From the NCBI GenBank assembly GCA_023663655.1, contig JAMPGZ010000009.1:1-41775 (forward strand): 41,775 nt of DNA, read 5' to 3'. A program made the translations under genes and the position numbers. Positions 1-41,775 of this stretch are shown here, in pieces. This stretch comes from Lachnospiraceae bacterium (GTDB lineage: Bacteria; Bacteroidota; Bacteroidia; Bacteroidales; Muribaculaceae). Position 1 is the first letter of the stretch, and every line of letters starts with the position of its first letter. The notes beneath the pieces are model-generated. The model was not told the DNA's origin. It ran no database searches and worked only from the letters and a program-made list of their open reading frames with translations.

Positions 1-78
1 AGCCGTCGTCACGACCGGATGCGGGGATACGCATTCATTCCCCTTACGCTCCCAGAGCTCCCGATGGTCCAACGAAAT
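1..78. other. left window edge, unassigned
   Basis: This stretch lies downstream of the AmpG-like gene. Short frames stay open to the window edge on both strands (on the minus strand from a TTG at about 65), so it could hold the start of a neighbouring gene, but nothing recognisable can be read from 78 bases. No terminator hairpin with a T-run is visible here. Confidence 0.3.
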
Positions 79-1392
79 TTAATTCTTTTTGCCGAATGAC
101 TCCGGCACCTTTATGAACGCCGTCACTCCGATGGTGGCGATGCAGCATGCCATTATCCACCAGAAGAAACCTTCATATCCTATAAGCTCCTGAAGCCAGC
201 CTGCCGCCATCCCCGGAAGCATCATCCCCAATGCCATGAATCCGGTGCAGATGGCATAATGTGCTGTGCGGAACTCTCCTTCGCTGAAATATATCAGATA
301 CAGCATATATGCCGTGAAACCGAATCCGTAGCCGAACTGCTCGATGAACACACACAGGTTTATCGTGAACAGGTCGGTCGGTTGTGCTATGGATAGATAC
401 AAGAATGTGGCGCAAGTGAGCGATATGCTCCATGCCATAGGCCAGAGCCATTTCCTAAGACCTCCATGAGCCACAACGATGCCCCCTATTATTCCGCCCG
501 CAGTCAATCCTATTATTCCGATCGTGCCGTAGACCAGTCCCACTTGTGAGGTTGTCAGTCCGAGTCCTCCGGCACCAACCGGATCGAGAAGGAATGGATT
601 TATGAGCTTCACAAGCTGTGCTTCGGGGAAACGGTAAAGAAGCATGAAAGCGATAGCTATCCCGATTCCGGGTTTGCGGAAAAATGAAGTGAAAGTCCCG
701 ATAAACTCCTTTCCTGCATTGTGTAAAGTCACACCTTTTATGCCTCGGTCCGAATTTGGTTTAGGCAATATGAACCGATGATATATTGATATTATTATAA
801 AGAACAATGACATTACGCCCATCACCACCATCCATGCAAGCGGTGTGTAGTCCATCGATTCTTCGGGCGCCGGTTGCCATCGCTCCTCCAGATATCCGGC
901 AAGCATTACCAAGGCTCCTTGCCCCACAATAGTCGATATGCGATAGAATGTGCTGCGTATACCCACATAGAATGATTGCTGATGGCTGTCGAGTGCGAGC
1001 ATATAGAAGCCGTCGGCGGCAATGTCGTGAGTGGCGCTCAGAAAAGCTACGAGCCAAAACACACCCAACGATGCGCTGAAAAAGAATGACACTGGCAATG
1101 TGAAGGCTACTCCGGCAAAACCTATTCCGATAAGAAGCTCCATCACCACAGTCCACAGGCGTTTTGTGCCAAACATATCCACCACCGGGCTCCAAAGCGG
1201 TTTTATGACCCACGGAAGATAAAGCCAGGAGGTATACAAGGCGATGTCGGTGTTGGAGATCCCCATGCGCTTGTACATGATGACCGACAGAGTCATGACT
1301 GCTACGTAGGGAAGTCCCTGCGCGAAGTATAGTGACGGAATCCATGCCCAGGGATTTCTCCCGGATTTAGTAGAGACGGCTGATTTTTGCAT
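79..1392 (-). CDS. AmpG-like MFS permease (muropeptide/sugar importer)
   Basis: A 437-aa inner-membrane protein of the major facilitator superfamily with about 12 hydrophobic segments. The N-terminal part (PWAWIPSLYFAQGLPYVAV, then LPWVIKPLWSPVVDMFG and ATHDIAADGFYM) matches the AmpG/SLC33-like branch, whose known members import anhydro-muropeptides into the cytoplasm. Its start overlaps the end of the preceding SpoIID/DUF4922 gene by 26 bases, so the two are probably translationally coupled. That partner has a SpoIID-type peptidoglycan domain, which supports a role in cell-wall recycling. The family call is firm. The exact substrate is inferred from family and context, and a sugar transporter of the same fold cannot be excluded. 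Confidence 0.8.
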   Translation of the reverse strand: MQKSAVSTKSGRNPWAWIPSLYFAQGLPYVAVMTLSVIMYKRMGISNTDIALYTSWLYLPWVIKPLWSPVVDMFGTKRLWTVVMELLIGIGFAGVAFTLPVSFFFSASLGVFWLVAFLSATHDIAADGFYMLALDSHQQSFYVGIRSTFYRISTIVGQGALVMLAGYLEERWQPAPEESMDYTPLAWMVVMGVMSLFFIIISIYHRFILPKPNSDRGIKGVTLHNAGKEFIGTFTSFFRKPGIGIAIAFMLLYRFPEAQLVKLINPFLLDPVGAGGLGLTTSQVGLVYGTIGIIGLTAGGIIGGIVVAHGGLRKWLWPMAWSISLTCATFLYLSIAQPTDLFTINLCVFIEQFGYGFGFTAYMLYLIYFSEGEFRTAHYAICTGFMALGMMLPGMAAGWLQELIGYEGFFWWIMACCIATIGVTAFIKVPESFGKKN

Positions 1393-4300
1393 TATTGTAA
1401 TAATGTGCTAATATTTGGCGATAATTATATCCCTTTTCTGCCATTACGGCTGCTCCAATCTGGCATAGCCCTACGCCATGTCCCCAACCGGCGCCGTGAA
1501 GAATGAACCTGTCACCCGATTTTTCAACTATGAAAGCCGAGCTGTACAGATGAGAACGTGACAGCCACTTGCGTATTTCGAGCTCTTTGCCAACGATGAT
1601 GGAGTGTTTCGTGCCAACGATTTTCAATCGGTAGATTCTTCCTGATGTGCCTCGTGAAAGTGGGATGAGGTCTGTTATCGTGCCGAAGTCTATTCCCGAC
1701 CTTGCACGGATTATCTCCGAAAGTTCATCGACTGAATATTCCACTTGCCAGCGGTAGAAATCAGGGGTTTCAAGATCGTAAGAATTAAGCACTTGTCTTA
1801 AAGTATTCTCGCTTGCCTGTGAGCAGAAAGGCTGTGCGGGACGCGACATGATCCATGCTCTTGCTCCGTCTTCTGTTGTGAGATCGGGCACCTCTATGGG
1901 TTCAGGTGTGTCGGTGTTTTCTGTGAGATAATTATGGTGTACGGGTTCCCAACAGTTTTCAAATTCTTCAAACACGCCGCCGCAGCACTTTGAGAATCGG
2001 GCATCGCATATCGTTCCGTCATCGTCGACAAGCACCTCTCCTCGTGTGGCGAGGATGGCAAGTCTCACTTGGTCCGGTTCGTTTTCGGGAATTCCCTGGT
2101 AGCGCTGGCAGTGGTCGTCGGCACACACATCGTAATGAAGATGGTTCTCGCGGTCATACCACTTAATTATCTCCTCATCGGTAGCCATCCCCTGTACTGC
2201 ATGATGTTCGGTTTTGGTGCCTATTTGAGAAAGAACCCAGCTTCTGGAGATGACTGCGTGTGCCTTTAGAAATTCCATTGGTGCTGTCGCGCTCATTTCC
2301 GATGCTATTACCGAACGTAGATATTCCTCTACTGGCAGGTGGTTGATTGCGATTTTCTTTCCGTCGGCTTCCTTTATTTCCAATGATCCTGTGTATGTGA
2401 GGTCGAGATTGCGTTGCCAGTGGAAGTCTTTTCCTATCATCACATCGCGAAGTTTAAAGCGGCTGTCGGGAGTGAGGGGAGAGTGCAGGTTGCCGTCATG
2501 CTTGAATTGCCCCAAGAGGGCATAATCAATATTCTCAGCCTCGATAATGCCAACCGATATCTCCGGGATAGCAACGGGAAACGCCACATCGGCAAATATT
2601 TGTTGCAATGCTTCTGCATTTATTGCTTCAAAATCCTTGCGTGATGTGGTTATGATGGTTCCGAACATATCGATGGCTCCAGGACTGACGCCGATCTCGG
2701 GATAGCATTTCGGGCGATGCACTTTGCGTGGCACTATGACAGCCTCTGCTATTCCTTCGGGGAGGATGTGGATGGCGACATTAACGTCGGGCTCATCCTC
2801 GGTTTTATGAGGCAGTCCGGCGATTGCCTGTTCTACGGCATCGGCTATTGAGCCGGCTTTTTCCACCAGATAAATCCTCTTGAACGGGTATGCTATGTCA
2901 AGCGGAAGATATTGCTCAGGAACAGCTTGGAAATGGCAATGGTCGGGAGCTGACGCGCCGCATCGCGGACCATTGTAGAACACTGTATATCCACGGAGTG
3001 TGTACGCGATCTCCACCATGTCGGCTACTCGTCCCATTAACTTTTGGGGGACATGAGCCTTTGTGGGGATGGTGAGATGTCCCGGAAACACCGGATAAGG
3101 ATTCTCCAATATCTCGTAATCTCCTGCCGGAGTGGATGGCTGTTGCGGTGGACGATTCTCTTTACATAGGAAGCATGGTCGTGCCGCGATTGATGCTGCA
3201 TCCACCTTTGCCTTGGTGCTTACGGCACGTCCGGGCAGAAGTCTCACATTCCATTCAGCGCCATTTACCGTGAGCTTCTTGTGGGTGTTACGTGATGCTA
3301 AAAGATTTTTGCGGTAGCGTATGGCGTCGAGACGCAATGAGTCCTTGTATGTATCATTTCGGTTGGATGCTTCAATGGTAAGCATCGAGTCGGAGTTTCC
3401 TGTCCAGCGGCGGCACAGGTAGAGAGAGTCATAGATGCGTCCTATGCGGTAGTGGGCGCTTATGGCAAGCCCCATGGCGTAATCTTCGCCGTAGCTCACA
3501 TCTGGGAACCGGAATCTGCGTGCCACCGGCGTATAGAAAGCTCTCGGCGCTCCAAGTCCGTTGATGCGCAGAGCGTTGTTCCTGCCGTTGTCATCAGTCC
3601 ATTCAAGATGGGCTATCAGTCCCGGCGGAATCACATTGCGGTCAAAGTCGGTGAGGGTATAGGAGCCTATGACCATCGGGCAATGCTCCTCGTAGAATTT
3701 GTCGACGATGCGTTGGAGTGTGCCGGTGCCGGAATATATGTCGTCGCTGTCGAGCTGGACGGCAAATCGTCCGCATCGGTCACATTCAATTGCCATGTTC
3801 CAGCAACCGCCTATTCCGTGCCCCTCTTCGGCGGGGATGATGTGGATGAGACGCGGGTCACGTGCGGCAATATTCTTAAGTATCTCAGTGGTACCGTCAG
3901 TGGAGTGATTGTCGACTACAATCACATTGAATTCAAAATCGGTGATCTGGCTTAATGCGCTGTTCACCGCGTCGGCGATTGTGTTGACACGGTTGCGTAC
4001 CGGAATCACCACCGATGCCTCCACCGGAAGAGAGTCGTCAAATTCGATTTCCGAGATAATGTCGGCAGACGGTATGTAGGCGCCGATTGCTTTAAGATGC
4101 TTGGTGAACGCCTCCTCCATTTCACGTTGTGCGAGCTGTCGGTCGGCTTGTTGGTAAGCGAACTGTGAATCGGTTTCACCCGATTTTCCTACACTGTACA
4201 TTGACTCGTTGATGTGCATTATGTGCGCGAGCCTCGACAATGCGAGCCTTGCGGCATAAAACGCGGCATGAGAGTAGTCGTCTATTTCGGCAGTGACGTT

Positions 4301-4597
4301 TCTGAGCATCCCGGTATTGACCAGTATCATCTTGCCGAAATCAAATCCGTCTCTGACCGATCCCTCGTGGTAGTCGATGAGCGGATGCAATTTACCGGTA
4401 TGATCCGTGTAGTCGGAGTATATTACTGACGCTCCTGCCGCCGATGCCGCTTCCGTCATTTTTGTGACAGCGTCAGGGTTAATGTTTATGTCGGCAAGCG
4501 TGTTGCCGATGAGGATATAATCGGGCAGGGGCGTAGCAAGGAGCGATTTCAACTCTTTTGTGCTGCAGTTGCTGAAATTCAGATGATATATTTCCAC
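1367..4597 (-). CDS. Three-domain protein: GT2 glycosyltransferase + DUF4922 (GalT/HIT-like) + SpoIID/LytB
   Basis: A 1076-aa protein with three modules. Residues about 190-400 are a family 2 glycosyltransferase: ASVVIPVRNR, the nucleotide-sugar DSDD motif at 283-286 and the acceptor-side GED at 370-372. Residues about 445-680 match DUF4922, a GalT/Apa2-like nucleotidyltransferase fold: paired cysteines in PCFLC (474-478) and a histidine-triad-like HCHFQ at 553-557. Residues about 681-1076 are SpoIID/LytB: the LPVEEYLRSVIASEM block near 754-768 and GAGWGHGVGLCQIGA near 1035-1049. There is no signal peptide or membrane segment, so it should be cytoplasmic. It sits 3 bases after the helicase gene and overlaps the AmpG-like gene, so it is mid-operon. 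SpoIID proteins cleave or help cleave denuded peptidoglycan glycan strands. A role in processing imported wall fragments is inference. Confidence 0.85.
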   Translation of the reverse strand: MEIYHLNFSNCSTKELKSLLATPLPDYILIGNTLADININPDAVTKMTEAASAAGASVIYSDYTDHTGKLHPLIDYHEGSVRDGFDFGKMILVNTGMLRNVTAEIDDYSHAAFYAARLALSRLAHIMHINESMYSVGKSGETDSQFAYQQADRQLAQREMEEAFTKHLKAIGAYIPSADIISEIEFDDSLPVEASVVIPVRNRVNTIADAVNSALSQITDFEFNVIVVDNHSTDGTTEILKNIAARDPRLIHIIPAEEGHGIGGCWNMAIECDRCGRFAVQLDSDDIYSGTGTLQRIVDKFYEEHCPMVIGSYTLTDFDRNVIPPGLIAHLEWTDDNGRNNALRINGLGAPRAFYTPVARRFRFPDVSYGEDYAMGLAISAHYRIGRIYDSLYLCRRWTGNSDSMLTIEASNRNDTYKDSLRLDAIRYRKNLLASRNTHKKLTVNGAEWNVRLLPGRAVSTKAKVDAASIAARPCFLCKENRPPQQPSTPAGDYEILENPYPVFPGHLTIPTKAHVPQKLMGRVADMVEIAYTLRGYTVFYNGPRCGASAPDHCHFQAVPEQYLPLDIAYPFKRIYLVEKAGSIADAVEQAIAGLPHKTEDEPDVNVAIHILPEGIAEAVIVPRKVHRPKCYPEIGVSPGAIDMFGTIITTSRKDFEAINAEALQQIFADVAFPVAIPEISVGIIEAENIDYALLGQFKHDGNLHSPLTPDSRFKLRDVMIGKDFHWQRNLDLTYTGSLEIKEADGKKIAINHLPVEEYLRSVIASEMSATAPMEFLKAHAVISRSWVLSQIGTKTEHHAVQGMATDEEIIKWYDRENHLHYDVCADDHCQRYQGIPENEPDQVRLAILATRGEVLVDDDGTICDARFSKCCGGVFEEFENCWEPVHHNYLTENTDTPEPIEVPDLTTEDGARAWIMSRPAQPFCSQASENTLRQVLNSYDLETPDFYRWQVEYSVDELSEIIRARSGIDFGTITDLIPLSRGTSGRIYRLKIVGTKHSIIVGKELEIRKWLSRSHLYSSAFIVEKSGDRFILHGAGWGHGVGLCQIGAAVMAEKGYNYRQILAHYYNNAKISRLY

Positions 4598-4600
4598 GGA

Positions 4601-5917
4601 TTACTTCATTAGAGTTACTTTTACACGTTTTCCTTTCAGCTTTTCCTGTGCCGATTTAGCGATCGCCTCTTTTGCTTTTTGTAAAGGCACCGCAGCTATC
4701 GCGGAATGATCCTTGACGATTATCTTGCCAATGGTGTCGGGTTGCAGTCCGCATTGTTTTATGAGAAATCCCACTATGTCGCCACGGGATATTTTCTCTT
4801 TCTTTCCTGCATTGAAGTATAGTGTGGCGACATCGCTGCGTATCGGGTCGTCAGATTTTCCGGATGGGGAATAGCTGCGGTCAAACTCCATGTATTCCGG
4901 AATGTTGTCGTTCTCGGAAGTGATTACATATATGGTTCCGGTGGCGTCAACTCGTGCTGTTCTTCCGTTGCGGTGCGTCCATGTCTCTTCGGTGAGGGGC
5001 TGATGGTAGTGGATGATTGAATGCACCGAGTCGATGTCGAGTCCACGTGCGCCGAGGTCGGTTGAGACAAGAATGGGGGTGGTGCCGTTGTTGAGAAGAT
5101 CCACTGCTTTTTCGCGGTCGAGCTGATCAAGGGCACCGTGGTATATTCCTGCGGGCAATCCTGCCTTTCTGAGCCCTTGGTACACTCTGTCGGCGCTTTC
5201 GCGATGGTTGACGAATATAATCACCTTGCCGTTTTGCAGCGATTTCAGCAGGTCGACGAGTGTGTCGAGCTTGTCATTGGCGGGACTTGGCACCTCCACG
5301 ATCGACATTCGTTTGCCGGGATTGTTGCCATTGTCAAGAAAGTCGAGAGTCTCGGGCGACTTGAGTTTCAGGAATTCAGGCATCTCCTGCAAGCGTGTTG
5401 CCGAGGTCAGAATTATGCGTGAAAGATTGGGCATCGTGCGGATTATCTTTTTCATCTCGTCGTGGAATCCGAGCTCCAGTGACTTGTCGTATTCGTCGAG
5501 CACGAGTATCTTTGTGTTGTAGAGATCCACGTGTTTGCGTTGCAGATGGTCGAGAAGACGTCCCGGTGTTGCTACAATGATGTCGGGTGCAGGCACCAGC
5601 GATTTTTTTTCATCGCTCACCGAGTGTCCTCCGTAGAGAGCCACGCATTTGTAGCCGGTGGCGATATCCCTTACCACGCGGTAGATCTGTGTCACAAGTT
5701 CGCGTGACGGAGCGATGATCACCGCCTTCACTTCGGGCGAGGGTTTGGGAAGCGACTGAAGCATGGCTATGCTGAATCCCAATGTTTTTCCCGAGCCGGT
5801 AGGGGAGAGAAGCACGATGTTCTTCGATTGGCAGTCCATCACTGCTTTTTGCATGGGGTTGAGGCTCTCGATGCCCATTTTCCCCGCTATGTTGTTTAGA
5901 ATTTCTGATTGTTTCAT
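4601..5917 (-). CDS. DEAD-box RNA helicase, DbpA-like
   Basis: A 438-aa ATP-dependent RNA helicase. Visible motifs are the Q motif (LNPMQ, residues 19-23), Walker A SPTGSGKT (38-45), the Ia/Ib blocks APSREL and TPGR, motif II as DEYD (141-144) rather than DEAD, SAT (172-174) and motif VI HRNGRTAR near residue 318. The last ~70 residues (IVGFLIKQCGLQPDTIGKI and following) match the DbpA/CsdA RNA-binding domain, which in DbpA targets 23S rRNA hairpin 92 during 50S assembly. It is the first gene of the minus-strand operon with the GT2/DUF4922/SpoIID and AmpG-like genes. The start is supported by a promoter about 20 bases upstream. The family is certain. The DbpA function is inferred from the C-terminal domain. 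Confidence 0.88.
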   Translation of the reverse strand: MKQSEILNNIAGKMGIESLNPMQKAVMDCQSKNIVLLSPTGSGKTLGFSIAMLQSLPKPSPEVKAVIIAPSRELVTQIYRVVRDIATGYKCVALYGGHSVSDEKKSLVPAPDIIVATPGRLLDHLQRKHVDLYNTKILVLDEYDKSLELGFHDEMKKIIRTMPNLSRIILTSATRLQEMPEFLKLKSPETLDFLDNGNNPGKRMSIVEVPSPANDKLDTLVDLLKSLQNGKVIIFVNHRESADRVYQGLRKAGLPAGIYHGALDQLDREKAVDLLNNGTTPILVSTDLGARGLDIDSVHSIIHYHQPLTEETWTHRNGRTARVDATGTIYVITSENDNIPEYMEFDRSYSPSGKSDDPIRSDVATLYFNAGKKEKISRGDIVGFLIKQCGLQPDTIGKIIVKDHSAIAAVPLQKAKEAIAKSAQEKLKGKRVKVTLMK

Positions 5918-5920
5918 TGT

Positions 5921-5975
5921 AAAACTGTTTTATAATGCAAAGTAAACTCTTTTTAGATACAACACAAAACAGTTT
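5921..5975. repeat. Inverted repeat flanking the helicase promoter
   Basis: AAAACTGTTTT (5921-5931) and AAAACAGTTT (5966-5975) are reverse complements in ten positions. They flank the -33 and -7 elements of the helicase operon promoter and could be paired operator half-sites. The role is unknown. Confidence 0.4.
5938..5968 (-). promoter_or_regulatory. Bacteroidetes promoter for the helicase operon
   Basis: On the minus strand TTTG (5968-5965) is followed after 19 bases by TTACTTTG (5945-5938), one mismatch from TAnnTTTG. Transcription would start near 5934, about 17 bases before the helicase ATG. Confidence 0.55.
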
Positions 5976-6022
5976 ACTGATGATTGTTGCTGACAGTAAT
6001 GTCAAATTCCCGTTTATCGGGT

Positions 6023-7534
6023 TCAGTCAAGCGATTGTTCAAATGCGGTTGGTGTTCCTTCGGTGGCGTTTTTTAGGATCTCGGATGGGCGTGAGGTGTT
6101 GAATTCCACAATCCGTCCATCGGGATCGATAAGCACGTAGGTGGGGAGGAGATTTACATCGTAGCAACTGTCGGAATTCTTTTTGTCGAGAATCAGATTA
6201 AGCTCGTTCATGCCATTTTGCGCGGCAAATGCCTCGAGCTTTTTCTTGGATGGTCGCGACACGCACACGGTGACAAAAGCCACACTCTTTATCTTTTCTC
6301 CAAACTGTTTTTTCAACTCGGGAATATACTGGAACTCTTCGATGCAAGGCTTGCATCCGAAGTCCCAAAAATCGAGATACAGGTATTTCCCCTTGAAATT
6401 GTCGAGGGTGTAGGTCTTGCCATCGCAGTCTTTCAGCGCTATAGGCGGTGCCGGTTCCCCTTTGCATAGTTTTGTCAGGTCGGGCATCAAGCCTGAGATT
6501 TCATTTTTGATTTCACGGTTGCCGGTGGTCTCAAACACATAGCCGAGCACATTTGCCGCTTGATCGGGACCGTAGTATGAATATGCAGTATTCAGGTCTT
6601 TGTAATTTGCCATATCGGCAAAACCGGGCGACGGTGATACTTCCCGTCTTATTTTAAAACTGTTTTTCATGTCGGCTCCGGTGGGGTTGTTTTCGTTTAT
6701 TTTGCTGACAGCGATGTTGACATAGTCCATCATGAAATCCAGATAATCGGGATATATCAACAGTGAGTCGGCGTAAGAGTTAAAGGGCAGTGATGTGGTG
6801 TCGTTGAGCTGGAGTGATGGATTGAGTGTCGGGAGATCGATGCGGCAAAACGATACCCATTTCAATGTTTTGTAGAATCCGCTATATCTGAAATATTTTT
6901 CCAACCTCGGTGTTCCGTGGTGCTGAATAAATGTGTCGATCAGGGTTTTATTCATGTCGTTATACTCCCTGAATCGTTGGATGGTCCGGTTTTTGATTGA
7001 GTCGGTGCGGGTGTTTTGCACCGAGAACATCCGCGATTCGTTGATGTAGGAATTGAAGAGGTTGTTCAGTTCATGCTCCCGTTTTCTCATCTTTCGGAAT
7101 ATTGTCGAAGCGAGCTTTAAGTCGAGGTCGGCATCATGGCGTGAGGAGGATAGCCGCATATCGTCGTCATCGAGCATCAGAGTTATGGTGTCACCGGCGC
7201 ATACGGGGATTGTTGCCGTCCCCGGCACATAGAGGTATATCTGCTGTAAGGTGCCGTGCATAGGAACTACGCATTCAAATTTGTTGCCGGCGGTGGTCTT
7301 CAATGTGTGGCGGTGGTTCTTTATGGGGTCGGTGACGGCGAGATCAAGCGAGCCTTCCCATCTTGGCGACATTTCACCTTTAATCACGAATGATGTCTCC
7401 TTGAATAATTCTGTGATGATTGAATCGGAATAGGCTGTGCTGTCTTTGATGTCAAATAGATTTTGGCTTGTCGCCATGTTTTTGCAGGATAATATTATCA
7501 GCCACAATAAAAAGGACGCTTTAAGGTGTATCAT
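6023..7534 (-). CDS. TlpA-family thioredoxin-like protein, envelope-located
   Basis: A 503-aa exported protein. The N-terminus (MIHLKASFLLWLIILSCKN) is a signal peptide. LIILSC resembles a lipobox, so a lipoprotein anchored through Cys17 is possible. Residues ~45-350 are an all-Bacteroidetes helical/beta region with no recognised motif. The C-terminal ~150 residues are a TlpA/ResA/AhpC-type thioredoxin fold: PAPPIALKDCDGKTYTLDNFKGKYLYLDFW, active-site CKPC at 394-397 and the cis-proline loop LLPTYVL followed by DPDGRI. Such proteins reduce or isomerise disulfides in the periplasm. A -7 box lies ~25 bases upstream of the ATG. It stands alone, with a 105-base gap to the helicase gene. The fold is certain; the partner protein is unknown. 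Confidence 0.85.
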   Translation of the reverse strand: MIHLKASFLLWLIILSCKNMATSQNLFDIKDSTAYSDSIITELFKETSFVIKGEMSPRWEGSLDLAVTDPIKNHRHTLKTTAGNKFECVVPMHGTLQQIYLYVPGTATIPVCAGDTITLMLDDDDMRLSSSRHDADLDLKLASTIFRKMRKREHELNNLFNSYINESRMFSVQNTRTDSIKNRTIQRFREYNDMNKTLIDTFIQHHGTPRLEKYFRYSGFYKTLKWVSFCRIDLPTLNPSLQLNDTTSLPFNSYADSLLIYPDYLDFMMDYVNIAVSKINENNPTGADMKNSFKIRREVSPSPGFADMANYKDLNTAYSYYGPDQAANVLGYVFETTGNREIKNEISGLMPDLTKLCKGEPAPPIALKDCDGKTYTLDNFKGKYLYLDFWDFGCKPCIEEFQYIPELKKQFGEKIKSVAFVTVCVSRPSKKKLEAFAAQNGMNELNLILDKKNSDSCYDVNLLPTYVLIDPDGRIVEFNTSRPSEILKNATEGTPTAFEQSLD

Positions 7535-7558
7535 CGATGTATATGGTTATGGTCATTG

Positions 7559-7566
7559 CAAAGATA
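7559..7566 (-). promoter_or_regulatory. -7 element (TATCTTTG) for the TlpA-like gene
   Basis: TATCTTTG on the minus strand matches TAnnTTTG exactly. The expected transcription start is near 7555, about 20 bases before the ATG. No convincing -33 TTTG is seen at the right distance. Confidence 0.45.
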
Positions 7567-7614
7567 ATGGATTTATTGCTAAATTTATGTGTTTTGCCGG
7601 ACTACACCTCTGAT

Positions 7615-8415
7615 TTAGACGAGGAGGATGGAGAGAGCCATGAGAGCCATGCCGAGGATGAGCCAGCTGATGGTGGTGTGGTGGTGCCCGTAGCTTTCGG
7701 CTCCGGGAAGTAGTTCGTCGACGGCGATGTAGACCATAATTCCGGCGACCCCGGCAAGGAGGAGCGCGTTGATCGCGGGGCTCCAGAAGGGGAGTAGGAA
7801 CAGAATAGCCACAATGGCGCCGAGTGGTTCGGCAAGTCCTGAGATTATGCTCCACAGAAATGCCTTGCGGTGGCTGCCGGTGGCGTTGTAGACGGGTACG
7901 GATACGGCGATTCCTTCCGGAATGTTGTGGAGCATGATAGCCACTACAATAGGTATGGCTATTGTCATGCCGTCGAGAGCCGAGATGAATGTGGCTATTC
8001 CTTCGGGGAAATTGTGGATTCCGATCGCTAATGCAAGCATGATTCCGGCACGCTTTGAGCGAGAGGGGCGGGTGTCGCCCACGTGGTGGTCATACTCGTG
8101 CGGGTTGCTGTTTTCAGGCACAAGGAAGTCAATAAGGGCGATAATGCCTATTCCTATGAAAAATGCGATGACGGAATAGAGTTGTCCTGAACGCTCTCCC
8201 CACGCTTCGCCAAGCTCTGCGATCGCTTCGGGCATGAGGTCGAGAAATGACACATAGAGCATCACGCCGGCAGAAAATCCCAATGCTCCTGACAGAAAAC
8301 GGGCATCCCTTGCCATAGGCAAGAGCGACAACAACGCGCCTATGCCGGTTCCCATGCCGGCTATCGTTGTCATGAGCAGCGCTATTAATAATGCTTGAGT
8401 AGATATATCTTCCAT
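7615..8415 (-). CDS. zupT: ZIP-family divalent metal transporter (ZupT-like)
   Basis: A 266-aa inner-membrane protein with about eight hydrophobic segments. The two metal-binding helices carry HNFPEG (134-139) and HNIPEG (163-168), the hallmark of ZIP/ZupT transporters that import zinc and often iron or manganese. A histidine-containing loop (NPHEYDHHVGD, residues 104-114) lies between hydrophobic segments, as in ZIP proteins. The length is close to E. coli ZupT (about 257 aa). The ATG at 8415 follows a TAACTTTG box by only four bases, so the mRNA may have no 5' leader. A 14-bp palindrome 37 bases upstream could be its operator. The family is certain. The metal specificity is inferred. Confidence 0.9.
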   Translation of the reverse strand: MEDISTQALLIALLMTTIAGMGTGIGALLSLLPMARDARFLSGALGFSAGVMLYVSFLDLMPEAIAELGEAWGERSGQLYSVIAFFIGIGIIALIDFLVPENSNPHEYDHHVGDTRPSRSKRAGIMLALAIGIHNFPEGIATFISALDGMTIAIPIVVAIMLHNIPEGIAVSVPVYNATGSHRKAFLWSIISGLAEPLGAIVAILFLLPFWSPAINALLLAGVAGIMVYIAVDELLPGAESYGHHHTTISWLILGMALMALSILLV

Positions 8416-8419
8416 AATA

Positions 8420-8427
8420 CAAAGTTA
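8420..8427 (-). promoter_or_regulatory. -7 element (TAACTTTG) directly before the zupT ATG
   Basis: TAACTTTG matches the consensus and is separated from the ATG by only TATT. The predicted transcription start falls on or next to the A of the ATG. The -33 element is poor, which could mean dependence on an activator. Confidence 0.5.
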
Positions 8428-8451
8428 ACAAAAAATTACGGAGGTGAGTTT

Positions 8452-8465
8452 GCAATAGCTATTGC
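8452..8465. promoter_or_regulatory. 14-bp palindrome upstream of zupT, possible operator
   Basis: GCAATAGCTATTGC is a perfect palindrome. With one extra base it extends to TTT on the left and AAA on the right. Its centre lies about 43 bases upstream of the predicted zupT start of transcription. It does not match the Fur, Zur or MntR consensus sequences I know. Confidence 0.4.
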
Positions 8466-8591
8466 CAAACATATCTTACATTATTAGCGATAAAAAGAAA
8501 ATGCAGAGGTTACCGAACACCAACTTTGCAAATATCGGATTTAATCACACTGAAAAGTAGGCTAATACACTGATATGTCCGATTTTTGATA

Positions 8592-8599
8592 TATCTTTG
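8592..8599 (+). promoter_or_regulatory. -7 element (TATCTTTG) for the KilA-N gene
   Basis: TATCTTTG at 8592-8599 matches TAnnTTTG. Transcription from about 8603 excludes the in-frame TTG at 8597 as a start and favours the ATG at 8627. No clear -33 TTTG is visible. Confidence 0.5.
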
Positions 8600-8626
8600 C
8601 ATTTGAAATCAAACGCTTATCCCCAA

Positions 8627-9436
8627 ATGGCAAAAATCACAGTTCAGAATACGAATATAACCATCATCAATGTTGATGGCGAGGATTATGTGTCTATAAC
8701 TGATTTGGCACGTCATAAAAGCGATGATCCTACTGCTGTTATCGGTAATTGGATGCGCAACCGTAATACTATTGAGTTTCTTGGCATTTGGGAGAGTCTA
8801 TATAACCCCGATTTCAAACCCCTCGAATTCGAGGGGTTTAGAAAAGAAGCGGGCTTAAATGCCTTTACCCTATCCCCCAAGAAATGGATTGAAACGACCA
8901 ATGCCATCGGTTTGATTTCCAAATCCGGACGCTATGGCGGCACTTATGCCCATAAGGATATTGCGTTCAAATTCGCAAGTTGGATTTCCGTTGAATTTGA
9001 ATTGTATATGGTAAAGGAGTTTCAACGACTTAAAGCGGAGGAACAAAAAGCATTGGGTTGGTCGGCGAAGCGTGAGTTGTCGAAAATCAACTACCGCATA
9101 CACACCGATGCCATCAAGCAGAACCTTATTCCGGCGGAGGTCACCAAAGCACAGGCGAGCATCATATATGCCAATGAAGCCGATGTGTTGAACGTGGCTA
9201 TGTTCGGTATGACAGCGAAACAGTGGCGTGAGGTTAACCACGACTTGAAAGGCAATATCCGCGACTATGCCACGGTCAACGAACTGATCTGCCTATCCAA
9301 TATGGAAAGCCTCAATGCCGTATTCATAGAGCAGGGACTGCCACAGTCAGAGCGGCTTATCAAACTCAACCAAATCGCTATCCATCAGATGAGCGTGCTG
9401 GAGAGCGGCGATAATGACCGAAAGTTACTGAAATAA
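8627..9436 (+). CDS. KilA-N domain DNA-binding protein
   Basis: A 269-aa protein from the ATG at 8627; an in-frame TTG at 8597 lies inside the promoter -7 box and is rejected. Residues ~15-135 match the KilA-N domain (VSITDLARHKSDDPTAVI, NWMRNRNTIEFLGIWE, FASWISVEFELYMVKEF), found in phage antirepressors and many Bacteroidetes chromosomal genes. The rest is mostly helical and contains SKINYRIHTDAIKQNLIP and MFGMTAKQWREVN, typical of the C-terminal part of Bacteroidetes KilA-N proteins. The gene carries a perfect 24-bp palindrome at 8816-8839. It is followed after 20 bases by an unrecognised gene. The domain is known to bind DNA. The biological role (phage remnant, regulator or defence) is open. 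Confidence 0.85.
   Translation: MAKITVQNTNITIINVDGEDYVSITDLARHKSDDPTAVIGNWMRNRNTIEFLGIWESLYNPDFKPLEFEGFRKEAGLNAFTLSPKKWIETTNAIGLISKSGRYGGTYAHKDIAFKFASWISVEFELYMVKEFQRLKAEEQKALGWSAKRELSKINYRIHTDAIKQNLIPAEVTKAQASIIYANEADVLNVAMFGMTAKQWREVNHDLKGNIRDYATVNELICLSNMESLNAVFIEQGLPQSERLIKLNQIAIHQMSVLESGDNDRKLLK
8816..8839. repeat. 24-bp perfect palindrome inside the KilA-N gene
   Basis: The half-site AAACCCCTCGAA (8816-8827) is followed directly by its exact reverse complement (8828-8839). It encodes the residues KPLEFEGF within the KilA-N domain. It could form a hairpin in the mRNA or serve as an operator. Confidence 0.8.
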
Positions 9437-9456
9437 AACTGTCACATAATACTCCT

Positions 9457-10074
9457 ATGACATCGAAAGAATTTGATAAGTTGGATGATACCACTCGTAA
9501 GGAGATTGGTAAAAAATATGGTTTTAAACGAAGTGGTTATCTGAGTTACAAAATCGTTGATGGCTATTTCTTTGCCTTGTATCATCTTGTAGCCTCGGAA
9601 GCATACTTAGAGGTCAAGCCAATGTATGCAGATGATTTGTGGTGGGATATTTTTAACTGTCCTGAGAATAAGAAAGCCCCAAAAAGTTTACGTGGAACTG
9701 GAGCATTTGCGGTTAGTGGAACTCAAATTGCATCTTATCCGGCATTTATCGGATCCTGGAAACAATATACAGAAGAAATGATTGTATCAAGATGGAATGA
9801 GATTTTTATTTTGGTCGAAAATGACATCGAGGCTTTCATTACCGCTAATCCCAATCCAGATAAATACTTTCCTGAGCCAGTATATGGAAATGGACGCCCT
9901 AATTTATTGTATATTCTCGCGTTATTACATAATAATGCTGTTGAAGAAGCTACTGCTATTGTAAATAACGCATTGGTTAAAGGGGAGCATTTAGGAATGT
10001 CAACTTCAGATGGGACAAAAACAACCGACGGATATGAGTATCTTATTGATTGGATTAATAAATCTGAGAAATAA
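9457..10074 (+). CDS. Hypothetical protein, 205 aa
   Basis: I do not recognise this 205-aa protein. It has no signal peptide or membrane segment. The N-terminal stretch (LDDTTRKEIGKKYGFKRSGYLSYKIVDGYFFALYH followed by strand-like LEVKPMYADDLWWDIF) loosely resembles DUF4304-type small immunity or antitoxin-like proteins, but the match is only by eye. The C-terminal part has two helices around NLLYILALLHNNAVEEATAIVNNAL and a short YEYLIDWINKSEK tail. The gene is visibly more AT-rich than its chromosomal neighbours and follows the KilA-N gene by 20 bases, so the two are probably co-transcribed and may have been acquired together. Confidence 0.75.
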   Translation: MTSKEFDKLDDTTRKEIGKKYGFKRSGYLSYKIVDGYFFALYHLVASEAYLEVKPMYADDLWWDIFNCPENKKAPKSLRGTGAFAVSGTQIASYPAFIGSWKQYTEEMIVSRWNEIFILVENDIEAFITANPNPDKYFPEPVYGNGRPNLLYILALLHNNAVEEATAIVNNALVKGEHLGMSTSDGTKTTDGYEYLIDWINKSEK

Positions 10075-10092
10075 TCTAAATCTCGTGAGGTT

Positions 10093-10120
10093 ATCCAATT
10101 TTCATAATTCATAATTGGAT
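10093..10120 (+). terminator. AT-rich inverted repeat after the 205-aa gene
   Basis: ATCCAATT (10093-10100) and AATTGGAT (10113-10120) form an 8-bp stem with a 12-base loop 18 bases after the stop codon. There is no strong T-run, so terminator function is uncertain. Confidence 0.35.
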
Positions 10121-10266
10121 TCCAAGTATTTTCAAACCATAAAATGAGACGGTTACAGTTGCGAGGTACAAAAGGGTGACAAAATACCCTATTTCAGCCT
10201 ATATATTAGACAATGGGTTTTAACGCACTGCGAAAGTACGGTAAAGCCCACTATGCGGAAAAGACA

Positions 10267-10602
10267 TCAGCCGAATTTGATTATCACATAAATCAGTAGC
10301 ATTATTGAAGGGGAAAACAGGTATATGTATGCCCATAAACTTGTCGTTTTCTTGTATTTATGCAACCATGTTTTTAATCGGACTTTCTTTTTGGGAATTA
10401 CGATATACGTTAAGGCATATAATATACAGAACCAACTTAAACAAAAGAGAATGAAAACGAACTCGCTAATACCTTTTGGGAGTAATAGTGATGCAAAAAA
10501 TAGCGTAATTAGATAGATTGGGAATACAATAAGGGAACGACCATTCAAACGATAATTGAGAACGGTTTCTCCTTTTGTATATAGATAATGAAGAATGTTC
10601 AT
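10267..10602 (-). CDS. Small integral membrane protein, unknown function
   Basis: A 111-aa protein with three hydrophobic segments: around residues 22-40 (SLIVFPIYLITLFFASLLL), 46-68 (FVFILFCLSWFCILYALTYIVI) and the C-terminal LWAYIYLFSPSIMLLIYVIIKF. A lysine-rich loop (PKKKVRLKTWLHKYKK) lies between the second and third. No family is recognised. The ATG at 10602 is chosen over an in-frame TTG six bases upstream because that TTG lies within the -7 promoter box. The promoter is complete (TTTG, 20 bases, TAACTTTG) and ends only three bases before the ATG, so the transcript is predicted to be leaderless. It is AT-rich like the 205-aa gene, with which it converges. Confidence 0.65.
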   Translation of the reverse strand: MNILHYLYTKGETVLNYRLNGRSLIVFPIYLITLFFASLLLPKGISEFVFILFCLSWFCILYALTYIVIPKKKVRLKTWLHKYKKTTSLWAYIYLFSPSIMLLIYVIIKFG

Positions 10603-10605
10603 ACG

Positions 10606-10637
10606 CAAAGTTATCGTTTTTCAGCGTGATAAGCAAA
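10606..10637 (-). promoter_or_regulatory. Complete Bacteroidetes promoter abutting an ATG
   Basis: On the minus strand TTTG (10637-10634), a 20-base spacer and TAACTTTG (10613-10606) form a textbook promoter. The ATG of the small membrane protein starts three bases later, at 10602. Confidence 0.65.
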
Positions 10638-10876
10638 TATGTTCTGCGGTTTAGTTGTCGCTTGCGTGGAGGATTATATCGTCTACGAATTTTGAAAGAC
10701 TTATGAGTTCCATGCTATTTTGGGATTATGGGATTATATGTGCAAAGATAATTTTTTTGTCATATTTTTGGATGTATGTAACCAATGGAAAAGAAATTTT
10801 GTTATTGTGTGAGAGTTATAAATACGTTCAACTGTGATTATTCAGGTATATTAAATTTACTTATTTTTGAAAAAAT
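10638..10876. other. AT-rich gap without a supported gene
   Basis: This is the core of a 364-base gap between the small membrane protein and the TPR gene. It contains a tandem GGGATTATGGGATTATA near 10721-10737 and a TATCTTTG box on the minus strand at about 10744-10751 that precedes only a 20-codon frame (10651-10713). No convincing gene is seen. Confidence 0.5.
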
Positions 10877-10907
10877 TTTGAGTTGTAAGGATTTTGGAGT
10901 AAATTTG
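10877..10907 (+). promoter_or_regulatory. Promoter of the TPR protein gene
   Basis: TTTG (10877-10880), a 19-base spacer and TAAATTTG (10900-10907). The expected start near 10911 gives a leader of about 55 bases. Confidence 0.6.
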
Positions 10908-10966
10908 CCGTTGCGATTGACCCAAATCGCGATTAGGATTGTTAATTAAGAAAAACTATTTATACA

Positions 10967-11647
10967 ATGGCTGAAAATGACCAGAAAGAACCTATAGCGC
11001 TCGAAGAAGTGACTAAGGACAATCAAGAGTTGAAAAACAATGTGACCAAGGGTCAAAAGTATCTTATGTGGGGCATGATTGCCATCTCCGTTATTGCGGT
11101 GCTGGTGATAGTGTATCTGTTCTTTATCCGCAAGCCGGGTATTGTAAAGGCTAATGAAGCTGTGTCGAAGGCTGATATAGAGCTTGCCCAGGGTAATGAC
11201 TCGATAGCTCTCGCTCAATACCGTATGGTGGCTGATCAATATGGTTATGACGCTGCCAACCGTGCTGCGTTGATGGCTGCTACTATCAGCTACAAGAATG
11301 GTAAATATGAAGAGGCTCTTGCCGACCTCAAGGGTTTTAGCCCCAAGGAGGCTCTTGTGGGAGCTGCCGCTATGTCGCTCGAGGGTGACTGTTATGTGAA
11401 TCTTCAAAATTACAGCGCAGCGTTGAAGTCATACGACAAGGCTATCAGCCAAAGCGATGACAATGCGCTCTACACTCCTCTTTTTATGATGAAAAAGGCG
11501 ACAGTGCTTCGTGCTCAGGGCGATTATGCCGCAGAGTTGAAAGTGCTTAAGGAGATTAAGTCAGAGTATCCTGAATATGCAGGACAATATCGTCTTGATA
11601 TTGACAAATATATTGCCCGTGCAGAATATCAGGCAAACAATAAGTAA
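10967..11647 (+). CDS. Membrane-anchored tetratricopeptide-repeat protein
   Basis: A 226-aa protein. Residues 1-31 are charged and probably cytoplasmic, residues ~32-54 (YLMWGMIAISVIAVLVIVYLFFI) are a single membrane span, and residues ~60-220 are TPR-like helical pairs, for example IELAQGNDSIALAQYRMVADQYG, AALMAATISYKNGKYEEALADLKGF, AAMSLEGDCYVNLQNYSAALKSYDKAI and KKATVLRAQGDYAAELKVLKEI. The architecture matches the YfgM/BamD-like 'tetratricopeptide repeat protein' of Bacteroidetes, thought to be an envelope scaffold or chaperone partner. The gene is monocistronic, with its own promoter and a strong terminator. The partner is not evident from context. Confidence 0.82.
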   Translation: MAENDQKEPIALEEVTKDNQELKNNVTKGQKYLMWGMIAISVIAVLVIVYLFFIRKPGIVKANEAVSKADIELAQGNDSIALAQYRMVADQYGYDAANRAALMAATISYKNGKYEEALADLKGFSPKEALVGAAAMSLEGDCYVNLQNYSAALKSYDKAISQSDDNALYTPLFMMKKATVLRAQGDYAAELKVLKEIKSEYPEYAGQYRLDIDKYIARAEYQANNK

Positions 11648-11676
11648 GTTTAAGATTAAATAATAACGCAAGCAGG

Positions 11677-11715
11677 GGGCGCGGTTCTGTTGAAGAAACG
11701 CGCCCTCGTTTTTTT
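11677..11715 (+). terminator. Intrinsic terminator after the TPR gene
   Basis: GGGCGCG (11677-11683) pairs with CGCGCCC (11699-11705) across a 15-base loop, followed by TCG and seven T residues (11709-11715). Confidence 0.85.
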
Positions 11716-11930
11716 GTGGATGGTCGGTGAGGTTCGAATCCAATACATCGCTCTGGTCGATACCGTATCCGCCTGCATATCATAACAGTCTCGTCCCGTC
11801 CGGGACTCGTGCCAAATAGAGACGTGCTCCCTCTCACCCCCGGCTTTGCTTCGCTGCAGCCGAGGATATAAACGGCTACGTGCCTGGCGGCACTTGGCGC
11901 TTGATACATTTTACCGGACTGATGTTAATG
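11716..11930. repeat. Intergenic block of short palindromes
   Basis: No gene is supported here. The block contains GTCCCGTCCGGGAC (11792-11805), a hairpin with arms CGGCT and AGCCG around TTTGCTTCGCTGC, and GTGCCTGGCGGCAC (about 11880-11893). The style matches the hairpin block at 21246-21592. A GGTTCGAATCC string near 11731 looks like a tRNA T-loop, but its flanks do not pair. Confidence 0.5.
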
Positions 11931-11992
11931 GGGTATTTAATGGCAGGGAGTTTATGTCAGAGGATGTGGGATGAAGAGGGAGATAGATGACA

Positions 11993-12028
11993 AAATAGGC
12001 AGTCTAACAAGTGTTAAACTGCCTATTT
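11993..12028 (-). terminator. Terminator after fucP
   Basis: AAATAGGCAGT (11993-12003) and ACTGCCTATTT (12018-12028) form an 11-bp stem with an inner TAAC/GTTA pairing. The minus-strand tail runs into TTTTG. Confidence 0.7.
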
Positions 12029-12049
12029 GTGTCGGGAGAGGTGTGGGGT

Positions 12050-13354
12050 TTATGCTTTCAGGGATGCGGTGCGGCTGCCATAGGCGGTCACTACCACGAA
12101 GCAGATGAACGGAATGAAGAATGAAATGTTGACTGCGGGCATTCCAAATACTGTGCCCATGTCGATGATAGCTGCCTGAAGCGGCGGCAATACGGATCCA
12201 CCGAGGATAGCCATGATCAAACCGGCGGCTCCAAATTTGGCATCTTCACCCATGCCATCGAGCGCGATACCATAGATGGTGGGGAACATCAGCGACATAC
12301 ATCCCGACACTGCAACGAGGCAGTACAGTCCAGTCACGCCGTTGATGAAGATGACACCGAGGGTGAGGACTCCGGCAGCCGTGGCAAGAATCATAAGCAG
12401 TTTGCCCGGGTTGAGATAACGCAGGAGGAATGTGCAGATGAATCGTGAGCAGCAGAAGAATATCATTGCGGCGATGTTGTATTTCTGTGACAGCACTTCA
12501 GCCGCCTGTTCTCCCATGCCTTCAGCCATGAAGACGCGTGTGCCATACTGGATGATAAATGTCCAGCACATGATCTGAGCGCCGATATAGAAGAATTGGG
12601 CAATGACACCCTCGCGGTAACGGCGTATGCCAAATATACGCTTCAAGGTGGCTGCAAAGTGTATCTGCTTCACGCTGTCGCCGTTTTTGGGCATCTTCAC
12701 GCACCTGATGACTATGAGCATGAGCAATATCACAAGCCCGATGATGAGGTAGGGCGCGATGAGCACGTCGAGGTCATAGTTCTTTATCGCTTCAAATTGA
12801 TCGGGCGACAGATTGGCTCGCTCCGCACTGTCAAGCGGGTTGAGACGGTTCTGGATGAAATTCATCGCCACATACATACCCAGCAATGATCCCATGGGGT
12901 TGAACGACTGGGCAAGGTTCAAGCGGCGTGTGGCGCTCTCCTCGGGACCCATCGAGAGGATGTAGGGATTACAGCTTGTCTCAAGTATTGACAAACCGCA
13001 GGTCAATACGAAATAGGCAAGGAGGAACGGGAAATATTCCCCTGTGAGTTTTGCAGGAAAAAACAGGAATGCTCCTATTGCATAAAGTCCAAGTCCAAGC
13101 AATACTCCGGCTTTATAAGAATATTTACGAATAAAAATCGCAGCCGGGAATGCCATAGCAAAATATCCTCCGTAGAAAGCCACCTGGACGAGAGCGCCTT
13201 CGGCTACGCTCATACGGAATATTTTGGAAAACGCTTTCACCATGGGGTTGGTGATGTCATTAGCAAAGCCCCATAGGGCAAAACAGCTTGTTATGAGTAT
13301 GAATGGAATCAGGTAGCTGACACCGTTCTTACTTAATATAGAGTCTGCTTTCAT
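12050..13354 (-). CDS. fucP: L-fucose:H+ symporter
   Basis: A 434-aa MFS permease with about 12 membrane spans. The N-terminal GVSYLIPFILITSCFALWGFANDITNPMVKAFSKIF is typical of FucP (ALWGFANDITNP in the first helix, with the acidic residue implicated in proton coupling). SILETSCNPYILSMGPEESATRRLNLAQSFNPMGSLLG matches the FucP/GluP subfamily signature. It lies 83 bases after fucI in the same direction with no terminator between, and it ends in its own terminator. This makes a two-gene fucose uptake and isomerisation operon. The pairing with fucI argues for L-fucose rather than glucose or galactose. Confidence 0.88.
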   Translation of the reverse strand: MKADSILSKNGVSYLIPFILITSCFALWGFANDITNPMVKAFSKIFRMSVAEGALVQVAFYGGYFAMAFPAAIFIRKYSYKAGVLLGLGLYAIGAFLFFPAKLTGEYFPFLLAYFVLTCGLSILETSCNPYILSMGPEESATRRLNLAQSFNPMGSLLGMYVAMNFIQNRLNPLDSAERANLSPDQFEAIKNYDLDVLIAPYLIIGLVILLMLIVIRCVKMPKNGDSVKQIHFAATLKRIFGIRRYREGVIAQFFYIGAQIMCWTFIIQYGTRVFMAEGMGEQAAEVLSQKYNIAAMIFFCCSRFICTFLLRYLNPGKLLMILATAAGVLTLGVIFINGVTGLYCLVAVSGCMSLMFPTIYGIALDGMGEDAKFGAAGLIMAILGGSVLPPLQAAIIDMGTVFGMPAVNISFFIPFICFVVVTAYGSRTASLKA

Positions 13355-13382
13355 GTGAAAATGTCATGGTATGAAAATGAGA

Positions 13383-13414
13383 TCCTGCAAGGAATCGGTT
13401 TGTCCTCACAGGAC
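13383..13414 (-). repeat. Two short hairpins between fucI and fucP
   Basis: TCCT-GCA-AGGA (13383-13393) and GTCCT-CAC-AGGAC (13402-13414) are consecutive hairpins with 3-base loops in the fucI-fucP intergenic mRNA. They resemble the elements at 21246-21414 and could affect the relative expression or stability of the two messages. Confidence 0.45.
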
Positions 13415-13437
13415 CTCATTAACGGGTTATCTAAAAA

Positions 13438-15210
13438 TTATTTATAAATAGGTCCGTAGTTCTTGCAAGCACGGTAGTCGGCACCTTCTTTGTCCATGCC
13501 GAAAGCGTTCCAAGCCGACGGCCGGAAGATCTTATCCTCCTCGACATTGTGCATACATACCGGAATGCGGAGGATGGATGCGAGGGTGATGAGGTCGGCT
13601 CCGATGTGTCCGTAGCTGATGGCTCCGTGGTTGGCACCCCAGTTGTTCATCACTGAGTAAACATCCTTGAATGGAGCACGGTCGCATAGGCGGGGCACAA
13701 ACCAAGTGGTGGGCCAAGTGCGGTCGGTGCGTTCGTCAAGAATGCGGTGTACTTCAGGATCAAGCTCTACAGTCCATCCTTCAGCAATCTGGAGAACCGG
13801 ACCGAGTCCTTTCACGAGGTTCAAGCGTGACATGGTCACAGGCATACCGCCTTTTGAAAGGAAGTTGGACGAGAAGCCTCCTCCACGGAAATAGTCGCGG
13901 TTGGCAGGACACCAGTTGGTGTTCTTGAGCATCTTGTCGACCTCTTCCTCGGTGATTTCCCAGAAGGGTTTCATTGTGGGGTTGCCTTCAGCGTCGGTAG
14001 CCTCGCCTGTACCGTCAAGAGTGGTGGCACCTGAGTTGATGAGGTGTATGATACCGTTGGCGGCAAGTCCGGTGAGTTCCTTTCCGGTGACGCGCTTCAC
14101 AGCCTCGGGGCTCCAATAGGTGCGCACGTCAGAGAAGATCTGTGCACGGTTGGAGAGAAGGTGTCCGAAGAGCATTGCCACACCGTTGCAAGCGTCATTT
14201 TCGGTTGCAAGCACGAAGGCTTCACGGATACCGTTCCAGTCAAATGAAGTGTTGAGCAGTGATTCAGAGTAGTCACCGTTGGGGTAGAAGTCGGTCCATT
14301 GACGCTGTCCCTGGAAACCGGCAGCGATAGCATTGTGACCGATAGCCTCTTCCTTGAATCCGAGTTTTTCCAACTTAGGATTCCCCTGCATCAAGTCGCG
14401 CATGATTATTGTCATCTTCACAATGAATTCCCAATCCTGATCTTTCTGCTCGCGGGTCTTGGTCTTTTCAGGAATGTTCACGTCAACGCCTTCTCTTGTC
14501 ATGCAGTTTTTGCGGGTCCATTCCATAGCCTTCTCGAATTCCTCCTTATCATAGATTCCTTCGGTCATGCGGCGGATGATCTCAGTGAGGTCGACCGATT
14601 CGTTGCGCATACCAAGATATTCCTGGAAGAAATCGGGGTTGACGATTGAACCGGCGATACCCATACTTACGCTACCCATAGAGAGGTATGACTTGCCGCG
14701 CATTGTTGCCACAGCCATAGCGGCACGGGCGAAGCGGAGAATCTTCTCAGCCACATCGGCAGGGATGGTATTGTCGTTCAAGTCCTGTACATCGTGACCG
14801 TAGATGCCGAATGCCGGAAGTCCTTTCTGAGCGTGAGCTGCAAGAACAGCGGCGAGGTAAACGGCTCCCGGACGCTCGGTGCCATTGAATCCCCACACAG
14901 CCTTAGGCCAATAAGGATTCATGTCCATGGTCTCGGCGCCATAGCACCAGCAAGATGTCACAGAGATGGTGGCACCCACGCCTTCGCGCTCAAACTTTTC
15001 AGCACAGGCTGCGGTTTCACCGACACGACCTATTGTGCCGTCGGCGATCACGCATTCGTAAGGAGTGCCGTCGCCATGACGTAGATTGGTAGATATAAGT
15101 TCGGCAACTGCTTTCGCCAGATTCATAGTCTTTTCTTCAAGGCTCTCGCGGACACCACCCTGGCGACCGTCGATAGTGGGACGAATCCCGATTTTTGGAT
15201 ATTTGTTCAT
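13438..15210 (-). CDS. fucI: L-fucose isomerase
   Basis: A 590-aa cytoplasmic enzyme that converts L-fucose to L-fuculose with Mn2+ (D-arabinose is a known alternative substrate of the family). It is nearly the same length as E. coli FucI (591 aa). The N-terminus [20 protein letters not shown] is diagnostic. The metal-ligand regions known from E. coli (Glu337, Asp361, His528) are matched by [16 protein letters not shown] near residue 336 and [16 protein letters not shown] near residue 528. It is the first gene of the fucI-fucP operon, with its own promoter ~35 bases upstream of the ATG. Fuculokinase and fuculose-phosphate aldolase are not in this window. Confidence 0.95.
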
Positions 15211-15243
15211 CTCTATTTATATATTAGATTTAGTTGAGTAACG

Positions 15244-15275
15244 CAAATTTAAGTGTTTTCTTTCAGATTGTCAAG
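15244..15275 (-). promoter_or_regulatory. Promoter of the fucI-fucP operon
   Basis: On the minus strand CTTG (15275-15272), a 20-base spacer and TAAATTTG (15251-15244). The leader is about 30 bases. Only three of the four -33 bases match. Confidence 0.55.
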
Positions 15276-15336
15276 TGCTATAAAACATAGTTTTAAAACT
15301 CGGAGTAATATTTATATATTCTGAAACAATAATTAA

Positions 15337-15376
15337 AACGAGCACGGGACCATGCCATAATAAGCTTGGTCCCGTG
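15337..15376 (-). terminator. Terminator after susD
   Basis: CACGGGACCA (15343-15352) and TGGTCCCGTG (15367-15376) form a perfect 10-bp stem with a 14-base loop, followed on the minus strand by CTCGTTTTAATT. It separates the susCD transcript from fucI. Confidence 0.85.
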
Positions 15377-15407
15377 GGAAAAATATGGAATTAACGTAAG
15401 AGCCCGA

Positions 15408-17201
15408 TCAATAGCCCCAAGAGTTGACACTGTTGTCGATCATGTCGTTGGCGTCAATTGCAGCCTGAGGTATGGGCCAGAGGGTTTTCGCTCCGATTAC
15501 TTGGGCGGCTGAGCCCTTCAAGTGGGGATTGTAAAGATTGTTGTACTCGATGAGCTTTTGGGTGCGGCGCAGATCCATGCGGCGGAATCCATTTCCAAAC
15601 ATTTCGCAGGCTCCTTCTTTCAGGATGTCATCGATAGTGATGTTGCTCTTGTCGGAGAGCCCTGCGCGGCGGCGCAACGCATTCAAGCGGTTGTCGGCAG
15701 TGCCGGATTGTCCACCTTTGAGATGAGCCTCGGCTGCAACAAGGAACACTTCTGGGAGAGTGATGATGTGAACATCGCGGAAACTTACACCTGACTTGTA
15801 CATGGCGGTGTTGCTGTCGTCAAACTTGCGGCAAGGATGCACCGCCCAAGCCTTGGATTGAACCACATCGTGGTCGTCGAAATCATATTTAGCGACAACA
15901 CCGTTGGTGGATTCCTCCATGTCGGCATAATATATCTTCCACGGTTCGATCACAGCTGTCTTCTCATCCATGGGAATGACGAAGGTCATTGCGCGATTCA
16001 CCGGATCCTGTGCTCTCCATGCGGCGATCTGCTGTGGTGATGATTCCCAGTGGGCAGGATAATATACTCCGACGGGTTTTCCCTGGGCTTTGTTGCCATT
16101 CTTGTACCATCCGAAATAGTCGCCTTTGGGAGCGCTCACGCCAAACTTTTCAGCATCGGGGTCGGTGGGATCCCAAGTGTCTTCCACAAGAAGCTCCTGA
16201 AGGAAAGTCACCGAGTAGCGCTTGTCGCCCGGCTCGAAGCATTTCAGCGCATGGAGGTTGGGGGTGAAGTCAGATGAACCGTTTTTCATGCCCTCTTCCT
16301 GACCGCCATAGTATCCGCTGAAGTAGCTCTGCCAAGAGTTGCCTTTCGACTTGTCGTGAGTAGCCTCGTAGCTGTACTCGATGTCAAAGAGGAATTCCTC
16401 ATTGTCGTCACCTGAATAGTCGGCAGCCCAAAGGTCGGCGAAATCGGCGGTGAGTGTGCGTCCGGCAATCACTTCATCGGCAAGGCGCGCCGCCTCAGTG
16501 AAGTATTCGGGGCGGTTCAGATCCCAAGCGGCAGAGAGATAAGTCTTGGCAAGTAGAGCCTTTGCGCTCTCGATACTCGCCTCACCTCCACCGGCTGTGG
16601 CTGACGATGGCACAAGCTTATTGTTGGTGATAACCTCGGTGAGCTGGTTGATGATGTGCTCATATATGTCTTTTGCCGGAGATACGGGATAACCTTTCAC
16701 TGCGGTGTTGGCATATTCCGTAACCAGAGGCACGCCGCCATAATTGTTGACGAGGAGATAGTAGAACATCGAGTTGACAAAACGACCTTCGTCGATAGCT
16801 TTCTGGCGTACATCGTCGCTCACTTTTGCCGACGGAGCGTAGTGCTTTATCTGCAATGTGGAGCGGATTCCATCGTAGCACTGGGTGTAGAACTTGAGCA
16901 CGGTGGCGTGCTGGGGATTGAAGTTCTGCCAGCGGTGCAGCCCCGGATCTATGTCGCGGCGGCTGTCCTGATAGAGGTCGGTTCCTGCATTGAAGAACTC
17001 GGGAGTGTCGCCGGTGGAGAATATGTCGGTCAACTGGGCGTAAGCGTCATAGACCAGTGACTTGAATCCGGATTCAGTCGAGAAGTAGTCGGTGTCGGTC
17101 ACCGAGCTCTTGTTGTCGGAATCGAGAAAGTCGGAGCAACCGGTGGTGGTGATCGCCAATCCAATAGCGGTGGCGCACATTATATTTTTATATAGTTTCA
17201 T
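15408..17201 (-). CDS. SusD/RagB-family outer-membrane glycan-binding lipoprotein
   Basis: A 597-aa lipoprotein. The signal peptide ends in the lipobox ITTTGCSDFLD with the lipidated Cys at residue 22. The SusD fold is indicated by the N-terminal DSDNKSSVTDTDYF segment, the helical TPR-like region (DEGRFVNSMFYYLLVNNYGGVPLVTEY, IESAKALLAKTYLSAAWDL) and the conserved C-terminal VFLVAAEAHLKGG, LNALRRRAG and GFRRMDLRRTQKL segments. SusD proteins cap the SusC barrel and capture glycan at the cell surface. It follows susC by 24 bases and is closed by a strong terminator. The substrate is not readable from sequence. The adjacent fucose operon suggests a fucosylated glycan, but no glycoside hydrolase is linked here. 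Confidence 0.93.
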   Translation of the reverse strand: MKLYKNIMCATAIGLAITTTGCSDFLDSDNKSSVTDTDYFSTESGFKSLVYDAYAQLTDIFSTGDTPEFFNAGTDLYQDSRRDIDPGLHRWQNFNPQHATVLKFYTQCYDGIRSTLQIKHYAPSAKVSDDVRQKAIDEGRFVNSMFYYLLVNNYGGVPLVTEYANTAVKGYPVSPAKDIYEHIINQLTEVITNNKLVPSSATAGGGEASIESAKALLAKTYLSAAWDLNRPEYFTEAARLADEVIAGRTLTADFADLWAADYSGDDNEEFLFDIEYSYEATHDKSKGNSWQSYFSGYYGGQEEGMKNGSSDFTPNLHALKCFEPGDKRYSVTFLQELLVEDTWDPTDPDAEKFGVSAPKGDYFGWYKNGNKAQGKPVGVYYPAHWESSPQQIAAWRAQDPVNRAMTFVIPMDEKTAVIEPWKIYYADMEESTNGVVAKYDFDDHDVVQSKAWAVHPCRKFDDSNTAMYKSGVSFRDVHIITLPEVFLVAAEAHLKGGQSGTADNRLNALRRRAGLSDKSNITIDDILKEGACEMFGNGFRRMDLRRTQKLIEYNNLYNPHLKGSAAQVIGAKTLWPIPQAAIDANDMIDNSVNSWGY

Positions 17202-17225
17202 TTTGTGTGTCTATCGTTATTAAGA

Positions 17226-20200
17226 TTAAAACTTGAGGTTCATGCCAAATTGATAAGTCACTGAAGAGGGGCCTCCGTTGGTGAGGTTTGCTCCCGCCCA
17301 CTCGGGGTCGAAGCCTTTGTACTTGGTCCAGCAGAACGGATTGAGCACGTTCACATACAGTCGGAGATCTTTCACATACACTTTATCCATCCATTTCTTG
17401 GGGAATGTGTAGCCGAGGGTTATATTTTTCACCTTCACGAAAGAAGTGTCATGATATTTCACCGCATCGCTTCCTTTTCCGAAGTAGCCGCCATAGGTCT
17501 TGTCGGTGTTGTTGGGATAAGGGAACTTTCCATAGTGGGTGTCGACGGTGGTTACAATCTGTCCGGTCGAGGGATCCATGATCGGGGTTCCTGCGGGGAT
17601 GTAGTAGTCAAACATCAACTTCTGACGTCCGCGGTCGGACAGGTCGAAATATTGCTCGTGGAAGTAGCTGCGCGACATCTGTCCCTGCTTGGTGTAGAGC
17701 ATGAATGAGAAGTCCCATCCTTTCCAGCTCATAGATGAAGTCAAACTTCCGGTCCAAGTGGGGTCGGTGCATCCTATCACGTGGCGGTCATTTGCATCGA
17801 TCACGCCGTCGTCATTCCAGTCGTTGACAGCCCACTGTCCTTCATACCAGTTGAGGTTGCTCGGCGATCCTTTGCCGTATTTTTCCACCACTTCCTGAAG
17901 GGTGTAGTGCTTCTTGCCGTTGATAGTGTTCATGGTCACACCCTTGTCGGTGATCACACCTGCGTCGGAATAACCGTAGAGCACGTTGAGGCGTTCGCCG
18001 AGGAACCAAGCCTTGCTGATGTCGTCGCCATTGGGCAGAGAGGTGATCTTGCTCCAGTTGCGGGCGAAGTTGACCGAAACATTCCAGTCGAAGTCGCGGG
18101 TGCGGATAACGCCGATGTTCACTCCAAGCTCGATACCGGTGTTGCGGATTGATCCGATGTTGGTGGTGATTTTTGTTTCACCCGATTCGATGGGCACTGT
18201 CGCATCCATGATCTGACCGTCGGAATCCTTGCGGTAAACGTCGGCTGACACATTCAAGCGGTTGTTGAAGATTCCGAAATCGACACCGAAGTCAAATTCC
18301 TTGATCTTTTCCCAAACCAGAGCCTGATCGATGAGTCCGTTGGGGTAGTATCCCATGTGTTCAACGCCACCGATTATGGTGTAGTTGGGTCCTGCTGCAG
18401 TGGAGTTGGTCACATAATCGCCCACATTGTTATTTCCGGTGATACCGTAAGAAATGCGGAACTTCAAGTTGTCGAGCCACTGCACGTCGCGGAGGAATTC
18501 TTCCTGGCTTGCGCGCCATGCGAATGCCGCCGAGGGGAACCATCCCCAACGATGGTCTTTGGCGAAACGCGAGCTTCCGTCGGTACGGATTGTTGCGGTA
18601 AGCATATATCTGTCATCGTAGTTGTAATTGGCACGTGCGGCAAATGACATGATTGATGATTCGGTGTAGGTTGATGCGAGAGTAGCGTTGGAAGCGCCTT
18701 TGTTCATCGCCCACCATTTGAGCTTGTCGTCAGCCACGTTCTGCACAGTCTGAGTGTAGGTCTCCTTGTTGGAGCGGTGCATGGAGAACAATCCCATCAT
18801 GTTGAGTGAGTGCTTGTTCCACTTCTTGTTCCAGTCGATCTGGTTGTCCCAGGTCCAGTCAAGACGCTCAGTGTTGATGCTGCTCGCCTGATTGTACTTT
18901 TTGTTCTGGTACCAAGAGCTTCCGAGCGGATATTTGTCAGATACTCCTGTTGCCATCCATATACCCTGGCGGCCATGGTAATAATTGGGAGAAAGGGTGG
19001 TGGTGAAGCGCAGACCGTCGGCTATGTTGAGTCGCAGGTAGGCGTTACCGAACACATGGAATTTGCGGGTAGAATTGTCGTAGGGGTTGATCTCGAAGTC
19101 AATGAGCGGGTTGGGCATTGACGAGAATGAGAAGTTGCCTACTTTTCCGGGGATTGGCGCCAATGATCCGTCCTCGTTGTAGGGGGAGAGGATTGTGGGG
19201 AACCAGAATGCATTGTTGTAGGGAGAGAAGTTGGCTGAGGTTTCGGTGATCCAGTCGTTGACTACGTCGTGGGCAAGATTGACCGACATACCGGCTTCCA
19301 CTACCTTGGAGAGTTTGCTGTCAAATGCACCCTTGAGGTTGACACGCCAATAGTCATTGTTCTTGAACACGTTTTCTTCGCTCTGATATCCAAGACCGAG
19401 ACGATAGGTGGTCTTTTCTGTGGAGCCGCTGGCGCTCACAAAGTGATTCTGCTGGTGTCCTGTGCGCAGCACGCTTCCAGTCCAGTCATAGTTCTCATTG
19501 TCCATATAACGCTGGCGCAGCACGCTGTTCTCGAAGTCACCGCCGGTGAAGTATGCCGACGCGAGGTTGCCGGGCGTGAGATAGTATTTTACGCTACCGT
19601 CAGCGCCTACGCCGCCCACACCGTATGTGGGGTCGAGAATGGTATATTTCGCGAGACGATAGTCCATGAACTGACGTGAATCCATGAAGTCGGGCATACG
19701 TGAGGCTTTGCGGAAACCGTAGTATCCGTCGTAGCTCACTTCGACCGGCATCGACTTTCCGGCAGCGGCGCCTCCGCCTTTGGTAGTCACCACGATCACA
19801 CCGTTGGATGCTCGGCTACCATATATTGCCGTTGATGAAGCGTCTTTCAACACGTCGATACGCTCGATGTCGGAGGGGTTGAGGTAGTCGATCGATGATA
19901 CCACCAGTCCGTCGACCACATAAAGCGGGGTGGTTGACTTGTTGATGGATGACTGACCACGGATCTGCATGGAGAAACCACCGTTGGCGCGCGAATTGCT
20001 CGAAGTGATGTTCAATCCCGGGACTGCACCCTGAAGCGCGTCCTCAACTCGGACTGTACCGCGAGCCTGAAGTTTTTCGCCCGACATTGAGCCCATAGCT
20101 CCCGTTAGGTCGGACTTTTTCATGGTGCCATAACCCACCACCACTACTTCGTCGAGCAACTGATTGTCCTCAGCCAATACAATTGTGTAATTAGATTCCT

Positions 20201-20468
20201 CACCCACCTTCATAACCTTGGACTGGTAGCCGATGTAGGTGATTTTAAGTTCAGCACCGGGCTTCACCTGAAGGGTGAAATTCCCGTCAATATCGGTAGA
20301 AACACCGTTGGCGGTGCCTACTTCAATTACGTTCGCGCCTGTCAAAGGCTCGTCGGTCGTGTCTACTACCGTTCCTGTGATCTGGCGAGTCTGTGCGAAG
20401 GAAGCCAAGCATACCGATCCCATGAGGAGGGTTGCAAATGCCCTTCTGGCAAGCTTTTCAAAAAACAT
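17226..20468 (-). CDS. SusC/RagA-family TonB-dependent outer-membrane transporter
   Basis: A 1080-aa outer-membrane barrel. A signal peptide (residues ~1-25, ending SFAQ) is followed by a carboxypeptidase-regulatory-like domain (residues ~28-110, QITGTVVDTTDEPLTGANV), the TonB box region EVVVVGYGTMKKSDLTGAM, the plug with the SusC signature SSTAIYGSRASNGVIVVTTKGG (residues ~210-232) and a barrel of ~800 residues ending in an aromatic C-terminus (VTYQFGMNLKF). There is no N-terminal STN domain, so it is unlikely to signal to an anti-sigma factor. It forms an operon with susD. A long leader (~200 bases or more) precedes the ATG, and a divergent structured RNA is encoded further upstream. Confidence 0.95.
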   Translation of the reverse strand: MFFEKLARRAFATLLMGSVCLASFAQTRQITGTVVDTTDEPLTGANVIEVGTANGVSTDIDGNFTLQVKPGAELKITYIGYQSKVMKVGEESNYTIVLAEDNQLLDEVVVVGYGTMKKSDLTGAMGSMSGEKLQARGTVRVEDALQGAVPGLNITSSNSRANGGFSMQIRGQSSINKSTTPLYVVDGLVVSSIDYLNPSDIERIDVLKDASSTAIYGSRASNGVIVVTTKGGGAAAGKSMPVEVSYDGYYGFRKASRMPDFMDSRQFMDYRLAKYTILDPTYGVGGVGADGSVKYYLTPGNLASAYFTGGDFENSVLRQRYMDNENYDWTGSVLRTGHQQNHFVSASGSTEKTTYRLGLGYQSEENVFKNNDYWRVNLKGAFDSKLSKVVEAGMSVNLAHDVVNDWITETSANFSPYNNAFWFPTILSPYNEDGSLAPIPGKVGNFSFSSMPNPLIDFEINPYDNSTRKFHVFGNAYLRLNIADGLRFTTTLSPNYYHGRQGIWMATGVSDKYPLGSSWYQNKKYNQASSINTERLDWTWDNQIDWNKKWNKHSLNMMGLFSMHRSNKETYTQTVQNVADDKLKWWAMNKGASNATLASTYTESSIMSFAARANYNYDDRYMLTATIRTDGSSRFAKDHRWGWFPSAAFAWRASQEEFLRDVQWLDNLKFRISYGITGNNNVGDYVTNSTAAGPNYTIIGGVEHMGYYPNGLIDQALVWEKIKEFDFGVDFGIFNNRLNVSADVYRKDSDGQIMDATVPIESGETKITTNIGSIRNTGIELGVNIGVIRTRDFDWNVSVNFARNWSKITSLPNGDDISKAWFLGERLNVLYGYSDAGVITDKGVTMNTINGKKHYTLQEVVEKYGKGSPSNLNWYEGQWAVNDWNDDGVIDANDRHVIGCTDPTWTGSLTSSMSWKGWDFSFMLYTKQGQMSRSYFHEQYFDLSDRGRQKLMFDYYIPAGTPIMDPSTGQIVTTVDTHYGKFPYPNNTDKTYGGYFGKGSDAVKYHDTSFVKVKNITLGYTFPKKWMDKVYVKDLRLYVNVLNPFCWTKYKGFDPEWAGANLTNGGPSSVTYQFGMNLKF

Positions 20469-20932
20469 ATACGAAATTTTAGATTAAGTTGGTTGTAAAA
20501 AAAAGTAAAAAATGTAGTTGGAAATTTTTGATTACAATGCGTGTGTAATTGGTCTTGTGTGTTTAACAAGAAAAAGGTTTAGCAAGATTAAAGGGGCTGA
20601 TTTTTTGAACTGATGTGTCCGGTGAAATCCACTCTCAGATGGAAGTAGGACAAGTCGCAAATCTTCTACGCTGCAAAAATACAACAGCAATTTGATTCAA
20701 ATGGCATTTATACAAAATTTAACGTGGCATTTTGCTGTAAAATAACATTAAAATCTATTCAAAATTGTAAAATCAAGCAAGAATAGCTTCAAAATAAGGC
20801 AATTATGCTATCATATTGACATATTGCGAATGGTCGAGCCAAACGCCACATTTTGCAAATATAGCGATTATTCACAAAAAAATATTCTAAATTCCGGCAT
20901 ATTATTTTTTTGACATTTTTATTGGAGCAAGA
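20469..20932. other. susC upstream region, no gene
   Basis: About 460 AT-rich bases between susC and the candidate RNA promoter. It contains a TATTTTTG box on the minus strand (20681-20674) as the best susC promoter candidate, next to a small ATTTGATTCAAAT palindrome (20690-20702). Another TATATTTG box lies at 20863-20856. No open frame of interest and no strong hairpin is seen. Confidence 0.5.
20674..20681 (-). promoter_or_regulatory. Possible -7 element for susCD
   Basis: TATTTTTG matches TAnnTTTG. The nearest TTTG upstream is only 16 bases away, shorter than usual. It would give a leader of about 200 bases. Confidence 0.35.
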
Positions 20933-20964
20933 TTTGGAAAAGTCAACAATTTGATTTAACTTTG
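20933..20964 (+). promoter_or_regulatory. Strong promoter for a candidate noncoding RNA
   Basis: TTTG (20933-20936), a 20-base spacer and TAACTTTG (20957-20964) fit the Bacteroidetes consensus exactly. Transcription is expected to start near 20968-20971. Confidence 0.65.
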
Positions 20965-20970
20965 TGTTAT

Positions 20971-21224
20971 AAGAGAAAGGCGAGAGAGCCTTTCAGAAGG
21001 AATAACCACATCAAAGTTGATTGGGAAACTCATCAAATTTTAATGAAATACCGAGACAAGCTTAGTCGCCCAATGGCGGGCCCCACCTCCCCGGAGGCTA
21101 CCTCTTCAGGTACAAGGCGGATTACAAAGGACGGCGAGCACTCAAATCCTGTCATTCGGAGTTTCATCGCATCCTTTGGTGTGGCACTATAGTCAAGCAA
21201 GCGTCAGCTTGCTTGACTTTTTTT
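20971..21224 (+). ncRNA. Candidate structured small RNA (~250 nt), divergent from susC
   Basis: A complete promoter and a perfect intrinsic terminator define a transcript of about 250 nt. Hairpins along it are GAAAGGC/GCCTTTC (20975-20994), CGCC-CAAT-GGCG (21067-21078), CCTCC/GGAGG (21086-21097) and TACCT-CTTC-AGGTA (21099-21112). The GC-rich middle stands out against the AT-rich surroundings. I do not recognise it as tmRNA, RNase P RNA, SRP RNA or 6S RNA: the ends do not pair and the hallmark motifs are absent. A 49-codon frame (21043-21192, MKYRDKLSRPMAG... ending GVAL) runs through it and stops at the base of the terminator, so a small-protein mRNA is the main alternative. Divergent orientation from susC fits the pattern of PUL-associated sRNAs in Bacteroides, but a regulatory link is inference. 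Confidence 0.5.
21191..21224 (+). terminator. Strong intrinsic terminator of the candidate RNA
   Basis: AGTCAAGCAAG (21191-21201) and CTTGCTTGACT (21208-21218) form a perfect 11-bp stem with a 6-base loop and are followed by a run of T to 21224. Confidence 0.9.
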
Positions 21225-21245
21225 GCTGTGGATATAGTTATAGGG

Positions 21246-21592
21246 CATCTCTTACAGAGATGAGTCATAAGCCCTGCCTTTCAGGCGTGTTTTGCCGTCC
21301 GTAGGACGACAAGAGCTTAGCCTGGCATGTAGCGCCAGCGGAATGCCGGGTAAATGGATTCGAAATTGAATTAAGCTCTGTAAGAGCGAAACAATTGTAT
21401 CGTTCCTCCGGAACTCCATATATTTGGGAATTATCCATGCCCCGGCATTCTGCTGGCGCTACATGCCGGGCACAGCGAATGCGGTCCTACAGACCGCATT
21501 CGCTGTGCCCGGCTATGCGTAAGTTCCGCCTTGTCAGGCGGTTGTGTGGTGAGTTTAATTGTAAGTTTCGCCTTGTCAGGCGGTTGTGTTGT
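21246..21592. repeat. Dense cluster of intergenic hairpins and repeats
   Basis: No gene is present. Hairpins with 3-5 base loops follow one another: CATCTCT/AGAGATG (21246-21262), GCCT/AGGC (21276-21286), CGTCC/GGACG (21296-21308), GCTCT/AGAGC (21375-21387), GTTCC/GGAAC (21402-21414), a 22-bp stem (21465-21513), CCGCCT/AGGCGG (21526-21541) and CGCCT/AGGCG (21569-21582). Two 30-base arms (21321-21350 and 21441-21470) are inverted copies with 28 of 30 matches. The 3' end holds two direct copies of a 32-base unit (21519-21550 and 21561-21592, 30 of 32 matches, period 42). Confidence 0.85.
21465..21513. repeat. Perfect 22-bp-stem palindrome
   Basis: The arm at 21465-21486 pairs without mismatch to 21492-21513 around a CTACA loop. 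It is one of the longest uninterrupted stems in the window and would block or terminate transcription from either side, including read-through from the mutarotase gene. Confidence 0.9.
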
Positions 21593-21596
21593 AGAA

Positions 21597-21944
21597 TTAT
21601 TCGGGAAGGGTGAATATCTGTTCCATGAGCTGCCATTTGCCTGATGAGGTGGCGTTGGGATCGCATAATTGGCATTTGCCGACTGTAGCTTCCCATTCAT
21701 CCTGGCGTGGCAGAGTGGCGAGCTTAGCCATCGCTTCGTCGCGGTCTACCGATTCGGGCATTTCAAGGATCATGAACAGGCGGGTGCCGAGCAAATATAT
21801 GTCCATGCGTGTTATCCCTACTGATTTTATGCCTTGCGGAATTTCCGGCCAGATGCCTTCGGGAGAATGATATTTTTTGTAGAGTTCGATCAATTGGGGA
21901 TCGTCAACGAGATCCAAAGTAAGACAATATCGTTTTGTTTCCAT
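21597..21944 (-). CDS. L-rhamnose/L-fucose mutarotase family protein
   Basis: A 115-aa cytoplasmic protein of the RhaM (DUF718) dimeric alpha/beta-barrel family, which interconverts alpha and beta anomers of L-rhamnose or related deoxysugars. The YKKYHSPEGIWPEIPQGIKSVGI segment corresponds to the YxxxHxxIWPE active-site region of RhaM. IYLLGTRLFMILEM and the central RQDEWEA match the rest of the fold. It lies 15 bases after the alpha/beta hydrolase gene in the same direction. The nearby fucI and fucP suggest L-fucose as substrate. Rhamnose remains possible, because no rhamnose gene is present to decide. Confidence 0.85.
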   Translation of the reverse strand: METKRYCLTLDLVDDPQLIELYKKYHSPEGIWPEIPQGIKSVGITRMDIYLLGTRLFMILEMPESVDRDEAMAKLATLPRQDEWEATVGKCQLCDPNATSSGKWQLMEQIFTLPE

Positions 21945-21959
21945 AAATATAAGTTGTAT

Positions 21960-23111
21960 TTATTGTTTATTTAGCCATTTATCAAAGAAGTTTTTCACAG
22001 CGACCTGCACCTCAGGACCGCAATAATGGGGCATATCCCATATCATAGTAGTCAGCTTTTCGTCGGCGTTGCGGCTTTTCCACACGTCGTGCATTATGTC
22101 AAACGATGCTTTCACGCCTACAGGGGGGAAGAGCTTGTCGTTTTTTCCGTTGAGGAACATCATGGGCTTGGGACACGCTATGGATGCGATGTGAGGGTGA
22201 TCCATGTAGAGGCGTATTGAGGGGAGGGTGTTGGCATATCCTCCGTTCTCCCTGCCGTATTCCCAGGAGAATTGGGTGTCGGTCACAGTCATCCAGCACA
22301 CAGCAGCTCCTGCCTTTATGCGGTCGGTGAATGCCGAGAGCATCCATGCGCGGTAGGCACCCATGGAGAATCCCATGCAACCTACACGGTCGGCATCCAC
22401 TTCGGGGAGGGATGCGAAAAATTCGGTCAGATATGAATCCTCGTGAGTCATGATTCCGCTCATGCATCGTCCGAGTCCCATGAGGTTGCCGGCAAAGTCG
22501 CCGAGCTTGGTTTTGTTCACGCCCTCTTTGCGTCCGCGTTCGCCCCAGAATATGGCATCGGCAGAGATTACGGCATAGCCTTTCGATGCAAGGTAGTCGC
22601 CTACGAATTGACCGCCGTAGCATTGTTTTGCCCACATATCGGCATCTTTTATGACTGCCGAGTCGGTGTCGAACGGTTTTATCATCTTCTCCTTCCCGAT
22701 GAAATAGTGGCCTCCGTGGTCATGGAGCAGCACTACGCCCGGATGTGGACCGGGAGAGTCGGGGAGAAGCATCAGCACGTCGGCACGTGTGTATTTGCTT
22801 ATGTTGAGGCGTATTTTTTTTGCGGTATATCCGTCGCGTTTCTCCTCGGCGATAAGTTCGGGATTGAATTCCACGGGATGTGGCGGCGGAGCGAGCATAG
22901 CCTCGGTGAGCACGTGACGCGCGCTGTCGCGCCATACGTTGAAATCGGTAATGTCGCTGTTGCCCCACGCCATAGGGTAGGTAAGCTCTTGTTTTATGTG
23001 GTCAAGAAATGCCGGCATCTCACGCTCTACACCAAATGTGTTGTAGTCCTGAGCGGTCATGCTGCTTATGGCGCAGGCAAGTGTTGCCGACACAATTATT
23101 TTCCGATACAT
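21960..23111 (-). CDS. Secreted alpha/beta hydrolase (dienelactone hydrolase / acetyl-esterase type)
   Basis: A 383-aa exported protein from the ATG at 23111. An upstream in-frame ATG at 23153 is rejected because the promoter lies at 23135-23165. The signal peptide MYRKIIVSATLACAISSMTAQ is followed by an alpha/beta hydrolase fold: HPGVVLLHDHGGHYF (oxyanion region), nucleophile elbow GFSMG with Ser249, Asp325 in NGKNDKLFPP and His362 in MPHYCGPE (numbered from 23111). Family members include dienelactone hydrolases and acetyl-xylan-esterase-like enzymes, often found in polysaccharide loci to remove ester groups. It is the first gene of an operon with the mutarotase. The substrate is unknown. 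Confidence 0.82.
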   Translation of the reverse strand: MYRKIIVSATLACAISSMTAQDYNTFGVEREMPAFLDHIKQELTYPMAWGNSDITDFNVWRDSARHVLTEAMLAPPPHPVEFNPELIAEEKRDGYTAKKIRLNISKYTRADVLMLLPDSPGPHPGVVLLHDHGGHYFIGKEKMIKPFDTDSAVIKDADMWAKQCYGGQFVGDYLASKGYAVISADAIFWGERGRKEGVNKTKLGDFAGNLMGLGRCMSGIMTHEDSYLTEFFASLPEVDADRVGCMGFSMGAYRAWMLSAFTDRIKAGAAVCWMTVTDTQFSWEYGRENGGYANTLPSIRLYMDHPHIASIACPKPMMFLNGKNDKLFPPVGVKASFDIMHDVWKSRNADEKLTTMIWDMPHYCGPEVQVAVKNFFDKWLNKQ

Positions 23112-23134
23112 ACTGTAGTTTTTAAGGTCAGGTA

Positions 23135-23165
23135 CAAATTTAGTGAAAACCATAGGATATTCAAA
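23135..23165 (-). promoter_or_regulatory. Promoter of the hydrolase-mutarotase operon
   Basis: TTTG (23165-23162), a 19-base spacer and TAAATTTG (23142-23135) on the minus strand. It places the transcript start near 23131, which fixes the ATG at 23111. Confidence 0.65.
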
Positions 23166-23187
23166 ATTTCATTCCGGCTGACAGCGT

Positions 23188-23224
23188 AAAAAAAGTGTGT
23201 CAATCTCTCGCAGACTGACACACT
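23188..23224 (-). terminator. Terminator after the small secreted protein
   Basis: AGTGTGTCA (23194-23202) and TGACACACT (23216-23224) form a 9-bp stem with a 13-base loop. The minus-strand tail is seven T residues (23194-23188). Confidence 0.85.
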
Positions 23225-23270
23225 CACTCACTTTGAAAAAAATTATTACCCTAACGGGAATAATATATTT

Positions 23271-24011
23271 TTACTTGTTGATGAATTTCTTGCCGTTTTT
23301 GATGACGATACCCTTGTAGTTTTCGTCAACCTGTACGCCCTGAAGGTTGTACATAGGAGCGTTTTCATCTTCAGCAACGATTACGTTTTCAATACCGGCG
23401 GGTTCTCCCTTTTCATATTCAACCAAGATTGCAACGAAGGGCTGTTCACCGGAGTTGGTGATTGAAACATTAGATGCCTTTGCAATAGTAAACTCGTAAG
23501 CATCAGGGTTCTCGAAATCTTTGTAAGATGTTGCGATTTTGCCTGTTTCAGCGGTGAATTCGTGTTCGTTGACCTTCTTCCAGAATGCGGGACGATCTGT
23601 AGCAGCATCTTTGTTGATGACTGTGTAGAGGGTTACTTTAGTTGCTACAAATCCTTCAGGAAGAGTGACAACGTGTTCTGCCCCGTTAGAAAATTTCATT
23701 GGGATAATCTTTGCATCAGGAGTGGTGATGGTGTTGCCTGATTCAATGTTTTTCGCTGTATTCATACATTGAACTTTCCAGCCAGCCATTGCTTCAACTT
23801 CCTTGTTGTAAGCTTCAACTGCTGCTTCATAGGCAGCTTGGTCTTCTTCTGTAGCTTCAGCTCCCGGTTTTGCAGGTGTCTTAACAAAATCTTTTCCTTC
23901 AAGAATGTTCTGCTTTACCTTGTTGGGGTTGCCGAGAAGGACGGTTTCTGCATTGGCATTAAATGAGGTAAACATGGCTAATGCAGCCACTAATAGAGTA
24001 AATTTACGCAT
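23271..24011 (-). CDS. Secreted protein with conserved Bacteroidales C-terminal tail
   Basis: A 246-aa exported protein from the ATG at 24011. A longer frame from 24047 starts inside the promoter and is rejected. Signal peptide MRKFTLLVAALAMFTSFNANA. The middle (residues ~25-200) contains an acidic KTPAKPGAEATEEDQAAYEAAVEAYNKEVEAM segment and beta-rich sequence with no recognised domain. The last ~40 residues (GIENVIVAEDENAPMYNLQGVQVDENYKGIVIKNGKKFINK) are the short tail seen at the end of many Bacteroidales/Prevotella secreted proteins and resemble a type-IX-like sorting tail. The promoter spacer consists of an (AT)10 tract, so expression may be phase variable. The function is unknown. Confidence 0.75.
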   Translation of the reverse strand: MRKFTLLVAALAMFTSFNANAETVLLGNPNKVKQNILEGKDFVKTPAKPGAEATEEDQAAYEAAVEAYNKEVEAMAGWKVQCMNTAKNIESGNTITTPDAKIIPMKFSNGAEHVVTLPEGFVATKVTLYTVINKDAATDRPAFWKKVNEHEFTAETGKIATSYKDFENPDAYEFTIAKASNVSITNSGEQPFVAILVEYEKGEPAGIENVIVAEDENAPMYNLQGVQVDENYKGIVIKNGKKFINK

Positions 24012-24044
24012 AAAAAATAAATTTAGGTTAAACATAATGTGGTG

Positions 24045-24074
24045 CAAAGATATATATATATATATATATTACAA
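24045..24074 (-). promoter_or_regulatory. Promoter with a TA-repeat spacer
   Basis: On the minus strand TTG (24074-24072), a 19-base spacer and TATCTTTG (24052-24045). Seventeen of the nineteen spacer bases belong to the AT repeat. Leader about 30 bases to the ATG at 24011. Confidence 0.6.
24050..24069. repeat. (AT)10 dinucleotide tract
   Basis: Ten AT units run from 24050 to 24069 and occupy the space between the -33 and -7 elements of the secreted-protein promoter. Slippage by one unit would alter the spacer by 2 bp. Confidence 0.95.
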
Positions 24075-24104
24075 GCGTTTTAGCTATTATTAACAAATAA
24101 AAAT

Positions 24105-24138
24105 AAGAGGGCGGTTCTGTATATTGAACCGTCCCCTT
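24105..24138 (-). terminator. Terminator after PFOR
   Basis: AAGAGGGCGGTTC (24105-24117) and GAACCGTCCCCTT (24126-24138) pair, with one G-T and one weak position, around an 8-base loop. The minus-strand tail is TATTTTTATTTG. Confidence 0.8.
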
Positions 24139-24158
24139 ATTATAACTATGTGTCTACT

Positions 24159-27100
24159 TTATATTTTTGAGAGGATGTTGTGGACCACGGAGCAGCGTTG
24201 TTGCAGCGCCGGTTGCAATTTTGCCGCTTCGGCGGGGTCTATCATCTTGAGGTCGGCGTAGCGGTCCTCTCCATTTATGAATGGGAGGAATGCTTCCTGC
24301 ACAGGTGTGGCGCAGTCCAGCGACATTGGGTCAGCAAGCGAGGGATTGTAGCGGTAAATCTGCCAGTAGCCACACTCTACGGCATTTCGCTCCTCGACTA
24401 TGGAGTGGCTCATGCCTGAGCGTATGCCGTGGTTTATGCATGGACAGTAGGCTATGATGATTGAAGGTCCGGGATATGCCTCAGCCTCTTTCATTGCATC
24501 TATAGCCTGCTGGTAGTTGGCTCCGAGGGCTATTGATGCGACGTAGACGTAAGGATAGGTCATCATCATTCTGCCGAGATCTTTACGGACAGTGCGTTTG
24601 CCGTCGGGGGAATATTTTGTCACGGCGCCGAGCGGGGTAGCCTTGGAGGTTTGACCTCCGGTGTTAGAGTAGCACTCGGTATCCATGACAAGGATGTTTA
24701 TGTCTTCGCCTGACGCGAGCACATGGTCAAGTCCGGCAAAACCGATGTCGTAAGCCCATCCGTCGCCTCCGATCGCCCACACCGATTTCTTGCCCAATAC
24801 ATCGGCAAAGGGAGCAAATGCCTCAATCTTTTCCGCAAGCGCCATGCCGGTGGTTTCGGATTTCTCGAAATCATCAAACGCTTCAATCCATGCCTGAGCC
24901 ACGGTCTTGGCATCGGGATCCGATGAGGTGTCGGCAACGATAGCTTTCGCCATCTCCAATGCTCTTTCTCGGCGTTGTCTTACGGCGACCGCCATTCCAT
25001 AGCCATACTCGGCATTGTCCTCAAAGAGAGAATTGCCCCATGCGGGACCCTTGCCGTCGGAATCGGTGCAATAAGCGTTGCTTGGGAAATTGGCACCCCA
25101 TATCGAGCTGCATCCGGTGGCGTTGGCGATGATAGAATGTTTGCCCGAGAGTTGAGTGAGCAGCTTTATGTATGGAGTTTCGCCACATCCTCCACAGGCG
25201 CCTGAAAACTGTAGCAGCGGTCGGCGTAGCTGTGAGCCTTTGACGGTGAAGCGCGGAAGCAAATTTTCCTTGATAGTAACATTGTTCTGAAGGTATTCCA
25301 GATACCGGATTTGGGGGTTTAGTTGGCTCTCGAGTGGCATCATGGTTAAGGCGTGTCCCGGGCATATTGTGGCACATGATCCGCAGCCTGTGCAGTCCTC
25401 CGTGTACACCTGTATCCTGTATTGAAGTCCCTGCAGAGCGTTGCCGGAAGCCGGTTTCATCGACATTCCCTCCGGGGCGGCTTTTGCTTCACCGGCGTCG
25501 AGAAGATAGGGGCGTATGGCTGCGTGGGGGCACACAAGGGAGCATAGTGTGCACTGGATGCACTTATCGACTTCCCATTGTGGCACGTTTATCGCTATGC
25601 GCCGCTTCTCGTAAGCCGTGGTGCCCATTGGCATAGATCCGTCGGGAGAGAACATTGACACGGGCAGAGTGTCGCCTTGCAGTTCCATGCACGGCTTTGC
25701 GATGTTTTTCACAAATTCCGGAAGATTTGCCGTATCAGGCTTTGAGATGTCGGTGGCGTTTATCCATGATTCAGGGTAGTTTATCTCCTCGATGCTTTGT
25801 ATCGCACGGTCGATAGCTGCGATGTTGCGGTTCACTACATCGCCCCCTTCGTGCATATAGCTTTTTTTCACTTCGGCTTTCAGAAGGGTAAGTGCCTCGT
25901 TAATGTCGATGATTCCGGTGAGATGGAAGAACACCGCTTCCATGATGGTGTTTATCCTCACGCCGAGATTCTCTTCGGCTGCAATTTTTGTAGCGTCGAT
26001 ATTGTAGAATTTCAGCTTTTTCCCGGCGATGCTTTTCTTTAAGCGTGCCGGGAAGATGCGGTCCATGTCGTCAATGGTCCAAGATGAATTGAGCACGAAT
26101 GTGCCGCCGGTCTTGATCTTGTCAGTGACATGAAAGGTGTTGACGTAGGTATCCTTGTTGCAGGCGAGATAATCGGCACGGTCGATAGAATATTCACTTG
26201 TGACAGGAGAGTGGGAAAATCGGAGCTGCGACAGCGTGTATCCGCCCGATTTCTTTGCGGAATAGTGGAAATATGCCTGTGCATACCAGTCGGGACGATT
26301 TCCGATTATTGAGGCTATCTGCTTAGTGGCGCCGACAGTTCCGTCGGACCCCATGCCGTAGAATATGCATTGCGTGGTGTCCTTTGGCTCTATAGTAAAA
26401 GCCGGGTCTATGCCGAGGGAAAGCCGGGTCACGTCATCGTTGATTCCAACCGTGAACTGTTGTTTCGGACTCTCTTTCGCCGCTTCGTCAAACACTGCTT
26501 TTACCATAGCCGGAGTGAAGTCTTTGCTCGACAAGCCATATCTTCCGCCGATTACGCGTGCTGTCAATCCTGAGTTGAGTATTGACATCGCCACATCCTG
26601 ATATAACGGCTCACCTTGTGAACCCGGCTCTTTTGTAGCGTCGAGCACAGCGATGGTCTTGACTGAGGAGGGGAGAGCGGCGATGAATCTCTGCGCCGAC
26701 CAGGGGCGGAAGAGCCGCACGTTGACCACGCCTGTCTTTTCACCAAGGGCGTTGAGGTAATCCACTGTCCCTTTCACTACTTGTGCGCCTGATCCCATTA
26801 TCACAATCACGCGGTCGGCATCGGGAGCTCCGTGATAGTCGAAGATGTTATATGATCTGCCTGTCTTTTCGCTCACGCGGTCCATGACTTTCTGCACTAT
26901 GTCGGGGAAAGCGGTGTAATATTTGTTTGCCGCCTCGCGGTTCTGGAAATACACATCGGGGTTTTGTGCCGAGCCGCGCAACACAGGATGGCACGGATTG
27001 AGTCCTCGGCGGCGGAATGCATCTATCTTGTCGCGGTCGATGAGGCTGAAAATGGTGTCATAGTCTATCACATCGATTGTAGCCATCTCGCCCGATGTGC

Positions 27101-27620
27101 GCCATCCGTCGAAGAAATGCACTACAGGCACCGAGCCTTCTATCGCCGCGAGATGAGCCACAAGCGCGAGGTCCATGGTTTCCTGTACGGAAGAGGAGCC
27201 GAGAAACGCGAATCCGGTGGCGCGGCAAGCCATTATGTCTTGGTGATCGCCGAAAATGGAGAGTGCGTGAGCCGCCAGTGAGCGTGTGCCTACATGAAAC
27301 ACTCCGGGGAGCAGTTCGCCGGAAATCTTATACATATTGGGAATCATGAGCAGCAGACCTTGGGAATTGGTGAAAGTGGTGGCGAGCGATCCTGCGGCGA
27401 GGGCGCCGTGGGTGGCTCCCGCCGCTCCCAATTCTGATTCCATTTCTTTGACCGCCATGGTTGCTCCCATGTAGTTTTTACGTCCGTTCATGCCCCAAAG
27501 TTGGGCAACTTGTCCCATTTCAGCTACCGGGGTGATGGGGTAGATTGTAGCGACATCGCTGAGAGCGTAGGCGATGTGAGTGGCGGCTGTGCAGCCATCC
27601 ATGATTTGCTTTGATGCCAT
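24159..27620 (-). CDS. nifJ: Pyruvate:ferredoxin (flavodoxin) oxidoreductase
   Basis: A 1153-aa single-chain enzyme that oxidises pyruvate to acetyl-CoA and CO2 with reduction of ferredoxin, central to anaerobic fermentation. Domain order is the usual one: N-terminal pyrimidine domain (MDGCTAATHIAYALSDVATIYPITPVAEM), the transketolase-C-like domain, the gamma domain, an 8Fe ferredoxin domain with CIQCTLCSLVCP near residue 688 and CTGCGSCATICP near residue 742, and the C-terminal TPP-binding domain (GGDGWAYDIGFAGLDHV near residue 952, DTECYSNTGGQTSKATP). The length is normal for the homodimeric type. It lies 73 bases after the sensor kinase gene, with no evident terminator or -7 box in the gap, so partial co-transcription is possible, although functional linkage is unlikely. 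Confidence 0.96.
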   Translation of the reverse strand: MASKQIMDGCTAATHIAYALSDVATIYPITPVAEMGQVAQLWGMNGRKNYMGATMAVKEMESELGAAGATHGALAAGSLATTFTNSQGLLLMIPNMYKISGELLPGVFHVGTRSLAAHALSIFGDHQDIMACRATGFAFLGSSSVQETMDLALVAHLAAIEGSVPVVHFFDGWRTSGEMATIDVIDYDTIFSLIDRDKIDAFRRRGLNPCHPVLRGSAQNPDVYFQNREAANKYYTAFPDIVQKVMDRVSEKTGRSYNIFDYHGAPDADRVIVIMGSGAQVVKGTVDYLNALGEKTGVVNVRLFRPWSAQRFIAALPSSVKTIAVLDATKEPGSQGEPLYQDVAMSILNSGLTARVIGGRYGLSSKDFTPAMVKAVFDEAAKESPKQQFTVGINDDVTRLSLGIDPAFTIEPKDTTQCIFYGMGSDGTVGATKQIASIIGNRPDWYAQAYFHYSAKKSGGYTLSQLRFSHSPVTSEYSIDRADYLACNKDTYVNTFHVTDKIKTGGTFVLNSSWTIDDMDRIFPARLKKSIAGKKLKFYNIDATKIAAEENLGVRINTIMEAVFFHLTGIIDINEALTLLKAEVKKSYMHEGGDVVNRNIAAIDRAIQSIEEINYPESWINATDISKPDTANLPEFVKNIAKPCMELQGDTLPVSMFSPDGSMPMGTTAYEKRRIAINVPQWEVDKCIQCTLCSLVCPHAAIRPYLLDAGEAKAAPEGMSMKPASGNALQGLQYRIQVYTEDCTGCGSCATICPGHALTMMPLESQLNPQIRYLEYLQNNVTIKENLLPRFTVKGSQLRRPLLQFSGACGGCGETPYIKLLTQLSGKHSIIANATGCSSIWGANFPSNAYCTDSDGKGPAWGNSLFEDNAEYGYGMAVAVRQRRERALEMAKAIVADTSSDPDAKTVAQAWIEAFDDFEKSETTGMALAEKIEAFAPFADVLGKKSVWAIGGDGWAYDIGFAGLDHVLASGEDINILVMDTECYSNTGGQTSKATPLGAVTKYSPDGKRTVRKDLGRMMMTYPYVYVASIALGANYQQAIDAMKEAEAYPGPSIIIAYCPCINHGIRSGMSHSIVEERNAVECGYWQIYRYNPSLADPMSLDCATPVQEAFLPFINGEDRYADLKMIDPAEAAKLQPALQQRCSVVHNILSKI

Positions 27621-27693
27621 GTGTGGTTAGTATTTGATTATACTACTAAAAACACATATTTAAAATAAAAGTTGGAGCGTGGTGTGTTGAGGT

Positions 27694-28983
27694 TCAAGGT
27701 ATTGTTATGCGGAATGTGGGGTGAGGCGATGTTCCGGCTATTTTCAATGTACCTCCGCATCGCCTTATCAGTTGCCGTGACAAGGAGAGCCCTATGCCTG
27801 AACCTGAGGGTTTGGTGGTGAAAAATGGGATGAATATCTTGGGCGCTATTGTCTCGGGAATCTCAGGACCATTGTTGGTAATCTCGATTACGATATTCTC
27901 ACGCTCATCGCAATAGCCCGATATTGATATTTCAGGATGTTCTATCCCGCTCACAGCCTCAATTGAATTTTTAAGCAGATTGGTCATCACCTGTCCTAAC
28001 AGGCTTTCATCGGTGTTGACATAGAGCGAGTCATCACAGTCTACATTGATATTGTCGAGAGGGAATCGGTGTATGTGTGACGCAAGTGTCGCCGCCCGGT
28101 TGAGGAATGGCAGTAGTCCGAAAAGAGATAGGTCAGGGTCGGGCAGCTGATTGAGCGTTTTCAACCCCTCCACAAAATTTATCAGATAGGTTGAGCAAGA
28201 ATATATGGGCTCGATATTCGCTTTCACGTCCCGGTCGGGGATCTCAGCGGCATCGAGCATCTGCCTCGATATCGATGCTATGGGTGTCAGGGAGTTCATC
28301 AGTTCATGCATTATCACCGATGAGTATCGAGCCCATGAGTCCATGTCGCGATCAGCAAGCACGGTATCGATGTCGTCGATTGTGATGATTTTGAGCTTTT
28401 CGCCTGGAGTATCTATGAAATTTGCGTGGACGAGCAGTGAGTCGGTTGATGTGGTGAGCTGTCGTGTCTCGCCGGCGGTGATGTCTGATAATGTGCGGTA
28501 TAATGCAGGATCGGTAGATTCGAGCTGTCTTATGTGGGTGAATACGCTTCGGTGTAGCAATTCCAGGGCACGGTTGTTGTTGAGGGTTATCTTCCCGTCA
28601 GCCGACATGACTATGATGCCGGTGTTCACGAGTGAGATTATCTCTTTGAAGAATTGTTCCTGTTCGGCTATTTTATTCTGCTTTTCCGACAGTATTCTTT
28701 TTATGCGGTTAATGTCGGAAGCGATGTGAGGGTCGGTTTTGTCCGATGAGAGATGGAACGATCCATCGTTCTTTTCAATTGCTTCAAGCAGCAGTTGGCT
28801 TGCCTGTTTTGCAGTTTTCAGCGAGTGGAACAAAGATGCTGCCGGAATGAGTGCGATGGTGCCGCTTATCAGCGTGAAAAGCCAAGCTCCCTTCATGTAT
28901 AGGATGGTCGCGATGATGGAAAGCAAAGCGATTGCAGCTATTTTGATCGCCATGAGCGATGAGAAGGAGAAGCGGCGCTTCAT
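27694..28983 (-). CDS. NtrY-like sensor histidine kinase with minimal sensor
   Basis: A 429-aa inner-membrane kinase. Two membrane spans (residues ~11-31 and ~33-52) are separated by only a few residues, so there is no periplasmic sensor domain. A charged linker, a PAS-like domain (residues ~110-205, VNTGIIVMSADGKITLNNNRALELL), the H-box SVIMHELMNSLTPI with phospho-accepting His226, and an ATPase domain with the N-box MTNLLKNSIEA and G-box GSGIGLSLSRQL follow. The HExxNSLTPI form is typical of kinases that partner sigma-54 regulators. Its start overlaps the regulator stop by 4 bases. The compact transmembrane region fits intramembrane sensing, possibly of the divergent ABC exporter. Confidence 0.9.
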   Translation of the reverse strand: MKRRFSFSSLMAIKIAAIALLSIIATILYMKGAWLFTLISGTIALIPAASLFHSLKTAKQASQLLLEAIEKNDGSFHLSSDKTDPHIASDINRIKRILSEKQNKIAEQEQFFKEIISLVNTGIIVMSADGKITLNNNRALELLHRSVFTHIRQLESTDPALYRTLSDITAGETRQLTTSTDSLLVHANFIDTPGEKLKIITIDDIDTVLADRDMDSWARYSSVIMHELMNSLTPIASISRQMLDAAEIPDRDVKANIEPIYSCSTYLINFVEGLKTLNQLPDPDLSLFGLLPFLNRAATLASHIHRFPLDNINVDCDDSLYVNTDESLLGQVMTNLLKNSIEAVSGIEHPEISISGYCDERENIVIEITNNGPEIPETIAPKIFIPFFTTKPSGSGIGLSLSRQLIRRCGGTLKIAGTSPHPTFRITIP

Positions 28984-30314
28984 AATCCGTATTTTTTAAT
29001 TTTGTTATACAGAGTTTGCCGAGTGATTCCGAGTCTTGACGCAGCTTGGGAGAGATTGCCTTCGCACTGTTGTATGGAGTCGGCAATCATCTTCCGTTCC
29101 ATTTCATCAAGGGTGACCGGGATTGATGTCTCGGCATGAACAGGTTGACATGATAATTCGGCAAACTGTTCAGGGGTGATTATGTCGCCGTCGGCAAGGA
29201 TTACGGCTTTTTCAATCAGGTGTTCCAGTTGGCGTATGTTTCCCGGAAATGCCGCCGATATGAGCAGATCATGGCATTCAGGGGACAATGTGAGTTCCGG
29301 TCGATTATATTTCTCACAAAAAGTGGAGATGAAGATTCTTGCCAGTGGAATTATGTCCTCGCATCTTTCACGCAAAGGGGGCAAGTGGAGGTGGATGGTG
29401 TTTATGCGCCACAGCAGGTCGCGACGGAACAATCCACGCTCAACCAATGATTCCGGATCGGACGACGTGGCTGAGATGAGCCTTACGTTGACATCTATCG
29501 GGTGGTTGGAGCCTACGCGTGTGATGCGTTTCTCCTGTATGGCACACAGCAGTTTGGACTGCATTGAAAGAGGGATATTGGCAACTTCATCAAGGAACAG
29601 GGTGGAGTCATGGGCTGTTTCAAATCGTCCTTTGCGTGTTGACGAGGCTCCGGTGAAGGCGTTTTTCTCGTGACCGAAAAACTCGCTTTCAAAAAGAGTG
29701 TCGGTGATGGCTCCCATATCGGCATGAACCATGGGGATGGCGCTTCTTCCCGAGCGGTGGTGGATGTATTTGGCAAGCATACTTTTGCCTGTCCCGTTTT
29801 CGCCGGTGATCAGTATCGAGGCATCGGTCGGGGCTACCTTGTCAACTATGTCACGCAGCGCCGCCATGCGGGGGCTGTTGCCGAAAAACGGCGAGAAGTC
29901 ATTAGATGCTTTTTCTTTTTGTTTTCCGGCTTTCTTTCCTGCCGCATACATTATTGCCTGAAGCAGCCGCGAGTTGTCCCACGGTTTTATTATGAAATCG
30001 GCGGCACCGGCTTTTATCCCTTTTATAGCGAGGTCAATGTCGGCGTATGCAGTCATCAGTATCACCGGCACTCCGGGGGCGATGCGTAAAATCTCGTTCA
30101 GCCAGAAAATACCCTCGTTGCCATTGGTTGTGCCGGAAATGAAGTTCATGTCAAGCACCACGCAAGATGGTTTCGCCTCAGGTATCAGCCGGGGGAGTGT
30201 CACCGGTGATGATAAGGGGATTACTTTTTCGGCTACCGTCTGTAGCAGCAGTGTCATAGCCGTGCGTACCGACCGGTTGTCATCAACAACTATTATCGTA
30301 TTTAATGGTTTCAT
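28980..30314 (-). CDS. NtrC-family sigma-54-dependent response regulator
   Basis: A 444-aa cytoplasmic regulator. Receiver domain (residues 1-120) with DD at 11-12, phospho-acceptor Asp55 and Lys110. AAA+ domain (residues ~140-380) with Walker A GENGTGKS (171-178), the sigma-54-contacting loop NAFTGA (218-223, where GAFTGA is usual) and Walker B LFLDE (239-243). Fis-type helix-turn-helix at the end (NLSQAASRLGITRQTLYNKIKKYGL). It starts divergently from the ABC exporter genes, whose promoter carries a -24/-12 sigma-54 site, which is its probable target. A -7 box for its own transcription lies ~40 bases upstream. Family certain; target inferred. Confidence 0.93.
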   Translation of the reverse strand: MKPLNTIIVVDDNRSVRTAMTLLLQTVAEKVIPLSSPVTLPRLIPEAKPSCVVLDMNFISGTTNGNEGIFWLNEILRIAPGVPVILMTAYADIDLAIKGIKAGAADFIIKPWDNSRLLQAIMYAAGKKAGKQKEKASNDFSPFFGNSPRMAALRDIVDKVAPTDASILITGENGTGKSMLAKYIHHRSGRSAIPMVHADMGAITDTLFESEFFGHEKNAFTGASSTRKGRFETAHDSTLFLDEVANIPLSMQSKLLCAIQEKRITRVGSNHPIDVNVRLISATSSDPESLVERGLFRRDLLWRINTIHLHLPPLRERCEDIIPLARIFISTFCEKYNRPELTLSPECHDLLISAAFPGNIRQLEHLIEKAVILADGDIITPEQFAELSCQPVHAETSIPVTLDEMERKMIADSIQQCEGNLSQAASRLGITRQTLYNKIKKYGL

Positions 30315-30353
30315 TTTGGCGGCGTTCCTGTTCTTTTTATGTAATCCTTAGTG

Positions 30354-30361
30354 CAAACTTA
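30354..30361 (-). promoter_or_regulatory. -7 element for the two-component operon
   Basis: TAAGTTTG matches TAnnTTTG about 40 bases before the regulator ATG. The -33 element is unclear, so the operon may have low basal transcription. Confidence 0.45.
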
Positions 30362-30381
30362 CAAAATAAATCATTATAATT

Positions 30382-30447
30382 GTGTCACGCTATTTATTTG
30401 CATCGTGCCGATTGTATGATTTTTTGACACCCGGTGAATGAAATTCA
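30382..30447. promoter_or_regulatory. Possible enhancer region of the sigma-54 regulator
   Basis: Between the divergent genes lie GTGTC (about 30382-30386) and GACAC (about 30425-30429) as inverted half-sites and a TGAAT-GAA-ATTCA palindrome (30435-30447). They sit 60-120 bases upstream of the -24/-12 promoter, where NtrC-type regulators usually bind. This is a positional inference. Confidence 0.3.
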
Positions 30448-30504
30448 TACACTTGAAGATTGTTGAGAAAATATAATAGGCTGACAATTAGGAGTATATG
30501 ATTT

Positions 30505-30520
30505 TGGCACGGTATTGGCA
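30505..30520 (+). promoter_or_regulatory. Sigma-54 (-24/-12) promoter of the ABC exporter operon
   Basis: TGGCACGGTATTGGCA matches the consensus TGGCACGNNNNTTGCW in every fixed position but one (T to G at the second T of TTGC). GG at -24 and GC at -12 are correctly spaced. Transcription is expected near 30531, 17 bases before the ATG at 30548. Confidence 0.8.
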
Positions 30521-30547
30521 TATTTCATAGTGTAAATATGACGAATT

Positions 30548-32869
30548 ATGCTTAAACAAATTTTTTATGCATGGAGGTCGGTGATACATACTCCCCGACA
30601 ATCTTTGATTAAAGTGGTGAGCCTTAGCTTTGGCATAGGCATCGCCATATTGTTGTTCGCTTGCGTGGCTTACTTTAAAAGTTATGACACCTGCTATCGT
30701 GACAGCGACCGGCTGTATCAATTGTGGATGACTTGGGTGCTGGGGGACAAGGTTATACCTCCGTCAACTACAATCATAGGCAAACTTGGCGAAGGTGTCT
30801 ATGAGGAGATGCCCGATGTGGTGGAGAGCGTAGCAACAATGCGTCCGGTCAGGGATGTAAAGGTTGGCAAGGATGGCAAATTCCTGACAATGAGAGGCAC
30901 GGTAGCCGATTCTTTGTTTTTTGAGACAATGGGTGTTGAGGTGTTAAGTGGAAATCCCCGCATTGATCTTCAGCGCAAGGACGTGGCGTTTATCTCGGAT
31001 AAAATCGCCGACACTTATTATGGCGGCACTGACCCTATAGGCAAGGAGTTGGTTTACGACAGTGATTTCCGGGTGAGGATAGCAGGGATTTTCAAGACTA
31101 TACCTGAAAATTCAAGCGTCAATCCCGATATTGTGGTGTCATTGCCCACATGGCTGTCGCAAGGTTGGGTATATTCCTGGCACGGAGGTGACAGTTGGAA
31201 AGGCTATGTGAGGATCAAGGAAGGTGTTGATATATCCTATGAAGAATTTGACCGAAGGATAGATGAAATAATCCAGCGCCATGCTCCCGACAAAGATGGA
31301 AACGGCATACGCGGTCATGCCAGGCTCATGAGAGAGACTTTCCAGAATGCTGAAGGCAACCGCAGCATGGTGATTCTTTTGGGGATGCTTGCCATGGGAT
31401 TGCTCATTATCACCGCTCTGAATTATGTGCTCGTGTCGATTGCGTCGCTCAGCCGTCGTGCCAAGGCGGTGGGGGTGCATAAATGCAGCGGAGCGCAGAG
31501 CAGTGACGTGTTGCGTATGTTTGTCTACGAGACTATGATTGTGGTCGCAGGGGCGCTCATATTGATAGTTCTGCTCATCATGCAGTTTCATGAGTTTATA
31601 GAGGCTACGCTTAAAACTCCTATCGCCAGCCTGTTTGCTCCTGAACGTCTTTATGTTGCAGTGGCGGTGGTAGCGGCTGTGTTTGCCATAGGAGCCTTTG
31701 TGCCTGGCATAATCATGTCGCGTATCTCGGTTGCTACCGTATTTCGCCGATTTACCGAAAACCGCAACCGGTGGAAGCGTGTGTTGCTGTTTGTGCAGTT
31801 TGCCGGAGTTTCCTTTATCGTGGGCTTTCTGGGTGTAGTATGGGCGCAATACAGTTATATGGTTAATAAGGATGTGGGATATGATGACAGCGGTCTTGTG
31901 CTGGCTCCTTATCAGAACGATTACGACCTGGATGTCTATATGGCAACACTTGCGAGTATGCCTTATGTGGAGGGTTGCGTCATTTCCGGATCTACGCCGG
32001 TGTACTCCTACAGCGGCAGCATGGTTAGGGACAATATGGGACGGAGTTTGTTCTCATCCCGATTTGATTGCATCGATAAAAACTATTTTGACTTCATGGG
32101 ATTTAAATTGCTCGCAGGAAGCAAAAAGATTGAAGGGAAGTCGGAGATGATAGTGAATCGTGAGTTTTGCAAGCTGATGGGCTGGAGCGTGGACGACGCA
32201 GTGGGGAAAATAGTTCCTTCATCCATAATGGACAATGTGAAGGTGGTAGGAGTCATGGAAGATGTGAATATCGACTCATTCTTTTCTGAACCGATGCCGT
32301 TGATGCTCTACTCTGCCGAGGCGTGGGTGAATAATGCCAGTCTTGTGACATTGAGGTTGAAGGCGCCGTATGAAGAGAATTTCACAAAGTTGAATGCTGA
32401 TTTTTCCCAGATGTTTCCTAATTCGGCTAATGAGCCTAAGTCGGTGGCAGAGATAAAGCTTCACAAATATGCTGATGTAGGCATCATGAGGAATATCGCG
32501 CTTATCGCTTGCGTGTCGATATTGTTCATTGCTTTCATGGGGCTGGTGGGGTACGTCGCCGACGAGATCCAGCGCCGCAGTAAAGAGATTGCCATACGCA
32601 AGGTGAATGGTGCCGGAGTGGGTGCAATCGTGATGATGCTGATTTCAGGAATGGTGAAGATTGCGTTGCCGGCTGTCGTCATAGGCGGTGTCGCGGCATG
32701 GTGGACGGGATCATTGTTCATGAAGCTGTTTCCGGTATCGGCTGGCGGTGAGTGGATGATTTATGTTGCCACTTCGCTTGCGATAATGGCTATAATCATC
32801 GTGGCGGTGATATTGATGACGTGGAGAGCGGCGAATGCGAAACCGACAGAAAATTTGAGAAACGAATAA
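30548..32869 (+). CDS. FtsX/MacB-like ABC transporter permease
   Basis: A 773-aa inner-membrane protein with two MacB/FtsX repeats. The first membrane span (residues ~20-42, VVSLSFGIGIAILLFACVAYF) is followed by a large periplasmic MacB-type core (~45-275), then three spans (from MVILLGMLAMGLLIITALNYVLV), a second span set after residue ~420 (VLLFVQFAGVSFIVGFLGVVWA), a second periplasmic core and three C-terminal spans (IALIACVSILFIAFMGLVGYV onward). EIQRRSKEIAIRKVNGA is the hallmark FtsX coupling motif. Such proteins drive periplasmic or outer-membrane processes or efflux rather than nutrient import. It is co-transcribed with the ATPase from a sigma-54 promoter and is probably controlled by the divergent kinase/regulator. 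Confidence 0.92.
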   Translation: MLKQIFYAWRSVIHTPRQSLIKVVSLSFGIGIAILLFACVAYFKSYDTCYRDSDRLYQLWMTWVLGDKVIPPSTTIIGKLGEGVYEEMPDVVESVATMRPVRDVKVGKDGKFLTMRGTVADSLFFETMGVEVLSGNPRIDLQRKDVAFISDKIADTYYGGTDPIGKELVYDSDFRVRIAGIFKTIPENSSVNPDIVVSLPTWLSQGWVYSWHGGDSWKGYVRIKEGVDISYEEFDRRIDEIIQRHAPDKDGNGIRGHARLMRETFQNAEGNRSMVILLGMLAMGLLIITALNYVLVSIASLSRRAKAVGVHKCSGAQSSDVLRMFVYETMIVVAGALILIVLLIMQFHEFIEATLKTPIASLFAPERLYVAVAVVAAVFAIGAFVPGIIMSRISVATVFRRFTENRNRWKRVLLFVQFAGVSFIVGFLGVVWAQYSYMVNKDVGYDDSGLVLAPYQNDYDLDVYMATLASMPYVEGCVISGSTPVYSYSGSMVRDNMGRSLFSSRFDCIDKNYFDFMGFKLLAGSKKIEGKSEMIVNREFCKLMGWSVDDAVGKIVPSSIMDNVKVVGVMEDVNIDSFFSEPMPLMLYSAEAWVNNASLVTLRLKAPYEENFTKLNADFSQMFPNSANEPKSVAEIKLHKYADVGIMRNIALIACVSILFIAFMGLVGYVADEIQRRSKEIAIRKVNGAGVGAIVMMLISGMVKIALPAVVIGGVAAWWTGSLFMKLFPVSAGGEWMIYVATSLAIMAIIIVAVILMTWRAANAKPTENLRNE

Positions 32870-32882
32870 AATTTTGAACGAA

Positions 32883-33554
32883 ATGATAAAATTACATAAT
32901 ATATCAAAGGTGTTCCGCACGGATGAGGTGGAGACAGTGGCATTGGACAGTATTAATCTTGAGGTGGCAAAAGGTGAGTTTTTGGCGATAATGGGTCCGT
33001 CGGGTTGCGGAAAATCCACGTTGCTCAACACAATCGGGCTTCTTGATTCTCCGACATCCGGAAGCATGGAGTTTATGGGGCGTGACGTGTCGGGGTTCTC
33101 GGAGAAGGAATTCACACGGTTGCGTAAGGGTAATATCGGATTCGTGTTTCAGAGCTTCAACCTTATCGATGAACTTAATGTGCGTCAGAATGTGGAGCTG
33201 CCGCTCACTTATCTTGATATGTCGGCACGTGAGCGGCACAGCAGGGTAGAGGAGCTTCTGGCGAGGATGAACATATCCCACAGGGCGAGCCACTATCCCC
33301 GCCAATTGTCGGGAGGACAGCAGCAACGCGTGGCAATCGCACGTGCTGTGGTGACGCAGCCGTCGCTTGTGCTTGCCGATGAGCCTACCGGTAATCTTGA
33401 CTCGAAAAACGGAATTGAGGTGATGGAGCTTCTGAGCGACCTAAATGCCGGCGGGACAACGGTGGTGATGGTGACGCACTCCGACCGTGACGCGGCATAC
33501 GCCCATCGTGTCGTCACGCTTTTCGACGGCAGAATCATCAACATCAAGAAATGA
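32883..33554 (+). CDS. LolD/MacB-type ABC transporter ATP-binding protein
   Basis: A 223-aa ATPase partner of the upstream FtsX-like permease, 13 bases after its stop. The ATG at 32883 is preferred over an in-frame TTG at 32874. Motifs: Walker A GPSGCGKST (residue ~37 on), Q-loop FVFQSFNLIDELNV, signature LSGGQQQRVAIARA, Walker B LVLADEPTGNLD and switch VTHSD. The LDSPTSGSMEFMG and EPTGNLDSKNG segments place it in the LolD/MacB/FtsE group. The operon ends with a strong terminator 6 bases after the stop. No membrane-fusion protein or TolC-type channel is encoded here. Confidence 0.94.
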   Translation: MIKLHNISKVFRTDEVETVALDSINLEVAKGEFLAIMGPSGCGKSTLLNTIGLLDSPTSGSMEFMGRDVSGFSEKEFTRLRKGNIGFVFQSFNLIDELNVRQNVELPLTYLDMSARERHSRVEELLARMNISHRASHYPRQLSGGQQQRVAIARAVVTQPSLVLADEPTGNLDSKNGIEVMELLSDLNAGGTTVVMVTHSDRDAAYAHRVVTLFDGRIINIKK

Positions 33555-33560
33555 CACTCG

Positions 33561-33590
33561 GGAGGGCGCTTAACAGGCGCCCTCCTTATA
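33561..33590 (+). terminator. Terminator after the ABC exporter operon
   Basis: GGAGGGCGC (33561-33569) and GCGCCCTCC (33577-33585) form a perfect 9-bp stem with a 7-base loop, followed by TTATATATTT. Confidence 0.85.
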
Positions 33591-33657
33591 TATTTAAGCA
33601 TAAAGACGGCTTATGGTTGAAGGCTTATCACCGGTCCTGCTGCTTTTCTTCGGATGA

Positions 33658-33688
33658 TTGTATAAGATATATTTTTTGCTTAATTTTG
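33658..33688 (+). promoter_or_regulatory. Promoter of the GH51 gene
   Basis: TTG (33658-33660), a 20-base spacer and TAATTTTG (33681-33688). The transcript start near 33692 supports the ATG at 33719. Confidence 0.6.
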
Positions 33689-33718
33689 CATGGATCAATA
33701 TCTCATAATATTAATGCC

Positions 33719-36121
33719 ATGAAATATATCTCGGTTTTTGCTTTTGTGCTTTCTTTGTGGACGGTAGCTTTGGCTCAGAATGTGCAGACTTTCTCTTATT
33801 CAACTTCCGACGGCAAGTCGGGTCTGCGCGTGGCGTGGCGCAACGATTCGTCGGAGCATTGGCAGGTGATAAAACGCGACCTCGTTAAGAGCGATTTCGG
33901 CACTTGGGGTGGTGGAAAGAGGATGTATAGCCCCCGCTTATTCCGTAATGTCGCCGACGGGCTGTGGACTCTTGTGTTCAATTGCACGCCCGAAGTGACT
34001 GCGGTCACTACGAGCAAAGACCTGACATTGTGGACTCCGCAGCGCTATCTCGTCTCTGCCGACGACCTCCCTGCCGATATGCGCTCTGCCGTCCGCCTCA
34101 CGCCCGATACCATAGAGATCGACGGCTCCACATTTACCGGCTATGTGCAGACAATGCCAAAGGCTCTCATAGACTCTGTGATAGCTTTTGATGATGCCGA
34201 TCGTGCCCGTAATGCGCTTTTCAACGAGAAAGCCGCTGACGATGCCGAGCGCTTTGCCGGGTTGCAACCCATAGATGTCGTCATCACTCCGCAACCGGCT
34301 GATGCCAAGCCTATATCCGACACTTTCATAGGCATATTTTTCGAAGATATCAACTATGGCGCCGATGGAGGATTGTACGCGGAACTCATACAGAACCGCG
34401 ACTTTGAGTACTCTGCCGCCGACCATAAGGGCTGGGACAGCAAGACGGCTTGGAGCGGTGATTTCGATGTGCTTACCGACAATCCCATCCACGCCAACAA
34501 CGCACATTATGCACGCTTGCAGCCCGGCAACGAGTTAGTCAACAACGGGTATGACAGCATTGCTGTTGTCAAGGGTGAAAGCTATCGTTTCACCGTCAAG
34601 GCACGTGCTCAGCAGCACCTTGTTCTCAGCGTGTCGCTCGTCAATAATTCAGGCAAAATACTGGCTTCAAAGAAGATTAATGTGAAATCTTCGCAGTGGA
34701 CTGATTATGCCGTAAACCTCAAGCCCTCTGCCTCGTCTACCAATGCATCGCTTCAGCTTTCGGCAGCTAAAGGAGCGGTAGACCTCGACATGGTGTCGCT
34801 CTTCCCGGCAAAGACATTCCGCTGCCGAGCCAATGGTCTTCGCTCCGATCTTGCGCAGACACTTGCCGACCTCAAGCCTCGCTTTGTGCGTTTCCCCGGT
34901 GGCTGTGTGGCTCATGGCAACGGTATCGACAATATCTATGACTGGAAAGGCTCTATCGGTCCGCTTGAGGCGCGCAAACCTCTTTATAACCTTTGGGGCT
35001 ATCATCAGACACGCGGTCTCGGATATCATGAATATTTCCTTTTCTGCGAGGATATCGGCGCCGAACCTCTGCCTGTAGTCGCAGCCGGCGTGCCTTGCCA
35101 GAACTCAAGCCGCCATGCCCATCATTCCCACAACGATATCACATCGCAAGGTCAGCAGTGTGGTTTGCCATGGGAAGAAATGCCTGATTATGTGCAGGAT
35201 GTGCTCGACCTTATTGAATATGCCAACGGCGATGTCTCTACCGAGTGGGGTGCGCGCCGTGCCGCCGCAGGTCATCCGGAGCCTTTCAACCTAAAATATA
35301 TAGGCATTGGCAATGAAGATCTTATAGGCGAAGTGTTTGTGCCACGCTTCAAGATGATCTATGAAGCTGTGCGCGAGAAATATCCCGAGGTGACAATCAT
35401 CGGCACCGTAGGTCCATTCTTTGAAGGCTCTGACTACGAAGCCGGATGGCAGCTTGCCCGTGAACTCGACATACCGATGGTCGATGAACATTACTATGTT
35501 GCGCCGGGATGGTATATCTACAACCGCGACTTCTACGACAAATATCCCCGCACAGGCACCAAGGTATACCTCGGCGAATATGCTTCTCATGTCCCCGGCA
35601 GGGCATCGACCCTTGAGGCTGCTCTCTCCATAGCCTTATACCTTACTGATGTGGAGCGCAATGCCGATGTGGTGAAAATGACCTCATACGCGCCTCTGCT
35701 TGCCAAGAAAGGTCACACGCAATGGCGTCCGGATCTGATATATTTCGACAATACATCTGTATATCCTACCGTTGACTATCAAGTGCAGAAACTCTACGGC
35801 AACAACAGCGGCAACTCTTATGTGCCGGCAACGGTGGATATCGCCACAGACAATGATAAAGCCAAGGCACGCATCGGCAGCTCAATAGTAAAGGACGATG
35901 CTACCGGCGACTATATAGTCAAACTTGTCAATATGCTGCCTGTGGCTGTCAATGTCAATCTCGACCTCGCACCCTTGGGAGTTGCGGCAAAAACAGTCAT
36001 GGCAGAACAACTTGCCGGCGCTCCTGCCGATAAAGCTGCTGCTGTCAAAAAAGTGGAGTTTTCATTGCCCGATGCGGTTTTACCGCCATATTCCTTTACT
36101 GTGATACGCCTTTTACCGTGA
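33719..36121 (+). CDS. GH51 alpha-L-arabinofuranosidase, exported
   Basis: An 800-aa exported glycosidase from the ATG at 33719. An open frame continues upstream to 33551 but precedes the promoter. Signal peptide MKYISVFAFVLSLWTVALAQ. Residues ~22-150 carry a blade-like segment (RMYSPRLFRNVADGLWTLVFNC, TSKDLTLWTPQRYL) reminiscent of a GH43 propeller fragment. Then follow a carbohydrate-binding-like region (IFFEDINYGADGGLYAELIQNRDFEY onward) and the GH51 (beta/alpha)8 barrel with acid/base Glu533 in GIGNED and nucleophile Glu620 in YLGEY, and a C-terminal beta-sandwich ending in PYSFTVIRL. It removes arabinofuranose from arabinan or arabinoxylan side chains. It is monocistronic. Confidence 0.88.
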   Translation: MKYISVFAFVLSLWTVALAQNVQTFSYSTSDGKSGLRVAWRNDSSEHWQVIKRDLVKSDFGTWGGGKRMYSPRLFRNVADGLWTLVFNCTPEVTAVTTSKDLTLWTPQRYLVSADDLPADMRSAVRLTPDTIEIDGSTFTGYVQTMPKALIDSVIAFDDADRARNALFNEKAADDAERFAGLQPIDVVITPQPADAKPISDTFIGIFFEDINYGADGGLYAELIQNRDFEYSAADHKGWDSKTAWSGDFDVLTDNPIHANNAHYARLQPGNELVNNGYDSIAVVKGESYRFTVKARAQQHLVLSVSLVNNSGKILASKKINVKSSQWTDYAVNLKPSASSTNASLQLSAAKGAVDLDMVSLFPAKTFRCRANGLRSDLAQTLADLKPRFVRFPGGCVAHGNGIDNIYDWKGSIGPLEARKPLYNLWGYHQTRGLGYHEYFLFCEDIGAEPLPVVAAGVPCQNSSRHAHHSHNDITSQGQQCGLPWEEMPDYVQDVLDLIEYANGDVSTEWGARRAAAGHPEPFNLKYIGIGNEDLIGEVFVPRFKMIYEAVREKYPEVTIIGTVGPFFEGSDYEAGWQLARELDIPMVDEHYYVAPGWYIYNRDFYDKYPRTGTKVYLGEYASHVPGRASTLEAALSIALYLTDVERNADVVKMTSYAPLLAKKGHTQWRPDLIYFDNTSVYPTVDYQVQKLYGNNSGNSYVPATVDIATDNDKAKARIGSSIVKDDATGDYIVKLVNMLPVAVNVNLDLAPLGVAAKTVMAEQLAGAPADKAAAVKKVEFSLPDAVLPPYSFTVIRLLP

Positions 36122-36225
36122 TTATTCCACGATTTTAAATGAAAGAGACATCGCAGAACTATATTATTAAACAACCGCTTATTTAATTAAAGTGCAAAGC
36201 TTTTCGGTATTTCAAAAAAAATGAT

Positions 36226-36233
36226 TATCTTTG
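36226..36233 (+). promoter_or_regulatory. -7 element of the glycogen operon
   Basis: TATCTTTG matches TAnnTTTG. A T-rich TTTTC lies about 20 bases upstream in place of a strict TTTG. Leader about 25 bases. Confidence 0.5.
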
Positions 36234-36260
36234 CCCCGCGTAAAATTTTAAATCTATTAT

Positions 36261-37913
36261 ATGGATAAAGCGCCGGTAAATTTAGACCTGCTTTTTGAGA
36301 CAAGTTGGGAAGTTTGTAATAAAATCGGAGGAATATACACCGTCCTGTCGACAAAAGCGAAGACGCTGCAAACATTGTATAAGGATAAGACCATTTTCAT
36401 CGGTCCTGATGTGTGGAGTGAAGAAAATCCATCGCCTTATTTTGTTGAATCATCAATATTGTTGAAGGACTGGAAGGCTAAAGCCTCATTTCCTGAAGGT
36501 GTCAGCGTGAGAGTTGGCAGATGGAATGTGGCTGGAAAGCCGATAGTTATTCTCGTGAAATTTGATGGAATGTATGCCGTCAAAAACGAATTCTATGGTC
36601 GTATGTGGGATTTGTACCACGTCGATTCTCTTCATGCCTATGGCGATTATGACGAAGCGTGCGCGTTTTCTCATGCCGCCGGATTGGTGATTAAAAGCAT
36701 TTGCGAATACAAGAAACTTGCAGATAAGAATGTTATAGCTCATTTCGATGAATGGACCACCGGAATGGGGCTTCTGTATGTTAAAGCCGAGTTACCCACC
36801 GTCGGCACTATATTCACCACCCATGCCACCTGCATCGGTAGAAGTATATGTGGAAACGGTAAACCGCTCTATGATTATCTTCGCGGTTACAATGGCGACC
36901 AGATGGCTAAGGAGCTTAACATGGAGTCGAAGCACTCGCTTGAAAAGGCTGCCGCCCATGCCGCCGATTGTTTCACTACGGTGAGCGATATCACGGCTCT
37001 TGAGTGCGAGCAGTTGCTTGAGCGCCGCCCGTTGGTTACTCCCAATGGTTTTGAGCAGAACTTTGTGCCCGGTAAGGGCAAATTCCTGAAAGCCCGCAAA
37101 GAGGCTCGTGGAATCCTGTTGAATGTGGCTTCATCGCTCACTGGATGTAAGGTTGATGACAATGCGTTTATCATCGCCACCTCGGGCAGATGCGAATACC
37201 GCAACAAGGGTCTTGACCTGTATCTTGACTCGATGGCGCGTCTGCGTGACTTGAATCCATCCCGTCAGATCATATCATTTGTGATGGTTCCGGCATGGGT
37301 GAAAGCGCCTCGTCAGGATCTTGCGAAAGCTATGAATGCAAAACGTAAGAAAGCTCTTGCCGACCCTGTGCTGACTCATGAATTGAACAATCCCGGCGAG
37401 GATCCGGTAAATTGCCGCATTCACGGACTCGGTTTCAACAATGAGCCGGGTGATAATGTGAAGGTGATTTATGTGCCTTGCTACCTTAATGGCGATGACG
37501 GCATCTTCAACAAGTCATATTATGACCTGCTGATAGGCATGGATGCCACCGTGTTCCCGTCATATTACGAACCCTGGGGCTACACGCCGCTTGAAAGCGT
37601 GGCGTTCGGAGTGCCCACTGTCACCACTACATTGTCGGGATTCGGACAATGGATACTTGCTACTGAAGATAACACGTTCCAGGAATCGGGAGTGAATGTG
37701 ATTGCCCGTGGCGATTTCAACTATGATGAGGTCACCGAGCAGATAGCTCGTTCGCTTGATTACCTCGTGGGGCTTGATTCAGGGGAGAAGGCGTGTGTCG
37801 ATTCACGTGCCATGCTCACCGCTACCAAAGCCGCATGGAGCTACTTTATCAAATATTATATAGATGCTTTCCGCATGGCGCTTGAAAAGGTGGTGCAACG
37901 TGAGCATCTGTAA
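36261..37913 (+). CDS. Glycogen synthase, GT3 (eukaryote-like) family
   Basis: A 550-aa cytoplasmic enzyme of glycosyltransferase family 3, the class of yeast and animal glycogen synthases, rather than the GlgA (GT5) type. Visible features are the N-terminal [24 protein letters not shown] (with the GGI donor-binding turn), [21 protein letters not shown] and the catalytic E-x7-E pair Glu437/Glu445 in [13 protein letters not shown]. Family members usually use UDP-glucose. It is shorter than eukaryotic enzymes (~700 aa), lacking their regulatory tails, as is normal for Bacteroidetes. It is 38 bases upstream of glucan phosphorylase and forms an operon with it, so synthesis and breakdown are co-expressed. 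Confidence 0.93.
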
Positions 37914-37951
37914 TCCAAAACACTGAACATAGTAAATTAATTGTTATATTT

Positions 37952-40510
37952 ATGAAATTACAAGTGAGCAACACTAACGCCCCTGTGTGGCGTGACATTA
38001 CGGTAAAGAATGAATTGCCGTCAAAGCTCAAACCCCTCGAAGTTATGTCCCGCAACCTCTGGTGGGTGTGGAACAGCGAGGGTAAGTCTCTCTTCCGCGA
38101 TTTGAATCCTGATCTATGGCGTGCTGTGGGCGAAAACCCCGTCATGCTTCTACAGCGTCTTGGTTTCGATCGTCTTCAGGAAATCATCAAGGATGAAGCC
38201 CTGATGCGTCGTATCGAAGCTGTTTATGCTGACTTCAAGGAATACATGAAGGTTCCTATGCGCAAGGACGTGCCCTCTGTGGCATACTTCTCTATGGAGT
38301 ACGGTCTTTGCAATGCTCTTAAGATTTATTCCGGCGGTCTTGGTGTGCTTGCCGGTGACTATATTAAAGAGGCTTCTGACAGTTGTATCGACATGACCGC
38401 TGTCGGCTTCCTCTATCGTTACGGTTATTTCACCCAGACTCTTTCAGTCGACGGTCAGCAGATCGCCAACTATGAGCCGCAGAACTTCAACGAGCTTCCT
38501 CTTGAGCAGGTTCTTGATTCTGAGGGTCATCCTATGATTCTTGAAGTGCCTTATCCCGGCAGAATTGTTTATTCTCACATCTGGCGTGTGAACGTAGGCC
38601 GCATGAAGTTGTATCTGCTTGACACCGACTTCGACATGAACAGCGAGTTTGACCGTCAGATCACTCACCAGCTTTATGGTGGCGACTGGGAAAACCGTAT
38701 CAAGCAGGAATATCTTCTCGGTATCGGCGGTGTGCTGATGTTGAAGAAACTTGGCGTGAAGACTGAATTGTTCCATTGCAATGAGGGTCATGCCGCATTG
38801 TTGAACCTTCAGCGTCTTGTGGATTATGTGCAGGATGACAACCTCACATTCAACGAGGCTCTTGAGGTGGTTCGCGCATCAAGCCTTTACACTGTCCACA
38901 CTCCGGTTCCTGCCGGTCACGACTACTTTGACGAAGGTCTCTTCGGCAAATATATGGGTGAATATCCCGCAAAACTCGGCATCTCTTGGCAAGACCTCAT
39001 GAACATGGGTCGCGAGAATCCCGACACCAACGAGCGTTTCTCAATGAGCGTGTTCGCTCTCAACACTTGCCAGGAGGCAAACGGTGTAAGCTGGCTTCAC
39101 GGAGAGGTGTCAAAGAAGATGTTCTCCGGAATTTGGAAGGGCTACAACTGGCGTGAATCTCACGTGGGTTACGTGACCAACGGTGTGCACATGCCCACTT
39201 GGGCTGCATCGGAATGGAAGGCTTTGTATGAAAAGACTTTCGGTCCTGAATTCTTCCAGCACCAGAGCGACATGAAGTACTGGGAAAAGATCTACGACGT
39301 TTCCGATGATGAGATCTGGAACCTCCGTATGACAATGAAGAACAAGTTCATCAACTTCGTTCGTCGTGACTTCCGCGAGAAGTGGCTTAAGAACCAAGGC
39401 GATCCCTCACGCATCATGTCGATTATCGATAAGATCAATCCCAATGCGCTCATCATCGGTTTCGCTCGTCGTTTCGCCACTTACAAGCGTGCTCACCTTC
39501 TTTTCTCTGACCTCGACCGTCTCTCTGCGATTGTTAACAATCCTCAGTTCCCGGTTCAGTTCATCTTTGCCGGAAAGGCTCACCCCGCCGACGGCGCCGG
39601 TCAGGGTCTTATCAAGCGCATCGTAGAGATCTCTCGCATGCCTCAGTTCCTCGGCAAGATCATCTTCCTTGAGAATTATGACATGATCGTGGCAAAACGT
39701 CTTGTGTCAGGCGTTGACATCTGGTTGAATACACCTACACGTCCTCTTGAGGCATCAGGTACATCAGGTGAGAAAGCCGAGATGAACGGTGTGCTCAACT
39801 TCTCAGTGCTCGACGGATGGTGGTATGAAGGCTACAAGTTCTCGGAAAAAGCCGGATGGGCTCTTACCGACAAGCGCACTTTCACCGACCAGGGTCAGCA
39901 GGATCAGCTCGATGCTGCAACTATCTACTCTATGCTTGAAAACGAGATCATCCCGTTGTACTTCGCCAAGAACTCACGAGGATATTCTCCCGAGTGGATC
40001 CAGTACATCAGAAACTCTGTGGCAAAGATCGCCCCCAACTTCACCATGAAGCGTATGATCGACGATTATATCGCTCGTTTCTACGATAAGGAAGCTCATC
40101 GCACCAAGAAGCTTAAAGCTAACCACTTCGCTCTCGCAAAGGAGATCGTGGAATGGAAAGAAAAAGTTGCCGAAGCATGGGCGGGCGTTAAGGTTGAGTC
40201 GGTCGAGGAGTCTACTGAATCAGGAGCCGGAAAGACCGGAGAACCTTACACTACAACTATCGTGCTCGACACCAACGGTCTCGGCCGTGATCTCGAGGTT
40301 GAGATGGTAGTCTACAAGGTTGAGAATGGCGAGGAGAACATGGTGACTACCGAACCGTTCCGCGTAGTGGGTCAGGAGGGCAATCGCCTCACTTACCAGC
40401 TCAAGTCCAAGATGCGTGAATCAGGTGTGTTCCGTTACGCTTTCCGCGTATATCCTTGGAATCCCAACCTGCCTCACCGTCAGGATTTCGCTTACGTGCT
40501 TTGGGTGTAA
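37952..40510 (+). CDS. Alpha-glucan (glycogen/maltodextrin) phosphorylase
   Basis: An 852-aa PLP enzyme of family GT35 that releases glucose-1-phosphate from alpha-1,4-glucans. It begins with a DUF3417 domain ([31 protein letters not shown]), typical of the short 'alpha-glucan family phosphorylase' type. The catalytic core contains [37 protein letters not shown] and the PLP-binding lysine at about residue 608 in [23 protein letters not shown] beta-rich extension of ~120 residues follows (from about 735), as in Bacteroides homologues. Codon choice is strongly biased (many C-ending codons, CGT for Arg), suggesting high expression. It is the second gene of the glycogen operon and ends in a strong terminator. 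Confidence 0.94.
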
Positions 40511-40540
40511 TCATCCCGCATTAGATAACAGTGAAATAAA

Positions 40541-40572
40541 GAAAGGCTCGTCATTCGGCGAGCCTTTCTTTT
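40541..40572. terminator. Bidirectional terminator between glucan phosphorylase and mdh
   Basis: GAAAGGCTCG (40541-40550) and CGAGCCTTTC (40559-40568) form a perfect 10-bp stem with an 8-base loop. A T-run follows on the plus strand (TTTT) and a T-rich TTTATTTC on the minus strand, so it can serve both convergent genes. Confidence 0.85.
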
Positions 40573-40594
40573 AGTATTATATAGTGTGTGCTTT

Positions 40595-41608
40595 TCAGCA
40601 AGTGTGTGCGTCAAGATAGGGGTTGAGCTTGCTCCATTCGCTGATAGGAGGCATCACGCCCATCTCGATCACCTCGTCACGCAGGGTGCAGAGGTGCTTG
40701 TAGCTCTGTTCGAGTTCCTTCTTCTCTTCGGGAGTTCCCTTGATAGGTTTGCAGGTCACGCCGTCTTTGGTGATGCAAGTTTCCATCGCCATCATTATGT
40801 GGCTGAAGCGGTCGTTGTTCACATATACTCCGGCAGGCCAGCGGAACGGTGCGCCACCCATTGCGGCGGCAATCATCTCGATCGACAGATATGACGGGCT
40901 TTGGAATGAGGAACGTCCACGAAGCTCTATGATGCGTTTTCCGCCCTGGATCACGCGTGTCTTCAGTTCATCCCATTCCTTGTCGGGAAGTTCGGCGGTG
41001 CCTATGATTTCCGTGAGCGGTTTGCCATTGACTGTTGTGGTCGAGGCAAACACTGCCATCTGTTCGCCGTGTCCTCCGTAGGTGCGGCAGTTCACGATCT
41101 CGTCAGCCGGAATCTTGAACTGCTTTGCGAGTTCGTTGCGCAGACGTGTGCTGTCAAGAGCGGCAAGCGTGGTCACCTGCGACGGCTTAAGCCCTGAGTA
41201 GAGTAGGGTGATAAGACCGGTGATGTCGGCAGGATTGAAAATCACGGTGATGTGTTTCACATCGGGGCAATATGCTCTCACATCCTTTCCGAATTGTTCT
41301 GCTATGGCTGCGTTGCCTTTCAGAAGGTCTTCTCGGGTCATGCCCGCCTTACGTGCGGCGCCGCCTGAGTTGACTATATATTTAGCGTCGGTCAATGCTT
41401 CCTTCACATCGGTTGTGTAAGTGATGTTTACGCCTTCAAATCCACATTGCAGCAGCTCTTCAGCCACACCTTCCAATGCAGGTCCGTAGGGGTCATATAA
41501 ACAGATGTTAGGTGTCAATCCCATCATTATGGCAGTTTGCGCCATGTTTGATCCAATCATTCCGGCAGCGCCGACAATGACCAATTTGTCTTTTGTTAAG
41601 AAGTTCAT
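40595..41608 (-). CDS. mdh: Malate dehydrogenase (lactate/malate dehydrogenase family)
   Basis: A 337-aa cytoplasmic NAD-dependent dehydrogenase that interconverts malate and oxaloacetate, used by Bacteroidales in the fumarate/succinate branch of fermentation. The Rossmann fold begins with LVIVGAAGMIGSNMAQTA. The active site shows the mobile-loop arginines in GGAARKAGMTREDLL, substrate-binding NPADI in place of the usual NPVD, LDSTRLRNELA with the substrate arginine, and the catalytic His in YGGHGEQM near residue 179. It is somewhat longer than classical bacterial Mdh (~312 aa). The gene is monocistronic and converges on the glucan phosphorylase gene. Malate specificity is family-based; lactate or a related 2-hydroxyacid is the alternative. 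Confidence 0.85.
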   Translation of the reverse strand: MNFLTKDKLVIVGAAGMIGSNMAQTAIMMGLTPNICLYDPYGPALEGVAEELLQCGFEGVNITYTTDVKEALTDAKYIVNSGGAARKAGMTREDLLKGNAAIAEQFGKDVRAYCPDVKHITVIFNPADITGLITLLYSGLKPSQVTTLAALDSTRLRNELAKQFKIPADEIVNCRTYGGHGEQMAVFASTTTVNGKPLTEIIGTAELPDKEWDELKTRVIQGGKRIIELRGRSSFQSPSYLSIEMIAAAMGGAPFRWPAGVYVNNDRFSHIMMAMETCITKDGVTCKPIKGTPEEKKELEQSYKHLCTLRDEVIEMGVMPPISEWSKLNPYLDAHTC

Positions 41609-41677
41609 ACCTATGTATATTAAAGTCAGGTTATATTACACTTTAACAATTTATCGGTATAATTTGTTTGATCCGTC

Positions 41678-41689
41678 CTCTGTACAGAG
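41678..41689. promoter_or_regulatory. 12-bp palindrome in the mdh leader
   Basis: CTCTGTACAGAG is a perfect palindrome about 70 bases upstream of the mdh ATG, within the predicted leader. It shares the ATCTCT string with the hairpin at 41720-41740. Confidence 0.4.
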
Positions 41690-41719
41690 ATATTTCACTG
41701 TTAACTAATATTAACACGT

Positions 41720-41740
41720 GTATCTCTTGCTAAGAGATAC
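41720..41740 (-). promoter_or_regulatory. Stem-loop at the predicted 5' end of the mdh mRNA
   Basis: GTATCTCT (41720-41727) and AGAGATAC (41733-41740) form a perfect 8-bp stem with a 5-base loop. The predicted start of transcription (about 41741) lies right beside it, so the hairpin would cap the 5' end of the message. Confidence 0.5.
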
Positions 41741-41747
41741 TCATCCT

Positions 41748-41755
41748 CAAAATTA
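41748..41755 (-). promoter_or_regulatory. -7 element of mdh
   Basis: TAATTTTG on the minus strand matches TAnnTTTG. The -33 element would lie just beyond the right end of the window. The leader would be about 130 bases. Confidence 0.45.
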
Positions 41756-41775
41756 GTTTAGGTTGCACTACGCAC

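Follow-up and report, generated by a model that had tools for sequence, protein, structure and literature searches.

A run of ten AT units that occupies most of the promoter spacer of a gene for an exported protein is probably a slipped-strand phase-variation switch acting through promoter spacing. The run lies in a 41,775-nt stretch of DNA (positions 1 to 41,775 of contig JAMPGZ010000009.1; hereafter, the window). We favor this reading because the tract is the only one of its kind in its genome, promoter boxes of this genome prefer particular spacings, copies of the promoter differ in tract length, and the arrangement recurs in related genomes. In the proposed mechanism, polymerase slippage would add or remove AT units, and each gain or loss would alter the distance between the -33 and -7 elements presented to the primary sigma factor of Bacteroidota. 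The present 19-nt spacer would fall within the working range and correspond to an ON state, and a change of one unit, to 21 or 17 nt, would lower transcription of the exported protein. A surface location of the protein and a benefit from switching it are presumed. The relevant features are as follows.

24075..24094, minus strand: conserved upstream block GTTAATAATAGCTAAAACGC of the promoter module (alignment of copies)
24072..24074, minus strand: -33 element TTG (CTTG) (sequence; spacing statistics)
24050..24069, minus strand: (AT)10 tract, promoter spacer (sequence, genome-wide count, shuffles)
24045..24052, minus strand: -7 element TATCTTTG (TANNTTTGY with the following C) (sequence, consensus, spacing statistics)
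24012..24044, minus strand: conserved leader from the -7 box to the ATG (alignment of copies)
23271..24011, minus strand: gene of the exported 246-aa protein P0001, with no Pfam or NCBIfam match
23949..24011, minus strand: signal-peptide coding stretch, its first part conserved in DNA along with the promoter (cleavage site placed by eye)
23274..23396, minus strand: conserved C-terminal segment (GIENV...NAPMYNLQGVQVDENYKGIVIKNGKKFINK) common to family members (sequence comparison)
24109..24134, no strand assigned: terminator-like hairpin in the gap between the upstream gene and the promoter (hairpin search)

The initial annotation had reported the (AT)10 tract at 24050-24069, between a TTG and a -7 element with a 19-nt spacer made mostly of repeat, and both points were recovered from the sequence: 17 of the 19 spacer nucleotides come from the repeat, and the last 3 nt of the tract lie inside the -7 box. 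This tract is the sole one with at least 8 AT units in the 2,898,291-base genome. Counting AT runs from 8 nt upward, a 426,185-base sample of the same genome has nine of 8 nt, five of 9 nt and one of 20 nt, and (AT)10 appears in none of 100 dinucleotide shuffles of the window. TATCTTTGC is a perfect match to TANNTTTGY, the -7 consensus of Bacteroides (PMC12632263), and both boxes of the window agree with the -7 and -33 consensus sequences in the accessible text of two publications (PMC12632263, PMC7366714). With TANNTTTGY at -7 and TTG/TTTG near -33, the pair has the makeup predicted for a promoter of the Bacteroidota primary sigma factor. As at loci of the hif, vmm and vlp type, a repeat of slip-prone length lies between both promoter boxes. 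It is very unlikely that the arrangement arose by chance.

The most likely start codon of P0001 is the ATG at 24011, the sole candidate start common to all ten aligned copies of the gene start. An in-frame ATG at 24035 is absent as a shared start among these copies, and a TTG start at 24047, a mechanical choice, was set aside in favor of the shared ATG. The N-terminus of the protein, MRKFTLLVAALAMFTSFNANA-E, was judged by eye to be a signal peptide. P0001 has no Pfam or NCBIfam match at E values up to 10, and P0001 and eight relatives have no Pfam match above the curated cut-off. The genome encodes an SprA-type protein of the type IX secretion system (SprA_N match, 622 bits). As to P0001 being cargo of this system with a type A C-terminal domain, no profile of a known sorting domain matches; the C-terminal segment of the family resembles a sorting domain by eye but not by profile. 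Terminator-like hairpins are found on both strands upstream of the P0001 gene (24112-24131 on the minus strand) and part it from the upstream gene, which is nifJ/PFOR-like in sequence; the P0001 gene should therefore have its own promoter. Elsewhere in the window, Bacteroidales-1 RNA (Rfam RF01693, a suggested 6S RNA) is matched at 21004-21192 on the plus strand with 124.8 bits.

Box spacing was analyzed in 176 upstream regions from 426 kb of the window's genome, the window included. Among 82 TANNTTTGY sites, TTG occurs at a spacer of 20 nt in 18 and of 19 nt in 8 (binomial tail for 18 occurrences at 20 nt, 5e-11), against a mean of 2.5 (range 0-6) for the 21 other distances between 10 and 32 nt. 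Spacers of 17, 18 and 21 nt are seen 0, 2 and 3 times. The variant TA..TTCGY occurs three times in the same 176 regions, never with a TTG at 10-32 nt. The peaks at 20 and 19 nt place the 19-nt state in the working range, which a change of one unit would leave. The window's spacer thus appears to sit near the optimum and to be off it after a single unit, as at hif-, vmm- and vlp-type loci, and the earlier expectation that a shift to 21 or 17 nt should matter gains support from this preference.

Sequence comparison makes the window's promoter a member of a multi-copy module common to a gene family. Copies of the promoter and signal-peptide block were collected by searching 14 genomes of the genus at the DNA level and by running a sequence-only model, R1, over 397 genomes of the taxonomic family. 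Strong R1 copies (E <1e-20) are confined to four species of the window's genus. Ten copies of the block are full: G006, G007 and G008 contribute three apiece and the window's genome the remaining one. An eleventh, in G008, is truncated at a contig end (E 3.6e-5). Another 23 genomes gave weak R1 matches (E 1e-4 to 0.01) that were taken as noise; those in G291, G135 and G244 fall at AT tracts. Pattern searches of viral contigs and plasmids returned no further copy of the window's promoter and no strain variants. AT runs in the block copies measure 20, 26, 20, 30, 29, 29 and at least 32 nt, and four copies have no long run. The sister-species copies that carry the repeat hold it in the promoter spacer too, and the initial annotation's placement of the tract in such a spacer is supported.

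Gene-family promoters that lack an AT run and whose box pair is readable all have a spacer of 19-20 nt, seven of seven (20 in six; three of the seven belong to family genes without the block), whereas the spacers of the six measured repeat promoters, the cut G008 copy left out, are 19, 18, 24, 28, 28 and 26 nt, one in range. The difference gives a Fisher p of 0.005 with orthologous pairs counted twice and 0.048 with each pair counted once. The -7 box in this count could read TTTG, TTCG or TTAG, and the TTG at 20 nt was taken where several were in range, which favors the no-run group in G000:C20 and G007:C3. Promoters cut by contig ends went unmeasured (G006:C32, G006:C232, G007:C22, G007:C23, G008:C15 and the start of G008:C10), and G006:C188 and G007:C14 have no box pair. 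Isolate-110 was excluded from the count: by eye its TTG and TAAATTTG lie 20 nt apart, and the scripts return no pair or another pair. All five other measured repeat promoters carry TATCTTCG or TATATTCG at -7 in place of TTTG, which counts against the switch reading. One promoter and signal-peptide block would drive several dispersed genes in sister species, and with the five other measured repeat copies outside the working range the family may be switched gene by gene. The block also contains a conserved AT-rich upstream element, GTTAATAAAAG.TAAAA, as might be expected if the tract were a site where a regulator binds or melts DNA and the -33/-7 reading a coincidence. We consider this highly improbable: the block copies that have no long run hold TTG and a -7 box 20 nt apart, and the match to a -7 box at the tract end lies far above the null expectation given below.

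Differences in tract length were observed from species to species and within one pair of closely related genomes; with one genome compared per species, the window's species itself yielded no length variant. G006:C90 is the same locus as that of the window, behind the nifJ orthologue (84% over 878 aa between the two genomes, 83% over the last 330), and has an AT run of 26 nt against 20 nt. Its mature protein is truncated at a contig end, and the match to P0001 is limited to 34 residues surrounding the signal peptide. G007:C39 and G008:C20 align over 7,059 columns at 99.7% identity with 21 substitutions, and their single indel, of 2 nt, falls at the 3' edge of the tract. We give this indel limited weight, because it removes CT/TC at the tract edge and not a clean AT unit, lies close to contig ends, and has counterparts elsewhere: two other G007/G008 locus pairs, at 99.0 and 98.2% identity, show five gap openings apiece, so indels between these genomes are not confined to AT tracts. 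AT tracts are themselves cut by contig ends in G008:C10, G079:C54, G076:C5 and G082:C14, which could reflect mixed lengths or hard assembly. Length differences between species and paralogues would also be seen if tract length worked as a graded control of promoter strength, or of DNA flexibility, on an evolutionary time scale and a single culture switched little. That alternative is improbable in our estimate, since the sharp spacing preference predicts large effects, and ten units lie within the (TA)9-11 range of the switching hif locus of Haemophilus influenzae (PMC2651432).

The arrangement recurs in the taxonomic family. The pattern (TA)8NNTTTG is present in 9 of 397 family genomes, the window's included, and its reversed control in one. 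Seven of the nine sites precede an exported protein or lipoprotein as judged by eye, one of them with the ATG only 4 nt past the -7 box. A wider survey found 45 AT runs of at least 18 nt, or 90 strand-tracts; this is not the full number of runs, as the pattern passes over tracts with T first and A last (e.g. G334). In 17 of the 90, a TTG ends 0-6 nt upstream of the run and the run closes with TA..TT[TC]G. A null in which flanks were swapped gives 0.64 such tracts on average over 1000 draws and, where the flanks are intergenic, 0.71 over 2000; the maximum is 4 in each. Counting each module once leaves 6 of 66 against 0.52, and none of 2000 draws reaches 6. In an order-wide sample of 393 genomes, 387 of them outside the family, the 7-unit pattern was found in four genomes besides the window's, and outside the family the AT-spacer design shows no enrichment, with 4 matches and as many in the control. 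The strict design thus seems specific to the window's family, probably Muribaculaceae.

The main rival to a switch is neutral growth of the repeat: AT-rich spacers ending in the TA of a -7 box would seed runs that slippage lengthens, with no selected switching, in genes that tolerate weak expression. Spacers of this promoter class are described as AT-rich in the available part of one study (PMC7366714), 28 of the 45 long AT runs lie in no such spacer whichever strand is read (contig ends truncate four of the 28), and the strict design is as rare as the nine genomes above indicate. Against neutral growth stand the excess over the flank-swap null even with intergenic flanks, the conservation of flanks and open reading frames while lengths vary, and the presence of several tract promoters within single genomes (G006, G008 and G053). 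A further point comes from a second family gene of the window's genome, G000:C40 (L025, near 80-82 kb), where a run of G9, counted with the G of the TTG, lies within the 20-nt spacer of a TTG-TACATTTGT box pair 91 nt before the ATG; an AT-rich spacer would not seed G9. The run is also present in L207, on the minus strand. G/C runs of at least 8 nt number four (8-9 nt) in 426 kb of this genome, G9 included, and runs of 7 nt number none. One of the three others lies 61 nt before a lipoprotein-like gene. On balance, we regard neutral growth as unlikely, though it is the explanation to be taken most seriously after the spacing switch.

Promoter repeats that switch genes are already known outside Bacteroidales. 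The (TA)9-11 repeat of hif in H. influenzae, whose changes in length are proposed to alter the -10/-35 spacing (PMC2651432), resembles the window's tract in that about ten TA/AT dinucleotides are repeated in the promoter region of a gene for a surface structure. By contrast, hifA and hifB form a divergent pair with -10/-35 boxes, and in the window a single gene has -33/-7 boxes of the Bacteroidota type and belongs to a module dispersed over several genes. In vmm of Mycoplasma mycoides, dinucleotide indels in a promoter-spacer repeat accompany switching of a surface protein (PMC10502178), but this system consists of one variable surface protein in a mollicute and not of a family with shared ends. 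Closer in taxonomy are the invertible promoters of Bacteroides, which make surface molecules phase-variable within the same order (PMC12632263); these work by recombinase-driven DNA inversion, whereas slippage would need no recombinase. The initial annotation had remarked that phase variation in Bacteroidales is usually described as inversion, and the accessible text of two 2025 reviews names inversion or invertases for Bacteroides (PMC12632263, PMC11868660); the words 'slippage' and 'slipped' are absent from the accessible text of one of them. Among papers retrieved from an incomplete coverage of journals, none reports a promoter-repeat switch in Bacteroidales in its title or the opening lines of its abstract. 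An on/off switch by slippage would therefore be of a kind not usually reported in the order, and would offer gut commensals a second, recombinase-free route to heterogeneity. Such a switch would be invisible to searches for invertons, but could be read from counts of AT units in metagenome reads.

Members of the gene family have in common a C-terminal segment of about 45 residues and differ in their middle parts; some also have the promoter and signal-peptide DNA in common. The middles differ between two species at the nifJ locus, and two members of G008 with different middles are alike in 94% of 189 nt at the 3' end. The differing middles look like the outcome of recombination at shared ends. 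G006:C235 and G008:C15/G007:C22 were considered as one metK site with exchanged middles and rejected: the family gene lies between metK and an ABC-F-like gene in G006 and beyond the ABC-F-like gene in G007 and G008, which makes them different sites. Family genes are cut by contig ends in G006, G007 and G008 (L104, L105, L106, L089, L090), as expected if shared ends confuse assembly. Constant ends with differing middles would make surface variation in Bacteroidales directly testable. Tentatively, the family may undergo antigenic variation of the Vlp kind, with dispersed exported proteins whose middles are exchanged and whose copies are switched independently by spacer repeats, (AT)n and in one case G9; a second AT-spacer module might act likewise for small secreted proteins. 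The vlp genes of Mycoplasma hyorhinis are clustered and share a signal-peptide region. They differ in carrying a poly-A tract, as opposed to the AT repeat and dispersed genes of the window's family; the likeness is that each of several surface-protein genes has a slippage tract of its own in its promoter region (PMC10502178).

This second module, TTTGG-(AT)n-TCGCACA, accounts for 7 of the 17 spacer tracts. Loci at which the module was noted are as follows.

Second-module loci: L138, L142-L145, L123, L147, L171, L176-L181, L185-L188, L190, L194

A model built from eight of its copies, R2, matches 8 of 337 family genomes in four genera at E values up to 1e-5, and the module is also present in G357, of a fifth genus. 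Twelve of the 14 R2 places examined have AT runs of 13-26 nt, 9 of the 12 preceding a secreted protein or lipoprotein as judged by eye, and two are without a box pair. One of seven spacers measures 19-20 nt, the preferred values being those of the window's genome and not of these genomes. A pattern for the module has a match in one viral contig (L169). Its longer form, GGACTAATTGGG...AAACAT...TTTGG-(AT)n-TCGCACAATTTTTAAC, is conserved in DNA across genera before different, mostly small proteins. Separately, L125 has two AT runs of 26 and 27 nt (1502-1527 and 1775-1801; about 31150-31450 of G042:C22), some 250 nt apart. Both follow a similar TTTAACGTAA....TTG stretch, and one is near a signal-peptide gene on the other strand; the pair is not a plain spacer case.
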